NCBI GenBank assembly: GCA_025352795.1
Contig: JANXSF010000086.1
Span: 1 to 64,000 of the forward strand
DNA: 64,000 nt
From: Acidobacteriota bacterium
GTDB taxonomy: Bacteria; Acidobacteriota; Terriglobia; Bryobacterales; Bryobacteraceae
Direction of reading: 5' to 3'
Shown here: positions 1-64,000 of the stretch, in pieces
Numbering within the stretch: position 1 is the first letter of the stretch
Layout of the letters: the number at the start of each line of letters is the position of its first letter
Position numbers and translations under genes: made by a program
Notes under the pieces: generated by a model
What the model saw: the letters and a program-made list of their open reading frames with translations, nothing else
The model's database searches: none
What the model was told of the DNA's origin: nothing

Positions 1-122
1 CCAGTGCGGAGCAGTGGACTCAGCCCGTGCGCTGGAGGCTTATCCTCAGCGCCGCCTTTCGCGCCTTCCTGCGCGGAAAAGTCCCCGGAAGTACTCCTCG
101 CTTCGCCAACACTACCGACTAA
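1..122 (+). other. GC-rich edge segment, possible 3' end of an unidentified CDS
   Basis: The first 122 bases are visibly richer in G+C than the DNA to their right. Read from base 3 on the plus strand they give an open frame of 39 codons ending in TAA at 120-122, with a basic, hydrophobic tail (ending PGSTPRFANTTD). The stop lies exactly where the TonB-receptor remnant on the other strand loses its frame. This may be the end of a gene, or of a mobile element, that broke the receptor. I do not recognise the peptide, and the other two plus-strand frames are also open over this short length, so coding is uncertain. Confidence 0.25.
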
Positions 123-565
123 CTGCCGTTTTTAGGATCAATCACTTGACCAGTGGAAGCGTTGGCCGATTCAATTAACGGAACCTCTTCCGTCACTAAA
201 ATGCTTTCCGTCACCTGCCCAATTTCCATGTGGGCATCAAGCGTTAAAAACTGCTGAGTAGCAATGATTACGCCCTTTTTTTCAAATCGCTTAAAGCCTG
301 GCGTCTCAACCATCAGTAGATAGTTTGCTGGGTCCAGCGAGTTGAATACATATTCACCAGATTCGTTGGTAAGCGTGGATCGCGAAGCTTTGGTGGCTTC
401 GTCCGTCAACGTCACTTTGGCAGTCGCAATCACCGCACCGCCTGAGTCTGAAACAATTCCGCGAACTCCGCCCTGCTAGGATTGCCCCCAAGTCGTAAGA
501 CCGGCCGTGGTGAGACTGACAAGCACAAGACTTCGAATTGCGGTCCCTAAAAAGGTATCCGTCAT
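119..565 (-). pseudogene. Broken TonB-receptor-like gene: signal peptide and carboxypeptidase-regulatory domain only
   Basis: An AGGAG box stands about 11 bases before an ATG at 565, which begins a 29-residue signal-peptide-like sequence ending in TTWGQS. Codon 30 is an amber stop (TAG, 478-476). The frame then continues through GGVRGIVSDSGGAV and a complete carboxypeptidase-regulatory/Cna-B-like domain (LTNESGEYVFNSL, GQVTESILVTEE) to a second TAG at 121-119. In the intact relative at 51635-55066 this domain is followed by a plug and about 1000 more residues, all missing here. One nonsense codon plus loss of the whole barrel points to a decaying outer-membrane receptor gene. An amber sequencing error alone would not explain the truncation. 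Confidence 0.75.
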
Positions 566-795
566 TTGGATGCAGCTCCTGTTCGTTAGATATAAACGTA
601 GAAAATTGCCCGGCCTGGCAAAACTTGTGCCTGAGAAATTGTCCTAGCTTGGGAGCAGCGCTTGACGTAGCGCGGAGAAACTACTTGGGGAAGGGTCGTA
701 GGAAAATCAGAGAGCTTCGAGGCTAACCTACGATTTCATTCAGAGTACCCTGAATATTATTTCAACGCAAGAGAAAAGTTTTGTGAATGTAAAAA

Positions 796-1437
796 CTAAG
801 GGAGATACATTTGAAGAGTGGCGTCTGGCTGCGGTTGCCGTGCCCTCATCCGAAGTAGATTTGCATCGAATTTATTGAAGTTCAAATGGTCTGCAATTAA
901 TTGAGCAGCGGACAAGGAGCGGCGAGCGATTCCATTTTTTCCATGTCCACTGGTGTTCGCCAAAATATGAAAAAATTCATGCGACAAAACGCGACCAATT
1001 GCCCGACCCAGTAATAAGTTGCCACGCTTAAAGTCTTCTCCCCACATTGCTGCGCGAATCGAAGTCTTCAATTGATCACAAAGAACAGTACTGAAAGGTA
1101 AAATTCCCCCGTCAATCGTGTGTGTGTAAGCAAGAGCCATGGGTCCCCGTTCGTCGAACAAAACAGGCTGCTGGTCCATTTCACAGCGCCCTTTGAATTG
1201 AACCAAAATCAAGTCTTCAAAAGACTCTTCGGGCAATAGTTCCGTGCGAAATTTGAAATCAACTTGCAGGCCTGTCTCTTTCAGAATGTTGCGGATTTCC
1301 ACCCGCATTTCCGTTAGAGTCTGGTTGGATATACTTGCTCCCTTCACATCCAATACAACAGTTAAACCAGGAGTTGGTTTTGAACCCTCGGCCCAAAGGG
1401 CGGCAGACATTGCCAGGAATAGTAAAGATCGCAGCAT
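796..1437 (-). CDS. Secreted putative zinc metalloprotease (HExxH), 213 aa
   Basis: The product starts with a cleavable signal peptide (about residues 1-16, LLFLAMSAALWA). Near residue 150 it carries a zinc-protease signature, SHEFFHILANTSGHG: HEFFH supplies two histidines and the glutamate, and a further His lies 8 residues on. The spacing differs from classical metzincins (HExxHxxGxxH), so the third ligand is uncertain. The tail contains a conserved-looking SAAQLIADHLNF helix. The protein is probably exported to the periplasm or outside the cell. The gene stands alone: the receptor remnant lies downstream in the same orientation and the SDR gene is divergent. Substrate unknown; peptidase activity is inferred from the motif only. 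Confidence 0.6.
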   Translation of the reverse strand: MLRSLLFLAMSAALWAEGSKPTPGLTVVLDVKGASISNQTLTEMRVEIRNILKETGLQVDFKFRTELLPEESFEDLILVQFKGRCEMDQQPVLFDERGPMALAYTHTIDGGILPFSTVLCDQLKTSIRAAMWGEDFKRGNLLLGRAIGRVLSHEFFHILANTSGHGKNGIARRSLSAAQLIADHLNFNKFDANLLRMRARQPQPDATLQMYLP

Positions 1438-1535
1438 AGCGTTTCCGTAACCATCACAATATCAAAAATTCACACAGAAGAACATTTTCAGGAAGGTTGC
1501 TCACCGGGTTTGTTAAGGTGAATCAAGGTGGTTGG

Positions 1536-2345
1536 TTGAAAACAGTGGAACGACTCAAGGGAAAGAATGTATTGGTCACCGGAGCTTCTTCCGGCATTGG
1601 ACAAGCAATCGCCGTAAGATTTGCTCAAGAAGGAGCCAACGTTGTCATCAACTATCGCAATGACCGGGACATGGCCCAAGCTACGCTGGAAAAGGTTCGT
1701 AATGCCAGGACCAGCGATGGCAAGCAGTTTTTAATTCAGGCTGATGTGGCAAGCGAAGTTGAAGTGAAAGCCATGTTCGCTGAAGCGCTTCATACTTTTT
1801 CATCCATTGAAGTCTTAGTCAATAACGCCGGGATTCAAAAGCCTGCGCACACCCATGAAATTGAAATGGAAGATTTTGATCGAATCCTAAACGTCAACTT
1901 GCGTGGAGCGTTTCTTTGTTCTAGAGAAGCGGTGCGGCACTTTCTTGCTCGCGGTGGACCAGGCAATATTGTCAACAATTCAAGCGTTCATGAAATCATT
2001 CCCAAACCGAAATATCTGCCATATTCCATCAGCAAAGGTGGCATGGAAAATATGACGAAATCCATGGCGCTGGAATATGCAGGGCGGGGAATTCGTGTGA
2101 ACGCTGTCGGCCCAGGGGCTGTCGTGACACCAATTAATAACACCTGGATCAACGATCCGAAGGCCCGCACAGAAGTGGAAAGTCACATTCCCCTTGGCAG
2201 AGCGGCGGACGCCAGTGAGATCGCCGCAGTGTTCGCATTCCTTGCCTCTAACGATGCTTCCTACATCACCGGGCAAACTATTTTTGCCTGCGGTGGGCTG
2301 ACGCTTTATCCTGAATTTAGAGTTGCCTGGGCATCAGGAGAATAG
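1536..2345 (+). CDS. Short-chain dehydrogenase/reductase, glucose 1-dehydrogenase-like
   Basis: This is a classical SDR oxidoreductase using NAD(P)H. The nucleotide-binding TGASSGIG motif is about 15 residues from the start; NNAG, the catalytic Ser (NNSSVHE) and YSISK (Tyr and Lys) follow in order, then the GPG and ITGQTI...GG segments typical of the glucose 1-dehydrogenase/3-oxoacyl-ACP reductase branch. I chose TTG 1536 because AAGGTGG lies just upstream. The frame is open back to 1497, and GTG 1518 or GTG 1545 are alternatives. Length (269 aa) is normal. Substrate cannot be told from sequence. It is monocistronic, with about 140 bp before the next gene. Confidence 0.85.
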   Translation: MKTVERLKGKNVLVTGASSGIGQAIAVRFAQEGANVVINYRNDRDMAQATLEKVRNARTSDGKQFLIQADVASEVEVKAMFAEALHTFSSIEVLVNNAGIQKPAHTHEIEMEDFDRILNVNLRGAFLCSREAVRHFLARGGPGNIVNNSSVHEIIPKPKYLPYSISKGGMENMTKSMALEYAGRGIRVNAVGPGAVVTPINNTWINDPKARTEVESHIPLGRAADASEIAAVFAFLASNDASYITGQTIFACGGLTLYPEFRVAWASGE

Positions 2346-2485
2346 GTGGTTCGCTGCCCGAATTTCATCCAGGCAAGGCACGCTGTTATCATGAAAGCTG
2401 TTTGATTGTTGAGGCCCTCGTTTGCTGCTTCTAACTCAATTCAGCCAAGCTCGCGGTCTACGTACCGCCCATAAAGGAGTTTGCC

Positions 2486-3316
2486 ATGCAGCTCAGAACC
2501 GGTTACGAACTTGTTTATAACTTTCCACAACCCACGCCAATCATCCTTGTCGTGAACATCCACGATTCACGCGCATCCGATATTGTGATCCCCGATATCC
2601 TAACTGTCCAGCCATCCGTCCCTGTTACCGAATATCGCGACGCTTTCGGAAACCAATGCCATCGCATCCTTGCGCCGACGGGGCGGCTTCTGCTTACAGC
2701 CAACGCCGTTGTCAATGACACCGGTCTGCCCGATGAAGTGATGTCCAACGCCGGTCAGGATTACGTTGAAAACCTACCTGAAGAAAATCTAGTTTTCCTT
2801 CTGGGTAGCCGCTACTGTGAAACAGATCTGCTGTCGCAGACCGCTTGGCAACTCTTTAGCGGCACTGCCCCAGGTCATCCACGAGTGCAGGCAATTTGCG
2901 ATTACGTGCATAACCACATTTATTTCAACTACCAGAATGCCCGCGCCACCCGCAGTGCTTCGGAAGCCTTTAACGAAAGGACTGGCGTCTGCCGGGACTT
3001 CGCTCATCTTGCTGTTGCCTTCTGCCGTTGCATGAATATTCCGGCGCGATACTGCACCGGCTATCTTAGCGATATCGGAACTCCTCCGCCTTACGGTGTG
3101 GGCGATTTTGCGGCATGGTTCGAAGCTTGGATCGGTGGCCGCTGGCATATGTTTGACCCGCGAAATAATGTCCCAAGAATTGGTCGCATCCTTATGGCCC
3201 GCGGCCGCGATGCGTCCGATGTAGCCATTGCCACCACGTTCGGACCTAATATTCTGGAAAGCTTTAAGGTGTGGACAGATGAAATTCCCAGTAGCCAATC
3301 TGGATCAGCCATCTGA
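2486..3316 (+). CDS. Transglutaminase-like cysteine protease fold protein (first of pair)
   Basis: A 276-residue transglutaminase-like protein (COG1305 type) with an AAGGAG box before its ATG. The catalytic Cys is C169 in GVCRDF, and the Asp is in MFDPRNN. Where most members carry the catalytic His before Ala-Trp, this one has Ala209 (DFAAWFEAW). From memory the same DFxAW form occurs in a bacterial subfamily with the PRIGRI...GRDASDVA tail seen here, so it may be a subfamily trait and not damage. It overlaps the next transglutaminase by TGATG (stop 3314-3316, start 3316), implying translational coupling. Such proteins are usually predicted to hydrolyse or rearrange isopeptide bonds; substrate unknown. 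Confidence 0.8.
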   Translation: MQLRTGYELVYNFPQPTPIILVVNIHDSRASDIVIPDILTVQPSVPVTEYRDAFGNQCHRILAPTGRLLLTANAVVNDTGLPDEVMSNAGQDYVENLPEENLVFLLGSRYCETDLLSQTAWQLFSGTAPGHPRVQAICDYVHNHIYFNYQNARATRSASEAFNERTGVCRDFAHLAVAFCRCMNIPARYCTGYLSDIGTPPPYGVGDFAAWFEAWIGGRWHMFDPRNNVPRIGRILMARGRDASDVAIATTFGPNILESFKVWTDEIPSSQSGSAI

Positions 3317-4182
3317 TGTCTTTTCTGATGGTGCGCCACCACACGGTCTATCGCTACCGTGAACCCGTCGGCCTGGGTGAACATCGCATGATGTTCCGCC
3401 CACGTGAAAGTCACGACCTGCGCTTGATCCGCACCAGCCTTGTCATCACCCCGCAACCAGCTCACTTGCGCTGGCTGCACGATCCGTTCGATAACTCTGT
3501 GGCCGTGGCCACGTTTGAAGGAACCACCTCCCAACTGAGTTTCGAAAGTAATGTGACGTTAGAACATTTTGAAACGACTCTTCCCGAATATCCTCTGGAA
3601 GACTATGCCCAGACGTATCCGTTTCGATATTCCGACGAGGATTTTCCCAATCTTGTTCGCGCGCTAGCGCCGCACCATTGCGGTAAAAGTGTCTCCGAAT
3701 GGGTCTTGCGCTTTCTTGATCCATCGCCCACCACTGGCACAATGAAAATTCTTCGAGCCATGACCCGTGGGATTCGTGAAGAATTTACTTACACAAGTCG
3801 CACTGAAAAAGGGGTGCAAACTCCCGAAGAGACCTTGCAAACCGAACAAGGCAGTTGCCGGGATTTCGCTGTTCTAATGATGGAAGCCTGCCGTTCCCTG
3901 GGAATTGCTGCGCGCTTTGTCAGCGGCTATATTTTCACTCCCAGCAGTTCCGGTTTAGCCGGAGGCGGTGCCACACACGCGTGGATTCAAGCCTATTTGC
4001 CTGGAGCGGGTTGGATTGATTTCGACCCTACCAACAGCATCATTGGCAACCGTAATCTGATTCGCGTCGCCGTTGCCTGGGCGCCTGAACAGGTGTTGCC
4101 TCTGTGGGGAACTTACTCCGGTCCACCAGGTGCTTTTCTTGAAATGAATGTCACCGTGAACGTTACAGAAGTGGCCGGATAA
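3316..4182 (+). CDS. Transglutaminase-like protein with N-terminal Bact_transglu_N domain
   Basis: A 288-residue protein. Residues 1-85 match the beta-sandwich region called bacterial transglutaminase-like N-terminal domain (HHTVYRYREPV, LRWLHDPFDNSV). A transglutaminase core follows with a full triad: C181 in GSCRDF, H221 in THAWIQ and D237 in DFDPTN. No signal peptide is seen, so it is probably cytosolic. It is coupled to the gene before it and lies 3 bp ahead of the formylglutamate amidohydrolase-like gene. Transglutaminase pairs often occur with ATP-grasp and alpha-E proteins in a presumed peptide-modification system. Those partners are absent here, so the role stays open. Confidence 0.85.
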   Translation: MSFLMVRHHTVYRYREPVGLGEHRMMFRPRESHDLRLIRTSLVITPQPAHLRWLHDPFDNSVAVATFEGTTSQLSFESNVTLEHFETTLPEYPLEDYAQTYPFRYSDEDFPNLVRALAPHHCGKSVSEWVLRFLDPSPTTGTMKILRAMTRGIREEFTYTSRTEKGVQTPEETLQTEQGSCRDFAVLMMEACRSLGIAARFVSGYIFTPSSSGLAGGGATHAWIQAYLPGAGWIDFDPTNSIIGNRNLIRVAVAWAPEQVLPLWGTYSGPPGAFLEMNVTVNVTEVAG

Positions 4183-4185
4183 CCA

Positions 4186-4911
4186 ATGTTGATAGCACCT
4201 AGAATCCTGCTCCCACAAGGGTCTGGTCGCTTCGTGTTCTTGTGCGATCACGCAAGCAATCACATTCCTGCTGAACTTAATAATCTTGGTTTAACTGAGT
4301 TTGACCTTGCCCGCCATATAGCCTGGGACATCGGCGCGGCAGGCGTCACCAAGGTTCTATCGGATATGTTTGACGCCCCTGCCATTCTCTGCAACATCTC
4401 GCGACTTGTGATCGATTGCAACCGTCAATTGAATGCTGTGGATCTGATTCCTGAAGTCAGCGACGCAACAGGAATTCCCGGAAATTTGCATCTGACCGAT
4501 GGCGCTAAAGCAACCCGTCTGCAATGGTTCCATGATTATCACAATGCAGTTGAATCCGTGTTGCTGGAACGCGAATTGCGAGGTGTGGAAACAATCGCAA
4601 TTTCGATTCATTCCATGACCCCATCTCTTGGCGGCAAATCCAGACCCTGGCAAATCGCATTATCAAGCTATCTGGACCGCCGCTTGACTGATCCCGTCCT
4701 GGCCGCTCTGCGACTTCCCAACGACGTAGTGGTGGGCGACAATCAGCCATACGATCTTGACCCGGCCGTGGATTACAGTATTCCCTTCCACGCCTTCCGA
4801 CGCGGAATGCAACACCTTCAAGTAGAATTTCGTCAGGATGAAATTGCTGCACCGAGTGGGCAGCATCAATGGGCAGTGCGGTTCGCTCAGGCGTTAGTTT
4901 TATCGGGATAG
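4186..4911 (+). CDS. N-formylglutamate amidohydrolase family protein
   Basis: A 241-residue protein of the N-formylglutamate amidohydrolase family (zinc-dependent amidase fold). Motifs seen are FLCDHASNHIP near the N-terminus, HIAWDIGA, SRLVIDCNR and SIHSMTP, all typical of the family, and VEFRQDEI near the C-terminus. It lies 3 bp after the transglutaminase-like gene and is the last gene of a three-gene operon. Members cleave N-formyl-glutamate in histidine breakdown, but no other hut gene is in the window. Its tie to the transglutaminases suggests a different amide substrate; this is inference. Confidence 0.8.
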   Translation: MLIAPRILLPQGSGRFVFLCDHASNHIPAELNNLGLTEFDLARHIAWDIGAAGVTKVLSDMFDAPAILCNISRLVIDCNRQLNAVDLIPEVSDATGIPGNLHLTDGAKATRLQWFHDYHNAVESVLLERELRGVETIAISIHSMTPSLGGKSRPWQIALSSYLDRRLTDPVLAALRLPNDVVVGDNQPYDLDPAVDYSIPFHAFRRGMQHLQVEFRQDEIAAPSGQHQWAVRFAQALVLSG

Positions 4912-4946
4912 GAGGAGGTCCCCTATCCCGAATTTTACTTGCTGAA

Positions 4947-7619
4947 CTATGGAGCCACTGTCATGGTGAGCGCGTTAGAAGACACGCCACCAACTGTGAC
5001 CACCAAAGGATAATCGCCAGCAGTCAGACTGGGGATTACAAAGTTGAGTTGCATCAAGCCAACTCCACCAGGCGTCAAGCCGGAAAACGATACTTGCGCC
5101 GCCTTGCCACCAACCGTAACTGTTGTCTGAGCTTTCGTTCCCAGCAGCGGGCTGCCAGTTGAACCATCGCCAGTCTTAACAGTGCCGGTTACAGCGCCTT
5201 GTCCTGTCATGTAAGCAACCACTGTGCTGCCTACGCTTGCCCCAACACCGGTGTTGTTCACCGCTCCGCTCTGGTTGACTACAACTGCCCGGCTTGCACC
5301 GAATTGCAGTACACCAGGCGCTGTTGCAGAAATCAGCAGAGGAGCTCCAGGGGAAACTGCCCCGTTCGACGTTACGACCACCACTGCTTCTCCAAGCGTG
5401 GTTTCATAAGGCACCTGCGCATTAATCTGACCCGAACTTACGAAGAATAGCGGCACCGCCACTCCGTTCACCTGCACCGAAACACCGCTGAGGGTGGTCG
5501 GCAAAGGTACGGCGGTTGCCCCAGCGGTTGCACCTGCCAGGTTCGATCCGTAAATGCTAATCACTGATCCCGGTGCGACGCTTTGTTGAATGCCTGCAGC
5601 ACTGATAATGCCGCCCTGGCCAATGATCGGTGCCCCTCCTGTTCCAGAAGTCGCCGTAACTGTGAAATTAACGTCGGAAATATCAAAGAAAATGCTCTTC
5701 TCCGCCGCAACCATAATCCGCGCCTTAGTGGTTGCCGGAATGCCCGTCGGCAGTGTGAAAGTTGCCGAACCAGTGTTAGGAATATTCTTTGCCAGTATGT
5801 GTGGGAACGTCAGCCCACCATCCACTGATAACTTAATTCTCACAGTCTTTTCCCCAATAGGGTCAAGGTCTGTCTTGGCTACATTCCAAGTCACCGTCTG
5901 AGGAGTTCCATCGGCCCACAGCGTTGCTGTGTTCGGTGCTGTTACAACAAACGGACCAGCAGCATTGGAAACAGTCACGATGGTGTCAGCAAATGTCGCC
6001 GAACCAGACGAGGGACGGTTGTCCCGCGCGGCAAGTCGGAAGGTCATTGTCCGATTCGTAGACGCCATCACTTCACCAACAAGCAACGAACGTCCGGCAG
6101 TGTTTTGAAAACGAGTCGGAGCAATATTTTGGTTGTTGACAATAAATTGTAGTGACGGGAAATAGCGATTGTTATCGCTCACTGCGGCATAGTTTCGGAA
6201 TAGCGAACGCTTTCCGTCATCGTCATCGGGCGGTGCCGCCCCGCCAAGATCCATTTGTTCCCAGGAGTAGGTCAAAGTCTTTTGATCGGCTGCATCCGGA
6301 TCCGTTACCAGTGCTGTCAAATTGAAAGGGGTCAACGCTGGAACAATGGGTGCCGTCGGCAAAATGATCTGGGGAGCATTGTTGACAATGGCCGCAGTGT
6401 TTGGAATGCCACAGCTATCAGCGTTGGTACGGATGTAGCGGTTCATTTCCAGGATGCTGAAGGAATGGAAAAATCCGTTGGTGATGGTGTCCAAATCCTG
6501 TGAATCCTCACCACTGCAAATGCCCGCATAGCTCATGATTGTGATTCCGCTGCCAACTTCATACGCAGCCTCAGTCACACGAGTAGCTTCTTTGCACACC
6601 GTGCCGCTATTGGCGTTAAATGTGTGATTGGCACTAATTTGATGACCCAATTCATGGGCCACCTGCTCAATGGCAAACACAGGCAGCGTGTAATTTCCCA
6701 GAACCGAAACCCCCGCTGCTTTTACGTCACCTTGGCAAATGCCAGCAACGCCAAAGCCGGAAGATCCCGCGTTGTTGAACACATGCCCAATGTCATACCC
6801 TGCGGTTCCCACCTGGGCATCCATTAACGTCTGATTTGCCTCCAGGTTCTGATCCGATTTGCTATCCACAAATGGTTGATTGGCCGGGTCCGTGTAAATG
6901 ATGGTTTTCACTACTTGGAAGTGTATGCCCAAGTCTCTTTCATACACCACATTGGCGGTGTTCATAATAGTGGCAATGGCGGCGTTTGCGGATGCAGCGC
7001 TGCCGCCAGTCTGCTTGGTGAACTCAGCAGTGGTGGCAATGGCCAGCCGGTAAGTTCGCAAACGGTCAAATGCAACTGGCACCGCAACCTGCGCCGCAGG
7101 CTGTGAAACGGTGGCCTGAGGAGTGGATTTCGTTGTTGCTTTACGCGCTGTTGTTACGCCACAAGAAACTTTGTGGACACTTTGATCGCGCATATATTTG
7201 CTTTCATAACCGCCCGCAGCCAGGGGTTCAACGGTGAACAGTCCTGAATCGTCGAATACAGAACCGTGAAAGCCAGCCGGCGTCATATCAACCCGACCAC
7301 GCAGTCGCGAGTTGTTCAAACCTTGCACAACGTACGTTTTAAGATCAGGATTTTCCGCTGCCATAGCTGGGCTGAAGACTGGGGATTCGCGGACTTCAAA
7401 TCGTGCCAGCGTTCCATCGGGAAGCGGCATGGAAATAACTGCCGCCTGTCTGCCGGAAGATTCCAGAGGAGCCCTGGATAATTCGCGTCTCAGACCGCTA
7501 GTATCAAGGTTCCAAGATGAAGAAGAGTTTGAGGTTTTGGCGTTCCACAACGCCGTCTGCGAGGCAGATTGAGCTATGACACTCGCAATGGGGAGTACAA
7601 AAAACAGGAGTTTTTTCAT
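4947..7619 (-). CDS. Secreted metzincin-type (reprolysin-like) metalloprotease with TIGR03437 C-terminus
   Basis: An 890-residue exported protein with signal peptide KKLLFFVLPIASVIAQS. The prodomain runs to about residue 185. A reprolysin-like catalytic domain follows with HELGHQISANH, giving zinc ligands H322, H326 and H332 and catalytic E323. Then come beta-rich domains (IILPTAPIVPALTPFNLTA; NTATLWADGTPQTVTW). The last 220 residues form a TIGR03437 module (VAPGSVISIYGSNLAG, GVSVQVNGVAVPLFFVS, QINAQVPYE), which I know mainly from Solibacter-like acidobacteria. It is likely an outside-acting protease. The catalytic motif has Ser in place of the usual Gly of HExxHxxGxxH. It is a single-gene unit, convergent with the amidohydrolase-like gene before it. 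Confidence 0.85.
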   Translation of the reverse strand: MKKLLFFVLPIASVIAQSASQTALWNAKTSNSSSSWNLDTSGLRRELSRAPLESSGRQAAVISMPLPDGTLARFEVRESPVFSPAMAAENPDLKTYVVQGLNNSRLRGRVDMTPAGFHGSVFDDSGLFTVEPLAAGGYESKYMRDQSVHKVSCGVTTARKATTKSTPQATVSQPAAQVAVPVAFDRLRTYRLAIATTAEFTKQTGGSAASANAAIATIMNTANVVYERDLGIHFQVVKTIIYTDPANQPFVDSKSDQNLEANQTLMDAQVGTAGYDIGHVFNNAGSSGFGVAGICQGDVKAAGVSVLGNYTLPVFAIEQVAHELGHQISANHTFNANSGTVCKEATRVTEAAYEVGSGITIMSYAGICSGEDSQDLDTITNGFFHSFSILEMNRYIRTNADSCGIPNTAAIVNNAPQIILPTAPIVPALTPFNLTALVTDPDAADQKTLTYSWEQMDLGGAAPPDDDDGKRSLFRNYAAVSDNNRYFPSLQFIVNNQNIAPTRFQNTAGRSLLVGEVMASTNRTMTFRLAARDNRPSSGSATFADTIVTVSNAAGPFVVTAPNTATLWADGTPQTVTWNVAKTDLDPIGEKTVRIKLSVDGGLTFPHILAKNIPNTGSATFTLPTGIPATTKARIMVAAEKSIFFDISDVNFTVTATSGTGGAPIIGQGGIISAAGIQQSVAPGSVISIYGSNLAGATAGATAVPLPTTLSGVSVQVNGVAVPLFFVSSGQINAQVPYETTLGEAVVVVTSNGAVSPGAPLLISATAPGVLQFGASRAVVVNQSGAVNNTGVGASVGSTVVAYMTGQGAVTGTVKTGDGSTGSPLLGTKAQTTVTVGGKAAQVSFSGLTPGGVGLMQLNFVIPSLTAGDYPLVVTVGGVSSNALTMTVAP

Positions 7620-7689
7620 CGACTTTCAGTATACCGATAATCGCCAAAATGTGGAAGAATTTCAATGAAGATGAATGAAGAAAGTGTAG

Positions 7690-7763
7690 TGCGCCCGACT
7701 GGATTCGAACCAGTGACCTTTTGCTTCGGAGGCAAACGCTCTATCCATCTGAGCTACGGGCGC
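7690..7763 (-). tRNA. tRNA-Arg (anticodon CCG)
   Basis: The minus strand folds as a full cloverleaf. Acceptor arm GCGCCCG (7763-7757) pairs with CGGGCGC, the D arm is GCTCAGATGGATAGAGC, the anticodon arm is TTTGC-CTCCGAA-GCAAA with anticodon CCG, and the T arm is ACTGG-TTCGAAT-CCAGT. The discriminator base is A at 7690. CCA is not encoded. A TATAGT hexamer lies 14 bases before the 5' end and could be its -10 box. It decodes CGG arginine codons. Confidence 0.95.
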
Positions 7764-7848
7764 GTAGTGCGGAACACACTATAGTTTACTGTACGTCGCT
7801 TGGTTCGTGCAAAGTATTCCCGCATCCCAGCTACAATAAGATATCGCA

Positions 7849-9171
7849 ATGAAAAAGTTCTACCTTGAAACGTTCGGCTGCCAAATGAACGTCCACGATT
7901 CCGAAAAAGTTATCGGGACCTTGGTCAACTCCGGCTATGAGCAAACGGAAAGCGTGGACGAAGCGGGTCTTGTGCTCTACAACACTTGCAGCATTCGCGA
8001 CAAAGCCGAACAGCGCGTATTTAATCGTCTGGCACATTATAAAAAGCAGGCTGCCGCCGGGAAAATCTTTGGAGTTCTGGGATGCGTCGCTCAACAGGAA
8101 GGCGAACGAATCTTTGAACGGGTTCCCCACGTTTCCTTAGTGTGCGGTTCGGCCAGCTACACCAAGCTTGGTGAATTACTGCAGCAGCTTGAATCGGGCA
8201 ATCGTAGAGTCACCGGCCTCAGTCTCGATACCGAAGATACTTTCGACACTCCCCTCACCCGTCGCGATAACCCGCATCGGGCCTATATTACGGTCATCGA
8301 AGGTTGCGATAAAGCCTGCTCTTACTGTGTGGTTCCTTTTACTCGAGGTCCGGAACGCAGTCGTACTTCCGCCAGTGTCATGGAAGAAGCTCGCCGATTA
8401 GCCGATGGTGGCTACACAGAAATTCAGTTGCTGGGGCAAAATGTGAACAGCTATCGCGACCCTTCCGCCGCCGGTTGGGACTTCGCCACTTTACTTGACG
8501 CCGTTGGAAATGTGGGTGGCGTTCGACGAGTACGCTTCACCACTTCTCACCCTCGCGATTTCCTCAAGCCCATTGTCGATGCCATCTCCGCCAATCCTCG
8601 TTTGTGCAATCACGTTCATCTTCCCGTGCAGTCTGGATCATCCAAAGTGCTTGCCGCAATGCAACGTCACTATGATCGCGATCAGTATATGGAGCGCATT
8701 GAGTGGATCAAAAGTTCGCCACGTTCCATCGCCATTACAACAGACATCATCACTGGTTTTCCTGGCGAAACAGATCAGGATTTTGAACAGACATTGGATC
8801 TTTTGGACGAAGTGCAATACCATTCTCTCTTCTGCTTTAAGTATTCGCCACGCCCCAACACTTCCGCGCTGGCCTTGCCCGATCAGTTGACTGACGATGA
8901 AAAAGGTCGGCGCCTAACCACTTTGATTGAACGTCAACGGGCCATTCAGTTGGAAGTGAATGGTCGCTTTGTGGGCGACACCCAGGAAGTGATGGTGGAA
9001 GCTTATTCCGATTCCAATAGCCTGTGGTTCGGTCGCACTGGCGATAATAAAACACTCAACTTTTCAGGCCCCACCAGAGAGAGCAATCCACTTGTAGGGA
9101 CGTATCAGCCAGTGCTGGTCACTCGGGCAAGTCCAAACGCATTGATCGGGGAATGGGCTCCTCGCGCATAA
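7849..9171 (+). CDS. miaB: tRNA-2-methylthio-N6-isopentenyladenosine synthase MiaB
   Basis: A radical SAM methylthiotransferase that thiomethylates i6A37 of tRNAs reading UNN codons. The N-terminal UPF0004 domain holds the second cluster ligands C11, C47 and C79. The radical SAM cluster is C153-x3-C157-x2-C160 (CDKACSYC), followed by LLGQNVNSY and HLPVQSGS, and a C-terminal TRAM domain covers about the last 65 residues. QNVNSY and PFTRGPERSR distinguish MiaB from RimO and MtaB. The ATG at 7849 begins directly with the conserved KKFYLETFGCQMN. It probably forms a transcript with the DUF151 gene 19 bp downstream. Confidence 0.95.
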   Translation: MKKFYLETFGCQMNVHDSEKVIGTLVNSGYEQTESVDEAGLVLYNTCSIRDKAEQRVFNRLAHYKKQAAAGKIFGVLGCVAQQEGERIFERVPHVSLVCGSASYTKLGELLQQLESGNRRVTGLSLDTEDTFDTPLTRRDNPHRAYITVIEGCDKACSYCVVPFTRGPERSRTSASVMEEARRLADGGYTEIQLLGQNVNSYRDPSAAGWDFATLLDAVGNVGGVRRVRFTTSHPRDFLKPIVDAISANPRLCNHVHLPVQSGSSKVLAAMQRHYDRDQYMERIEWIKSSPRSIAITTDIITGFPGETDQDFEQTLDLLDEVQYHSLFCFKYSPRPNTSALALPDQLTDDEKGRRLTTLIERQRAIQLEVNGRFVGDTQEVMVEAYSDSNSLWFGRTGDNKTLNFSGPTRESNPLVGTYQPVLVTRASPNALIGEWAPRA

Positions 9172-9190
9172 TAGTTAATAGGAGGTTCAG

Positions 9191-9676
9191 ATGGAAGTAG
9201 AAATGAAAATACGGGGTCTCATGATGGACCCAATCACTCAAAGCCCCATCGTCATCCTCAAGGACGTTACCGGGAATACGATTCTTCCTATATGGGTCGG
9301 CATGTACGAAGCCAACGCCATTGCCCTTGAGATTGAAAAAATCTCCACGCCCCGTCCCATGACCCATGATTTGATCAAGACACTTCTTATGGGGCTGGAA
9401 ACTGGAATTCGGAAAATTGTCGTTCATGAACTGAAAGACGATACGTTTTACGCCTTGATCTGGCTGGAAAAAGATGGGTTATTGATGAGTGTCGATTCCC
9501 GCCCTAGTGATGCATTGGCCTTGGCCCTTCGGCTCGATTGCCCCATTTTCGTGGACGAACAGGTGATTAAAAATTCCAAGTCCTCTGTAAGCGTGAACGA
9601 GAAAGTAACCAGCGAAGAGCTTCGAAAGTGGCTGGAAGGTTTGAACGACGAAGATCTTGGCCGTTACAAAATGTAA
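9191..9676 (+). CDS. Bifunctional nuclease family (DUF151) protein
   Basis: A 161-residue DUF151 protein with a strong AGGAGG box before the start. Conserved features are LPIWVGMYEANAIALEIE, RPMTHDLIKTLL, and the acidic-rich segment VDSRPSDALALALR with IFVDEQV. Plant and archaeal members show RNase and DNase activity, but the role in bacteria is poorly defined. It sits between miaB and a small hypothetical gene whose ATG overlaps its stop (TAATG). Probably cytosolic. Confidence 0.85.
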   Translation: MEVEMKIRGLMMDPITQSPIVILKDVTGNTILPIWVGMYEANAIALEIEKISTPRPMTHDLIKTLLMGLETGIRKIVVHELKDDTFYALIWLEKDGLLMSVDSRPSDALALALRLDCPIFVDEQVIKNSKSSVSVNEKVTSEELRKWLEGLNDEDLGRYKM

Positions 9677-9987
9677 TGAATCCTGACCTTTTGAAAAAGT
9701 TAGAGCGCCTGTCCGCTGCGGGTATCGAGTTGGTGCCTTTTGACGCAATCAGCAATCACTACGTGTTAGCGCGCGATGGGTGCGTATCATTGGTTGAAAA
9801 GCGTCAACGCGATTTCGGCAAAGTAGGCGCACCCGGCATAATGACAGAAAAAGGATTCGCCTGTTTAGTGTGGCGCGAAGAGTTAGGATTTTTTGTCGCC
9901 AAAGGTTTTGAACAGCAAGCCACTGCGGAGCAAATTGTCAGTTTAAGAAAGTTCAGCGCTGATTTGAATCAGGCTCTGCATCAATAA
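9676..9987 (+). CDS. Conserved-looking small protein, unknown function
   Basis: The ATG at 9676 overlaps the stop of the DUF151 gene, so it is probably translated with it. The 103-residue product has no membrane segment and no motif I recognise; the middle part (YVLARDGCVSLVEK, MTEKGFACLVWREE) looks like a small beta-rich fold. Its last 35 bases overlap the 3' end of the convergent glycosyltransferase gene. The frame is also open upstream inside the DUF151 gene, but the overlapping ATG is more credible. Confidence 0.6.
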   Translation: MNPDLLKKLERLSAAGIELVPFDAISNHYVLARDGCVSLVEKRQRDFGKVGAPGIMTEKGFACLVWREELGFFVAKGFEQQATAEQIVSLRKFSADLNQALHQ

Positions 9988-12679
9988 GTATTCGATAGAG
10001 TTCCCGTTGCGATAGGGCAATCGTGTCCCAACTATAGTTTTCTTCCACCGTCTTGCGCGCCCGCTGCTCCATAGCCTTTCTCTTTGCTGGATCTTTCAGC
10101 AACATTCGAATCGCATCTGCCATCGCCACACCAGTTGACTCCACCAAAACATCTTGGCCATCGGTAAGATCCAGCCCATTGATTCCAGCGGGCGTTGCCA
10201 CCACTGCCTTGGCCATTGCCATCGCTTCCATAATCTTGATATTCGTTCCAGCAGAGGCTATCAAAGGTGCAATTACCATCGTTGCTTTTCGATATGCCGG
10301 CCGGACGTCACTCACAAAGTCCTCCACCTCCACCCCCGGTAACGACAAATCCAGTTGCACTCGGGAACGGTACAGCTCCATAAAATATTCATGACGAGAC
10401 CCCGCAATAATGTGCAATTCCGGGTGCAAATCGGCCAAATGCGGCCAAACCTCGCGCAGGAAAAACTCCACCGCCATTAGGTTCGGCAGATGCGCAAACG
10501 ACCCAATAAACAACAATCGGGCAGGCCGTGGATCTTCCCTTGAAGCCTGAAAACGCTCCAGGTCAACACCATTCGCAATCGTCACTGCCTGTCCTTTGCT
10601 CAAACTGGAAGAAGCCTCAACCGTAGCCCGATCCTTATCCGACATAGTAACCACAGCATCCACTTGTTGCCACGCGGCGGTTTCAAATTGAATCCACATA
10701 TCCCGCTGCAACCGTGTTTCCCAATCTTCGCTGTCTTGCAATAGCTGTTCGTAAAGGTCCAGCGTAATGTCATGTTCAACCAGAATTGTTTTTGCAGGTC
10801 TGCAAATATTGGCGTATTGCGCCATTTGTGTGAACTCAAGCTGCACGATTCCTGGTTGCCATTTCCGAATCGTCTGTCGTAGCGCCTGCCCAAAAGCATC
10901 TGAGGAAAATTCCTCCACCACCTGCGGACGCCCTGGCCGAAACGGAACCAGATGCGACCCCACCCGCTTCACTAAAACTATCTCCACAAACAGTTCTCGC
11001 AATTCCACCGGTGGTTGGGTCAGCTCATCAGTAAACACCACCAGAACTTGATCGAAATCCAATGCCGCGCCGCGCATTAAATTGAACATCCGCACAGCCC
11101 CGCCATGCGACAAAGGGAAGGGAAGGTATGGCGACGCCACTAAGACTCGCGGCTTGCCCGTGGCCCGCTTGCCTGGAAACACCGCCACCTCACCACTGAC
11201 CAATGACAGAAACGGATAGCCCTTGTGCGATGGTTTCACCCAGAAAGGAGCCCGCCATGCTTTCCCCAGTGCAACCGATGCCGCCTTAACTGGCTCCATC
11301 CTGGCCGCCTGATGATTCAGCCGCGCTACCGCTTCTTTCCAAAGTTCTGGGAACTCGTCTCTTGAAGTTGCCCCGGCTACAAACTTCAAATAGTTTTGCT
11401 CCACCAACAGGTCAATCTGTTCCGGCTGGAATAGTTTGGAGCTTGTCTGCCGATGGAAGTGCAACACGCGGGCCTTGGCTGCAAACACTGTGGGCCAGCC
11501 CCGTTGCCATGCACGAAATCCCAAATCAAGGTCTTCCACATAGGCAGGTTGATATTGATCGCCGAAGCATCCCAGTGCTCTCAACTTGGCCGTATCGTAG
11601 AGTGTGCAGCCGCCGCTGCCATAAAGAACGTAACTGCCATCTTCCCCTTCCACAGGCAAATCACAGCGAACCGAGAAGTCATCGACGACCCGTAGATTTG
11701 GCGGCACGCGCACCGCTTTACCTGTTTCCTGACGACGCTCCCCTTCAGGGAAAAAGATTTGCGCAGTCGCCCCAAACAGGTCCGGCACTTGGTCAAACGC
11801 ACGCCGCAATTCCTCTATAAAACCGGGCTCCACAACCATGTCGTTATTGAGCATCAGCAGATGCGCATATTTTGCAACTTCGATTCCTAAGTTGGATGCC
11901 CTTCCAAAGCCCAGCGTTTCCCGTTCCACAATCACTCGTACTGTTGGGTAAGTGTCTTTCAACCATTGCGCTGTGCCATCCTTGGAACCGTTGTCCGATA
12001 CAATCACCTCACCGTTGTATGGAACTTGCGACAACAGTTCCGGCAACAAAGTCTGCAATAAATGACGACCGTTATGCGACGGAATCACAATGCTTACGCC
12101 TTCTGGCAACCTTGATTTTGCCGAACCTGTAAGAACAGCGTCGGCTTGCAGTGTCTTCCTAAACTGAGCAACAATGCCTCCAAATCGCGCAGCTATCGCT
12201 GCCATCGGTCTGCGAAAAGCCCATGGATGCGCCAGCCGCCACAGCAGGGTGTACATGGCCGACCCCGGCATGCTTTGGCTCACCACCAGATTTCGCGACC
12301 TCCACAGCAGGTGTCGAATAATGGTGGGAAAGGAGCGCGGGCGAATCATCCAATGATTCATGCTGTCGTTGAATGCCACCACCTGCAACGGCCAGTTCCG
12401 CCAAGCTATCCAGCGCATTGCCCAATAGGGCATTTGCGGTTGCAGAATAATGCCCGCCAGTACCACTTTGCGATTGGCCACCGCTGCGCGCACCCGTGCC
12501 TGATTCAACGAATACGGCCGTTTGGGAATATAAGGGATCCAGCGGTATGCAACGGGCGGAGCAAATTCGCTGACAACCATCAGCTCAACATCGGGAAGCA
12601 GCCGCGACATCTCTTCCAGAAAGCCTGGAATTAAATCGTCACTGCCAGAAGCGAACGCGAGCTTGACGGCTTTGTTCAA
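9953..12679 (-). CDS. GT2-GT4 fusion glycosyltransferase, 908 aa
   Basis: A long cytosolic protein with three parts. Residues 1-190 are an N-terminal region unknown to me. A family-2 (GT-A) glycosyltransferase covers about 195-440, with VSIVIPSHNG, ETLGFGRASNLG and LMLNNDMVVEPG (the metal-binding acidic motif). A GT-B glycosyltransferase of family 4 type covers about 520-890, with SHGGAVRMFNLM, ANGVDLERF, FIGSFAHLPN and the nucleotide-binding KIMEAMAMAKAVV. Fusions like this usually build surface polysaccharide or glycoprotein glycans. The TTG start overlaps the stop of the gene before it (TTGA), so the two are coupled. Confidence 0.85.
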   Translation of the reverse strand: MNKAVKLAFASGSDDLIPGFLEEMSRLLPDVELMVVSEFAPPVAYRWIPYIPKRPYSLNQARVRAAVANRKVVLAGIILQPQMPYWAMRWIAWRNWPLQVVAFNDSMNHWMIRPRSFPTIIRHLLWRSRNLVVSQSMPGSAMYTLLWRLAHPWAFRRPMAAIAARFGGIVAQFRKTLQADAVLTGSAKSRLPEGVSIVIPSHNGRHLLQTLLPELLSQVPYNGEVIVSDNGSKDGTAQWLKDTYPTVRVIVERETLGFGRASNLGIEVAKYAHLLMLNNDMVVEPGFIEELRRAFDQVPDLFGATAQIFFPEGERRQETGKAVRVPPNLRVVDDFSVRCDLPVEGEDGSYVLYGSGGCTLYDTAKLRALGCFGDQYQPAYVEDLDLGFRAWQRGWPTVFAAKARVLHFHRQTSSKLFQPEQIDLLVEQNYLKFVAGATSRDEFPELWKEAVARLNHQAARMEPVKAASVALGKAWRAPFWVKPSHKGYPFLSLVSGEVAVFPGKRATGKPRVLVASPYLPFPLSHGGAVRMFNLMRGAALDFDQVLVVFTDELTQPPVELRELFVEIVLVKRVGSHLVPFRPGRPQVVEEFSSDAFGQALRQTIRKWQPGIVQLEFTQMAQYANICRPAKTILVEHDITLDLYEQLLQDSEDWETRLQRDMWIQFETAAWQQVDAVVTMSDKDRATVEASSSLSKGQAVTIANGVDLERFQASREDPRPARLLFIGSFAHLPNLMAVEFFLREVWPHLADLHPELHIIAGSRHEYFMELYRSRVQLDLSLPGVEVEDFVSDVRPAYRKATMVIAPLIASAGTNIKIMEAMAMAKAVVATPAGINGLDLTDGQDVLVESTGVAMADAIRMLLKDPAKRKAMEQRARKTVEENYSWDTIALSQRELYRILIDAEPDSNQR

Positions 12680-13740
12680 ATCAAATCCGATAGCTCGCCG
12701 ACATCTCCTCCGGCCTGATGCATTTGAACCATGTAAATTGCCTGCATAGCAAATGCTGTGGAAACAGGGTTCACCATCGGCATTGTGACCCCTTCACGCT
12801 TGCCGAACCCAAACCCTCCGCTGACTTCCTTGCGGTCACTCACATATTGATAGCCGGTCAGCCTTTCCACTGCAGCACCACCAGAGGCTCCTACTTTTCC
12901 ACAAAGCACCCTCAATCGCAGCAACTGCGAACACACATCGGAACGTTCAAATTTAGGCGCAATACGGTCCAGCAATGTCGAAGTTTTTTCAATCCCATTC
13001 ACCAGGACCTGCATATGCTCGGGCCTTTTCAGCAGCGCTTCCAAAAAATAGCCATAAGCATGCAGCCGGTTCATCACTTCTTCATCATCATCGCTCCCTG
13101 GCAAAAACTGCGATTCATTTGCCAGTGCTTGCTGCATTGCGTCGTCAAACCAACCTTTAAGAACAGGGTCGCTGGTCAGTTCGCCCACTTCAGCCCAAGC
13201 CAACGCTGCTTTCAGTTGGAAACAACCAGGTTCACGCGACCACTTTTTTTGATGCGGCAATGGTTTGAAATGCGGGAACAAAATTATCGGATGCCAGTTG
13301 CCATCTTCAGCCCGAAATTGCCGCATCCCATAAGCGCAAGCAGTGGCCACATCCAGCAGAATCTGTCGTTTGTTGATTCTCCAAAGCGCCAATAACCCAC
13401 GGATGATAATGCCGCAATCGAAAAAATAAGCTGGCGGCAAAGGGTAGGCTACTTCAAATGGAAACAAGCCATACTCCGGATGCCAGGCTTCTTTCACCAG
13501 AAATTCGGCTGCCCTTTCCGCGCCATCCAAATATTTCTGTTCGCCCGTTATTTGGTGCAACCAACACAAAGCACTCACTGCATATCCGGTGATCTCTGCA
13601 GAAACAGGCAGGTTGCCCGAATCCATGCGATAGTATCGGGCAACCCCGCCATCAGCAGTGAGGATTCCTGAAGTAAGGAACCAGTTGCCAGCATTGGCTA
13701 GCAGTTGGGAGCAGGGAAGAGACGAAGCAGACGGTGGCAC
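12676..13740 (-). CDS. Putative alpha/alpha-barrel protein linked to glycosyltransferase
   Basis: A 354-residue protein with no signal peptide and a GTG start. Repeated helical pairs with aromatic patches (ITGYAVSALCWLHQ, CGIIIRGLLALWR, GCFQLKAALAWAEV, NRLHAYGYFLEALL, VSTAFAMQAIYM) suggest an alpha/alpha toroid like that of six-hairpin glycosidases or terpenoid cyclases. I cannot assign a family. It is upstream of, and coupled by a 4-bp overlap to, the fused GT2-GT4 gene, so a role in making or trimming a glycan is a fair inference. Catalysis is not shown. Confidence 0.6.
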   Translation of the reverse strand: MPPSASSLPCSQLLANAGNWFLTSGILTADGGVARYYRMDSGNLPVSAEITGYAVSALCWLHQITGEQKYLDGAERAAEFLVKEAWHPEYGLFPFEVAYPLPPAYFFDCGIIIRGLLALWRINKRQILLDVATACAYGMRQFRAEDGNWHPIILFPHFKPLPHQKKWSREPGCFQLKAALAWAEVGELTSDPVLKGWFDDAMQQALANESQFLPGSDDDEEVMNRLHAYGYFLEALLKRPEHMQVLVNGIEKTSTLLDRIAPKFERSDVCSQLLRLRVLCGKVGASGGAAVERLTGYQYVSDRKEVSGGFGFGKREGVTMPMVNPVSTAFAMQAIYMVQMHQAGGDVGELSDLI

Positions 13741-13915
13741 GCGGAATTAATAGTGTAGCATTGCCAGGAATGCACTTTAGCTGTAAGAGTTCACACACCT
13801 TTCGGAAACCTTAGTGCTGCCCACTGCGTCATTTTTGCTAGACCTAAATGAAGGTGTTTTTCACGTCGCCGGAACAACTTCGGCTTGCTATACTATTTAT
13901 TTCGCCAAACCCAAG

Positions 13916-16669
13916 ATGATGAAGGTACTTCTCTGTTTTCTCGCGGCCGTTTCAATTGCGCCTGCCCAAGATTTGTTTCCCGGCCAAGCTGCCCGGTTGG
14001 TGATTGGTCAACGCACCTTTACTGCCCAATTTTCCGGTGCTGACTTTAACCTGCTCGGCGGAGCCAGCGGTGTAGCCTACGCCAACGGCATGCTATTTGT
14101 CGCCGATTCCAATCGCTTTGGCGCAGCCCCCATCAATCATCGAGTTCTTATTTACCGAAATTTCGGCAAAGATCTACCACCCGTTTCCAAAGAATTCGCA
14201 GTTGACGATACGATTCGTTGCCCAGCCTGCGTTGGGAATGCGGATGTAGTGCTGGGTCAACCGGATTTTATTACCGCCGACCTCACCCTTCTTCCCAAAC
14301 AAAATACGCTGCGTCTGCCTACCGCTGTGGCCAGTGATGGTCAACGATTGGTGGTTGCCGATACGGATAATAATCGCGTTCTCATTTGGAACTCCATTCC
14401 CACGTCCAACAAAGCCCCTGCCGATGTTGTTATCGGCCAAACGGATTTCACCAAAGGTACAGCAGTTCGTCCGCCGAACAACAAGAGTCTTCTTGGACCA
14501 CAAGGCGTCTGGATTCAATCGGGAAAGCTCTACATCGCCGATACCCAAAACCATCGTATTTTGATCTTTAACAATATCCCCACTTCTAACAATGCTGCTG
14601 CCGATGTTGTCCTGGGGCAGAAAGATTTTAATTCAGCCGTCGAACTGGATCTGGTGAAGGCCACCGTCGACCCGCAAAATAACAATCTACTGAATCCGGT
14701 TTCTGTAACAAGCGATGGCGTGCGGTTGTATGTTTCCGACCTGGGCTTTAATCGAGTACTGATCTGGAACTCTATCCCCACCTCGAACACCAAAGCTGCT
14801 GACGTTGTAGTGGGCCAGCCAGATTTTATATCAGCAATTGCCAACAATGTGGTGAACATGTGTCCTTCCAACGGTGTGGATGCAACTAATATGCCCACTT
14901 ATCCCGCCGTGTGCAGTTCCACCTTGCAGTACCCACGCTTCGCCCTTTCCGATGGTAAACGCCTGTTCATAGCCGATGGTGGGAACGATCGCGTACTGGT
15001 TTACAATACTATCCCCACTACCAATGCGGCCAAGCCGGACATTATATTGGGGCAGTTGGCCGACGATATCAATCGCGTATCCGACGCATCTTTTCCCCAG
15101 TTGCGCGCCTCTAGTGATCAGCTCCGCACGCCTAGTTCACTAGCTTGGGATGGCACCAATCTGTTCGTCAGCGACCCTTTCAATCGCCGCATTATGGTCT
15201 TCTCTTTGGCTGACAAAGGTCTGGTTTATAACGCCGTTCGCAACTCAGCCAGTGTCGACGTCTTCGCCCAGGGAACAATCATTTTCGCCGGAACCGTCCG
15301 TGAAAATGACGAAGTCACCGTTACCATCAACGCCAAGGATTATAAATACAAACTGAAGAAAGATGACAAGGTGGAAACGGCCGTTCTTCAGATCGCCGCA
15401 TTGATTAGCGCCAACGGTGGCGATCCAAATGTCCTGGCCCGACCTTTCCCCGGCGGTATCATTCGGCTTTCAGCACTCAAGGGAGGCGTGGATGGCAACG
15501 CCATCACACTCGCTACCACAACGACTCCTGCCGACGCCACTATCACTTTAACCGTCTCTGGTGCAACGCTCAATGGTGGTCAGGATGCAGCGAAAATTGC
15601 CCCTGGAACTTTGATCACAATCAAAGGCGACAATCTGTCGGAAATCACTGCTTCGGCATCAGATTTGACCAAGGAACTGCCTCGTGAATTGGGCGGCGTT
15701 CAAGTTTACTTCGATGGTTTTAGAGCACCATTGATTTTCGTATCCCCAACTCAAATTAACGCCCAAGTGCCCTTTGAAGTCAGCGATGCGACCAGCATCA
15801 ACGCCTGGGTTCGCACCAAATTCGCTAACGGTAAAATCGTGGTCTCAAGCCCAGTGGCCGTTCCGATTGTTCCGCAGAATCCTGGAATTTTCGCCGATGG
15901 TGGCGATGACCCACGTCCTGGTGTAGTGCTGCACTACAGCTCCAAAGCTACTGGCACAGTTTCTGTGGACGGATCAGTGAAAGTAGGCGATAAGGCTACC
16001 ATTGTCATCGGGCCTGCAGACAATAACAAAACTTACACCTATGTTGTAAAAGACTTGGACACGTTGGCAACAGTCCGCGATGGTCTGATCGCATTAATCA
16101 ATGCTGATGCCGATGCTCTTGTAGAAGCTTACGGCGCTGGAATATTTACACGTGTTCGTCTGCGTGCCAAGAAAGAGGGTCCTGACTTCAATGGTCTGGT
16201 TTACAACACAACTACCAATTCCGATGCTCAAGTCATCCTGACCCCAACTACGCCAGCTCTCTGTTGTGCCAACGTTGCTGGATCTCGCGTTACCGCTGAT
16301 AACCCTGCACTGCCTGGAGAAACGATCGTTATCTATGCAACCGGTTTAGGCTTGGTCTATCCAATTGATGTAGTTTCACCTCCTGTGGATAGTGATAAAA
16401 TCCCTGTCGGAACAGGGAAGCCCTACAACGGCAGCCTGCTGAATCAGCCCAATCCAGCTACATCATTCCTTTCATCGCTAGCAGGCGGGAAGACGGCCAA
16501 CGTGCTGTTCACCGGTTTGAAGCAAGGTGCCATTGGAATTTACGAAGTGCACTTGGAACTGAATAGTGCACTGCCTACGGACCCAGCAACTGAAGTTACT
16601 ATCGCGCAGGACATTTACGTTTCTAACGTGGTCACTTTCCCGGTAGTCAATCCGACACCAGTCCCCTAG
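13916..16669 (+). CDS. Secreted NHL-repeat beta-propeller protein with two TIGR03437 modules
   Basis: I take the start at ATG 13916 (MMKVLLCFLAAVSIAPAQ, a signal peptide). The frame is open to 13814, but the extra residues do not look real. The 917-residue product has at least five blades marked by repeats of GVRLYVSDLGFNRVLIWNSI type and TSN..AADVVLGQ linkers (about residues 30-440). A TIGR03437 module follows (ITIKGDNLSE, PLIFVSPTQINAQVPFE), then an inserted beta-domain and a second module-like half (ETIVIYATGLG, ANVLFTGLKQGAIGIYEVHLEL). Two segments (about 470-550 and 680-770) look like duplicated copies of one another (NDEVTVTINAKDYKYKLKKD; VGDKATIVIGPADNNKTYTY). Probably a surface adhesin or binding protein. 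Confidence 0.8.
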   Translation: MMKVLLCFLAAVSIAPAQDLFPGQAARLVIGQRTFTAQFSGADFNLLGGASGVAYANGMLFVADSNRFGAAPINHRVLIYRNFGKDLPPVSKEFAVDDTIRCPACVGNADVVLGQPDFITADLTLLPKQNTLRLPTAVASDGQRLVVADTDNNRVLIWNSIPTSNKAPADVVIGQTDFTKGTAVRPPNNKSLLGPQGVWIQSGKLYIADTQNHRILIFNNIPTSNNAAADVVLGQKDFNSAVELDLVKATVDPQNNNLLNPVSVTSDGVRLYVSDLGFNRVLIWNSIPTSNTKAADVVVGQPDFISAIANNVVNMCPSNGVDATNMPTYPAVCSSTLQYPRFALSDGKRLFIADGGNDRVLVYNTIPTTNAAKPDIILGQLADDINRVSDASFPQLRASSDQLRTPSSLAWDGTNLFVSDPFNRRIMVFSLADKGLVYNAVRNSASVDVFAQGTIIFAGTVRENDEVTVTINAKDYKYKLKKDDKVETAVLQIAALISANGGDPNVLARPFPGGIIRLSALKGGVDGNAITLATTTTPADATITLTVSGATLNGGQDAAKIAPGTLITIKGDNLSEITASASDLTKELPRELGGVQVYFDGFRAPLIFVSPTQINAQVPFEVSDATSINAWVRTKFANGKIVVSSPVAVPIVPQNPGIFADGGDDPRPGVVLHYSSKATGTVSVDGSVKVGDKATIVIGPADNNKTYTYVVKDLDTLATVRDGLIALINADADALVEAYGAGIFTRVRLRAKKEGPDFNGLVYNTTTNSDAQVILTPTTPALCCANVAGSRVTADNPALPGETIVIYATGLGLVYPIDVVSPPVDSDKIPVGTGKPYNGSLLNQPNPATSFLSSLAGGKTANVLFTGLKQGAIGIYEVHLELNSALPTDPATEVTIAQDIYVSNVVTFPVVNPTPVP

Positions 16670-16682
16670 TTTTCCTTTTAGC

Positions 16683-16760
16683 AAAAGACCGCTCCGTTGC
16701 GGTCACGGCTCTGTAACATAATGGTCATACAGATCCGTGACCGCAAGGGAGCGGTCTTTT
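16683..16760. repeat. Long inverted repeat, copy 1; probable bidirectional terminator
   Basis: Left arm 16683-16715 and right arm 16728-16760 form a 33-bp stem with two mismatches around a 12-base loop. The arms begin AAAAGACCGCTCC and end GGAGCGGTCTTTT, so each strand shows A/T flanks like a rho-independent terminator. It lies 14 bp after the stop of the NHL-repeat gene. Nearly the same sequence recurs at 55127-55206, so this is a dispersed element (REP- or MITE-like) and not a one-off terminator. Confidence 0.85.
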
Positions 16761-16788
16761 AACCACAAGTTATCTTAAGTGTCTTTTG

Positions 16789-17046
16789 TCACAACTGATA
16801 AGGTTTGAAGCCGTTTTCCCTTAACACCAATCGCGCCCGCTCCAACTCCTCAGGCAGTACGTAAAAAAAAGCCCCCACCCGTTCTGTCCTGAAAACTACC
16901 CCACCATGATAGGTGTCAGGTTCCACGGCGTATTCAAATGAAGCGGCATCCAGTATCCCTTCCAACTTCTGTGCATCGCGCAACCGCTTGCCGATGTACA
17001 GTAAATCCATTTCCAGATCCTGGAAAAAGTCTGGTTCCCGCTTCAT
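16789..17046 (-). CDS. Small DUF2007-like protein
   Basis: An 85-residue soluble protein: LLYIGKRLRDAQKLEGILDAA...YAVEPDTYHGGVVF. The pattern of a short beta-alpha-beta unit with a ligand-like loop resembles DUF2007 (putative signal-transducing) proteins, but the match is by eye. The upstream gene (17060-17509) is in the same direction 13 bp away, so they probably share a transcript that ends at the hairpin 16683-16760. Confidence 0.5.
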   Translation of the reverse strand: MKREPDFFQDLEMDLLYIGKRLRDAQKLEGILDAASFEYAVEPDTYHGGVVFRTERVGAFFYVLPEELERARLVLRENGFKPYQL

Positions 17047-17059
17047 AAATGGCTTAAAC

Positions 17060-17509
17060 CTACTTTTTTACCATGCTATTGATCCGAGCCTCAAATGCAG
17101 CATAGGCGTTAGGATTTGTCTTGTTCATATGTACGATATAGTCTTGCGCCACCGCCTCCAGATTTCCAAAGGCTACCGGATTTTGAAATGCCTCGCGCAT
17201 CAATGGCAGCACGCCTTTCATGCGGGTATAGGCCAGTAACATTTCCTGACCACTTTGGAAGTAGACCTCTTTATGCAACACTCCCTGAGTAATGAAACCG
17301 GCCACCATTTCCCAGTACGATGCCACCTGCCTGAAATGGGAATTTTCCTCCGAACCAGGGGGGCAAAGCTTCATGAACTCTTCCATTGTTGTTGGCAAAA
17401 AGTTCTCTGCAAACCAACTTCGTGCAGCCCGCATTTTAACTTCACGGCGCATTTCATACAGCTTCAATATTAAGTTGACGTCTTCATAAGTTGCGTGTTG
17501 ATGAACCAT
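17060..17509 (-). CDS. Conserved-looking helical protein, unknown function
   Basis: A 149-residue, mainly helical, soluble protein beginning MVHQHATYEDVNLILKLYEMR. It contains ARSWFAENFLPTTMEEF and an SYWEMVAGFITQGVL segment that resembles the DUF4760-type helical family. No catalytic residues are evident. It is first gene of a two-gene unit with the small DUF2007-like gene and is divergent from the beta-propeller gene at 17567. Function unknown. Confidence 0.55.
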   Translation of the reverse strand: MVHQHATYEDVNLILKLYEMRREVKMRAARSWFAENFLPTTMEEFMKLCPPGSEENSHFRQVASYWEMVAGFITQGVLHKEVYFQSGQEMLLAYTRMKGVLPLMREAFQNPVAFGNLEAVAQDYIVHMNKTNPNAYAAFEARINSMVKK

Positions 17510-17566
17510 TCTTATAGGGTAGCGGGAAACGTACCCCGCGTGCTACCGTGAGGGCAAGACGTATTT

Positions 17567-18511
17567 ATGCGATTTTGTTTTATACTCTCTTTACTTGCCG
17601 TTCCGATTTGGGCCGCCAACACAGCCATTGTGCTGAATTCAGCCGACGAAACCATCTCCATTATCGACACGAAAACTTACAGTGTCACCAAGACCTTCCG
17701 CATCGGCAAAGAACCCCATCATTTGATGGCCACCCCCGACGATTCCTACCTGATTGTCGCCAACGCCCTTTCCAACGATCTGGTTTTTTTAGACCGCGCC
17801 ACCGGCGAAGAAAAGCGTCGATTACCCAATATCAGCGATCCATACCAAATTGGTTTTAGCCCCGGCAACAAGTATTTCGTAACCGCTTCTTTGCGACTTC
17901 ACCGCACCGATATCTACTCCGGTTCCGATTTCAAATTACTGAAGCGGATTCCAACGTCCAAGGGTCCCAGCCATATCATTTTTGATAAGAACAGCACCAT
18001 GGTGTTTGTTACGCTGCAGGATTCCAATGAACTGGCTGCCATCGATCTTGCAAAAATGGAAGTCGCCTGGAAAATCAGCCTTGGCAAGCAGCCCGCTGGT
18101 GTCTGGATAACCCCCGATGACAAGCACCTTCTCATCGGAATTCTTGGCGAAGATTATGTGCAGGTTGTCGATTGGCGCACTCGCAAAACGGTGAAGAAAA
18201 TCCGTACTGGTGCCGGTGCCCATAACTTCATCCCACAAGGCGATGGACGCCACGTGTTTCTATCCAATCGCGCTTCCAATAAAATTTCCCGCATCGATCA
18301 ACAGACTCTGGAAGTGGTGGATGAATTCCCAGCCCCAGGTGGTCCCGATTGTATGGATGTCACCGCCGATGGAAAGCAGTTGTGGATAACCTCCCGTTGG
18401 ATTCGTAAAGTAACCATCGTCGACATTGCCTCTAAAAAAGTGATCAAGCAAATTCCCGTTGGCCGCTCTCCACACGGTATCTATCTTTACGCCCATGCTC
18501 CACGCTCATAA
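17567..18511 (+). CDS. Secreted YVTN-type beta-propeller protein
   Basis: A 314-residue protein with signal peptide MRFCFILSLLAVPIWAA followed by about seven blades of the YVTN/YncE kind (IVLNSADETISIIDTKT, LIVANALSNDLVFLDRATGE, ITSRWIRKVTIVDIASKKVI). Such propellers bind ligands or partners in the periplasm; no enzymatic residues can be named. Its end overlaps the start of the polysaccharide deacetylase gene by 17 bp, so the two are likely co-translated. Confidence 0.8.
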   Translation: MRFCFILSLLAVPIWAANTAIVLNSADETISIIDTKTYSVTKTFRIGKEPHHLMATPDDSYLIVANALSNDLVFLDRATGEEKRRLPNISDPYQIGFSPGNKYFVTASLRLHRTDIYSGSDFKLLKRIPTSKGPSHIIFDKNSTMVFVTLQDSNELAAIDLAKMEVAWKISLGKQPAGVWITPDDKHLLIGILGEDYVQVVDWRTRKTVKKIRTGAGAHNFIPQGDGRHVFLSNRASNKISRIDQQTLEVVDEFPAPGGPDCMDVTADGKQLWITSRWIRKVTIVDIASKKVIKQIPVGRSPHGIYLYAHAPRS

Positions 18512-19253
18512 GAGTGCCCTGGCCCTTTTTCTATCAGCAACCACGCTGATTGCCGCCGACCCAGCCTGCAAGGGAACGCTCTACCTCACATTGGATACCG
18601 GCAGCATGAAACCAGCGCAGGAGATCCGTGAAATACTGCATCGTCAAAAAGTGCGAGCCACGTTTTTCATAGCCAATGAAAAGACTTTGCGTGGCGATAC
18701 AGCGCTTGACTCTGCTTGGGCTCCTTTTTGGAAATCGCTTGTCGCCGATGGTCATGCCTTTGGTTCGCACACCTGGCGACATTGGTATTTCCGAGCTGAT
18801 ATTCCAAACAATAAGGTGTCCTACGTCTCACCAGACAGCGTGCGCGAATCCATGGATCAGTCGCAGCTTTGCACGGAACTGAATCGCGTAAAAGACGCCT
18901 TCTACGCCATGACGGGCCATCAGCTAGACCCTATCTGGCGCGCTCCTGGGGGCAGGCTCACCCCCCTCACGACGCAGTTCAGCCAAGCATGCGGATATCG
19001 TCATGTGGACTGGAGTCCTGCAGGCTTTTTGGGCGACGAACTTTCCAGCACAACGCATCCGAACCAAACTTTGTTGAATCGGGCTCTGAGCAATCTTCGC
19101 GATGGCGATATCCTCATGATGCACCTGGGAATCCGCTCCCGTCGCGATCCTTTCTGGCCCATGCTGGACCCTTTACTTACCGGCTTGAAGAAGAAAGGAT
19201 TCTGCTTTGCCACCATCCCCGAACGCGCCAGACAACAGAATGGGGGAAAATAG
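18495..19253 (+). CDS. Exported polysaccharide deacetylase (NodB-like, CE4)
   Basis: The start ATG 18495 gives a signal peptide (HKSALALFLSATTLIAAD). NodB-homology motifs follow: TLDTGS in place of TFDDG, the zinc pair in SHTWRHW, RAPGGR, and LMMHLG. It would remove N-acetyl groups from a cell-wall or matrix polysaccharide. The first motif has Thr where family members usually have the second Asp, which is common among divergent members. It lies between the beta-propeller gene and a membrane hydroxylase gene 9 bp downstream; the three may form one transcript. Confidence 0.8.
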   Translation: MLHAHKSALALFLSATTLIAADPACKGTLYLTLDTGSMKPAQEIREILHRQKVRATFFIANEKTLRGDTALDSAWAPFWKSLVADGHAFGSHTWRHWYFRADIPNNKVSYVSPDSVRESMDQSQLCTELNRVKDAFYAMTGHQLDPIWRAPGGRLTPLTTQFSQACGYRHVDWSPAGFLGDELSSTTHPNQTLLNRALSNLRDGDILMMHLGIRSRRDPFWPMLDPLLTGLKKKGFCFATIPERARQQNGGK

Positions 19254-19262
19254 AGTTTAGAC

Positions 19263-20219
19263 ATGTGGGAATTCATCTCTACCCAATTCACTATATTGCA
19301 TGCCTGGTTATTTCAAACCATCATTCAACCAGCCTTGTACTGGCTGGGCATGATGAGCTGGGACGAAATGGCTTTCGATGGAACGGAACTCTTCCTCATC
19401 GGTGCCATTGAACTGCTGTTGCTGTACATCTTATTCCGCCCACTGGAACTGCTCGCCCCTGCGGAAAATTGGCCCGATCGGAAGCAGGCCAATGTCGATT
19501 TCCTTTACTCTATGCTCACCAAACTGGGCATTCTCCCGCTGTTCTTCTTTCTCGCCTTGACCCCCACATTTGATTGGGTGAACGGCACGCTACGCCTATC
19601 GGGAATCATTCCGCCGAACCTGGAAGATTTTATTCCGATCCTGAAGAATTCTCCCGTACTCAGCTCTGTGGTCTACCTTGCCATCTTCGATTTCAGTGAC
19701 TACTGGCGCCATCGTCTACAGCACAGCCTGAATATCTGGTGGGCATTGCACAGCCTGCATCACAGCCAACGGCAGATGAGTTTTTGGACCGATGACCGGG
19801 AGCATCTTCTAGATCAGTTGATCTCCTCCCTGCTGCGCGCAAGTCTCGGCCTGATCATCGGTGTCCCACCGGTGCAATTTTTGGTGGTAACCCTGATTTC
19901 AGGGGCAATTGAAGCTTTTTCTCACGCAAACGTACGGCTAAGTTTCGGCACTATAGGGGAGCGACTGATTGTCAGCCCACGCTTCCATCGTCTGCATCAT
20001 GCCATGGCCGTGGGTCACGATGGCCGTCATCGCGGCTGCAATTTCGCCCAAGTGTTTTCCATATGGGATGTGTTGTTCGGCACGGCCAATTTTGATGCCA
20101 CCTATCATCCCACTGGAATTACCGATCAGTTGGCAGGCATCGACTACGGCGAAGGGTTTTGGTCCCAACAACGACTCGGATTAACTCGTTTGTGGCGCAC
20201 CCGTGGGCCGCAACTTTGA
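19263..20219 (+). CDS. Sterol desaturase / fatty acid hydroxylase family membrane protein
   Basis: A 318-residue integral membrane protein with hydrophobic helices near residues 40-60, 82-105 and 130-145 and more in the second half. The di-iron histidine boxes are HRLQH, HSLHH and HRLHHA, and a further H..RH is in HDGRHRGCNF. The family uses O2 and di-iron to hydroxylate or desaturate sterols, hopanoids, fatty acids or carotenoids; substrate is not predictable. It may be in one transcript with the genes upstream. Its TGA overlaps a possible TTG start of the HEPN gene. Confidence 0.85.
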   Translation: MWEFISTQFTILHAWLFQTIIQPALYWLGMMSWDEMAFDGTELFLIGAIELLLLYILFRPLELLAPAENWPDRKQANVDFLYSMLTKLGILPLFFFLALTPTFDWVNGTLRLSGIIPPNLEDFIPILKNSPVLSSVVYLAIFDFSDYWRHRLQHSLNIWWALHSLHHSQRQMSFWTDDREHLLDQLISSLLRASLGLIIGVPPVQFLVVTLISGAIEAFSHANVRLSFGTIGERLIVSPRFHRLHHAMAVGHDGRHRGCNFAQVFSIWDVLFGTANFDATYHPTGITDQLAGIDYGEGFWSQQRLGLTRLWRTRGPQL

Positions 20220-20611
20220 TTGAAGTCGCCGAACTGGATTTGATAGCCGAAGCCCGGTTGAATGATGGCAAAGCGTTGTATGCGGCCGGGCTTTACGATA
20301 GCGCTTCCTACCTTTGTAGATACGCAATCGAAGTCAGTTTGAAGGCTCGCATTTGTCGCACGTTAAATTGGAAAGGATTCCCAAATACAAGTAGCGAATG
20401 GCAATTCTACCGAAGCTTTCAAACCCATGATCTGGAGGTGTTGTTAAAACTTGCAGGACAGGAAGATCGCATCAAGAAACATCATTTTACTGTTTGGAGC
20501 GCAGTGACTTCATGGAAGTCCTACTCACGTTACAATAAAGTTGGAACAGTCAAGCGTGAAGATGCCGAATTGATGATTCACTCAGTGGAACAACTGTTGA
20601 GCGCTAAATGA
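20216..20611 (+). CDS. HEPN-domain protein, possible RNase toxin
   Basis: A small helical protein (131 aa from TTG 20216, which overlaps the upstream TGA as TTGA). Alternatives are GTG 20192 and ATG 20159. The core (AGLYDSASYLCRYAIEVSLKA) is a HEPN four-helix bundle, and RSFQTH (R66, H71 from TTG) fits the Rx4-6H motif of HEPN RNases. The next gene starts inside its stop (ATGA, 20608-20611). HEPN proteins are often toxins paired with a nucleotidyltransferase antitoxin; the partner here is not one. The toxin role is inference. Confidence 0.7.
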   Translation: MIEVAELDLIAEARLNDGKALYAAGLYDSASYLCRYAIEVSLKARICRTLNWKGFPNTSSEWQFYRSFQTHDLEVLLKLAGQEDRIKKHHFTVWSAVTSWKSYSRYNKVGTVKREDAELMIHSVEQLLSAK

Positions 20612-21000
20612 CCTCTAAAAAATTACCCGCTAAGTTCGCGAAACTGGAATTAGACATTGGTGCCGAAAGGGGCGATTTCGAACTCTTCGCGTTGTTTCTC
20701 AGAGAAGATATGCCAGATCGTTGGGATTTACTCATTTCAGTACCATGGGCATCTGAGGATAAGGCAGCCGCCCTTGACTATATGGTTGAAAAAATCAAAT
20801 CGGACATTGGAATTGACTACCTCCCCCAATTGTCCCGCATTGTGTTTATTGATCCATCCAGATTTACTCTGGAAGAATTGGATCAGGACGCTCCAGTTGA
20901 ACATGGGATGGTTGAAATTCGTGACACAAATATCTTTGGACAAGATATTAAGCGCGGCTTCATCATCACCTGCAAACAGCTCAGTCCCGTGGCTGCCTAA
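20608..21000 (+). CDS. HEPN-partner protein of unknown family
   Basis: A 130-residue soluble protein coupled to the HEPN gene by an ATGA overlap. It contains RGDFELFALFLREDMPDRWDLLISVPW followed by a helix (DYMVEKIKSDIG) and SRIVFIDPSRF. There is no GSxxxG...D motif, so it is not a minimal nucleotidyltransferase. I recall similar sequences beside HEPN genes in other bacteria but cannot name the family. It may be the antitoxin or a regulator of the HEPN protein. This role comes only from gene order. Confidence 0.6.
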   Translation: MTSKKLPAKFAKLELDIGAERGDFELFALFLREDMPDRWDLLISVPWASEDKAAALDYMVEKIKSDIGIDYLPQLSRIVFIDPSRFTLEELDQDAPVEHGMVEIRDTNIFGQDIKRGFIITCKQLSPVAA

Positions 21001-21064
21001 ACTCCCCCACAAAAAATAATCTGAGAATTCCCCCTCGGATTCCCCACCAATGTAATAACACCTC

Positions 21065-22234
21065 ATGACCGTTGAAGCCCCTGCCTCCCTGCGCCCACTC
21101 ACTGCCGAAGAACAACTCCACTGGCTAGCCCTACGACTCGTGCCTGGCCTTGGCACCCGCGTATCCACCAAAGTCATCCAACGATTCCGAACTCCGCAAG
21201 CCGTTTTCCAAGCCAGCTTGTCCGAACTCGAAGCCGCCGGCGTGAATCCCGGGGTCGCCCGTTCCATCTCCAGCGGCACTACTTTTGACGAAGCAGCCAG
21301 TCAACAGGAAAAAGTAGTGGAATCCGCTGTTACCCTGGTTCCCTATACTCACCCAGCCTACCCAGAACGGCTCCGAGAGATTTTGGACCCTCCACTACTG
21401 TTATTCTGCCTTGGACGCCTGGAACTCCTCACCAGCCCCACCCTGGCCATAGTGGGAACCCGTCGCCCCACCCCATATGGCATAGCCGTTACAGAACGTC
21501 TATCTGCAGACCTTTCCAGAGCCGGACTGACCATCATCAGCGGCATGGCCCGCGGCATAGACACTTCCGCCCAAAAGTCCTGCCTCGCCGTTGGTGGTAA
21601 CACCATGTCTGTTCTAGGCTGCGGCGTCGATGTGGTTTATCCTGCGGAAAATCGCAAACTCCATGCCGACATCGCCCAACAAGGATTGATTGTCAGTGAA
21701 TTTCCCATGGCCTCCCCGCCGTATCCTCAGAACTTCCCCATTCGCAATCGAATCGTCAGCGGACTCGCTCATGGAGTGCTGGTGATTGAAGGTGCTGAGT
21801 ATTCCGGATCGGCCATTACAGCTCGTCTGGCACTGGAACAGGGCAGGGAAGTATTTGCTGTCCCAGGCAACATTACGAATAAAATGAGCTGGGGTCCAAA
21901 CCTGCTAATCAAGCAGGGTGCTAAGTTGACCCAAAGGTGGGAAGACGTGTTTTTCGACCTTCCTGAGGATGTTCGTCTGCATTTGTCCGCCACCGCAGCC
22001 CAACCCTCCAACGGTCCAAAACCGGTGCAAGCGAATCTTTCCCTTCATCCAATGGCGAAGTTGAATGAAGAGATTCTTCAGTGTTTACAGCCTGATACAA
22101 CATTGCACATTGACGAACTACTAGCCCGTGTAGAAAACTATTCTTCGTCAGAGTTAATTGCCGCGCTGTTTGAATTGGAACTTGAAGGACAGGTCAAACA
22201 ACTTCCGGGCAAGAACTTTGTTAAGGTGTGGTGA
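21065..22234 (+). CDS. dprA: DNA-processing protein DprA
   Basis: A 389-residue DprA that binds incoming single-stranded DNA and loads RecA during transformation. An HhH-like N-terminal region (LVPGLGTRVSTKVIQRF) comes first. The Rossmann core with TLAIVGTRRPTPYG, ISGMARGIDTSAQ, LGCGVDVVYPAENRKL and NFPIRNRIVSGL follows, then the C-terminal winged helix (about residues 325-389). All core motifs are intact, so natural competence is possible. It precedes topA by 62 bp in the same direction, a common pairing. Confidence 0.95.
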   Translation: MTVEAPASLRPLTAEEQLHWLALRLVPGLGTRVSTKVIQRFRTPQAVFQASLSELEAAGVNPGVARSISSGTTFDEAASQQEKVVESAVTLVPYTHPAYPERLREILDPPLLLFCLGRLELLTSPTLAIVGTRRPTPYGIAVTERLSADLSRAGLTIISGMARGIDTSAQKSCLAVGGNTMSVLGCGVDVVYPAENRKLHADIAQQGLIVSEFPMASPPYPQNFPIRNRIVSGLAHGVLVIEGAEYSGSAITARLALEQGREVFAVPGNITNKMSWGPNLLIKQGAKLTQRWEDVFFDLPEDVRLHLSATAAQPSNGPKPVQANLSLHPMAKLNEEILQCLQPDTTLHIDELLARVENYSSSELIAALFELELEGQVKQLPGKNFVKVW

Positions 22235-22296
22235 GGGGATGCCCGTGATGGGTTGAACCTAAAGCGTCCCTTTTTTCATCCAGGTATATATAAGAT

Positions 22297-24738
22297 ATGT
22301 CAAAGTCACTCGTCATCGTCGAGAGCCCGGCGAAGGCGAAAACCATCGGAAAGTATCTCGGCAAAGATTTTGTCGTGAAGGCCTCGCTCGGCCATGTGAA
22401 AGATCTGCCCAAGAAAGATCTTGCCGTCGACGTAGATAAAGGTTTTGAGCCTCGCTACGAAGTGATTGAAGGCAAGAAGAAGCTAATGGACGAACTTCGC
22501 CAAGCGGCCAAAGCCAAAGGCGTAGAAAACATCTACCTGGCCGCCGATCCTGATCGCGAAGGCGAAGCCATCTGTTTTCACTTGCAGGAAGAACTCTCCT
22601 TCAAAGGCGGCCCGCACATTCAGCGGGTTATGTTCAACGAAATTACCGCCAATGCCGTCCGCAAAGCGTTTGAGAGCCCCCGACCAGTAAAAGTGAATCT
22701 GGTCGATGCCCAACAGGCTCGTCGCGTTCTTGATCGGCTAGTAGGTTATAAGATTTCCCCATTGCTATGGGATAAAGTGCGCCGTGGTCTTTCCGCCGGA
22801 CGTGTGCAAACAGTTGCTCTGCGCCTGGTTGTGGATCGCGAACGGGAAATTCTGGCCTTCATAACCAGGGAATATTGGACCATTGATATCCACTTGAATG
22901 CCAAGAAGGCTCCAGTTCTTAAAGCCCGCCTCAGCAAAGTCAGCGATCAGACTCCGGAAATTGCCAGCGAAGCGCAATCTACGGCCATTCTGGATCAGCT
23001 CAAAGACGTGGACTACATTGTTAAGAGCGTTGCCAACCGCGAAAAGCGTCGCAATCCTGTTCCACCGTTCATTACCTCCACCATTCAGCAGGAATCGGCC
23101 CGTAAGCTCCGCTTCTCTGTGAAACGCACCATGATGTTGGCCCAGCAGTTGTACGAAGGTGTGGAACTGGGTGAGGAAGGGGCTGTCGGTTTAATCACCT
23201 ACATGCGTACCGATTCCACCCGCGTTTCTGACGACGCCATCACAGAAGTGCGCGAAGTGATTGGCCAACGCTTTGGACCTCAGTACATTCCCGAAAAACC
23301 TAACGTCTACAAGACCAAGAAAGACGCCCAAGACGCCCATGAAGCCATTCGCCCTACCAGTGCCATGCGCGCTCCGGAAAGCTTAACCAAGTTTCTTGCC
23401 GAAGATCAGATGAAGCTTTATCGCCTAATCTGGATGCGGTTTGTCGCCTCCCAAATGAATCCGGCAGTGTTCGATCAAACCACCATCGATGTCAGCGCCA
23501 AAGGTAAAGACGGGCTGGATTACACCTTCCGCGCTACCGGGTCCGTTCCTAAGTTCGACGGTTTTCTGGCTGTCTACGAAGAGGGCAAAGATGCCAAAGA
23601 CGAAGATGACGATGAACTGAAACAGAAACTGCCCGCCGTTACCCAGGGTGAAAATCTGAAGTTCAAACTCATTGAACCAGAACAGCACTTTACCGAACCA
23701 CCTCCCCGCTTCACCGAAGCTACGCTGGTTAAACAGTTGGAAGCCGATGGCGTGGGCCGTCCGTCAACTTACGCATCCATCCTGTCCACCATTCAGGAAC
23801 GCGAGTATGTCAAAAAAGAAGGCGGCAAATTCAACCCCACTGAGTTGGGATTGATTGTCACCGATCTGCTGCTGGAATGCTTCGACGATATTTTCGACGT
23901 CAAATATACCGCCAAACTGGAAGAACAGTTGGACGAAATCGAAGATGGCAAGTTGGACTGGCGCGATGCTATGCAAGAGTTCTACGAGAAATTCTCGCTT
24001 GATCTTGACCGTGCCGCCACCCAGATGACCGACATTAAGCGGATGGAGACCCCCACCGACTTCGTCTGCGATAAATGCGGCAAGCCGATGGTCATCAAGT
24101 TCGGTAAAAATGGCCGCTTCATTGCCTGCACAGGCTACCCTGATTGCAAGAGCACGCGTGAACTTCCACAGGCTTCTTCAGCAGAAGTTGGCGAACAAGG
24201 GGAAGACGAATTTTGCGGGAATTGCGGCCGTGGAATGGTCCTCAAGAAAGGTCGCTTCGGCCAATTTCTAGCCTGCACCGGTTACCCCGATTGCAAAACC
24301 ACCAAACAGTTGGGCGACAAACAAAAGGGTGCCGATGTTCCCTTAGAAGAAGATTGCCCTAGTTGCAGCAATAAGCTGGTGAAGAAGTTTGGACGATTCG
24401 GCGAATTCATCGCCTGTTCCAACTACCCCACCTGCAAGTACGTGAAGCAGAACACAATCGGCGTCAACTGCCCGTTGTGCGAAGCCGGTGATATCATTGA
24501 GCGCCGCTCCAAGAGGGGTAAGAATTTCTACGGTTGCAATAAGTATCCAGAATGCGAATTTGTGGCCTGGGGCAAACCGATCAAAGAAGTTTGCCCAGAT
24601 TGCAAGAGTCCATATTTGATCGAAAAGTACCTGAAAAGCGGCAATTGGGCCCAATGTCCCAATAAGGAATGCAAGTTTAAACATGAACTAGCTCCCACCC
24701 TCTCTGAGGAAGCCGAAACCGAAACCGTAGCCGTCTAA
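22297..24738 (+). CDS. topA: DNA topoisomerase I
   Basis: An 813-residue type IA topoisomerase that relaxes negative supercoils. The N-terminal TOPRIM domain contains VIVESPAKAKTIGKYL and the acidic DPDREGEAI. The catalytic tyrosine is Y302 in ITYMRTDSTRVS. The C-terminal 170 residues hold a row of C4 zinc-ribbon repeats (CDKCGKPM, CGNCGRGM, CPSCSNKL, CPLCEAGD, CPDCKSPY), so five are visible. It is followed at once by a hairpin terminator (24742-24775). Confidence 0.97.
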   Translation: MSKSLVIVESPAKAKTIGKYLGKDFVVKASLGHVKDLPKKDLAVDVDKGFEPRYEVIEGKKKLMDELRQAAKAKGVENIYLAADPDREGEAICFHLQEELSFKGGPHIQRVMFNEITANAVRKAFESPRPVKVNLVDAQQARRVLDRLVGYKISPLLWDKVRRGLSAGRVQTVALRLVVDREREILAFITREYWTIDIHLNAKKAPVLKARLSKVSDQTPEIASEAQSTAILDQLKDVDYIVKSVANREKRRNPVPPFITSTIQQESARKLRFSVKRTMMLAQQLYEGVELGEEGAVGLITYMRTDSTRVSDDAITEVREVIGQRFGPQYIPEKPNVYKTKKDAQDAHEAIRPTSAMRAPESLTKFLAEDQMKLYRLIWMRFVASQMNPAVFDQTTIDVSAKGKDGLDYTFRATGSVPKFDGFLAVYEEGKDAKDEDDDELKQKLPAVTQGENLKFKLIEPEQHFTEPPPRFTEATLVKQLEADGVGRPSTYASILSTIQEREYVKKEGGKFNPTELGLIVTDLLLECFDDIFDVKYTAKLEEQLDEIEDGKLDWRDAMQEFYEKFSLDLDRAATQMTDIKRMETPTDFVCDKCGKPMVIKFGKNGRFIACTGYPDCKSTRELPQASSAEVGEQGEDEFCGNCGRGMVLKKGRFGQFLACTGYPDCKTTKQLGDKQKGADVPLEEDCPSCSNKLVKKFGRFGEFIACSNYPTCKYVKQNTIGVNCPLCEAGDIIERRSKRGKNFYGCNKYPECEFVAWGKPIKEVCPDCKSPYLIEKYLKSGNWAQCPNKECKFKHELAPTLSEEAETETVAV

Positions 24739-24741
24739 ATA

Positions 24742-24775
24742 TAAGCCCCGCCGATGCAACCATTGGTGGGGCTTA
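24742..24775. terminator. Bidirectional terminator between topA and NlpC/P60 gene
   Basis: TAAGCCCCGCC (24742-24752) pairs with GGTGGGGCTTA (24765-24775) around a 12-base loop. T-rich ends occur on both sides. It starts 3 bp after the topA stop and is 3 bp from the end of the converging peptidase gene, so it serves both. Confidence 0.8.
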
Positions 24776-24778
24776 GTT

Positions 24779-25606
24779 TCACTTGGGTCTTCTGCTGGCG
24801 ACCAACAATCGTGACCAGGGTTGATCATCCAATCCACTAATTTGGATCACAGGCGTTCCATTCACCGTGGCATGGATAAATTGTCCATCGCCAATATAAA
24901 AGCCGGTATGAGTGATTTTCTCGATACTCCCTCCAAAGAAAAGTAAGTCCCCACTCACCAAGGCTGACCGTTCCACCGCTTTCACACCATCCCAAACAGC
25001 TTGCTGATCTGCATCCCGAGGCATCAGTATCCCTTGCCTTCTGCACAGCATTTGCGTGAACCCGGAACAATCGTATCCAAAGCTGGAAGTGCCGCCCCAA
25101 GTGTAAGGTAAGCCCAGAAATCGGCGACTCAATGCAATGGCCTGGGCAATGCTCAATTTCTCGCTCGCAAAGGAAACGTCGCCCCGTTGCACCCAACCGC
25201 TACGGTCACCCACCAATCGCACCTGCAACCATCGACGATTGTTCGTTTCCGGTTCACTAATCACTTCCAACGCCGTCTCAAACGGCAATGTAAGCAAAGG
25301 CTGATGCCGTGTGACGCTCGCTTCACGATAGACATGGGCAAAGAGACTTGCAATATTGGCGATTCTTCCAGCAGATGCGTAAGCCTTCCCACTCTCCGCT
25401 TTCGTGCGTGCCTGTTCCACCCAACCCGTATATCCATCCTGGGTCTTGACCTTCGCCCAGCTCCCCTGTTGCTCTAGGATGGCCACAGAAGATCCGTAAA
25501 TGGCCTGTGAAACAACATCGGCATCCACTGTGGATGCCGAATACATGTTTACAACTGGATGGTTAATTGTCGCGGCCAAGGCAGCGAACAAGAAAGCAAA
25601 GTGCAT
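24779..25606 (-). CDS. NlpC/P60 (C40) cell-wall peptidase with SH3-like domains
   Basis: I take ATG 25606, which gives a short signal-like N-terminus (MHFAFLFAALAAT); an in-frame ATG at 25636 lies inside the gene before it. Two SH3b-like domains (AIYGSSVAILEQQGSWAKV; NNRRWLQVRLVGDRSGWV) precede an NlpC/P60 domain. Catalytic Cys is in YDCSGF, His in THTGFYIG and the third polar residue at HATVNG. It should cleave gamma-D-glutamyl-diamino acid bonds in peptidoglycan. It lies 10 bp after the bacilliredoxin gene in the same direction. Confidence 0.88.
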   Translation of the reverse strand: MHFAFLFAALAATINHPVVNMYSASTVDADVVSQAIYGSSVAILEQQGSWAKVKTQDGYTGWVEQARTKAESGKAYASAGRIANIASLFAHVYREASVTRHQPLLTLPFETALEVISEPETNNRRWLQVRLVGDRSGWVQRGDVSFASEKLSIAQAIALSRRFLGLPYTWGGTSSFGYDCSGFTQMLCRRQGILMPRDADQQAVWDGVKAVERSALVSGDLLFFGGSIEKITHTGFYIGDGQFIHATVNGTPVIQISGLDDQPWSRLLVASRRPK

Positions 25607-25616
25607 TTCAGTGAAC

Positions 25617-26036
25617 CTATTGGCAATGCTCATCAAACGCTGCGGTCAACGCCGCCGCAATTTCAAATGCCTGACGATTTTCAATTTGATGACGATGCAT
25701 AAGGAACACCGGTTTTCCATCCTTAAAAAGCGCCATCGAAGGCGAAGATGGCGGAAACGCAACCAGAATGTCCCGGACACGTTGCACGGCTTCTACATCA
25801 GCTCCGGCAAATACAGTAGCCGACACTTTCGGCACGCTCGTATGCTTCATGGCCATTAAAATTCCCGGCCTGGCTTTGCCTGCGGCACACCCACAAACCG
25901 AATTCACAACCATCAACACCGTTCCCGATTCTGGTCCAATCAGTTGGTCAACTTGTTCAGGCGTGCGGGCTTCAACGAAACCGTTTTGTGATAGTTCGGC
26001 CCTCATGGGCGCAATAAGAGGTTCTGGATAACGCAT
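25617..26036 (-). CDS. Bacilliredoxin (BrxA/BrxB, YphP/YqiW family)
   Basis: A 139-residue thioredoxin-fold protein with the CGC active site (C48, C50) in VVNSVCGCAAGKARPG. The ending IEN...FEIAAALTAAFDEHC is typical of the family. Bacilliredoxins remove bacillithiol from proteins (de-bacillithiolation); acidobacteria are among the phyla reported to make bacillithiol, as I recall. Probably cytosolic. It may be co-transcribed with the NlpC/P60 gene. It is a second thiol-redox gene within 2 kb of the Sec-type redoxin. Confidence 0.85.
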   Translation of the reverse strand: MRYPEPLIAPMRAELSQNGFVEARTPEQVDQLIGPESGTVLMVVNSVCGCAAGKARPGILMAMKHTSVPKVSATVFAGADVEAVQRVRDILVAFPPSSPSMALFKDGKPVFLMHRHQIENRQAFEIAAALTAAFDEHCQ

Positions 26037-26129
26037 AGTTCCATTGTAGTTGGTCCATCAAAACAAAAGCATGATTCCATCCTCTCGAAAGAAGGTGAAA
26101 TCACGCTTTGTTCGACTATCCAGACTACT

Positions 26130-26882
26130 TTAGGAGTTTAAATGCAAACCTTTGTGAATGGCATAAAGCGCCAGTTCCAAGCGATCAGAAACACCCAGCT
26201 TGTCAAAGATGTTGTGCAGGTGGTTCTTCACCGTCTGCTCACTGATAAACATCTTCTCGGCCATTTCCTTATTCTTGTAGCCTTGCGCAACCAGTGCCAC
26301 AATCTCCCGTTCCCTAGTGGAAAGGGGGCTGCGTTCGCGGGGTTTGCCGCTACCGCCACCATTCGACCCATTCTCCCCTGGAGCAGCGAATTGCCGCATC
26401 ACCGCAGCCGTTGTGTGCGAATCCAGCCAGATCTCCCCTGAGAAAACCTTGCGGATACTTTTCACAATCAGATCCGGCGCCGTTTGCTTCAGCACAATGC
26501 CGGAACAGCCCAGCTTCATCGCCTGCACAAACTCGTTTTTATCTTCAGAAGCCGTCAGGATAATTACTCGCGTTCGCCGATTGGTCTGCTGCAAAGTCTG
26601 TAAAGCCTGTAAGCCATCCAGATTCGGCATCCGCAAATCAAGCAGCAACACGTCCGGATCTTTGGCCTGCACCACCTCCAGTACCTGACGTCCATCCCCG
26701 GCTTCGCCGACAATGTCCACGTCTGGTTCCAGGCTTAGTAGCCGCCGCAGCCCATCCCTCACAATCGGATGGTCGTCCGCAATTACAATCTTGATCCTTG
26801 GCTTGACCTCTGGCTGCGCAACGATGATTTCCTGTTCAGGATTCTCAGCTACGCTGGCAGTGGCAAGAATTTCGTTTAACAT
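26130..26882 (-). CDS. NarL/FixJ-type response regulator
   Basis: A 250-residue two-component regulator. The receiver domain (about 30-145) has DD36-37, phospho-acceptor D82 in LLLDLRMPN, the Thr/Ser of ILTAS and the Lys of VLKQT. A Gly/Ser-rich linker (GENGSNGGGSGK) leads to a LuxR-type helix-turn-helix (LSTREREIVALVAQGYKNKEMA...TVKNHLHNIFDKL). No histidine kinase gene is adjacent, so its partner is elsewhere. It is divergent from the redoxin gene across a 422-bp gap. Confidence 0.92.
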   Translation of the reverse strand: MLNEILATASVAENPEQEIIVAQPEVKPRIKIVIADDHPIVRDGLRRLLSLEPDVDIVGEAGDGRQVLEVVQAKDPDVLLLDLRMPNLDGLQALQTLQQTNRRTRVIILTASEDKNEFVQAMKLGCSGIVLKQTAPDLIVKSIRKVFSGEIWLDSHTTAAVMRQFAAPGENGSNGGGSGKPRERSPLSTREREIVALVAQGYKNKEMAEKMFISEQTVKNHLHNIFDKLGVSDRLELALYAIHKGLHLNS

Positions 26883-27304
26883 GTTTTTTAGTCTCGCCTC
26901 GTTTCTATCCTGATGTTATAGACGTTCTAGTACTTGGTCAATTCCGGCTGACCTTAGTTCAAAGGAAGATTTGACTTAGCTCTTGACACCTAACAACTCT
27001 ACACCACGGCTCATGTCCCCCCTCCGCACTAGTCAAAAACAAAACAAGTATATATCGTTTCAATAGCTTATAGGTAAAATAAGAGATCTTTTCCTAGCAT
27101 ACCAGAATTTCAAGTCCAGTTGCTCCCACCACAAATCCACCCTTCCACCTTCCCTTTCCTAGCCACCAATGTACCCAACGTACCGTGCGTCCTGGGCCTG
27201 TACGTCCTGGTAGTCACATACACCCTTACCCACATTTGCGTCAAATCTTTCAACCCGTGGAATAAAAAACAAGCACCCAATGATTCATAATCAAAGATTC
27301 AACT
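26883..27304. other. 422-bp intergenic region upstream of response regulator and Sec-type redoxin
   Basis: No convincing gene or RNA is seen. The DNA is pyrimidine-rich on the plus strand and has stretches of A/T (27040-27085). A direct repeat CGTCCTGG occurs at 27188-27195 and 27203-27210, 15 bp apart, about 100 bp before the redoxin start; it could be a regulator site. A CATAAT at 27286-27291 may be a -10 box but has no clear -35. Confidence 0.4.
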
Positions 27305-28351
27305 ATGCGAACGCTTATAGCCTCTCTCCTCCTTACCGCCTTCTCTAAACCATCTTTGGCGCAGACCTTCGCCGATAAATTGGGACCAGCCGTCGGCGCA
27401 GCAATCCCCGCTTTCGAAGCCACCGATCAAAGCGGCAATTTGCGACAACTCAAATCCATTGCCGGACCCAAGGGCACAATCCTCCTCTTTATCCGCTCAG
27501 CCGATTGGTGACCATACTGCAAAAGCCAGCTGGTCGAGCTGGAAGAATGGTTGCCGGAAGTTAAAAAACGTGGCTATGGAGTGGCCTCCATCAGTTACGA
27601 TTCCGTGCCTGTCCTGAAAAATTTTGCCGACCGGAAAAAGCTCACCTACCCACTGCTATCCGATCCGGATTCGAAAATCATAAAGGCTTTCGGCATTCTC
27701 AACGAAGGACCAAAGTCAGGATTTGCCGTCGGGATTCCCCATCCGGGCATTTTCATGATCACCAGCGCAGGCAAGGTCGAAGCTAAATACTTTGAAGAAG
27801 ACTACCGCGAACGGCTCACCATTTCCGCTCTGCTCTCCAATAAATTCGGCAAACCAGGCTTGGCCGCCGGAGATATAACAGAGGGCAAGAATGCACGAAT
27901 CACCCCAGTTGCCAGCAGTCTTGTGATTAGAGCTGGCCAGCATCTGGTATTGAGCCTCAATATCGAACTTCCCAAGGGCCTTCACGCCTACGCCCCAGGT
28001 GCGCCGGAAGAGTTCATCCCTGTTGATTGGAATACTATCGAAAATGATGCCTTCCGCTGGGGGATTCTGGAAACGCCAACTCCCAAACGCTTAGCCGTTG
28101 GCGGGGAACCAATTCCTGTTCCGGTTTTTGAAGGGAAATTCACCTTGAAACGTGAATTCATCGCCGCCAATCAAGCCAAACTAAAAGCCGCTTCAGACTC
28201 CCAAGGTACACTGATAGTACCCGCTGCTTTCCGCTACCAAGTCTGTTCAGACCGTCAATGCTTTCCGCCACAAACGGTCAGTTTGACTTGGAAGTTGCGC
28301 GTGGAACAATTGGAATCAGAGCGTGTGCCAGAAGAATTGCGCAGGAAATAA
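27305..28351 (+). CDS. Probable selenoprotein: secreted peroxiredoxin-like (UxxC) domain fused to nDsbD-like domain
   Basis: Read with TGA 27509-27511 as selenocysteine, this is one 348-residue protein with no other stop. It starts with a signal peptide (RTLIASLLLTAFSKPSLAQT). An AhpC/TSA redoxin domain covers about 28-175 (FEATDQSGNLRQL, ILLFIRSADW-U69-PYC72-KSQLVELEEW, YPLLSDPD, PGIFMIT). Cys relatives have WCPYC or WCPFC here, so the TGA stands on the catalytic position. A DsbD alpha-like domain follows (about 195-340) with C314 and C319 in YQVCSDRQCFPPQ. The segment after the TGA has no early ATG and could not fold alone. A hairpin behind the TGA supports recoding. A nonsense mutation or sequencing error at a Cys codon is the alternative. 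The role is likely periplasmic thiol-peroxide or disulfide exchange. Confidence 0.75.
27512..27550 (+). promoter_or_regulatory. Candidate bacterial SECIS hairpin
   Basis: Directly after the TGA, CCAGCT (27526-27531) pairs perfectly with AGCTGG (27537-27542) around loop GGTCG. Lower pairs CCAT (27512-27515) and ATGG (27547-27550) can close the base. The loop GGU starts 21 bases after the TGA, near the spacing in E. coli fdhF, and bacterial SECIS loops need an early G, often GU. Caution: the encoded QLVEL would favour a CAGCT/AGCTG pairing even in Cys-containing relatives, so the hairpin is supportive, not proof. Confidence 0.6.
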
Positions 28352-28368
28352 AAGGAGCAAATCCGTCC

Positions 28369-29403
28369 TTGGAATCTATCTATTGGGTGCTTAGCTGGTT
28401 GTGTCATCGCAAATGTGAGCATTGCTACGAAGACCGCTTTCACCCCTACTATGGCCATGAGTTGGCAGAAGTGGTACAGGAAGCAGAACAGAATTTTGCT
28501 CCCATCATCACCAACCTTCCTCCCAACATGCTCTACTGTGACGCGGCTGACGGTCTGCAGAAAAAACGTGGTCGTATCATTCTGGCTGGTGGGGAAATCC
28601 TCCTGGAACCAGTTCGACGCACAGTGCTCTATCCAGCGCTCGATCTGTTGTACGAAAAATACAAGAACGTCGGTGGCGTGGAACTCATTGTCCAAACCAC
28701 TGGCGACCTGGTCAACGGGCGCATCATTGAGGAACTGCTGGCGCACCACGTTGACCTCATCTCCGTCTCCGGCTTGGATGAGTATCACGAAGGTCTTGAG
28801 CAAGAGCCTGCCCGCTTAGCTTTGCGAGCCAAACTCACCCAGCTATTTGAAACCAATGGCATTCGCCAATTCCCAACAGACGCGGCCAGAAGTACGCAAA
28901 TTGGCCCGTTCTACAATTTCTTTGGAGCTACCACAGATTCTTGGATCGGCAAGATCTGGCCCCGCGGCCGAGCGCATACCAACGAGCTTTCCACCGCCAC
29001 GCTAGCCGATAACTTTTGTAACGCCTGGTCCGGAGGGCTAAATTTTCTGGATTCCGCCCACGGCGGTAGTGAAGTTTCCATTGAACCCAATGGCAACGTT
29101 TATCCTTGCTGCATGAAAACCAAGAAGGCGATTGGAAATCTACGCACGGAATCTCTCTCTTACATTCTTCAGCGGTTGCGCGGGAATCCCGTCTACGAAG
29201 CGATTTCCATGGGCCATCCTGAACGCATGGGCATCCAACACGGCTGGAGTGTGGAAAAGTTCTACCAGAAATCCATCACTACGCTACCTTCCGGTAAGCA
29301 ATATCAAAATCTGTGCATAGGTTGCGACAAGTTCCACGACGAAGTACTCTCACCAGTTATTCAAATAAAGTCCGGGACAAGTGAACATTTCTCAGATTCT
29401 TAA
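28369..29403 (+). CDS. Radical SAM protein with SPASM/twitch-like C-terminus
   Basis: AAAGGAG (28351-28357), overlapping the stop of the Sec-type redoxin gene, points to the TTG at 28369 as start (344 aa); the frame is open back to 28258. The radical SAM cluster is C12-x3-C16-x2-C19 (CHRKCEHC). The C-terminal half has YPCCMKTKKAIGNL (C247, C248) and C316-x2-C319 (LCIGCDKFHDE), which look like ligands of an auxiliary Fe-S cluster. The glycine motif AGGEI is present. Function unknown: no RiPP precursor or known cofactor pathway is adjacent. Coupling to the redoxin gene suggests a common process. The last 12 bp overlap the end of the convergent exporter gene. Confidence 0.75.
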   Translation: MESIYWVLSWLCHRKCEHCYEDRFHPYYGHELAEVVQEAEQNFAPIITNLPPNMLYCDAADGLQKKRGRIILAGGEILLEPVRRTVLYPALDLLYEKYKNVGGVELIVQTTGDLVNGRIIEELLAHHVDLISVSGLDEYHEGLEQEPARLALRAKLTQLFETNGIRQFPTDAARSTQIGPFYNFFGATTDSWIGKIWPRGRAHTNELSTATLADNFCNAWSGGLNFLDSAHGGSEVSIEPNGNVYPCCMKTKKAIGNLRTESLSYILQRLRGNPVYEAISMGHPERMGIQHGWSVEKFYQKSITTLPSGKQYQNLCIGCDKFHDEVLSPVIQIKSGTSEHFSDS

Positions 29404-30819
29404 GGAATTTCGCCCTTGTCGTCGGTAAGCGTCCATCGCGATGGCCAGCCCGACCACCATTAGAATCTCCGCAACGGCGAACGTCATCCGCATCCCCGCC
29501 GCAACGTCTTCAGGACGCGCCGTTGTGATGTCCGTCGTCGCCGTTGCCAGCGCAAATACCGCCCCCATCACAGACGCACCAGTAATCAATCCCAGATTGC
29601 GAGATAGGCTGAGCATGCCCGAAATCACGCCCCGCTGATCCGCGTCGACATTTGTCATGACCGCAGTATTGTTGGCCGCCTGGAATAGCGCATAGCTGGC
29701 AGTGATGCAGACAATAGGGGCAATGTATCCAAATACTCCGAATGTCGCCGGTACGATGGATAATAACAAGCAACCGATCGCGATTCCGATCAGCCCGAAG
29801 ATCGTCATGCGTTGCGTGCCAAAACGGTCCACTATGCCGCCCGCTGGTACGCCCGTCAGCGCGGCCACAAGCGGGCCGACCGATAACACCAATCCAACCA
29901 GTGCGGCGTCCAGCCCCAGCGCACGAGAGAGATAGAACGGCCCGACCACCAATGTCGACATCATCACCGTCGAAACAAGCGCACTCATGGCCAGGCTCGC
30001 ACTCAGTGCGGGGCTGCGGAACATCGCCAATTGGATCAAAGGGAATGCAGCGTTTGCCTCCACTCGTACAAAAATAGCCACTCCGCAAACCGCTGCCAGC
30101 AGCAGATCAATATTTAGCTCGCCAAATTTGCCCCGCCCAATGGTCATAGCAAGCGTATAAGCCACCACCGTAGAAGTAAGCACCACCATGCCCGTCTTGT
30201 CGAAACTGGCTTCGTCCGCCTTCGATTTCTGGCGATCGACAGGCCGGTAAAGATACGCCAAAAGAAAATTCAAGATCCCCAGCGGGACGTTCACCAGAAA
30301 GATCACACGCCAACCAAATCCAGCGCTAAGAAGTCCCCCCAGTGTTGGATCCAGGGTGGTGCCGATCGCCGACATCGTACCCAGCAATCCCATCGTGCTG
30401 CCGGTATTCTCTCTTGGAACTGTCTCACTGACACTGGCCAGGGTGAGGGCCATCATGACGGCTGCTCCCAGCCCCTGCGCCGCCCGTGCAGCAATTAGAA
30501 ACCAGAGCGTTGGCGCAATGCCACACAGCGCCGAGGCCACGGTGAACAGCAAGATTCCGGCCAGCAGCAAGCGCCTGCGCCCGATGACGTCACCCAGCCG
30601 TCCGACGCTCACAATCAATGTAGTGATGGACAGCAAATAGGCCAGGACAATCCACTGTACCGTCTGAAACCCAGCGTTGAAAGCTTGTGCCATTATCGGC
30701 AAGGCAGCATTGGCGATGCTTGTATCCAGCGAGGGCATCAACATGGAAAGCGAGAGGCTGGCCAGCGCCCAGCGAACCTTCACAACTCCCTCGTCTCCTT
30801 CAGCAGTGATTGTTTTCAA
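29392..30819 (-). CDS. MFS drug exporter, DHA2 (EmrB/QacA) type
   Basis: A 475-residue permease with about 14 hydrophobic helices. Family motifs are LDTSIANAALPIM (motif D1-like), GRLGDVIGRRRLLL (motif A) and the LGAAVMMALTLASV stretch. The TTG start has TAGGAG seven bases upstream. It would export small toxic compounds using proton motive force. It is divergent from a LysR gene 104 bp away, which likely regulates it. This gene and the LysR gene are clearly richer in G+C than their neighbours (42 of 60 bases in 29821-29880 against 30 of 60 in 28081-28140), a sign of transfer. Confidence 0.9.
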   Translation of the reverse strand: MKTITAEGDEGVVKVRWALASLSLSMLMPSLDTSIANAALPIMAQAFNAGFQTVQWIVLAYLLSITTLIVSVGRLGDVIGRRRLLLAGILLFTVASALCGIAPTLWFLIAARAAQGLGAAVMMALTLASVSETVPRENTGSTMGLLGTMSAIGTTLDPTLGGLLSAGFGWRVIFLVNVPLGILNFLLAYLYRPVDRQKSKADEASFDKTGMVVLTSTVVAYTLAMTIGRGKFGELNIDLLLAAVCGVAIFVRVEANAAFPLIQLAMFRSPALSASLAMSALVSTVMMSTLVVGPFYLSRALGLDAALVGLVLSVGPLVAALTGVPAGGIVDRFGTQRMTIFGLIGIAIGCLLLSIVPATFGVFGYIAPIVCITASYALFQAANNTAVMTNVDADQRGVISGMLSLSRNLGLITGASVMGAVFALATATTDITTARPEDVAAGMRMTFAVAEILMVVGLAIAMDAYRRQGRNSLRI

Positions 30820-30876
30820 AATGAACTCCTAGCCCAACCTTACGCCCGAATGTGCCATAGCGGAAGACGCACCAGT

Positions 30877-30893
30877 TGCACAGTATTCGTGCA
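30877..30893. promoter_or_regulatory. Candidate LysR operator between exporter and regulator
   Basis: TGCAC (30877-30881) and GTGCA (30889-30893) form a perfect dyad with a 7-base centre in the 104-bp gap between the divergent MFS and LysR genes. Placement and symmetry suit a LysR-type binding site, although the classical form is T-N11-A. Confidence 0.45.
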
Positions 30894-30923
30894 TTCCACG
30901 CCACATCAGCCTAAGATCAATAT

Positions 30924-31859
30924 ATGTCTACCCCGGATTTCAACTTGCTTCTCACCCTCGATGCAGTTCTCCTCGAAGGGAGTGTTGCCCGAGCCGCGCA
31001 GCGGTTGCACCTTAGTCCATCGGCGATGAGCCGGGCACTGGCCCGATTGCGAGAGACCACAGGTGATCCGCTTTTAGTCAGAGCCGGGCGAGGTCTGGTT
31101 CCCACACCCCGAGCGCTCGAACTCCGCCAGCAGGTCAGTCAACTTGTGCAGGATGCACAAGCGGTTCTCCGTCCAATGCAAAGGCTAAACCTTAAACAAT
31201 TGGTGAGGACATTCACCATCCGCACTCGGGAAGGTTTTGTGGAGAACTTCGGACCCGATCTCATTGCTCGCGTCGATAAGGAAGCCCCCGGCGTGCGGCT
31301 CTGCTTCATACAGAAACCAAACAAAGAGAGTACGTCCCTTCGCGATGGGACCGTCCATCTGGAGACCGGCGTGGTCGGCAAGACGACCAGTCCCGAGCTT
31401 CGCACGCAAGCATTGTTCAAGGATCGTTTCATTGGTGTGGTTCGCATGGGGCACACGCTGAGCAAGGGCAAGGTCACCACTGCTCGCTATGCGAAAGGCA
31501 GGCACATCAGCGTCTCGCGAAAGGGTTTCGACAAGGGACCAATCGATGAATCCTTGAAGCTTTTGGGACTGGAACGAGAAATCGTCACCATCGTCGGTGG
31601 CTTTTCAACCGCACTGTCCATAGCCCGCGCGTCCGACCTGATCGCCACTGTTCCCGAACGGCAAACTGGAAACTTGCGCGCCGGGATGCATAGTTTCCCA
31701 CTTCCGATCCCCACACCGGACCTCACCCTTTCCTTACTCTGGCACCCGCGGATGGATGCCGACCCAGCCCATCGCTGGCTGCGCAGCCTCGTACTCGATA
31801 TCTGCGCAGCGAACTACTTGTCTTCCCAAGACAGCTCAGCATCGGCGCGGCGCACGTAA
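30924..31859 (+). CDS. LysR-family transcriptional regulator
   Basis: A 311-residue regulator. The N-terminal winged helix-turn-helix is at about 5-65 (LLLTLDAVLLEGSVARAAQ, HLSPSAMSRALARLR), followed by a ligand-binding domain of the NodD/PcpR-like branch. It probably controls the divergent exporter in response to an exported compound. The last 15 codons run into the 3' end of tsaB on the other strand (46-bp overlap), so the C-terminus may have been extended when this pair was inserted. It shares the high G+C of the exporter (41 of 60 in 31081-31140). Confidence 0.88.
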   Translation: MSTPDFNLLLTLDAVLLEGSVARAAQRLHLSPSAMSRALARLRETTGDPLLVRAGRGLVPTPRALELRQQVSQLVQDAQAVLRPMQRLNLKQLVRTFTIRTREGFVENFGPDLIARVDKEAPGVRLCFIQKPNKESTSLRDGTVHLETGVVGKTTSPELRTQALFKDRFIGVVRMGHTLSKGKVTTARYAKGRHISVSRKGFDKGPIDESLKLLGLEREIVTIVGGFSTALSIARASDLIATVPERQTGNLRAGMHSFPLPIPTPDLTLSLLWHPRMDADPAHRWLRSLVLDICAANYLSSQDSSASARRT

Positions 31860-32455
31860 TTGGCATCAATGGCCCTTGCGTGTTGCGCTTGCCCCTGCGC
31901 GTACTTGCGCGATGCTAACAATCCGATGGCCCCGGCTAGGCTCGTACCAACAGCTTTGGTCGACATTGGACCCACCGAACACAGCGTAAGCTCCGTCGTA
32001 AGATACTCCACGTCTTTGCCGTCCAGACTTGCCATCCAACGGGGCAGGGAAGTCACCACCTCCCCGGAAATCAGGTTCGATTGGGTATCATAAACAGCGC
32101 CGTAAATCTCATCGCGACGGGCGTCCAGGAAGGCTGCCCGTAAGGGCTCGCTCCCTAAAAACGCGATCGCCTGCAGGTTTGAAATGGCACATACCGGCTT
32201 GGACAACGCAAATGCCAAACCCTTCATCGCCGCCAGTCCAATGCGCACCCCAGTGAACGTTCCAGGCCCTTGGGCACAGGCAAAGCAATCAATATCTTTC
32301 AATGCCAGTCGCCAGTTTTCCAAATATCCGAACAGTGCTTGTCCAAAGCCATCGGGTGCATGGATGGCCACCTCTTCCATCACCTGATCATTCTCAATCA
32401 AGGCTACGCTGCCGTACTCGCAGGTTGTGTCCACCGCCAAAATTCGAGTGGTCAA
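31814..32455 (-). CDS. tsaB: tRNA threonylcarbamoyladenosine biosynthesis protein TsaB
   Basis: A 213-residue ASKHA-fold protein: ILAVDTTCEYGSVAL at the N-terminus, GPGTFTGVRIGLAAMKGLA, and the NLQAIAF segment. TsaB forms the complex with TsaD (encoded at 60161-61228) that adds t6A to A37 of ANN-decoding tRNAs. It starts with TTG 32455, overlapping the stop of the upstream glycoside-hydrolase-like gene (TTGA), so it is translated with that gene. Its 3' end overlaps the LysR gene. Confidence 0.92.
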   Translation of the reverse strand: MTTRILAVDTTCEYGSVALIENDQVMEEVAIHAPDGFGQALFGYLENWRLALKDIDCFACAQGPGTFTGVRIGLAAMKGLAFALSKPVCAISNLQAIAFLGSEPLRAAFLDARRDEIYGAVYDTQSNLISGEVVTSLPRWMASLDGKDVEYLTTELTLCSVGPMSTKAVGTSLAGAIGLLASRKYAQGQAQHARAIDANYVRRADAELSWEDK

Positions 32456-34245
32456 TCCATCACCCGATAAACCTGATCCGCCGCATACACCTTGCCATTT
32501 GCATTGATGGCTGAAACGTGGACGTTCAACACCGCAGGGTAGTTTTTGATGATCCCCGGCGGAATGCGAAAGGTGCCTTTCGCTCCTGTTGCCAGAACCC
32601 GGCTACCTTGCCCATCGGCCACCACTTCCGCTGTCCACAAGTACATCATGGACCGGGTTGCCCGGGTGTCTTTCTTGATCTTCAACTCAAAAGCATATTC
32701 CTTCTTCGAAGAAATTTCGTTGTCTTTCGGCGCCACAATCTGAAAGGGAACTTTTGCGATGCTGGTTTCCAGTTCCTGCACAAAGGGCGGTCGCGACTCA
32801 AACTTGTAGGACAACAAGCGTTCTTTATGACCATCACGGGAAAGATGCAGCACCCAATCCTGTGTCTTCGATGGAGGCTCCCCCACATATTTCTCGCCCT
32901 TGAAATCTTTCTGCTTCAAGCTTTCGCCGGTGATGGGGTTGAACCAGTAGACATTGTAGGAGTGCTTTTCAACAATCACTTCAATCAGCCCAGGTTTTGC
33001 CAGGTACACAATGTACTCCTCGCCTTCAAGCGCTAAAGCCTTGCCGCCATCCAGGTCAAAGTAAGGATCCAGTTCCCAGTGCCGCGTCCAATCGAAAAAT
33101 TCGTACCAGGCCTTCATCGCCTTGGCTCCAGCGGAATCGGTGATGGTCGGGTCCATCGCCGAAAAGGTCGGATACTGCCCATCCATGGTTATATTCCATA
33201 AATGTTTGCGGAAATCATCGCTACTCTTCGCGCTGCTTGCATCTTCTGAACCTACTCCAAAGTTCACAAATGGCTTGATGTAAAGTTGCCTCTCTACGCC
33301 GCCAATTTGACTGTTGGAAGTCTGGTAGCTTAAGAAATCCATCCAGCCGTCGGCCAGCAGCCCGGAAGTGGTGCTTTGCGTAAAACTGGATCGGGGATGT
33401 TTGTAGGGATCGTTAATCTTAAGAAAATCGCCGATTTCTTTCAGCAGCGGGCGCCCATCGGTATAGCTTTCAAATTCATCCAGACCCAACCAGGTGATGT
33501 TCATACCGCTGTAGCGGCCAATTACGTAAAGAAGGAATCGTTCCCTTTGCTGCCAGGTTGGGAACAGTTGCCGCAACTGATTTTTACTTTGACCCAGCAT
33601 CAGATCAACCGTGATGCCTTTCTTGTTTACATACTGGATGCGCTGGTCCAGTTCACGGAAGTATTCCGGATTGGGTTTGTCCCAGGCGGAGAATGCGGAT
33701 TTCGCATCGGCTGCCGTTTCCCCAAACAATTGTGCTCGAATATGATTGAACTTTTGTCCGGCACGGGCAGTAACAATTGCTTCAAACTTGGCTCGCTCAA
33801 TCGTCGCCAAACCAAGCAGTGTGTCGCCCATCCACAGGTGCGGTTTCTTGATTTCAGTGTAGGCCCAATGGCGCAAATTTGCTGGTCGAATGAACCCTGG
33901 GACATCTGATGGCAGCGCTTCCGTTTGTCCCAATTTGCCATCAAAGCGTTCCAGATTTGAGGTCAGCCGGAAATCCCACTGTCCCGGATCCACCGGCGAG
34001 AATCGGATGATTAACTTTCGCCCTCCATCCCAAAAGGCAGGCAGCTTAAACGTGGTGTGTTTCGGGGAACGAACTTCAGCGTGCATCTTCACCGAAACGT
34101 ACGGATTTGGATGCGCCGCCATTTCCGCATCGTTCAATTCGAAAACCAAATCACAGCTCTGATAAATGGGAGTGGGCGGACAAATGGTCTGCGCATAAAT
34201 CGGACCCAGCAACACCGCAACTAACCCCGCTCTGAAGATATGCAT
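32452..34245 (-). CDS. Secreted DUF5060/DUF4038-type glycoside hydrolase-like protein
   Basis: A 597-residue protein with signal peptide (HIFRAGLVAVLLGPIYAQT). The N-terminal beta-sandwich (YVSVKMHAEVRSPKHTTF, RFSPVDPGQWDFRL) resembles DUF5060. A TIM-barrel follows (LWMGDTLLGLATIERAKF; ITVDLMLGQSKNQL; NITWLGLDEFESY) of the DUF4038/apiosidase-like kind, then a beta domain (YNVYWFNPITGE). The usual acidic catalytic pair would include E in GLDEFES. It likely attacks plant or microbial polysaccharide side chains. It is translationally coupled to tsaB, an odd pairing that looks accidental. Confidence 0.7.
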   Translation of the reverse strand: MHIFRAGLVAVLLGPIYAQTICPPTPIYQSCDLVFELNDAEMAAHPNPYVSVKMHAEVRSPKHTTFKLPAFWDGGRKLIIRFSPVDPGQWDFRLTSNLERFDGKLGQTEALPSDVPGFIRPANLRHWAYTEIKKPHLWMGDTLLGLATIERAKFEAIVTARAGQKFNHIRAQLFGETAADAKSAFSAWDKPNPEYFRELDQRIQYVNKKGITVDLMLGQSKNQLRQLFPTWQQRERFLLYVIGRYSGMNITWLGLDEFESYTDGRPLLKEIGDFLKINDPYKHPRSSFTQSTTSGLLADGWMDFLSYQTSNSQIGGVERQLYIKPFVNFGVGSEDASSAKSSDDFRKHLWNITMDGQYPTFSAMDPTITDSAGAKAMKAWYEFFDWTRHWELDPYFDLDGGKALALEGEEYIVYLAKPGLIEVIVEKHSYNVYWFNPITGESLKQKDFKGEKYVGEPPSKTQDWVLHLSRDGHKERLLSYKFESRPPFVQELETSIAKVPFQIVAPKDNEISSKKEYAFELKIKKDTRATRSMMYLWTAEVVADGQGSRVLATGAKGTFRIPPGIIKNYPAVLNVHVSAINANGKVYAADQVYRVMD

Positions 34246-34309
34246 AAGCTTACTTAACAGTCTGTCTTAACAGTGTAGCCCTTCGCCCAATTCTTGCGAC
34301 AATCGAAGA

Positions 34310-36724
34310 ATGGTTCGCTTCCTCATTCTGATGACCCTTAGTGGTGCCTTTTCCAGCGCCGCATCGATTGCTGAGAAAACAGTCGGCTTCACCAAGCTCG
34401 ACGGATTTTTTCCTCTCTATTGGGACGCAAAGGGTGGAAAGATGTTTCTTGAGATTCCAGCCCTCGAACAAGAGTTCCTCTACTACAGCTCATTGCCCTC
34501 TGGTTTAGGTTCAAACGATGTGGGGCTGGACCGGGGTCAAGTGGGCAATACTCGTCTGGTGCAATTTGAACGCAATGGCCCTAAGGTGCTGTTGATGGAA
34601 AATAATACCCACTTTCGGGCTACCACCAGCAATCCGGCGGAAGCCAAAGCTGTCAAAGAAGCCTTTGCCCGATCCGCCATTTTTGGGTTTACCGTGGAAG
34701 CGGAAACCGATGGTCATGTGTTGGTAGATGCCACCAACTTCTTTCTTCGAGATGCTCATGGTGCCATTGAAAAGCTGAAAGAATCTAAGCAGGGAACTTA
34801 CCGTTTAGAATTGGGCAGGTCTATGTTTTACCTTGACCGGAGTAAAGCTTTTCCACGCAATACAGAAGTAGAAGTAACCTTAACGTTTGTTGGAGATACG
34901 CCAGGTAACTTCGTGCGTTCTGTTACCCCTTCGCCAGACTCCATTACGCTACGCGAACATCATTCGCTGGTGGCGTTACCAGAGCCCGGATTCCGCATGC
35001 GTCGACAAGATCCACGTGCAGGCTTCTTCGGAATCGAATACTTCGATTATGCTTCGCCGTTCACTGAACCGATCAAGCAAAGTTTCATAGCGCGGCATCG
35101 CCTACAGAAAAAGGATCCCACTGCCGCCCTAAGCGACCCGGTAAAGCCTATTGTTTACTATTTGGATCCCGGTGCCCCGGAACCGATTCGTTCTGCTCTT
35201 TTGGAAGGTGCCAGTTGGTGGAAACAGGCCTTTGAAGCAGCAGGATTCAGCAACGCATTCGAAGTCAAAATGCTGCCTGCAGATGCTGACCCAATGGATG
35301 CCCGCTACAACATGATTCAATGGGTTCATCGTTCTACCCGAGGCTGGTCGTACGGGTCGACGATTGAAGATCCTCGAACTGGCGAGATTATCAAAGGTCA
35401 TGTGACGCTGGGGTCGCTGCGCATTCGGCAGGATTATTTGATCGCCGTGGGACTGCTTTCGCCATTTGAAGGTGGAACCAAAGAGTCGATTGAGGGCAGG
35501 GAAATGGCCTTGGCCCGAATCCGCCAGTTGGCCGCTCACGAAGTGGGTCATACGTTGGGGATCGCCCATAACTTTGCCGCCAGCGCGAATAAAGACGCTT
35601 CGGTAATGGATTACCCCCACCCGTTTATTGCACTGGGAGCGAATGCAATTCCCGATGTTTCCAAGGGATATCAAGGCGGTATCGGTGCCTGGGATAAGCT
35701 CGTTATTACTTATGGTTATGCAGAGTTTTCAAATCCAATGGATGAAGGCTCGAAGCTGCGCACAATTTTAGAGCAAGGGATTAAACAAGGTCTGGAATTC
35801 ATCTCCGATAGTGACGCCCGGCCGGAAGGCGGCGCACACCCCAGAGCCCACCTTTGGGACAACGGTTCCAATGCGATTGAAGAGCTGAATCGTATTCTAA
35901 AAATTCGCAATCGGGCACTAGCAAGATTCGGAGCAACCAATGTGCGCGAAGGTCAGCCGTGGAGTACTTTGAGAGACTCACTGGTCCCCATTTACCTGCT
36001 CCATCGCTACCAGACTGAGGCAGTTTCGAAGCTGATTGGTGGGGTGGATTATGCCTATGCGGTGAAAGGTGACGGTCAAAAGATCGCCGAAATAGTGCCT
36101 CCAGAGCAGCAAAAAAGCGCACTAAATGCCATTTTAGCGACGTTAAATGCGCAAAATTTAACACTTTCAGCACCATTATTGGACCTTTTGCCGCCCAATG
36201 CGTTTGGTTTTTCGTCTACTCGGGAGTCGTTTCGAGGGTCGAGTGGATTGACTTTTGATTCCCTGGCACCGGTGGAAGCAGCGGCCAACATCACCCTCAG
36301 TTTGCTTTTGCATCCCCAAAGAGCGCACCGATTGATGGAACAGCATGCTCGAAATCCTAAAGTGGATGGCTTCGCTGAGGTTGTCGAAAAGTTGATTAAC
36401 GCAACCTGGAAAGCACCTAGAAAGAGCGGATTGGAAGAACTAACGCAACAAGTGGTTGAATCCATTGCGATGAAGCGACTGATGGCATTGGCAGTGGGGG
36501 AATCCAGTTCCAGCCTGGTTCGAGCGCAAGCATTTCTGGAATTGGAAAAATTGCGAACCTACGCCAAGACTCTGACCGGAACGAGATTAGCCCAGGGTAG
36601 TTTTGCGGTGAAACAAATTGACCGGTTTATGGCTGATCCGAAACAGGTTCCTCTCAGCTTTGTGGAACCGCCGCCGGGGCAACCGATTGGTTGCGAGGAT
36701 TTTAGCGGATTAGCAATTCCTTGA
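34310..36724 (+). CDS. Secreted zinc-dependent metalloprotease (DUF5117/DUF4953 type)
   Basis: An 804-residue exported protein (signal peptide VRFLILMTLSGAFSSAAS). The catalytic site is HEVGHTLGIAHN: H410, H414 and H420 bind zinc and E411 is catalytic, a full HExxHxxGxxH metzincin motif. The N-terminal part (GFTKLDGFFPLYWDAKGGKM) and the C-terminal DUF4953-like helical region match the family seen in Bacteroidetes and acidobacteria. Substrate unknown. Its 3' end overlaps the convergent patatin gene by 23 bp. Confidence 0.85.
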   Translation: MVRFLILMTLSGAFSSAASIAEKTVGFTKLDGFFPLYWDAKGGKMFLEIPALEQEFLYYSSLPSGLGSNDVGLDRGQVGNTRLVQFERNGPKVLLMENNTHFRATTSNPAEAKAVKEAFARSAIFGFTVEAETDGHVLVDATNFFLRDAHGAIEKLKESKQGTYRLELGRSMFYLDRSKAFPRNTEVEVTLTFVGDTPGNFVRSVTPSPDSITLREHHSLVALPEPGFRMRRQDPRAGFFGIEYFDYASPFTEPIKQSFIARHRLQKKDPTAALSDPVKPIVYYLDPGAPEPIRSALLEGASWWKQAFEAAGFSNAFEVKMLPADADPMDARYNMIQWVHRSTRGWSYGSTIEDPRTGEIIKGHVTLGSLRIRQDYLIAVGLLSPFEGGTKESIEGREMALARIRQLAAHEVGHTLGIAHNFAASANKDASVMDYPHPFIALGANAIPDVSKGYQGGIGAWDKLVITYGYAEFSNPMDEGSKLRTILEQGIKQGLEFISDSDARPEGGAHPRAHLWDNGSNAIEELNRILKIRNRALARFGATNVREGQPWSTLRDSLVPIYLLHRYQTEAVSKLIGGVDYAYAVKGDGQKIAEIVPPEQQKSALNAILATLNAQNLTLSAPLLDLLPPNAFGFSSTRESFRGSSGLTFDSLAPVEAAANITLSLLLHPQRAHRLMEQHARNPKVDGFAEVVEKLINATWKAPRKSGLEELTQQVVESIAMKRLMALAVGESSSSLVRAQAFLELEKLRTYAKTLTGTRLAQGSFAVKQIDRFMADPKQVPLSFVEPPPGQPIGCEDFSGLAIP

Positions 36725-37658
36725 GAATCTTCAGATCCTCAGCTTTTTCACGAATCAAGGTTTCTGCGGTTATACGAAGTCGGCGGATGTTGCCGGGGTC
36801 GGTGTTGTCCATGGCACAGCAACCTGGTTCTAAGTTAGGTTGAAAGCGGAAGTAGCGATTCGATGGCAGCAATTGCTTTAGCTGATAATCCACCGTGGCA
36901 CTGACGCCGTCCAGCACGATATTCAAAATAGGTTTGGCCCATTGCGCCAGCCCCCAGGACTTGGATTTGCGGTAGGAAATGGAATCCGATCTGGAACCTG
37001 TGCCAAGTGAAACGACCACGAAATCCTCAGTGTGAGGAAACGTGCTCAGGCATTCGACAAGGGCGCATCCAGCAGGATTGTTGGCGTAAACGCCACCGTC
37101 AATCAAAGCGAAATAGTCTGTTTCAGATGCAATGCGGTGAGGTTCAAAGTACGTCGGCGCGGCCGAGGTGGCCCTGGCGACGTCTCTAATTGCAAAGTCA
37201 TAGGCAGGGTTCTGGCGGGCATTTGTGCTCTTAAAAAAGAACGGAAAATGACGTTCGATTTCGTAGGCAGGAATGAGGACATCAGTCAGGCTGTCCTTCA
37301 GACGAGCATCTTGAAAGTACTCGCGTAAGACCGATTCAATACCAGTCGATGGATACTTTTGATCAGCCAACGACCCCAAGGAGCGCAGCCGATAGCCTAG
37401 GGGTCTGGAGAAAATCCTGGCCGATTCCTTTTCGTAAATGGAGACCAGGTCAGCAGCGGAATGGGCTGGGCTACAGTCTGGCCCAGGCATTGCTAAACCT
37501 AGGGCAAGAATTCCACCGGTGGAGGTCCCGGCAATCAAGTCGAACAGTTCGCAAATGGGCTGACCAGTGAGCTGTTCTAATTTGGAAAGAATCAGAGACG
37601 GAATTAAACCGCGGACGCCACCGCCGTCAATTGAAAGAATTCGTACAGGTTTGGCCAT
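36702..37658 (-). CDS. Patatin-like phospholipase
   Basis: A 318-residue cytosolic lipid acyl hydrolase with oxyanion motif DGGGVRGL, nucleophile S46 in GTSTGG, and the Asp of the catalytic dyad in DGGVYANNP. It should cleave phospholipid acyl esters. Patatins also act as CBASS effectors, but no CD-NTase or other defence gene is near, so a housekeeping lipase is more likely. No signal peptide is seen. Confidence 0.88.
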   Translation of the reverse strand: MAKPVRILSIDGGGVRGLIPSLILSKLEQLTGQPICELFDLIAGTSTGGILALGLAMPGPDCSPAHSAADLVSIYEKESARIFSRPLGYRLRSLGSLADQKYPSTGIESVLREYFQDARLKDSLTDVLIPAYEIERHFPFFFKSTNARQNPAYDFAIRDVARATSAAPTYFEPHRIASETDYFALIDGGVYANNPAGCALVECLSTFPHTEDFVVVSLGTGSRSDSISYRKSKSWGLAQWAKPILNIVLDGVSATVDYQLKQLLPSNRYFRFQPNLEPGCCAMDNTDPGNIRRLRITAETLIREKAEDLKILKELLIR

Positions 37659-37804
37659 GTCAGGGCAAACTCTAGCACGTCGATGCTTGGTGAAAGACTA
37701 AGCCAAAAGGGCAACTGTTTGATTTCTCAAATAGTTAAGTCAGACGGGATGGGTTGGGAACGACTAAGCTAAATCAGGTAGCCACCTCTCGCCGATAACA
37801 TGTA

Positions 37805-39145
37805 TTATGTCAAATCGCCAAGATAGTCCAGCTTGCCTTTGCTATCGGCGAAGGATTCTGCCGGGATGCCCATACGATCCATCATCACCACATGAAGATT
37901 GGCTAGCGGCGTTTCTGGCTTATATTTTATGTGACGCCCATGGTTGAACAGCCCGTTACCGCCGCCGGTGAGTACGGTGGGCAGGTTGTCATGTTCGTGA
38001 CCGTCGCCCAAGCCGCTGCCATAGGTAATCATCATGTGATCGAACAAGGTGCCGTCGCCGTCTGGAGTGGCTTTTAGCTTGCTCAGAAAATAGGCGAACT
38101 GTTCCATTTGATAGCGATTGATGCGAATGCATTTTTCGATCTTTTCTTTGTCTCCGCCGTGATGGGTTAGGCCGTGGTGAGAATCTGGAATGCCAATCTC
38201 ACGGTAGGCCCGGTTGCTTTGTTCAATGGCCATCAGGAAAGTTGCTACGCGGGTGGAATCGGTTTGAAAGGCTACGGTCATCAGGTCGAACATCAGGTGC
38301 GTGTGCTCCTGGTAATCCTCTGGGATGCTGGCTGCGGGCCGGTCAATGGGAGGAGCCGACTGCGGTGGCTGCTTTTCGGCTCGTTCAATACGGGTTTCTA
38401 TGTCACGGATAGCGTACAGATATTCGTCGAGTTTACGGCGATCCGTTGAACCCAACTTACCCTGCAACAAACGAGCATCTTCCAAAACAGAATCGAGCAC
38501 GCTTTTCTTGTAGCGTTGTTGACGAGCTCGGCGAATTGGATCGGCATCCAGTTCCCCGCCCCCAAACAGGCGCTCAAAAACGGCCCTAGGACGCACTTCA
38601 GGCGGATTGGGAGTAGTTGGGGTCCGCCAGGAAATGCTGTTGCTATACGCGCAACTATAACCGTTATCGCAGTTACCGCCCTGAATCCCTTCTTCGCAAC
38701 CCAGTTCCAGAGAGGCGAACCGGGTTTGCCCACCAATCTTCTGGGCCATATATTGGTCTACTGAGACACCGGCTTGCAGGTCTTTACCAAAGGTCTTTTT
38801 GGGGTGGATGCCGGTGAGATAACTGGCACCTGCGCGACCATGATCCCCAGGACCATCGCCCAAAGCGCGACCACCGTTTACGGTTAAGCCAGCCAGCACG
38901 GAAATGTTTTTTCGATGGGCAGCCAATGGTTCCAGCACTCGAGGCAAAGACATCGGCAAGTCAGCAATCTGCCCCTGCGTTTGGGGAACCCACGACGGCA
39001 CTTGGACACCATTGGGAAAGTAGACGAAGGCCACTCGAGTGGGAGATTTAGTTTTTGCGACGGCGCTCATGGAATCGAGCAGTGGCAGGGCCAAGGCGGT
39101 GCCAAGACCGCGCAGAAGAGTTCGTCGGGATAATGGTTGGGTCAT
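37805..39145 (-). CDS. Tat-exported DUF1552 protein
   Basis: A 446-residue protein with a twin-arginine leader (SRRTLLRGLGTALALPLLDS). The body matches DUF1552 (FVYFPNGVQVPSWVP, LSVLAGLTVNG-like segment, GDHGRAGASYLTG, GSGLGDGHEHDNLP), a family from Planctomycetes and Acidobacteria almost always next to DUF1592 cytochromes. It may be a metal-dependent hydrolase related to alkaline phosphatases, exported folded. It lies 2 bp downstream of the DUF1592 gene, so the two form an operon. Confidence 0.88.
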   Translation of the reverse strand: MTQPLSRRTLLRGLGTALALPLLDSMSAVAKTKSPTRVAFVYFPNGVQVPSWVPQTQGQIADLPMSLPRVLEPLAAHRKNISVLAGLTVNGGRALGDGPGDHGRAGASYLTGIHPKKTFGKDLQAGVSVDQYMAQKIGGQTRFASLELGCEEGIQGGNCDNGYSCAYSNSISWRTPTTPNPPEVRPRAVFERLFGGGELDADPIRRARQQRYKKSVLDSVLEDARLLQGKLGSTDRRKLDEYLYAIRDIETRIERAEKQPPQSAPPIDRPAASIPEDYQEHTHLMFDLMTVAFQTDSTRVATFLMAIEQSNRAYREIGIPDSHHGLTHHGGDKEKIEKCIRINRYQMEQFAYFLSKLKATPDGDGTLFDHMMITYGSGLGDGHEHDNLPTVLTGGGNGLFNHGRHIKYKPETPLANLHVVMMDRMGIPAESFADSKGKLDYLGDLT

Positions 39146-39147
39146 AC

Positions 39148-41604
39148 TTACTTTTCTCCGTCGCCGCTTCGCATTTGAAATGGCTGGCTATTCACGATAC
39201 CTAACACAAGGGTAGAGAATTTGAAATTGTTTTGCGCGGCCTGCTGGCTGATGTGGTCTACGACGGACCGATCGTAACGCTCCAAACCGCGTCCCAGTGC
39301 AAACGTCATCAGCTTTTCGGTAAGGTTTCGGGTGAACGTGGCAGACTGACTTTTAAGAATTACCTTCAGGTCTTTGACGCCTTGAAAGGACTTGCCATCG
39401 GGAAGTATTCCCGAGGAATCAATCGGCAATTTGCCTTCGTGTGTGCGATAGGCACCCACTGCGTCGTAACGTTCCAACCCGAAACCGATGGGGTCCATTG
39501 CGTTATGGCAGGGGGCACAACTGGGATCTTTTCGATGTTGTTCCAGACGTTCGCGCATGGACATGGTAGTGGCCATTTTGGATTCATCCAGCACAGGAAC
39601 TTCAGGAGGTGGCGGGGGTGGCGCAGTACCCATCATATTTTCAAGAACCCACTTACCACGCACCGGCGGCGAGGTGCGCGTAGGGTACGACGATACAGTC
39701 AAGATGGCCCCTTGGGTGAGCAGCCCGCTGCGTTGTTCGCCATCCAGGCTGACGCGACGGAATGCCTCTCCGTCTACGCCAGCAATGCCGTAGTGGCGCG
39801 CTAGTGGACCGTTGAGGAAGGTGAATGGTGCATCAATAAAATCCAGGATGCTGCGGTCTTCTCGAATCACAGTTCCGACGAACAGGCTGGTTTCCCGACT
39901 CATGGCGTCCAACAGTTCATCGTCAAGGGTTGGGAAGCGGGCAGGATCTGGCTTGGTACGACCCAGATTGCGCAGTTGCAGCCACTGTGCGGCGAAGTTG
40001 TCCACCAGATTATTTGCTTTGGGATCTACCAGCATTCGGCGAACCTGCTTTTCCAGCACCCCTGGCAATCGAAGTGATTTGTTGGTGGCTAAGGTAAGAA
40101 GTTGCTGATCGGGCATACTGCTCCAGAGGAAGTACGACAATCGCGATGCCAGCTCAAATTCACTCACGCGATAGGACGGGTTTTTCAGCGCTGACGAAGA
40201 CGGGGGAACTTCTGTTCGAAACAGAAAGTTAGGTGAAGCAAGAATCGCTTCAAGGGCCAGACGGATGCCTTCTTCAAACGAGTCGCCATCTTTTTGAGCC
40301 ATGGTAACCAGGGCAAGTTTGGATTCCACTTCCTGGCGGGTAACGGAACGGCGGTAAGCGCGCTGGGTTAGATTTTCAACAATCCTGCGGGCGCATTGTG
40401 GCTGATGTTTCCCATGGGCGTGTTGGCAGATGAAAACTTTCTTGTAACTATCGGATGGTTCCAGACTGGGTTTGAAGGGTCCGACAATTTCCAGATAGTC
40501 AACGAACAATTGACGACGCATATCGGGATTGATATTTTGACGCGGATCCCCTAGATCAGCCAGTTCTGGGAACGATGCACGCAGTTTGCGCTCGCCTGCT
40601 TTTACAGGCACGCGGGCAATGAATTCTCCGCGCTGATAGCCGAATGCAGCGGTGCCTTCAACGACGTCGGTAAGCACCGTCTGGCCATCTACGCTGAGAA
40701 CAACTTGTCGCGGCGGGGCGGCCTTTCGCGCTGCTTCCAGAAACGCTTGTAACTCTACTCCTTTTTGCTCACCAACAGCCGTTGGCTCTCGATTCTGTTT
40801 CGTTGTTCGAAGATCAGCAGCTTTATCCGGTCGGAAATTTGCCACGCGGAGGCGGAATTCGTATTCAGCATCCACCGGAAACACCCAGTTCCCATACATT
40901 GCTCCGCGGATGGAATATGGGAAATAGTTCCCTTTGTTGAGAACATCATTGGCATCGGGTGAACGCCGGTTGAGAAGGCGCGCTAAGCGGGTGGGTTTTG
41001 CTGGGAGAGGTTCGCCGAAGATGGCCAGTCGGGAAACGCTAGCGGCGGAAGCCATGTACTTTTCCATGAGCATAGGAGAGACAGTGAGGACGTCGCCGAT
41101 GTTATCGAACCCGTAGCCGGAATCATCCACCGGAAATTCATCTGCCGGACGGACGGCCACGCCCAACAAATCGCGAATGGTGTTGTTGTATTCCACGCGA
41201 TTCAGGCGTCGGGCAGTTACACTACCGGGATTCAGAGCGGGACGTCTGTTGGAAGTGCCCAGAACATTTTCGATCCACTTTGTAACGGCAGCAACATCGG
41301 TTCGGGAAGGCTGAAGAGTGCCCGGTGGGGGCATTTTGGCGGTGATTAATTTTTCAAGAATGTTGCCCCAGGCATCCTTCTGTTGCAGAGCAAACGCCGG
41401 ATCGCGGAACGGGTCGAAGCTAAGGTTGGCGATTTTTTGTTTGTCGTTGTGGCAGGTGGAACAGTTTTTGGAAAGAAAAGGCTGGACTGTTTTCTGGTAG
41501 ATTTCCAGGGGATGGGCAACTGCGCTGGGCAAGCACATTGCTTCGAAAGCAACGAAAGAACAGAGGGTGAGCAAACTTCTGGACACTTCAAGATTGTACT
41601 TCAT
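39148..41604 (-). CDS. DUF1592-type secreted c-type cytochrome protein
   Basis: An 818-residue exported protein. After the signal region comes a cytochrome-like CxxCH (FLSKNCSTCHNDKQ). The DUF1587, DUF1595, DUF1592, DUF1588 and DUF1585 segments follow in the usual order (RRPALNPGSVTARRLNRVEYNNTIRDLLG; RAYRRSVTRQEV; SRLSYFLWSSMPDQQL; GSLLTQ-like LLTQGAILTV; then CAPCHNAMDPIGFGLE with a second CxxCH). The combination is typical of Planctomycetes/Acidobacteria and thought to act in periplasmic electron transfer or polymer breakdown. First gene of the operon with DUF1552. Confidence 0.88.
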   Translation of the reverse strand: MKYNLEVSRSLLTLCSFVAFEAMCLPSAVAHPLEIYQKTVQPFLSKNCSTCHNDKQKIANLSFDPFRDPAFALQQKDAWGNILEKLITAKMPPPGTLQPSRTDVAAVTKWIENVLGTSNRRPALNPGSVTARRLNRVEYNNTIRDLLGVAVRPADEFPVDDSGYGFDNIGDVLTVSPMLMEKYMASAASVSRLAIFGEPLPAKPTRLARLLNRRSPDANDVLNKGNYFPYSIRGAMYGNWVFPVDAEYEFRLRVANFRPDKAADLRTTKQNREPTAVGEQKGVELQAFLEAARKAAPPRQVVLSVDGQTVLTDVVEGTAAFGYQRGEFIARVPVKAGERKLRASFPELADLGDPRQNINPDMRRQLFVDYLEIVGPFKPSLEPSDSYKKVFICQHAHGKHQPQCARRIVENLTQRAYRRSVTRQEVESKLALVTMAQKDGDSFEEGIRLALEAILASPNFLFRTEVPPSSSALKNPSYRVSEFELASRLSYFLWSSMPDQQLLTLATNKSLRLPGVLEKQVRRMLVDPKANNLVDNFAAQWLQLRNLGRTKPDPARFPTLDDELLDAMSRETSLFVGTVIREDRSILDFIDAPFTFLNGPLARHYGIAGVDGEAFRRVSLDGEQRSGLLTQGAILTVSSYPTRTSPPVRGKWVLENMMGTAPPPPPPEVPVLDESKMATTMSMRERLEQHRKDPSCAPCHNAMDPIGFGLERYDAVGAYRTHEGKLPIDSSGILPDGKSFQGVKDLKVILKSQSATFTRNLTEKLMTFALGRGLERYDRSVVDHISQQAAQNNFKFSTLVLGIVNSQPFQMRSGDGEK

Positions 41605-41674
41605 GTTGTGGATGTTTGGGTTTCGACATAAGGGAAATCACCTACAGGACTCATAGGTCTTTTTTAGTCAAATT

Positions 41675-41693
41675 TACCCCCATTCGAGGGGTA
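41675..41693. promoter_or_regulatory. Inverted repeat in divergent promoter region
   Basis: TACCCC (41675-41680) mirrors GGGGTA (41688-41693) and is followed by TCTTTTT. It lies in the 233-bp gap between the DUF1592 gene and the divergent repeat-protein gene. It could be an operator or a weak terminator-like hairpin; no plus-strand gene ends before it. Confidence 0.35.
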
Positions 41694-41837
41694 TCTTTTT
41701 CAAACACTTATGGTACTCTATGTTTCACGAGAGGATAGAGTAGTAACTGTAGTAATGATGATACTCGGCGTAATAGAAAGCCCAGAACACTTGATTCGTA
41801 CGGAGATTTCGATAAAGTAAATTCACTACAAAATACG

Positions 41838-43394
41838 ATGTCATATCACGACAGCACTCCCCTGAGTGTCGAGCTATGCCGCAGTTCAATGGATGGAGCC
41901 GTCTTACTCCAACCTTTGCAAGCTGCCCCAATGCCGGCTCTCGCTGCATTTAATTTGAAGAATCTCGCACGGATCGGTAAACCTGGCCAACGATACCGCA
42001 TCATTGTGCGTTACAAGAAACCCAGCCTTCCACTTTTCGGTAGGCGCCTGCTGGCAGCCGCACCCATAAGACCATTGTCTTTTCGGCTATCTACTACTCT
42101 TATACCTATAGTCATACTACTTGGTGCTATTACTCTGATGGCCCAGATGGGTGTAACGTATCAGGCGTTCACCGATATTCAGCATTTTAATCGATCCTCA
42201 CTTTTCCAAACCTCACCACTTACCACCACAACCGCATTTCGTTCTGAAATTGCAAGCGAAGCCGTTCCACAACTGGACCAGTTTGCCAAGCGTTCTGGCT
42301 CCAATGAAAAGTTTGTACGGGAAGCGGCCATGGCCTACCGAAAAATCGCTGAAGTGCAAGGGTACGGGCGTTTGTCGAATCGAGGAGATGTGCCCAGTGC
42401 TGCGATCAACTTAAAAAAGGCGGTTTCGATTCTGGATGGTGTGTCCAAAGCGGACGCACAATCCTCTAAAGAACTGGCGATTTCGTTACAGCGTCTGGCG
42501 AATGTTTTGTCATTGGCTGGAATGAATGAACAGGCCAGAGCGTCGGCCCAAAGATCCATTGCTATTCTTTCCAAATTGAAGGGCAACACCTACGATCTTG
42601 AATTGTCCGCTGCCTGGAGCGAACTATCCAGCATTGAAGAACGAACTGGTCGCAAACAGGAATCGCTTGTCGCAGCACGACGGGCAATTGAAGTTTCGAC
42701 GGGACTTCCCGGGGATCGAAGAGAGTATTTAGCGCAAGCGTATCAAAGACTATCGGCGGCAATCAGTTCGGCACTGGGTCCAACGCAAGAAGCTTTGAAC
42801 GCCGCCCAAACGGCTGTCAACTTGTATGGCAGTGCGGGACAAACTTGTGGCGATGGTGTGGATTGCCGGGCTGCTTATTTCACAGCCATTGAATCGCTGG
42901 GTCAAATTCATAGCGAAGCTGGACGGCATGATGAAGTTCTGAAACTGGTTGTGGATAGCGAAATTGAGATCCGACAGATGGTCAGTCGCGATCCGAATAA
43001 CCATTTGCTGCTGCGACAATTGCGCCACCTCCAATATATGGCGGGCTTAGCGTTACAAGGCACCCATCGCATTCCTGAGGCTCTTTCCAAATATCAGGAA
43101 TCGATTAATACAGGGGTGCAGATGACAGCCACTAGCCTGAATACAGATGCCACTTGCAACCTGATTCAGGCACGGGTTCGCTATGCTACGTTGCTGGCTC
43201 TGAAGACACCGAAGGAAGCCGAATCAGAATGGAACGAGGCACGCAGATTGATTCAGCTAACCAGTTCAGCAGGAAATTCAATGTGCCTTCAAGTGGGTGA
43301 TCTTCCGAATCTGGAACGTTCCGACAAAGCACAAATTCGGGTGCCCATTGCTCTTTCCAAACTTCCGGCGCGCGGCGGAATGGGCGGGTTCTAA
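41838..43394 (+). CDS. Single-pass membrane protein with TPR-like repeats
   Basis: A 518-residue protein. Residues 1-85 are a basic cytosolic region with no known motif (ending FGRRLLAAAPIRPLS), residues about 88-110 are a hydrophobic segment (TLIPIVILLGAITLMAQMG), and the rest is helical with TPR-like repeats (AYRKIAEVQGYG, SLQRLANVLSLAGMNEQA, AWSELSSIEERTGRKQESL, LAQAYQRLSAAIS). The back half resembles the TPR sensor part of acidobacterial Ser/Thr kinases, but no kinase domain is present. Possibly a scaffold or a kinase-less relic. It is 58 bp before the amidohydrolase gene. Confidence 0.6.
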   Translation: MSYHDSTPLSVELCRSSMDGAVLLQPLQAAPMPALAAFNLKNLARIGKPGQRYRIIVRYKKPSLPLFGRRLLAAAPIRPLSFRLSTTLIPIVILLGAITLMAQMGVTYQAFTDIQHFNRSSLFQTSPLTTTTAFRSEIASEAVPQLDQFAKRSGSNEKFVREAAMAYRKIAEVQGYGRLSNRGDVPSAAINLKKAVSILDGVSKADAQSSKELAISLQRLANVLSLAGMNEQARASAQRSIAILSKLKGNTYDLELSAAWSELSSIEERTGRKQESLVAARRAIEVSTGLPGDRREYLAQAYQRLSAAISSALGPTQEALNAAQTAVNLYGSAGQTCGDGVDCRAAYFTAIESLGQIHSEAGRHDEVLKLVVDSEIEIRQMVSRDPNNHLLLRQLRHLQYMAGLALQGTHRIPEALSKYQESINTGVQMTATSLNTDATCNLIQARVRYATLLALKTPKEAESEWNEARRLIQLTSSAGNSMCLQVGDLPNLERSDKAQIRVPIALSKLPARGGMGGF

Positions 43395-43452
43395 ACTACC
43401 TATACCGATGTCCTGTTTTTCGTGGTGACCGAAGCGCGCGATAATCGTAGCG

Positions 43453-45162
43453 ATGCGATTTTCTTGTCTTCTCTTTGTCACCTTATCACTAGCACCAGCG
43501 CAAACTTCTGTGCTAGTTCATAATGCGAAGATTGTCACCACCGATGCGAAATTCCGAATCGTCGAGGCGATGGTGCTTCGCAATGATAGGATTCTGGGCA
43601 CTGGGTCGAACCAGGCCATGTCCCGTATGGCTGGCCCTCAAGCAATACGTTTGGATCTGAAAGGCAAGACGGTACTACCAGGATTGATGGATTCGCACAT
43701 CCATGCCGGTGGTGCCTCACTCTACGAATTCGATCATACGGTGCCTGATATGGAGACCATGGCCGATGTCTTAAAATACATTGCAGCTCGGGCCAGTTCC
43801 CTTCCCGATGGCGATTGGATTCGAGTCTCGCAGGTTTTCATTACACGATTGAAAGAGCAACGCTTTCCCACGCGCGAAGAGTTAGACAAAGCGGCTCCAC
43901 ACCATCCGGTATATTTCAGCACAGGCCCTGACGCATCGCTAAATTCCATGGCCTTGCGGCTGAGTGGCATTGATAAAACGTTTGCCATTACCGACGGGAA
44001 ACCGGGTCGCGTGGAGCGCACTGCTTCTGGAGAACCTACCGGAATTGTGCGCAGTTGTGCACGTTTTGTTCGGTATGAATCGAAGATGCGTGTACCTACG
44101 GCGGAAGATAAGCAGGTATGGCTGAAACGTCTGCTGGCCGACTACAATTCGGTGGGGATCACCAGTGTTGCTGATCGAAATGCGGAGGACGATGAAATTG
44201 AAGTGTTCCGCGCGTTGAAGGACAAACAACAATTGACATGCCGAGTATTCCTCACCTATGCGGTGGACGCGCAACTTCCCATGGAGCAGATTCAGACTCG
44301 GATTCTGAATGCGGCCAAAAGCCCATTGCACAGTTACGACAACATGCTTTGGCTGCGCGGCATCAAGCTGTTTCTGGATGGTGGAATGTTGACGGGCAGT
44401 GCCTACATGCTGAAGCCATGGGGCGTTAGCAAGGTATATTCCATTGACGATCCGCAATATCAAGGCATGAAGTATATTCAGCCGGACAAACTTTACCAGA
44501 TAGCGCGGTTGGCACTTCAAAATGATTTCCAGATTACAGCGCACTCGGTTGGTGACGGTGCAGTTACGGCTTTGGTGGACGCCTATGAACGGATCAACGA
44601 ACATGATTTTGCGTTGCGGGAGAAGCGACCATCCGTTACGCATTCCAACTTCATGACTCCTGAAGTGATCCAGAAAATGAAACGAATGGGAGTGGTGGCC
44701 GACCTTCAGCCTGCATGGCTGTGGCTTGACGGCGCCACTTTGTTGAAGCAGTTTGGCAATGATCGGATGAAATACTTTCAGCCCTATAAGACGCTGTTCG
44801 AACAAAGTGTGATGGTGGGTGGCGGGTCGGATCATATGCAGAAAATCGGAAGTCTGCGTTCCATTAATCCGTACAATCCTTTTTTAGCGATGTGGATTGC
44901 ACTCGCCCGTCAACCACGTTGGATGGAAGGGGCACTGCATTCAGAACAGGCAATTACCAGAGCGCAGGCGATTCAGTTGTACACCATCAACAATGCGTTT
45001 CTGATGTTTCAGGAAAAGGAAAAGGGTTCGCTTGAAGTTGGTAAGCTGGCCGATTTTATTGTGCTGGATCGCGACATTCTGACCTGTCCGCTGGGTGAAG
45101 TGAAGGATATCGCGGTGGAAGCAACGTATCTTGGCGGGAAGCGCATTTACCAGCGGCAATAG
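43453..45162 (+). CDS. Secreted amidohydrolase (YtcJ-like, amidohydrolase_3)
   Basis: A 569-residue metal-dependent hydrolase with signal peptide MRFSCLLFVTLSLAPAQ. Motifs: GKTVLPGLMDSHIHAGG (metal ligands HxH), a long insert, TAHSVGDGA, VTHSNFMTPE, GGGSDHM (metal Asp) and the closing KGSLEVGKLADFIVLDRD. The family acts on amides, formamides and related C-N bonds; substrate unknown. It faces the convergent methyltransferase gene 11 bp away. Confidence 0.88.
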   Translation: MRFSCLLFVTLSLAPAQTSVLVHNAKIVTTDAKFRIVEAMVLRNDRILGTGSNQAMSRMAGPQAIRLDLKGKTVLPGLMDSHIHAGGASLYEFDHTVPDMETMADVLKYIAARASSLPDGDWIRVSQVFITRLKEQRFPTREELDKAAPHHPVYFSTGPDASLNSMALRLSGIDKTFAITDGKPGRVERTASGEPTGIVRSCARFVRYESKMRVPTAEDKQVWLKRLLADYNSVGITSVADRNAEDDEIEVFRALKDKQQLTCRVFLTYAVDAQLPMEQIQTRILNAAKSPLHSYDNMLWLRGIKLFLDGGMLTGSAYMLKPWGVSKVYSIDDPQYQGMKYIQPDKLYQIARLALQNDFQITAHSVGDGAVTALVDAYERINEHDFALREKRPSVTHSNFMTPEVIQKMKRMGVVADLQPAWLWLDGATLLKQFGNDRMKYFQPYKTLFEQSVMVGGGSDHMQKIGSLRSINPYNPFLAMWIALARQPRWMEGALHSEQAITRAQAIQLYTINNAFLMFQEKEKGSLEVGKLADFIVLDRDILTCPLGEVKDIAVEATYLGGKRIYQRQ

Positions 45163-45173
45163 GCTGCGCTCGT

Positions 45174-46220
45174 TTATTTCCGGCGTTCAAATAGATAGTG
45201 TGAGACGGTCCATTCGTTACCAGAAGCGAAGCCCCATACTTCTTCCACTGCCATAAAAAAGATGCGCCAACGAGCCAAGCGAGCCACTGCTTCCGCGCCA
45301 TAAACTGTCTGGAACTCCTTGAGAATTTCCGGTTTCTTTTTGTCTAACAGATCCAGCCAGGCACGTGCTGTTTTTTGATAGTGGACGCCGCTCATCAGCC
45401 AATGATCCACGCAGGTGACGTCTTTCTGAAAGTAGAGCAGCAGATCGTCACTGGGCATTAGGCCACCAGTGAAGAAATATTCGGCTATCCAATCTGTGCC
45501 ATCCTTCACTGCAAATGGGTAGGCGAAGCGGTAGTGCGAAAATACGTGAACGAAGAGCAGAGCTTGGGGTTGCATCCAACGGGAAACGTTTTCCAGCAGT
45601 CGTTCATAGTTGCGCATGTGTTCAAACATTTCTACACTGACCACGCGATCGAACTTTTCTTTTGTATCGAAGGTGACCATGTTTTCAGTGAGGATTTCAA
45701 CATTGGTCAAACCACGCTTCTGAGCTTGATCCATGATGAATTGACGTTGTGTGCGGGAGTTGGATAAGCCAGTGATCTTTGCATTGGGAAACTTTTCAGC
45801 CAGGTAGAGTGACAGCGCACCCCAACCGCAACCGAGATCCAGAATGCGCTGACCGTCCTGAATCCTGGCTCGTTCGGCAGTCAACTGCAGCATGGCTTCT
45901 TCTGCGGCATTCAGGTTATGGACATCCTGGGGCCAGTAGGCGCAACTATATTTTCGACGAGCGCCCAACACCAATTCGTAAAAACGAGTGGGCACTTCAT
46001 AGTGCTGTTCATTCGCTTCGCCAGTGTTCACGGCGATCTCACTGGAGCGCAGTTGCTTCACAAATTCCATCAGTCGCTGACGCTGTAAATCAGGCGTCGG
46101 TTCGGCTTCTTGACGGAGGCGCATGCGGTTGAATCGGCGGATGGCGATGCGGATGACCCAATCGGGAATAATGTCTTTGTCCAGCAATTTCCAGTAATAC
46201 GGTTGATCTATGTCGCTCAT
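45174..46220 (-). CDS. CFA-synthase-like SAM methyltransferase (short form)
   Basis: A 348-residue cyclopropane-fatty-acid-synthase-like methyltransferase. A SAM motif ILDLGCGWGALSLYLAE, then TGLSNSRTQRQFI, VVSVEMFEHMRNYE and YFFTGGLMPSDD match the family, but the N-terminal lipid-binding domain of true CFA synthases (present in the gene at 49827-51092) is much shorter. It may methylate or modify unsaturated lipid chains. Its ATG overlaps the DUF1295 stop (ATGA), making it the last gene of a four-gene leftward operon. Confidence 0.85.
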   Translation of the reverse strand: MSDIDQPYYWKLLDKDIIPDWVIRIAIRRFNRMRLRQEAEPTPDLQRQRLMEFVKQLRSSEIAVNTGEANEQHYEVPTRFYELVLGARRKYSCAYWPQDVHNLNAAEEAMLQLTAERARIQDGQRILDLGCGWGALSLYLAEKFPNAKITGLSNSRTQRQFIMDQAQKRGLTNVEILTENMVTFDTKEKFDRVVSVEMFEHMRNYERLLENVSRWMQPQALLFVHVFSHYRFAYPFAVKDGTDWIAEYFFTGGLMPSDDLLLYFQKDVTCVDHWLMSGVHYQKTARAWLDLLDKKKPEILKEFQTVYGAEAVARLARWRIFFMAVEEVWGFASGNEWTVSHYLFERRK

Positions 46221-46987
46221 GAAGTCTTCCTGAACCAGGGTACAAAGGCGCTGGTGACTCTTTGATATTCGCGGTAATCCTTGCGGCTTCGTACGGCGTG
46301 TTCTTCAGTGGCAGGAATGCCGGTGACTCGAAGTAGCAGGAATAAAATAATTGCGGGTGATACCATACCAAGCCAACCCCATTCTGATGGCAGGGCGATG
46401 ATAGCGTATCCAACCCAAGTAAGCCACTCAAAAAAGTAGTTGGGGTGTCGGGAATAATTCCACAATCCAACTCTGCACGTTAGCCCGCTATTAGCCCCAA
46501 TGGACTTGAACCTTTTCAATTGGTGATCGGCTATGGATTCGCCTACCAGACCAATGACCCAAACCAGCAGCCCCAGAAAGTCAGTTATGCGGATTGGGGT
46601 TGCATCACGACTGGCAAGGAAAAACGGGGTGGCGAGAATGACGCAGGTGAGTGCCTGCAATTGGTAGAACCAGAAAAACTTAATGCCGATGTTCGTTTTC
46701 CATTTTTCCTTGAGTTCGACGTAGCGACCTTCTTCGGGATAGCCCCACATGCGATCAAACACTAAGTGTGCGGCCAAGCGAAGTCCCCAAAATACCACCA
46801 TACTGGCGATTAGTAAGCGACGCACATCAGTTCCCTGCCCCAAGGCTCCGGCAAAGCAGGCACAGATGGCTATGCCCACAGCCCAGCCGGCATCGACGAT
46901 GGATGCGTTCTTCAGTGGGAAGTGCAGCAACCACAATAAGAACATCAATAAGGCAACGGCAGCCCAGGCGTACAGGATCATGGTCAT
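46217..46987 (-). CDS. DUF1295 membrane protein (steroid 5-alpha-reductase-like)
   Basis: I use ATG 46987, which overlaps the stop of the DUF2062 gene (ATGA); the frame stays open to 47107 inside that gene. The 256-residue product has about six hydrophobic helices and the conserved NYSRHPNYFFEWLTW and GIPATEEHAVRSR motifs near the C-terminus, a pattern shared by DUF1295 and steroid 5-alpha-reductase/isoprenylcysteine methyltransferase relatives. It probably reduces or modifies a lipid double bond in the membrane. Coupled on both sides within the operon. Confidence 0.88.
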   Translation of the reverse strand: MTMILYAWAAVALLMFLLWLLHFPLKNASIVDAGWAVGIAICACFAGALGQGTDVRRLLIASMVVFWGLRLAAHLVFDRMWGYPEEGRYVELKEKWKTNIGIKFFWFYQLQALTCVILATPFFLASRDATPIRITDFLGLLVWVIGLVGESIADHQLKRFKSIGANSGLTCRVGLWNYSRHPNYFFEWLTWVGYAIIALPSEWGWLGMVSPAIILFLLLRVTGIPATEEHAVRSRKDYREYQRVTSAFVPWFRKTS

Positions 46988-47454
46988 ATGGAATTCTGCT
47001 TTGCTGCGGCCAGCTTTAAAACTGGTCGGAGTAGGAAATAAACAAGAGCTGCAGTCGGAAATGCTACCAGACCCCAGGCGATGAGGCCATGCCAGGTGGC
47101 CGTCCAAAGAGTTTTGATGGTGATAAAGATACCGGTTTGGATTAAGTTGGTGATGTCGGAAAGCCCTAAATGAAATGATGTGTCGCCGAATAGAAAAGCA
47201 CCAAGTTTCAGGAATGGAATGAGCAGGGTGAGTTGCAAGGGGTAGGCAAAGTAGTTGACGCCTTGAATGGCCGCCTGGTTCAAGCCGAATGCTGCTGCGG
47301 CTGCGGCACAGGCGATGGATGTGGCACCCAACACTGGGATGGTGCCCAAGGCAATTCCCATGGTGATAGTAAGGGCCAATTTTTCAGGGGTTAATCCTTG
47401 CTTCAAAAGCAACAGGATGGGTTGAACGATGCGCTTATTCAAAAATGCTTTCAT
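46984..47454 (-). CDS. DUF2062 membrane protein
   Basis: A 156-residue protein with the typical DUF2062 stretch (LTPEKLALTITMGIALGTIPVLGATS) followed by two or three more helices. The family is of unknown function, often found with glycosyltransferase or lipid genes. Its ATG overlaps the stop of the DUF1475-like gene, and its stop overlaps the DUF1295 start, so it is tightly built into the operon. Confidence 0.85.
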   Translation of the reverse strand: MKAFLNKRIVQPILLLLKQGLTPEKLALTITMGIALGTIPVLGATSIACAAAAAAFGLNQAAIQGVNYFAYPLQLTLLIPFLKLGAFLFGDTSFHLGLSDITNLIQTGIFITIKTLWTATWHGLIAWGLVAFPTAALVYFLLRPVLKLAAAKQNSI

Positions 47455-47777
47455 GCAGTCAAGACCTTGGAAAGTGGTTCATCTGGTTTGAGCTTGTGCA
47501 GTTGAAGGAGGACATAAAAGGACATGGCGATGTTACCCAATCCCATGATGAGCACGAACCAGAGCACGCGCATGGCGAGACGGCTTTCTTTGAAACAGAC
47601 CCAAATAAAAAAAGTCAGGAAGCCAAAATAAGCATCCCACAGTGTTGCGATGGCCCAGGGATTGGCTTTGTAACTGGGCCAAGCGTCCCAAAGGCTGATT
47701 TCCATGCAAGTGCGAGTGGTCATGACGATCATCCATACGAAGATGACGAGAAAAAGGATTTGTAGTAATTTTTTCAT
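47451..47777 (-). CDS. DUF1475-like small membrane protein
   Basis: A 108-residue protein with three hydrophobic segments (LLQILFLVIFVWMIVM, DAYFGFLTFFIWVCF, LWFVLIMGLGNIAMSFYVL). The LWDAYFGFLTFF motif resembles DUF1475. First gene of the leftward four-gene operon (DUF1475, DUF2062, DUF1295, CFA-like). It begins 62 bp from the divergent FAD oxidoreductase gene, so one regulatory region may serve both arms. Confidence 0.7.
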   Translation of the reverse strand: MKKLLQILFLVIFVWMIVMTTRTCMEISLWDAWPSYKANPWAIATLWDAYFGFLTFFIWVCFKESRLAMRVLWFVLIMGLGNIAMSFYVLLQLHKLKPDEPLSKVLTA

Positions 47778-47795
47778 GATGAGTAATTCCTGTTG

Positions 47796-47825
47796 TTGAC
47801 ATCAGCTTACACCGTTTCTTACAAT
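47796..47825 (+). promoter_or_regulatory. Sigma-70-type promoter of FAD oxidoreductase operon
   Basis: TTGACA (47796-47801) and TACAAT (47820-47825) are 18 bases apart. The ATG follows 14 bases after the -10, so the transcript would have a leader of only about 8 bases, close to leaderless. It lies in the 62-bp gap between the two arms of the lipid locus. Confidence 0.65.
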
Positions 47826-47839
47826 CGAGCCTTGCCAGT

Positions 47840-49066
47840 ATGAGCCGGATCGCCGTGATTGGATCGGGAATTTCGGGCATGTCTGCTGCTTATTTCTTAA
47901 GCCGCAAGCACGAAGTTTGGCTATTTGAAAATCAAGACAGATTGGGTGGGCATACGCATACCCACGCCATTAACGGACATCAGATTGATAGCGGATTCAT
48001 TGTCTATAACGAACGAACCTATCCGAATCTGGTTAAGCTCCTTGTTGATTTGGGGGTGGCATCGCAACCGTCTGACATGTCGTTTTCAGTTTTCCACCCA
48101 AAGACGGGTTTTGTTTACTCCAGTAATCGATTAGATGGATTTTTTGCTGATCGGCGCAATTTGTTTCGACCCAGCCATTATCGACTGGGGATGGATATTT
48201 TACGATTCAATAAAGAATCTCCACGATTACTGGAAACGAATGACGACGTCTCATTGGCGGATTATTTGGAGAGAGAAAAGTATAGTCAGATTTTTCAGGA
48301 TCTGTATCTTTATCCTATGGCGTCGGCAATCTGGTCTACTTCGGTTGGACAAATTGGCCAGTTCCCTGCCCTGACGTTGATACGATTCTTTGCCAATCAC
48401 AATCTATTGAGTGTCGGCCATCACCATGTCTGGCAAGCGGTGAAAGGCGGCAGTTCGTCGTACATTGAACCATTGACACGCTCTTATCGCGACCGGGTTG
48501 TACTGAATGCAAAAATTCAATCTATCGTTAGTAAGTTGACGGGCATTGAAATCCGTATGGCAAATGGTGACGTACAATCTTTCGATGAGATTGTGTTTGC
48601 GTGCAATGCCCAGCAAGCGTTGGCCATGCTTCCCGATGCCACAGAGAAGGAGTGGGATGTGCTGAGCAATTTTCAGACGTCGGAAAACCGCGCCAGCCTG
48701 CATACGGATGAAGCGTTATTGCCTAAGCAGGGGGCGGCCAGGGCGTCGTGGAATTGCATTTTGGGAGGGGACGGCGGTGCTGCTCTGACGTATCATATGA
48801 ATCGTCTGCAGAACCTTCCGGGACCTGTTCAATACTGCGTGACGTTGAATGCTGGGTCGTTGATCGATCCTAGTAAGCTGCTACGGACATTAGAATATCG
48901 GCATCCACTTTATACTTTAAAAGCTGTGGCCGCCCAGCAAAGTTGGCATGAAATCAGCGGACAACGTCACATCCATTTTTGCGGTGCCTATTGGTTTTAC
49001 GGTTTCCATGAGGACGGATTAAACTCCGGCTTGCGTGTGGCTCGGCAATTGGGAGTGGATTGCTGA
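47840..49066 (+). CDS. FAD-dependent oxidoreductase of the DUF1365/CFA cluster
   Basis: A 408-residue NAD(P)/FAD-binding protein with the dinucleotide motif IAVIGSGISGMSAAYFL at residues 4-20 and the second glycine signature DRLGGHTHTH. It is related to amine-oxidase/phytoene-desaturase-like flavoenzymes found upstream of DUF1365 and CFA genes in many bacteria. It probably acts on unsaturated fatty-acyl chains. Its TGA overlaps the ATG of the DUF1365 gene (TGATG), so the two are coupled. Confidence 0.9.
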   Translation: MSRIAVIGSGISGMSAAYFLSRKHEVWLFENQDRLGGHTHTHAINGHQIDSGFIVYNERTYPNLVKLLVDLGVASQPSDMSFSVFHPKTGFVYSSNRLDGFFADRRNLFRPSHYRLGMDILRFNKESPRLLETNDDVSLADYLEREKYSQIFQDLYLYPMASAIWSTSVGQIGQFPALTLIRFFANHNLLSVGHHHVWQAVKGGSSSYIEPLTRSYRDRVVLNAKIQSIVSKLTGIEIRMANGDVQSFDEIVFACNAQQALAMLPDATEKEWDVLSNFQTSENRASLHTDEALLPKQGAARASWNCILGGDGGAALTYHMNRLQNLPGPVQYCVTLNAGSLIDPSKLLRTLEYRHPLYTLKAVAAQQSWHEISGQRHIHFCGAYWFYGFHEDGLNSGLRVARQLGVDC

Positions 49067-49824
49067 TGCCGCAACCAGGCATTTATGAAGGCACCTTGCG
49101 GCATCGGCGATTGAGCCCGACAGTGCATGAATTTGAATATCCGTTATTTTTATCGTTTTTGGATATTGACCGCATTCCAGAAATGATGAAGATGTCACGA
49201 TTTTCCAGTTACAACCACTTCAACTGGACTTCCTTTTCGGAACGAGATCATTTTGGTGACCCTGCTGTTTCGTTACGTCAGCGATTGATGGAAGACGCGT
49301 CAGCACAGGGTTTGGAGCTTCCAGATGGCCCAATCTTTCTTTTAACGCAGCTTCGTTATTTGGGTTATGTGTTCAACCCGATTTCGTACTTCTATTGCTA
49401 TAAGAGCAACGGTGAACTGGCCATGGTGTTGGCGGAAGTGAACAATACCTTTGGGGAAACTCACAACTATTGGTTGCATGACGGATGTCGAATGTCGTCT
49501 GAAAATACCTTTCGCTACAAGGCAGACAAAGCTTTCCATGTTTCGCCATTCCTGCCAATGAAACTTGGATACGAATTTACGTTTACGAATCCTGAGGAAA
49601 CTTTGGTTTCAAACATCGCCGTATTTGAAAACGGTGGATTGAAGTTCAACGCCAACTTGAAGTTGACGCGGCAACCCTGGACGGCACAGAATTTGTCCCG
49701 AGCTCTGTTGACGTTTCCCTTGACCACAGCCATGGTTGTGGTGCGAATCCATTGGCAAGCTGCAAAATTGCTTTGGAAAAAAGTTCCAGTATTCGATCAT
49801 CCCAGTCGGAGGCCTGCTCGATAG
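49066..49824 (+). CDS. DUF1365 family protein
   Basis: A 252-residue protein with IYEGTLRHRRLSPTVHEFEYP, FLLTQLRYLGYVFNPISYFYCY and EVNNTFGETHNYWL, all hallmarks of DUF1365. The ATG overlaps the upstream stop; two bases separate its stop from the next ATG. The family is nearly always between an FAD oxidoreductase and a CFA-type methyltransferase. In Rhodobacter a comparable singlet-oxygen-induced cluster has been linked to fatty-acid modification, as I recall. Biochemical role not settled. Confidence 0.9.
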   Translation: MPQPGIYEGTLRHRRLSPTVHEFEYPLFLSFLDIDRIPEMMKMSRFSSYNHFNWTSFSERDHFGDPAVSLRQRLMEDASAQGLELPDGPIFLLTQLRYLGYVFNPISYFYCYKSNGELAMVLAEVNNTFGETHNYWLHDGCRMSSENTFRYKADKAFHVSPFLPMKLGYEFTFTNPEETLVSNIAVFENGGLKFNANLKLTRQPWTAQNLSRALLTFPLTTAMVVVRIHWQAAKLLWKKVPVFDHPSRRPAR

Positions 49825-49826
49825 CC

Positions 49827-51092
49827 ATGTTTGAATCCATCTTTTTGAAATCATTGACGGGCCTTACCATAGGCGATCTGGAACTGAATTACCAAGGGGT
49901 TAAGCATCACTTTGGAGTGAAGGGCCATTCGCTGAATGCGGTGATAGAAACCCACGATGCGCAATTTTTCAAGAGGGCCCTGTTGGACGGCGACATTGGC
50001 ATTGGCGAATCGTATATGGCTGGAGAATGGACTTCCCCTGACATTGTAAATGTGATTCGCCTAGCTGTGCGCAATTTAGATTCGTTGGAAACCAGCAACA
50101 AATGGTTCAGCGCACTCAGCCGATTTGGGAATCGAATTCTGCATGTGTTGAAGTCGAATAGCATCTCCAATAGCAGAAAAAACATTGGGGCTCATTATGA
50201 TCTTTCCAATGAGTTTTTCAGTTTGTTTCTGGATGACAGCATGACCTATTCCTGCGCCTGGTTTGAAAACCAGAACGATTCTTTGGAACGCGCGCAGACT
50301 CAAAAACTCGACCGGATTTGCCATAAACTTCAGTTGAAGCCAGGTGATCGTGTACTGGAAATCGGGTCAGGGTGGGGTGGGTTGGCGTTGCATGCCGCGT
50401 CGCAATATGGGGCTCATGTGACAACCACTACCATCAGTCAACAACAATATGCGTTGGCTGAAGAACGGTTTCGAAGTTTTGATCCTTCAGGTGAGCGAAT
50501 TCAATTACTGCTTGAAGATTATAGAAATTTAGAAGGCACCTTCGACAAAATTGTCAGCGTAGAAATGTTTGAGGCTGTTGGCTTGGATTACTACGATCAA
50601 TTTTTTGCTGCTTGTGATCGACTCCTGGAACCGAACGGTTCCATGCTGATTCAAACCATCACCATGCTGGATCAAAAATTCCTGGCCTACCACCGTTCCA
50701 GCGATTGGATTCAGAAGTACATTTTCCCCGGCGGGGAATTAGCCAGCATGACGGAGATGTTGAAATCGACGACACGCGCCTCGCGACTTTCCTTGTTCAA
50801 CGCTGAGGACATGGGCATCCATTACGCCATGACCCTGAATCAATGGCGGCGGCGGTTTTTAATGAATCTCGACGAAGTGAGCAGACTGGGGTTCGATGCA
50901 AAGTTCCTGCGCATGTGGGAATTTTACTTGGCGTATTGCGAAGGTGCATTTCTGGAACGGCATGTCAGCACCACGCAAATGATGTTTGTGAAAGCTTACG
51001 CGCAAACAAATCTAGTAGGCGAGCCGTTGAGTCAGGTGGATTCAAATATGCCTAAATCCCGGTTCTTGCGTACCGAGTTCCAGGCGAAGTAA
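49827..51092 (+). CDS. cfa: Cyclopropane-fatty-acyl-phospholipid synthase
   Basis: A 421-residue full-length CFA synthase from ATG 49827. An N-terminal lipid-binding domain (FFKRALLDGDIGIGESYMAGEW) precedes the SAM domain with VLEIGSGWGGLALHAA, TTTISQQQYALAEER, KIVSVEMFEAVG and the downstream YIFPGGELAS. It transfers a methylene from SAM to cis double bonds of phospholipid acyl chains, or a related modification in this cluster. Its last 61 bases overlap the 3' end of the convergent asparaginase-like gene. Confidence 0.92.
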   Translation: MFESIFLKSLTGLTIGDLELNYQGVKHHFGVKGHSLNAVIETHDAQFFKRALLDGDIGIGESYMAGEWTSPDIVNVIRLAVRNLDSLETSNKWFSALSRFGNRILHVLKSNSISNSRKNIGAHYDLSNEFFSLFLDDSMTYSCAWFENQNDSLERAQTQKLDRICHKLQLKPGDRVLEIGSGWGGLALHAASQYGAHVTTTTISQQQYALAEERFRSFDPSGERIQLLLEDYRNLEGTFDKIVSVEMFEAVGLDYYDQFFAACDRLLEPNGSMLIQTITMLDQKFLAYHRSSDWIQKYIFPGGELASMTEMLKSTTRASRLSLFNAEDMGIHYAMTLNQWRRRFLMNLDEVSRLGFDAKFLRMWEFYLAYCEGAFLERHVSTTQMMFVKAYAQTNLVGEPLSQVDSNMPKSRFLRTEFQAK

Positions 51093-51526
51093 CGGCCGTT
51101 CATGGCGACAAACACTCCCGGTGGCAACACTTGTACAAAGGCCATGGCGCAACCCAGATTAAACATCCCATCGGAGCTGCCGAATTTATATGGAATCATG
51201 GCACCGGTCAAGAGCACCGTTTTATTTAGGTTGGCTTGGCCAAGAACGGCGGCCGTGAGCTGCATCGTATCGGTACCGTGAGTGATCACAATGCGCGAGG
51301 CTGCTGAATCTAGACAGGCTTGTAAAATCGCTTCCCTGTCCTGACTGCGCATCTCCAAACTATCCACCATCATTAATGGCAGAATGGCAACATCTAAACC
51401 ACATCGTCCCAAGGCCAGCATGTCGCCCACATGGGAATTATTGAAGAATAGCGACCCGTCCAGTTCGTTGTATTCCTTGTCAAAGGTGCCACCAGTGACA
51501 ATGACTAAGATTTGATTCTTGTGCAT
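51032..51526 (-). CDS. Short asparaginase-domain protein, 164 aa
   Basis: The product covers only the N-terminal domain of L-asparaginase: VTGGTFDKEY holds the first catalytic Thr, and VITHGTDTM the Thr-Asp of the second site. TVLLTGAMIPYKFGSSDG follows. Full asparaginases are about 330 residues, with a C-terminal half that completes the active site, here absent. Short forms of this length exist as a family in other bacteria, so this need not be a broken gene. The stop lies inside the convergent cfa gene. Activity uncertain. Confidence 0.75.
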   Translation of the reverse strand: MHKNQILVIVTGGTFDKEYNELDGSLFFNNSHVGDMLALGRCGLDVAILPLMMVDSLEMRSQDREAILQACLDSAASRIVITHGTDTMQLTAAVLGQANLNKTVLLTGAMIPYKFGSSDGMFNLGCAMAFVQVLPPGVFVAMNGRYFAWNSVRKNRDLGIFEST

Positions 51527-51569
51527 GTCGTTTTACTTTGTCTCAAGTGACTTTGTAATCATTGGCAGA

Positions 51570-51606
51570 TTGACTTAACTCTGCGAATAGTATAACCCTA
51601 TATAAT
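51570..51606 (+). promoter_or_regulatory. Possible promoter of the TonB-receptor-like gene
   Basis: TTGACT at 51570-51575 is followed 15 bases later by TATAAC (51591-51596), and a perfect TATAAT sits at 51601-51606. The spacing is short for the first -10 and long for the second, so the pair is uncertain. GGGAGG stands shortly before the ATG at 51635. Confidence 0.35.
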
Positions 51607-51634
51607 CGATTTTTATTGCCAGGGAGGCAATTCC

Positions 51635-54600
51635 ATGCGCTCAAGTCTCGCAGCCCTCGTCGGGGCGGCACTATTTTTAGTGCCCGTTTACGCCCAGGAT
51701 TCCCGTGCGAAAGTTCAAGGCACCGTTACTGACGCTTCACAAGCCGTCATCGCTGGAGCCAGTATCCAACTGCTGAATGAAAATACTGGAGTGCAGGCAA
51801 CTGCAACCACCAATGGATCTGGCCAATATCTTTTTGACTTCGTAATTCCCGGCAACTATCAGGTTACCGTGGAACTGCAAGGATTCAAAAAGTTCATCCA
51901 AAAATCCATTCTGGTGCAGGCCCGTGGCGACATTTCTGTCAACGCGAAATTGGAACTGGGAGCAACGCGAGAATCGGTCACTGTGGAAGCCACGCCGATT
52001 GCGGTGCAATTCAATACATCGACAATGGGTCTGACGTTAGACACCAAGATGACTAACAATTTGCCGATTATCCATCGCAATCCTTTCCTGCTAGCGACAT
52101 TGAACCCGGCTACGGTTTTACGATCATCGACAGAGCAGAGCCCGTTTCACCACTGGGCCGCTTCGCAGATTGACGTGGGCGGCAATACTACAATTAAGAA
52201 CGACATCATTTTGGATGGTTCGCCATCAATGACCACGCAGAAATCCTCCTATACACCGCCGATGGATGCGGTGTCTGAAGTGAATTTGCAACAAAACGCG
52301 GTGGACGCAGAGTTCGGCCATTCAGCGGGTGGCGTGCTTAGTGTTTCCATGAAGTCGGGAACGAATGATTTTCATGGTACGGCTTACTATCTGGGTCGCA
52401 ATCCGGCCATCAATGCATCGGCGAATTCGTTGAACCACACTCCAAATCTTACGCGACAACATACATGGGGAGGCGTGATTGGTGGGCCTGTAAAGAAGAA
52501 CAAGATTTTCAACTTCTTTTCTTATGAAGCATGGCGCACTATCAATCCGTTGACGGTTCAATCTACCTTGCCCACAACTTTGGAACGCGGTGGTGACTTT
52601 TCCAAAACATTTTTAGCGGATGGTTCTATCCGAACCATTTACGACCCCTACACAACCAAGGTTTTGAACAACGTAGCATCGCGGACTCCGTTCGCTGGGA
52701 ACATGATTCCGGCCAGCCGCATTGATCCCACATCGAAGGTGATCCTGGGCGATCTGTACAAACAAAATAACCCAGGCCGTGATCTTTCAGGGTTGAACAA
52801 TTTCGCCACTGATTATGCAAACCGATTTAAGTATTGGAACTTTTCTGATCGGTTGGATTGGAACATTTCAGACCGGTTGAAAGTGTTTGGACGCTACAAT
52901 CAATTCCGCACGTTCACACGTTCTGACGATTACACTGGCGGTTCCCCGGCCTGGGCGGTGGATGGTTCCAAACGCCATGCCCGTAGCTTTTCCGGTGATG
53001 CTGTTTATACTTTGAACGCCACCACATTGCTTAATTTTCGTGGTGCTTACAATGGCATTGTGGATTCCTTTGGTGTGCCGGACAAGACATTGAAAGCCAG
53101 TGACCTGGAACGCTTTTGGCCTGGGAACCCCTATTATAAAGGCTATTTGGGAGATTTGCCGGATATCTATTATCCTGGCGTCACGGTCACTCAGCTCACA
53201 TCTACGGTGTTGGGTAAAGCCAGCTACTGGTTTCAGGAACCGAACAGTTTCAATCTGGAATCGAAAATGTCAAAGAACATTGGACGCCATTACACCAAGT
53301 TTGGTGTGGAGTTTCGCAGGGAAGCTGTGAACGCTGCCCGGCCGCGATTCATGAACTACACGTTTGGTCAAGCCTTGACGGCGGAGACATTCAACAGTCC
53401 CAACACTGCCCGCAATGGCAACGGTTGGGCGACGTTTTTATTGGGTGCTCTGGACAATGGTTCGGACATCCGGTCTATTCCAATTCAACGTCCTCGTAGT
53501 AACTTTTATGGATTATTTTTCCAAGACGATTTCAAGATCAGCCAGAAGTTGACTTTGAACCTGGGCCTTCGCTACGAATACTTCAGCCCATTAACAGACC
53601 CCGATCAACGCCAATCCCGCTTTCTGGATTTAACGCAGCCGATCCCGGAATTTCAGGGTTCGAAGACTCCTGTGTTGCCTGCTTCCGTGACTGCCTTGCG
53701 CACCGCTGCACCCATCTTCAACGGCGCATGGCAATTCACTACAGATAAGAACCCAGGTTCCTGGAATCCGCAAAAGGCGCTGCTGATGCCGCGTATTGGG
53801 TTGGCTTACAAGCTGGATAACAATACGGCGATTCGGGCTGGTTGGGCTCGCTACATTGTGCCATCTACACTTACTGATGGCCTGAACATTTTGGGCAGCT
53901 TAAACCTTCCTGGGTTCGACGCGGCCACCGCTGTTGTTGCCCCCCTGCAAGGTGTACCCCAAGCTTCACTCTCAAATCCATTTCCTGGTGGACTGGTTCC
54001 TGTAACTGGAAAAACTTTTGGAACCTATACAAATTTAGGTGGCCCGGCAACGTGGTATAACCAGAATTTTGATGCTGGAGTCAACGACCGTTTCAACATC
54101 AGCGTGCAGCGTCAACTGCCGGGCAAGATGCTGGCCGACGTCACGTTCTTCATGAATCTGGGACGAAATTCCCCATTCACCAAGGATTACAATTTGGTCG
54201 ATCCTCGAATCGGCTTCAAGAACCAGAACGCCACCACAGCAACGGTCCCAAATCCTTTTTATAATGTTCTTCCAATTGAAAAGATGCCCGGCACATTGCG
54301 CACCCAGGCCACTATTGCAACGGACCAACTGCTGCGTCCATATCCGCAGTATGGTTCGCTGACGGAAAGTCTCATCGGCGGATTGGATAACCGCTACAAG
54401 GCTCTGCAGGTTCAAGTGCAGCGTCCTTTTGTCAACGGATTCAATTTTGTGTTGGGTTACAACTACAACACTGAGAAAAATCAGGAATACTATGACAACG
54501 TAGATTATTTCGACAACAAACTTACCTGGCAGCCGGGTCGCAATCCCAATCAACGATTGACTGCGGCAGCCATTTATGAATTGCCATTTGGCAAGGGCAG

Positions 54601-55066
54601 GAAGTTCATGACTCACTCGCATTCTTTGGTTGACGGAGCGCTGGGTGGCTGGTCGGTGAGCGGTCTTTACCAGATCAACTCTGGCAACTATCTGCGTTTC
54701 GGCGGAATGATTGTGAACGGTGATCCAACCATTGCGACGCCTACTAACGCGCAATGGTTTGACACATCGAAGTTCACCAAAATTGCCGCCTTCACACGAC
54801 GCGACAATCCGTTGCAATATCCCAACGTCAAAGGACCCCGTTACGCCAATACTGATCTTACTCTTGGCAAAGTTTTTCCAATCAAGAAGATTAGTGAAAC
54901 GTTCAAGTTTGAGTTTAAGGTGGAAGCTTACAACCTGACCAACAGCTTCACTGGGGCAGACCCTGGAACGGATGTGAACACAACTTCAACGTTCGGCAAG
55001 ATCACGGCTCAACGGGCCGGTATGCTTGGTCGTCAAATCCAATTCAGTGGGAAGTTTTCCTTTTAG
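51635..55066 (+). CDS. TonB-dependent-receptor-like outer-membrane protein with carboxypeptidase-regulatory domain
   Basis: A 1143-residue outer-membrane protein of the acidobacterial type often labelled Oar-like. A signal peptide (SSLAALVGAALFLVPVYAQ) comes first, then a carboxypeptidase-regulatory/Cna-B-like domain (about 25-110: KVQGTVTDASQAVIAGASI), a plug (about 120-230: GNTTIKNDIILDG, GHSAGGVLSVSMKSGTND) and a long beta-barrel ending in a C-terminal aromatic (QIQFSGKFSF). Such proteins may take up glycans or peptides or act in adhesion. It is monocistronic. A dispersed hairpin repeat follows at 55127-55206. The decayed relative is at 119-565. Confidence 0.9.
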   Translation: MRSSLAALVGAALFLVPVYAQDSRAKVQGTVTDASQAVIAGASIQLLNENTGVQATATTNGSGQYLFDFVIPGNYQVTVELQGFKKFIQKSILVQARGDISVNAKLELGATRESVTVEATPIAVQFNTSTMGLTLDTKMTNNLPIIHRNPFLLATLNPATVLRSSTEQSPFHHWAASQIDVGGNTTIKNDIILDGSPSMTTQKSSYTPPMDAVSEVNLQQNAVDAEFGHSAGGVLSVSMKSGTNDFHGTAYYLGRNPAINASANSLNHTPNLTRQHTWGGVIGGPVKKNKIFNFFSYEAWRTINPLTVQSTLPTTLERGGDFSKTFLADGSIRTIYDPYTTKVLNNVASRTPFAGNMIPASRIDPTSKVILGDLYKQNNPGRDLSGLNNFATDYANRFKYWNFSDRLDWNISDRLKVFGRYNQFRTFTRSDDYTGGSPAWAVDGSKRHARSFSGDAVYTLNATTLLNFRGAYNGIVDSFGVPDKTLKASDLERFWPGNPYYKGYLGDLPDIYYPGVTVTQLTSTVLGKASYWFQEPNSFNLESKMSKNIGRHYTKFGVEFRREAVNAARPRFMNYTFGQALTAETFNSPNTARNGNGWATFLLGALDNGSDIRSIPIQRPRSNFYGLFFQDDFKISQKLTLNLGLRYEYFSPLTDPDQRQSRFLDLTQPIPEFQGSKTPVLPASVTALRTAAPIFNGAWQFTTDKNPGSWNPQKALLMPRIGLAYKLDNNTAIRAGWARYIVPSTLTDGLNILGSLNLPGFDAATAVVAPLQGVPQASLSNPFPGGLVPVTGKTFGTYTNLGGPATWYNQNFDAGVNDRFNISVQRQLPGKMLADVTFFMNLGRNSPFTKDYNLVDPRIGFKNQNATTATVPNPFYNVLPIEKMPGTLRTQATIATDQLLRPYPQYGSLTESLIGGLDNRYKALQVQVQRPFVNGFNFVLGYNYNTEKNQEYYDNVDYFDNKLTWQPGRNPNQRLTAAAIYELPFGKGRKFMTHSHSLVDGALGGWSVSGLYQINSGNYLRFGGMIVNGDPTIATPTNAQWFDTSKFTKIAAFTRRDNPLQYPNVKGPRYANTDLTLGKVFPIKKISETFKFEFKVEAYNLTNSFTGADPGTDVNTTSTFGKITAQRAGMLGRQIQFSGKFSF

Positions 55067-55126
55067 TAGAATGTTGAAGTTGGAATGAAACTTCGCATTT
55101 AGCCCAGCGAAGCGTATCAGGACTTC

Positions 55127-55206
55127 GAAGATACTGCTCCCTTGCAGTCAAGGCTCGGTAAGAAGCATTACGTTACAGAGCCGTGACCGCAAGGGAACGG
55201 TCTTTT
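55127..55206. repeat. Long inverted repeat, copy 2; probable terminator
   Basis: The right arm (55177-55206) differs from the copy at 16731-16760 by two bases. The left arm (55127-55156) pairs with it imperfectly, having drifted at several sites. It lies 60 bp after the stop of the TonB-receptor-like gene and ends in a CTTTT tract, so it can terminate that transcript. Copy 1 is at 16683-16760. Confidence 0.8.
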
Positions 55207-55277
55207 AACTACGGGTTATCCCAGCAGTGGGCAGGGTTGAAAGCCAGATTGAAGTTCATGCAAGATACTGCGAAAAA

Positions 55278-56168
55278 ATGGAGAAGTTCCCGATCTTGAC
55301 CATGGGCCGAACCACATTTCTTGCAGTATTTCTACTGGCCACAACTACTGCAAATGGTCAGTATGCTGGTGCTGATGCCTGTAAGTCTTGTCATCCAAAT
55401 CAATACGCACTGCAATCGCAATCAGGCCATGGCAAGGCCCTTTCCGGAGGTCCTACCCATTGGAACTTCGGTGCGGGGGTGCAGGCTATCACGCCGGTAT
55501 CTAAACTAAACGATGAGTTCTATCTGGAGCATGGTCAAAGTGATTTCAAAGGCGTGAAGGATCGGACACCCGGTCATACGACGTCGAAAGGAGTGCAATA
55601 TCGGATCACCGATCCTGGGTCGCAAATCATGAAGTGCTTTCAGTGCCATTCCACTGGACCCCTCAATCTATCTGCATCCCTAAGTATTGAACCTTCCGAG
55701 CATGGCGTACGTTGCGAGAGCTGCCATGGGCCTGGTACGGCTCATATTGAACAGGGTGGCAGCAAGACAGCCATTTTCAATCCATCGCAATTAAATGCCA
55801 GTGCGATGAACGAATTCTGCGGTAACTGTCATCGCAAACCGGGAGAGGATACTGATTGGACCAAGGCATGGAACACCCGCCATCAGCCGATCTATTTGAA
55901 TCAGAGTACCTGCTTTCAAAAATCGAACGGTGCGTTGAATTGCATCACCTGCCATAAGCCGCATGAATCATTGGTTCGTACAGGATCGGCACTCACAAGA
56001 TACGATGCAATTTGTTCCAGTTGTCATGCCAAGCCGAATCACAAGGCCATAGCTGTTGCTGGGAAAACCTGCACCAGTTGCCACATGCCACAAGTGCGAC
56101 CGCAAGCCAGACTTGCTTTTACCAATCATTGGATTGGGATATATCGCAAGGGCAACTTACGGCCTTAA
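55278..56168 (+). CDS. Secreted seven-heme c-type cytochrome
   Basis: The start may be ATG 55278 or ATG 55302; the latter gives a compact signal peptide (GRTTFLAVFLLATTTANG). The product carries seven CxxCH heme sites: CKSCH, CFQCH, CESCH, CGNCH, CITCH, CSSCH and CTSCH. The layout is like the cytochrome c554/nitrite-reductase-related multiheme group. It should carry electrons in the periplasm. No partner oxidoreductase or maturation gene lies beside it; the next gene is convergent. Confidence 0.88.
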   Translation: MEKFPILTMGRTTFLAVFLLATTTANGQYAGADACKSCHPNQYALQSQSGHGKALSGGPTHWNFGAGVQAITPVSKLNDEFYLEHGQSDFKGVKDRTPGHTTSKGVQYRITDPGSQIMKCFQCHSTGPLNLSASLSIEPSEHGVRCESCHGPGTAHIEQGGSKTAIFNPSQLNASAMNEFCGNCHRKPGEDTDWTKAWNTRHQPIYLNQSTCFQKSNGALNCITCHKPHESLVRTGSALTRYDAICSSCHAKPNHKAIAVAGKTCTSCHMPQVRPQARLAFTNHWIGIYRKGNLRP

Positions 56169-56179
56169 AAGCGTAAAAG

Positions 56180-57136
56180 CTAGCGAAACTTTTCGGTGAT
56201 GGTGACTGAGTCAGTAATGCGGAAACTGATGCGTGTTTCTACCGGCAGCACCGCTGGTTCACCACGGGTTAAAAGTACCACGCCTTCTGCAGCCCCACCT
56301 CCAGCGCCTGCGCCAATGGCCGCACCTTTACCGCCTCCGAAGATGGCACCAAGAGCAGCCCCAACTCCTGCACCGACGGCAACCTTTCCGACGTCTTTCT
56401 TCTTGCTAGAAGGGCCTTCCTTTTCAAACAATGCAGTTTGGATCTTAACCTTCTGGCCATCGGAACTAATAAAGTGAGTTAGCTCCAGTGCAAGGTGGGC
56501 CAAACCTTTCACTTTGCCGGCCCGGGTGACATCTACAATGCGGCCTTCAGCACGAGCTCCCCGTTCCGCAATTACCATGCCGTTGATCACTAACGGTTCA
56601 GAAAGAACGGCAGTGAAGGGGTCGTTCGAAACTTTCTTTTCGCTGGAAATGGCTTCGTTTAATCGGATCGGCAACAGCGTTCCGGCGGTTATAGTAACGG
56701 ATTGCGCTTGCCTTGGTGTCGGGGTGGGGTGGGGATGTTGTTCCGCCACGACGACGGGGGCTGGCACCGCAACCGGTTCCGGCGTTGGCACGTGTTGAGG
56801 AGTTGGTGGCGGTGTGGAAGCTTGCAGTTGTGGTTGCTCATTTACAACCTTTGGTGCTTCAGCGCTAGTCCTCCATTTAGACTGTGGCGAATGCTGCTGA
56901 TGGGCAACCGTCTCGAATCGCTTTGGCTCGATTGATTTAGAGGTAGCCGCCGGTAGTGACGATACTTCAGCCGCGACTGCTGGTGCGTCTTTTAAATTAG
57001 TGGTGATCGGCTCAGGAGCCTTGAGGGATGGTGTCGACGCCTGTCGGTTCGAATAGAAATAGGCCGAGCCGCCAGCAACCACCATCCCTGCTAGAAACCC
57101 GGAAATCATTTTTGTGTTCGAACCATTCTGTTCCAT
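56180..57136 (-). CDS. Membrane-anchored, proline-rich protein with glycine-zipper region
   Basis: A 318-residue protein. A single hydrophobic anchor (SGFLAGMVVAGGSAYFY, residues 12-28) is followed by a Pro/Ala-rich linker to about 145 (TPPPTPQHVPTPEPV) and a beta-rich domain (SVTITAGTLLPIRLNEAISSEK, GMVIAERGARAEGRI). A glycine zipper comes next (VAVGAGVGAALGAIFGGGKGAAIGAGAG), then a short C-terminal strand (ETRISFRITDSVTI). The beta domain resembles the TrbI/VirB10-like fold. Probably reaches across the periplasm; role unknown. Confidence 0.65.
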   Translation of the reverse strand: MEQNGSNTKMISGFLAGMVVAGGSAYFYSNRQASTPSLKAPEPITTNLKDAPAVAAEVSSLPAATSKSIEPKRFETVAHQQHSPQSKWRTSAEAPKVVNEQPQLQASTPPPTPQHVPTPEPVAVPAPVVVAEQHPHPTPTPRQAQSVTITAGTLLPIRLNEAISSEKKVSNDPFTAVLSEPLVINGMVIAERGARAEGRIVDVTRAGKVKGLAHLALELTHFISSDGQKVKIQTALFEKEGPSSKKKDVGKVAVGAGVGAALGAIFGGGKGAAIGAGAGGGAAEGVVLLTRGEPAVLPVETRISFRITDSVTITEKFR

Positions 57137-57195
57137 ATTGATTTAAACGTGACAGGGCGGGGCAAAGTTACGAAAAAATAGGAGAATGGTCTTTG

Positions 57196-58287
57196 ATGGC
57201 CATTGAACGGCTCCCCTGCCCTAACTGCAAAGCTGACATGGAGTTTGACCCGGCCACAGGGGGAATGAAATGTTCCTATTGTGGAACGCGGTCCGACGTG
57301 CAGTCCGATTCCCAACGAATCGTTCATGAAAATCCACTTTCTGCTGAGGCGTTGAAGCCCGATCCGTCGCGAATTCAACGACTTTCAGAAGTTTCTAAAG
57401 AATTCACTTGTACAGGTTGCGGAGCCACAATTCAATTTGATCCGCCACAAGTTGCAGGTTCCTGCCCGTTCTGTGCCGCGAGCATTGTGGCCCAGCCAAA
57501 GGATTCTGACCCTCTGATTGCACCTGACGCTGTGCTTCCTTTTGCCGTGCCCAAGGAGCAAGCGACGGCCAATGTCCGCAACTGGTTGGCATCGCTATGG
57601 TTCGCCCCGGGAGAGTTGGCGGCAATGGCCAGGCCCGAAGGGATCAGAGGAATGTATCTGCCCTTTTGGACATTCGATGCCAAAACCAGCACGCGGTACA
57701 CGGGCCAGCGCGGCCAATATTACTACGAAACGATTCAGGTGCAGGAAAACATTAACGGACAAAATGTTCTGCGCGATGTCCAACAACGGCATACCGCCTG
57801 GCAAAATGCGCAAGGGTCGGTAGGCCTGGCGTTCGACGATGTTTTGGTGCCGGCAGTTCGATCTGTTTCTGTTGATCGATTAAAAAAGCTGGAACCCTGG
57901 AACCTACACAAGTTGAAACCCTACGACACGGCTTTTCTGTCAGGCTTTCAAGCGCAGCGCTATCAGGTGGAACTTGGGGATGGTTTTGGCGCAGGTAAAT
58001 CGATCATGGAACGGGCCATCCAGGACGAGATTCGGCGGGATATTGGTGGTGATGAACAGCAGATTTCGGAATCGGACACGCGCTACGGAAGCTTGACGTT
58101 TAAGCATGTGTTGATGCCGGTCTGGATGGGAGCGTATCGCTTTGAAGGTCGTGTGTTTCAGATGATGGTTAATGCCCAGACCGGTGAAGTGAATGGGGAG
58201 CGTCCGTATAGCAAGGGCAAAGTATTTTTGTTGATCCTGGTCATCCTGCTGCTATTGTTTTTGCTGATTTCACTGGATCACCGCTAA
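57196..58287 (+). CDS. Zinc-ribbon membrane protein, unknown function
   Basis: A 363-residue protein from ATG 57196 with two zinc ribbons (CPNCKADM...CSYCGTRSD and CTGCGATI...CPFCAAS). A domain rich in aromatic residues follows (YLPFWTFDAKTSTRYTGQRGQYY, LVPAVRSVSVDRLKKLEPW), and one C-terminal transmembrane helix (VFLLILVILLLLFLLISL). The order resembles the primosomal-helicase-like/TFIIB-type zinc-ribbon proteins found in many soil bacteria, with no known biochemical role. It precedes the dus gene by 9 bp, so the two may share a transcript. Confidence 0.75.
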   Translation: MAIERLPCPNCKADMEFDPATGGMKCSYCGTRSDVQSDSQRIVHENPLSAEALKPDPSRIQRLSEVSKEFTCTGCGATIQFDPPQVAGSCPFCAASIVAQPKDSDPLIAPDAVLPFAVPKEQATANVRNWLASLWFAPGELAAMARPEGIRGMYLPFWTFDAKTSTRYTGQRGQYYYETIQVQENINGQNVLRDVQQRHTAWQNAQGSVGLAFDDVLVPAVRSVSVDRLKKLEPWNLHKLKPYDTAFLSGFQAQRYQVELGDGFGAGKSIMERAIQDEIRRDIGGDEQQISESDTRYGSLTFKHVLMPVWMGAYRFEGRVFQMMVNAQTGEVNGERPYSKGKVFLLILVILLLLFLLISLDHR

Positions 58288-58296
58288 AATAGAATC

Positions 58297-59322
58297 ATGG
58301 AGGCAACTATCTCATTTCCGAAAAGCTTCAACATTGGCCCCATTCCGATTGCCCCGGCCACTGTTCTGGCACCCATGGCAGGCGTAACCGATACTGTTTT
58401 TCGACGATTGATTCGTGACCAGGGCGGTTGCGGGCTGATCATGACCGAGTTCACCAGTTCGCACGGTGTGGTGGGGACCGATGGCGGTCGTAAAACTACG
58501 CGTAAGGCGCAAAGGTTTGATCAACTGGCTTTTGAACTGGAAGAGCATCCGATTTCCGCGCAACTATTTGGTGCCGACCCGCAGGTGATGTCGGAAGCAG
58601 CGCGTATTTGTCAGGACCTTGGTTTCGACGCCGTGGATATCAACTTTGGATGTCCAGTGAAGAAGGTGGTGCGATGCAATGGAGGGTCTGGTTGCTTGCG
58701 CGATTTACCGCTGGTACGTAATCTGGTTGCCGCGTGTAAATCTGTACTGACCATCCCGCTGACCATGAAATTTCGGGCTGGTTGGAACGATCAGGAACTG
58801 GTGATGGTGGATATGGCGAAGATCGCCGAAGAGGAAGGTTTGGCGGCAGTGGCGCTGCATCCACGAACGCGGGAACAGGGCTACGCCGGTCGGGCTGATT
58901 GGACTCGCATTACGGCCATCAAGCAGGCTGTAAAGATCCCGGTGATTGGTAACGGCGACATTCTTACGCCGGAAGACGCCATGCGCATGGTGAAGGAAAC
59001 TGGCTGCGATGCGGTTATGATTGGCCGCGCCGCTGCATCGAACCCCTGGATTTTCCGGCAGATTCAAGAGTACGTGGCTACTGGTGATTATTTTCAACCC
59101 ACCGAACAAGATCGTTACCAGATGATGAGCACCTACTACCGCATGCTGACGGATGAGGAAGTACCTGAATCTGTGGGCAAGATGAAACAATTTGCCACGT
59201 ACTTTTCCCATGGGGTGCGCAATGGAACAAAGTTGCGGACCCAGATTTACCAATCGCACGATGCCGCGCGGATTCGTGAAATCGTGGATGCATTCTTTGA
59301 AGTGCAATTGGCGGCCGCTTAA
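58297..59322 (+). CDS. dusB: tRNA-dihydrouridine synthase (DusB type)
   Basis: A 341-residue flavin enzyme reducing uridines of tRNA D-loops. Motifs: APMAGVTDTVFRRLIRD at the N-terminus, the catalytic Cys in INFGCPVKKVVR, KFRAGWN, ALHPRTREQGYAG, and VIGNGDILTPEDA. The set fits the DusB/Nifr3 branch. It precedes rnhA by 3 bp, so both are in one operon with the zinc-ribbon gene. Confidence 0.9.
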   Translation: MEATISFPKSFNIGPIPIAPATVLAPMAGVTDTVFRRLIRDQGGCGLIMTEFTSSHGVVGTDGGRKTTRKAQRFDQLAFELEEHPISAQLFGADPQVMSEAARICQDLGFDAVDINFGCPVKKVVRCNGGSGCLRDLPLVRNLVAACKSVLTIPLTMKFRAGWNDQELVMVDMAKIAEEEGLAAVALHPRTREQGYAGRADWTRITAIKQAVKIPVIGNGDILTPEDAMRMVKETGCDAVMIGRAAASNPWIFRQIQEYVATGDYFQPTEQDRYQMMSTYYRMLTDEEVPESVGKMKQFATYFSHGVRNGTKLRTQIYQSHDAARIREIVDAFFEVQLAAA

Positions 59323-59325
59323 ATT

Positions 59326-59769
59326 ATGAAAAAAGTTCAGTTGATCACGGATGGAGCCTGTTCCGGCAACCCCGGGCCTGGCGGATGGGCTTGTGTGATT
59401 CGTTTTGGCGAACACAAGAAAGAAGTTTGGGGTTGTGAGGGCCACACCACTAACAACCGCATGGAAATGATGGCAGCGATCAAAGGCCTGGAAACATTAA
59501 AGGAAAAGTGTGAAGTGCAAATCACCACTGATTCCCAATACGTGATGAAGGGAATCACGGAATGGATCCACGGCTGGAAGCGCAAGGGCTGGGTGACGGC
59601 CAGTAAACAGCCAGTGGTGAACAAGGACCTGTGGATGGATTTGGAGATGCAGACGGAACGTCACCAAACCACATGGGCGTGGACGAAAGGCCATGCTTCG
59701 CATGAGGACAACAATCGTTGTGATGAACTGGCTACGGCTGCGGCTCGTAACCAGACGTTTGGGACTTAG
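59326..59769 (+). CDS. rnhA: Ribonuclease HI
   Basis: A 147-residue RNase HI, removing RNA from RNA-DNA hybrids. The four catalytic acids are D9 (LITDGACSGNPGPGG), E47 (NNRMEMMAAI), D69 (TTDSQYVMKGI) and D133 (NRCDELA). Length and motifs are standard, and the basic protrusion (GWKRKGWVTASKQPV) is present. Last gene of the transcript starting at 57196; no clear terminator follows on this strand. Confidence 0.97.
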   Translation: MKKVQLITDGACSGNPGPGGWACVIRFGEHKKEVWGCEGHTTNNRMEMMAAIKGLETLKEKCEVQITTDSQYVMKGITEWIHGWKRKGWVTASKQPVVNKDLWMDLEMQTERHQTTWAWTKGHASHEDNNRCDELATAAARNQTFGT

Positions 59770-59875
59770 ATGTTTAAACTGAATTCCGAAGTTGAGAGTT
59801 GAGCAGGACAGGTATCGTCGACTGTTGTGATAAGGTTTTGTCTGGAGAACCAATGAAAGCCATTCAAAGGTGTGA

Positions 59876-59899
59876 AAAAAGCCCGCTAGGCGGGCTTGG
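59876..59899 (-). terminator. Leftward terminator downstream of tsaD
   Basis: On the minus strand AAGCCCG and CGGGCTT form a 7-bp stem around CCTAG, followed by a run of T (59880 to 59875). It would end transcripts coming from tsaD, although 260 bp beyond its stop. No T-run follows on the plus strand. Confidence 0.7.
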
Positions 59900-59997
59900 C
59901 AGGCAAAACTGCTTGCACCACAAACACAATTCCAGGTCTAGTGAAAGTTAGTGAAAGTGGCCCAAGGAAGGTTAGTCAAGTGGGGCTGGGAAAGTGG

Positions 59998-60032
59998 GGC
60001 AGGCGATTCCGCCTGCCAGCTCGCTTGCGAGC
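59998..60032. repeat. Two adjacent palindromes (REP-like)
   Basis: GGCAGGCG (59998-60005) pairs with CGCCTGCC (60010-60017) over loop ATTC. One base later GCTCGC (60019-60024) pairs with GCGAGC (60027-60032) over TT. Twin hairpins of this kind are typical of REP elements; only one copy is seen in this window. Confidence 0.55.
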
Positions 60033-60160
60033 GAAGTCTTCATTCCGATTCGCAAAAACCTACATGAAACCAGGCATCAGGTAGCTTTCAACCTTGTCGT
60101 TTTCAGACCCTCTAAAACACCATAAAGCGAAGTCAGTCCCACTAGCTTCGGAATTCAGGT

Positions 60161-61228
60161 TTAAGTCAGTGCCAGATTGGCTTTGGGTTTCAAATCAAAA
60201 TCAGCAAATTCGCGACGGTGGAATTTTGGGAATGCAGCGGCGGCAATCATAGCGGCATTGTCGGTCGAAAGTCCCGGTGTTGGAAAATAGACTGGAATAG
60301 GAAAACCACCACTATGCGCGGCTTGCCTTAAACCGGCATTACAGGCGACACCACCCGATACGATAATGCAGCGGGCGTCGTGTTCTTCAGTCAAGGTATG
60401 CAAGCGCTTTAGAATTTCCTGGATGACGGTGTATTGGAACGACGCGATCACATCAAGCGTTTCTTGAGGAGTGACCGCCAGCCAATCCTGCTTCGATGGA
60501 TGCGGGATTGATTTGAGCAACGCCTTTCTGGCGGCCATTTGAACAGAAAGATCGCGCGCTTCGGTCCAGCGTAGCACTGCGGTTTTGAGACCACTGAAAC
60601 TGAAATCGAGCGGGTTGCCGCTCATCTTCGCCAATGTAAATTTGAAGGCTCGAGGGTTCCCGTGTGGTGCCAAACTGTCCATCACCGGACCACCGGGATA
60701 GCCGAAGCCTAATAGTTTGCCTACCTTATCGAATGCTTCACCTGCTGCATCGTCACGCGTTTTACCTAAGAGCCGATAACTCAAATCTGCATTCGCGAAA
60801 TAGAGATGCGTATGCCCGCCACTGACCACCAAAGCAATGGCTGGCAATTCCACCGCCTGATGTTCCAACAGCACAGCATGAATGTGACCCTCAAGATGGT
60901 TCACACCAATCAAGGGGAGCCCGTGAGCGAAGCAAAGTGACTTGGCGAACGTAATGCCTACCAGCAGTGAGCCGATCAACCCTGGGCCTTCCGTCACGGC
61001 AATGGCCGCAAGGTCCTGCAGCCTGGTTTCCGATTTCAACAATGCCTCTTCCACCACCGGAACAATGGCCCGCAGGTGTTCCCGCGATGCCAGCTCTGGC
61101 ACCACGCCACCATACTTGGCGTGAACATCCAATTGCGAAGCCACCACGCTGGAAAGCACATTCCGCCCATCTTCCACCACTGCTGCAGCCGTTTCATCAC
61201 AAGAAGATTCAATGCCTAAAATTCTCAA
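60161..61228 (-). CDS. tsaD: tRNA N6-adenosine threonylcarbamoyltransferase TsaD
   Basis: A 355-residue TsaD, the catalytic partner of TsaB (31814-32455) in t6A37 synthesis. [15 protein letters not shown], the metal-binding HLEGH in [22 protein letters not shown] and [14 protein letters not shown] are intact. It starts at TTG 61228, supported by CAGGA seven to ten bases upstream. Its start is only 16 bp from the divergent queA start, also TTG. Confidence 0.95.
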
Positions 61229-61244
61229 ATTGTTATCCTGAAAG

Positions 61245-62255
61245 TTGAAGCTTTCTGACTTCCATTATGACCTTCCTGAAGAGTTGATTGCCCAACAACC
61301 TCCAGAAGAAAGATCGGGCGGGCGCATGTTGGTGATCCACAAAGCCAGCGGACACTGGGAAGATCGACAATTCTGCGAGTTCCCGGAATTCATGCGAGCG
61401 GGCGATTGCCTGGCAATGAATAATTCGAAAGTGATTCCGTCGCGGCTGTTGGGAAACAGACCAGGTAAGACGGGACGAATTGAAGTGTTCCTTACAGAAG
61501 CAGTTTCCGAAGATCGCCGATTATGGAAGGCGCTAGCCCGACCGGGTCGTAAATTAACGGTTGGTGAGCGGGTAGAGTTCGCGGCAGATTTTTCAGCGGA
61601 AATTGTAGACCGCGGTGAGCATGGGGGACGGACCCTGCGGCTGGATTGCGAAGACGTGGACGCGGCACTTGAGGCTTATGGTCACATTCCACTCCCTCCC
61701 TATATCCGACGTCCCGATTCGCTGGAAGACAGGGCACGGTATCAGACAGTGTTCGCCAGTCCTCCAGGTTCCGTAGCTGCTCCCACAGCGGGGCTGCATT
61801 TTACGCAGGAAATTCTTGAGACATGCAGGCAGCGCGGTGCCGCAACTGCGCAGGTGACGCTGCACGTTGGGTTGGGAACGTTTCAACCGATTCGCGAAGA
61901 GAAGGTTGAGGACAATGTTCTGCATCAGGAAAAGTTTCATATTGCAGAGAGTGACTGGGTGAAAATTCATGGGGCGAAGCGGGTTGTGGCAGCGGGAACA
62001 ACCACCGTTCGGGCCATTGAGAGCGCATGCAAATCAGGGTCAAGTTCCGGGTCGACAGGGATTTTTATTTATCCGGGATTTCAATTTCAACGGGTGAATG
62101 CGCTATTGACGAATTTCCATTTGCCGCAATCCAGCTTGCTGCTGCTGGTTTGTGCTTTTGGTGGTGAGCAGTTGATGATGGATGCGTATCGTCACGCGGT
62201 GCAACAAAAGTACCGATTCTTTTCGTACGGTGACTGCATGCTGATTTTGCCCTAA
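61245..62255 (+). CDS. queA: S-adenosylmethionine:tRNA ribosyltransferase-isomerase QueA
   Basis: A 336-residue QueA, which makes epoxyqueuosine in tRNAs with GUN anticodons. It opens with the standard [18 protein letters not shown] from TTG 61245. [42 protein letters not shown] and TTVRAIES follow. The Shine-Dalgarno is weak (GAAAG). It runs divergently from tsaD and convergent with the TPR gene (4-bp overlap of ends). Confidence 0.96.
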
Positions 62256-63115
62256 TCATTCTGAAAGGAATGAGCCAGCGCATCACGGACATCACGCGTC
62301 CAGGCATGGTCTGGGCCCAGTTCCTTTTCAAAAACAGCTAACGCTTGTTGATAGAACTTGACGGCTTGCACGTTGACTCCTTGGGCCAGTAGGACGTCGG
62401 CAAGGTTGCTGGCAGCGATGGCTGTCCGTACATGACCGCGACCCAAAGTTCCTTCGAAAATCTGAAGCGCACGCCTGGCCAATGGTTCAGATTCGGCACT
62501 GCGATTGGTAACCAGCAATAAGCCCGAAAGATTGTTGAGAGTGGCACCCAATTCCGGACTCCCTGCACCAAGCACTTGCTGTTGGATTTTTACGGCACGG
62601 CGCAACAGAGGTTCCGCATCCCGCAAATTTCCTTGCTCCTTCAACAGTAGTGCCAATTCATTCAATCGGATGGAAAGTTTTTCGTCGTTGGCTGAACTCG
62701 CGATGGCTGCTCGGTACGCTTTTTCGGATTGCGTGAAGGAACGCTGCGCTTCCGACATGGCTCCTAATCGCGACCAGCTAACGGCTGCCAATTCGCCCTT
62801 AGCCTTTGTACCCACTTCTTCATGCAAGGCTGCCGCTTGCAGTGGATCAATGGATTCCAAGGCCATGGCCAACGCCTGCTTATCGTCTAAACGGGCGGAA
62901 ATAACGATGGCACGGCTCAACCATTGGACTGCGGTGGCAGGGTCTTGAGAACGCGCCAGGAAACGGCCGTAGTCTCCCATTGCGGCGGCGGCTTCGGCTG
63001 ACTTCTCACCATACTTCGTGCTGCGTATGGCGATCGCTTTTTCATACAAGGGGCGAAGTGTTGCCGGGTCTGTGGGTGAAAACATTTGGAGCGCCAGCAG
63101 GAAGTTGAGGATCAC
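62252..63115 (-). CDS. TPR-repeat protein
   Basis: A 287-residue protein of repeated helix pairs. Several 42-residue kinesin-light-chain-like TPRs are seen in the second half (DAEPLLRRAVKIQQQVLGAGSPELGATLNNLSGLLL; ESEPLARRALQIFEGTLG; ...VKFYQQALAVFEKELGPDHA). The N-terminus (ILNFLLALQMFSPT) may be a short signal or anchor. The GTG start overlaps the stop of the cytochrome peroxidase gene (GTGA), implying co-translation. No enzymatic domain; probably a protein-binding factor. Confidence 0.8.
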   Translation of the reverse strand: MILNFLLALQMFSPTDPATLRPLYEKAIAIRSTKYGEKSAEAAAAMGDYGRFLARSQDPATAVQWLSRAIVISARLDDKQALAMALESIDPLQAAALHEEVGTKAKGELAAVSWSRLGAMSEAQRSFTQSEKAYRAAIASSANDEKLSIRLNELALLLKEQGNLRDAEPLLRRAVKIQQQVLGAGSPELGATLNNLSGLLLVTNRSAESEPLARRALQIFEGTLGRGHVRTAIAASNLADVLLAQGVNVQAVKFYQQALAVFEKELGPDHAWTRDVRDALAHSFQND

Positions 63116-63978
63116 AGGCCCTCCTGAATCACACCAGTGAGTGCTTTCAGGAAGTCCAGCAGCCCCAGCTTTTCCTGTTGGGTTAAATGAAGCGGATGCA
63201 TCTCGCTATCTATCCCGATCCCTGCATTGCCACCTTTGTCGTAGTAATCGATGACATCTTCCAGTGTGGATAGACTTCCATCGTGCATGTATGGACCTTG
63301 TCGCGCTACTTCGCGCAGCGTTGGCGTCTTGAAACTACCACGGCCAATGCCGGTAATGTGCAGCCGCTCATCGGTAAGGTTAGGGCCCAGATGGCAGGAA
63401 ACACAACCACCCTTCCCCCGAAAGATTTTCAAGCCAAGCTTGGCGGAATCGCTCAGAGCCTGCTTGTCCCCGGCAACATGCCGATCATAAGGCGAATTGC
63501 CGGAAAGGATGGTTCGTACATAGCTAGCTAAGGCATCCCTCATAACTTCTAACGTGATGCCGGGGTACTCTGCGGACATGGCGAGCCTCGTAACCGCATC
63601 GGCAATGGGAAGGTCCATTTCCAGGGGATTACTGATCGGCTGCATCACCTGCTCTTCCAGTGATTTTGCACGCCCATCCCAAAAGAAGCTTTTTCCGTAA
63701 ACGCGATTGATAATGCGCGGGCTACGAAATTCACCTCGACGACTGTTTACGCCAATGGACTTCGGCCAAACATCGGTATAGCTTCTGGAGGGTTCGTGGC
63801 AAGTGGCGCAGGCGATGGTGGAATCGCGAGACAAGTTTTTTTCAAAGAATAACCGTTTGCCCAGAGCTACTTTTTCAATCGTCAATGGATTGCTATCGGG
63901 CACTGGCAAGTAGCGATCCAGTCCCAAAGGCACTTCAATGAGACGAGTCGAAAGCAGCAGTGCAAGATACAGCTTCAT
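63112..63978 (-). CDS. Di-heme cytochrome c peroxidase / MauG-like protein
   Basis: A 288-residue exported protein with a short signal (LYLALLLSTRLIEVPLG). Two heme c sites, CATCH in the N-terminal half (about residue 57) and CVSCH near residue 193, and the family's RGEFRSPRIINRVYGKSFFWDGR and FKTPTLREVARQGPYMHDG segments identify the di-heme peroxidase/MauG family. It reduces hydrogen peroxide, or oxidises a partner, in the periplasm. First gene of a two-gene unit with the TPR protein; only 22 bp of upstream DNA are in the window. Confidence 0.9.
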   Translation of the reverse strand: MKLYLALLLSTRLIEVPLGLDRYLPVPDSNPLTIEKVALGKRLFFEKNLSRDSTIACATCHEPSRSYTDVWPKSIGVNSRRGEFRSPRIINRVYGKSFFWDGRAKSLEEQVMQPISNPLEMDLPIADAVTRLAMSAEYPGITLEVMRDALASYVRTILSGNSPYDRHVAGDKQALSDSAKLGLKIFRGKGGCVSCHLGPNLTDERLHITGIGRGSFKTPTLREVARQGPYMHDGSLSTLEDVIDYYDKGGNAGIGIDSEMHPLHLTQQEKLGLLDFLKALTGVIQEGL

Positions 63979-64000
63979 CAGACTTTGCGCCTAGGGCTTG

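Follow-up and report, generated by a model that had tools for sequence, protein, structure and literature searches.

Relatives of the predicted selenocysteine-containing redoxin

Prx-like thiol:disulfide oxidoreductase selenoproteins (PF00578) with UxxC or UxxU motifs have already been listed (PMC13188914, PMC9312934; "Prx-like 1" in PMC2398784), and a redoxin family selenoprotein (PF08534, UxxC) appears in a published table (PMC13188914). Acidobacteria were credited in 2006 with four selenoproteins from three families (PMC1794560). Here, we describe a gene within a 64-kb window, meaning the whole stretch of DNA that was analysed, whose predicted product shares with the Prx-like UxxC selenoproteins an AhpC/TSA domain, a selenocysteine (Sec) as the first residue of UxxC, Cys-containing homologues, and a bSECIS hairpin, but which, compared with that family by description only, adds a C-terminal domain with a Cys pair that resembles the N-terminal domain of DsbD (nDsbD). 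With the redoxin family selenoprotein it has in common PF08534 (65.5 bits) and UxxC, although PF00578 scores higher here, the comparison being with the table entry only.

Two NCBIfam families share the redoxin fold, namely NF040769 (SelL-related redox protein) and NF041054 (ResA-like WAxxUGC, named for its Sec motif), yet with scores of 44 against a cut-off of 120 and 19.3 against a cut-off of 300 the protein is a member of neither, and no model in NCBIfam 20.0 reaches its cut-off with it. The core fold is also that of ResA/TlpA oxidoreductases and of Mycobacterium tuberculosis AhpE/Bcp, which are the best PDB matches; the known ones, in contrast, are Cys-only and have no nDsbD. As for nDsbD itself (PF11412; PDB 3pfu and 1z5y), fold and invariant Cys pair are the same, but in DsbD the domain stands ahead of the membrane domain, whereas here it lies behind a selenium redoxin. 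No description of such an nDsbD fusion was found in the literature covered, a limited set of papers. The selenium chemistry is of the known Prx-like UxxC type; the fusion is an unusual architecture without NCBIfam coverage.

A single in-frame TGA in a conserved gene

27305-28351, + strand: whole gene of the predicted selenoprotein, 348 residues with Sec at 69 when translated with TGA as U; full-length homologues in Acidobacteriota
27509-27511, + strand: putative Sec codon TGA (U69); TGA or Cys at the same codon in all aligned homologues

The frame starts with an ATG at 27305 and ends with a TAA at 28349-28351, and its sole in-frame stop is the TGA at 27509-27511, in the context LFIRSADW-TGA-PYCKSQLVEL (RSADW-U-PYC). 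The initial annotation had described one TGA with 279 open codons after it and no early ATG, and translation together with a start-codon scan confirms this: downstream of the TGA the first alternative in-frame start is a TTG at 27551. That TTG is available to a reading in which the locus encodes two proteins, a short secreted peptide ending at the TGA and a second protein initiated further down, but the start lies inside the redoxin fold and would omit the active site, and the Cys homologues are single continuous proteins over the same length. The earlier view that a separate downstream gene is unlikely is thereby borne out, and on these comparative data we reject the split-gene reading, whose chances are close to nil.

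Homologues were found in 53 of 396 Acidobacteriota genomes in a phylum-wide search, with a single in-frame TGA in most matches, and in 94 of 200 genomes in an order-wide search, mostly as the Sec form with one in-frame TGA. The codon itself is conserved: TGA occupies the identical position in 23 of 30 loci fetched from the phylum search (Cys in the remaining 7) and in 18 of 19 new loci fetched from the order search (TGT in one), counts of TGA copies that are non-independent. Every in-frame TGA of the fetched homologues falls on the U69 codon, and relatives without a TGA carry Cys there, so that the UGA column shows the Cys by which bacterial selenoproteins are recognized among homologues. A further 80 loci from named organisms, collected by a Cys-pattern search, are Cys forms by construction and thus uninformative on Sec frequency. 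The full-length ones among them belong to Acidobacteriota, the sole exception being a record labelled Bifidobacterium; for more distant loci the alignment is confined to the redoxin part. The exceptional record (L078, titled as a Bifidobacterium breve MAG) has an acidobacterial-type Cys copy and is probably a mislabelled or contaminated bin.

A copy from the same genus (L178 in genome G554) is 74% identical and keeps both the TGA and the hairpin described below. Over the sites after the TGA, comparison with this copy gives a pS of ~0.79 vs a pN of 0.14, which argues that the sequence beyond the stop is translated and maintained by selection; judged by these substitutions, purifying selection on the frame 3' of the TGA is strong. 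In close relatives the TGA is retained, and scattered stops or frameshifts are lacking. A Cys codon turned into TGA by a single substitution or a read error, in a dead or misassembled gene, would give the same picture at a single locus, and the window copy does fall on a long branch when the tree uses distant relatives alone. Against such a pseudogene or sequencing error stand the TGA at the same codon in independent genomes, including the same-genus copy, the intact downstream frame under purifying selection, and the retained hairpin. For the family, the recurrent TGA and hairpin refute this explanation, which we regard as highly improbable.

A bSECIS hairpin that accompanies the putative Sec codon

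27526-27542, + strand: candidate bSECIS upper hairpin CCAGCU-GGUCG-AGCUGG; MFE fold, retained in TGA copies with paired substitutions, fits the model of PMC13188914

The published bSECIS rules call for a stem of 4-16 bp, a loop of 3-9 nt with G in the first two loop positions, a UGA-to-loop distance of 16-37 nt, and an MFE of at most -7.5 (PMC13188914). The RNA fold of UGACCAUACUGCAAAAG-CCAGCU-GGUCG-AGCUGG has a 6-bp stem and the 5-nt loop GGUCG, with the hairpin starting 14 nt and the loop 20 nt after the UGA and an MFE of -14.0 kcal/mol over 48 nt, and lies within every limit of the model. At the same fixed position, the stem, loop-G, and MFE rules are passed by all 51 TGA copies. By itself the hairpin is weakly unusual (single-sequence z = -1.57), and the case therefore rests on comparison.

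All five core pairs form in 51/51 TGA copies vs 5/28 acidobacterial Cys copies, and GU is found in the loop of 51/51 vs 8/28; for the hairpin in TGA vs Cys copies, Fisher's test gives p = 2e-15, calculated ignoring relatedness. Both-sided changes are observed at pairs 18:34, 21:31, and 22:30 among the copies compared, and full stems are present in 34/34 copies vs 5.4/34 expected under synonymous codon shuffling that preserves the peptide. With the residues that encode the hairpin excluded from tree building, we count at least 5 Sec/Cys interchanges on well-supported branches and 12 on the best tree. Across independent Sec/Cys pairs on the tree the hairpin tracks Sec in nearly all cases and is never reversed; in the five well-supported changes it goes with Sec or is unchanged, a sample (n = 5) too small for p < 0.05.

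One close Cys-form relative amid Sec copies (L182, from genome G466, with DWCVYC) has a nearly intact hairpin with 5/6 pairs and, from its sequence, looks like a recent Sec-to-Cys change.

Throughout the 64-kb window, 24 TGA codons are flanked on both sides by 60 or more open codons, and a SECIS-like hairpin follows 2 of the 24, one of them the redoxin TGA, which speaks against a chance occurrence. The second such candidate, TGA 5899 (+ strand), was discarded, since a long ORF of 890 aa runs antisense to it.

Selenocysteine machinery of the host

C79:76278-77201: SelD gene (L054) with an in-frame TGA, on the same contig as the redoxin gene and ~12 kb beyond the window

The source genome (6.05 Mb in 140 contigs, 96.6% complete) encodes one tRNA-Sec with anticodon TCA as well as SelB, SelA, and SelD, recovered by profile search with 387, 493, and 366 bits, respectively. 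The in-frame TGA of SelD sits in the N-terminal motif AAG-U-ASK, and SelD is therefore a second probable selenoprotein. SelB scores over its cut-off in 28/30 genomes with TGA copies, the remaining two having a tRNA-Sec with TCA, and in 2/7 Cys-only genomes, the other five showing only tRNA-Ser; for this comparison genomes were assigned by hand from the phylum search, leaving out the partial matches G075 and G258.

The complete machinery also bears on whether the TGA might be read otherwise, by reassignment to Trp or by general read-through. We found no support for either, and apart from the machinery, the homologues carry Cys rather than Trp at this codon and the bSECIS hairpin is present. Rejected on these comparative data, a change of code is vanishingly unlikely.

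Homologues, machinery, and relatives thus support the proposal of the initial annotation that Sec replaces a redox-centre Cys; the bSECIS hairpin and the C-terminal nDsbD domain are additions to it. We conclude from sequence comparison that the TGA at 27509-27511 is almost certainly decoded as Sec and that the gene is a genuine selenoprotein gene (probability of about 0.96), the Sec insertion itself being what we infer from these comparisons.

The redoxin domain and its UxxC site

27305-27364, + strand: probable signal peptide (MRTLIASLLLTAFSKPSLAQ), identified by eye; the AF2 model has low confidence in this part
27392-27784, + strand: AhpC/TSA (redoxin) domain, residues 30-160; PF00578 101.3 bits, PF08534 65.5 bits; Foldseek matches AhpE, Bcp, and ResA-type proteins
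27518-27520, + strand: C72, second residue of the UxxC pair, invariant in the alignment

The predicted product, modeled by AF2 with a pLDDT of 91 for the whole protein, is probably exported, as suggested by its N terminus. Its redoxin domain far exceeds the PF00578 gathering score (101.3 bits vs 26) with UPYC as the UxxC motif, the AhpC/TSA domain is found in 24/24 aligned homologues, and the closest solved folds are AhpE, Bcp/PrxQ, and ResA-type proteins. In the alignment, U69 falls on the first Cys of the ResA WCxxC and on the position held by Thr in peroxiredoxins (TxxC), and C72 matches the second ResA Cys and what we take to be the peroxidatic Cys in AhpE and Bcp. The Thr that a typical peroxiredoxin has three residues before the peroxidatic Cys is replaced by U or Cys in all aligned homologues. 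The initial annotation had placed the TGA at the active-site Cys of a peroxiredoxin-like domain; this holds insofar as the codon marks a redox Cys position, but the residue corresponds to the first Cys of a thioredoxin CxxC and not to the peroxidatic one. With Sec at the thioredoxin nucleophile position, thiol:disulfide exchange would be likelier than a classic peroxidase function.

The main functional rival is a selenoprotein with chiefly peroxidase activity, where peroxides would be attacked by U69 or C72 and the site then regenerated by the nDsbD domain. Such a role would agree with the AhpE, Bcp, and thiol peroxidases among the closest sequence and fold neighbours, and with the alignment of C72 to the peroxidatic Cys. 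The first position, however, is U or Cys as in ResA and not the Thr of TxxC, and strict conservation of a UxxC/CxxC pair is characteristic of disulfide exchange, so that we consider a predominantly peroxidatic function possible but rather unlikely.

An nDsbD-like domain and a possible electron relay

27926-28279, + strand: nDsbD-like domain, residues 208-325; PF11412 26.1 bits vs cut-off 25; AF2 model matches E. coli nDsbD 3pfu with E 3e-6
28244-28261, + strand: C314-C319, invariant Cys pair of the nDsbD-like domain (CSDRQC), from alignments

The sequence score for PF11412 (DsbD_N) is just above the Pfam cut-off, and the match coincides with an nDsbD fold, closest to the nDsbD structures of E. 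coli and Neisseria meningitidis, and with the Cys pair. The domain is present in 23/24 homologues. We take C314/C319 to be comparable to the pair C103/C109 of E. coli nDsbD, the spacing being CxxxxC here and presumably CxxxxxC in E. coli. The source genome additionally encodes a complete DsbD, with both an nDsbD and a cDsbD.

At a separate locus on contig C41 in G000 (L021, positions 407-1872 of the locus), two TlpA/ResA-like thioredoxin genes are followed directly by a stand-alone gene for a secreted nDsbD-like protein (CTENAC), an arrangement that links the two functions fused in the window gene.

For the selenoprotein, we propose that UGA 27509 would be read by SelB with Sec-tRNA(UCA), recruited by the bSECIS hairpin, and that the product, with its probable signal peptide, would go to the periplasm. 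There, the redoxin domain with U69-x-x-C72 may function as a fast thiol/selenol:disulfide oxidoreductase, possibly with a peroxide-reducing side activity. Electrons would pass from membrane DsbD to C314/C319, then to the U69/C72 selenenylsulfide, and finally to an oxidised substrate. The Sec site, the fold, and the domain pairing are supported by the alignments and models above; export, the direction of electron flow, and the substrate are what we infer. On balance we lean slightly towards the nDsbD relay as drawn, with DsbD feeding U69-C72 via C314/C319.

Gene neighbourhood

28371-29403, + strand (ORF listed from 28258): radical SAM/SPASM protein, just downstream of the selenoprotein gene
25617-26036, - strand: BrxA/BrxB-family bacilliredoxin, ~1.3 kb upstream of the selenoprotein gene

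The radical SAM/SPASM protein has no NCBIfam equivalog near its cut-off. In the flanks fetched, the radical SAM, LuxR-type regulator, bacilliredoxin, NlpC/P60, MFS, and LysR-type genes that flank the window copy are all absent beside homologues. No operon link is therefore claimed.

Significance for acidobacterial selenium biology

The gene may represent an acidobacterial subfamily, widespread and as yet undescribed, of exported selenoproteins that fuse a Sec redoxin to an nDsbD electron donor of their own in a self-contained, DsbD-fed periplasmic relay, and in which Sec and Cys have been swapped repeatedly along with gain and loss of the SECIS; to this broader picture we give even odds. Standard annotation easily splits such genes or calls them pseudogenes, and a redox protein present in 94/200 genomes of the order can be missed because it is split or mislabelled in this way. 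The gene suggests that abundant soil bacteria use selenium beyond the cytoplasm. With natural matched Sec and Cys copies, and a SECIS that tracks Sec, the reasons for retaining or losing Sec become directly testable.
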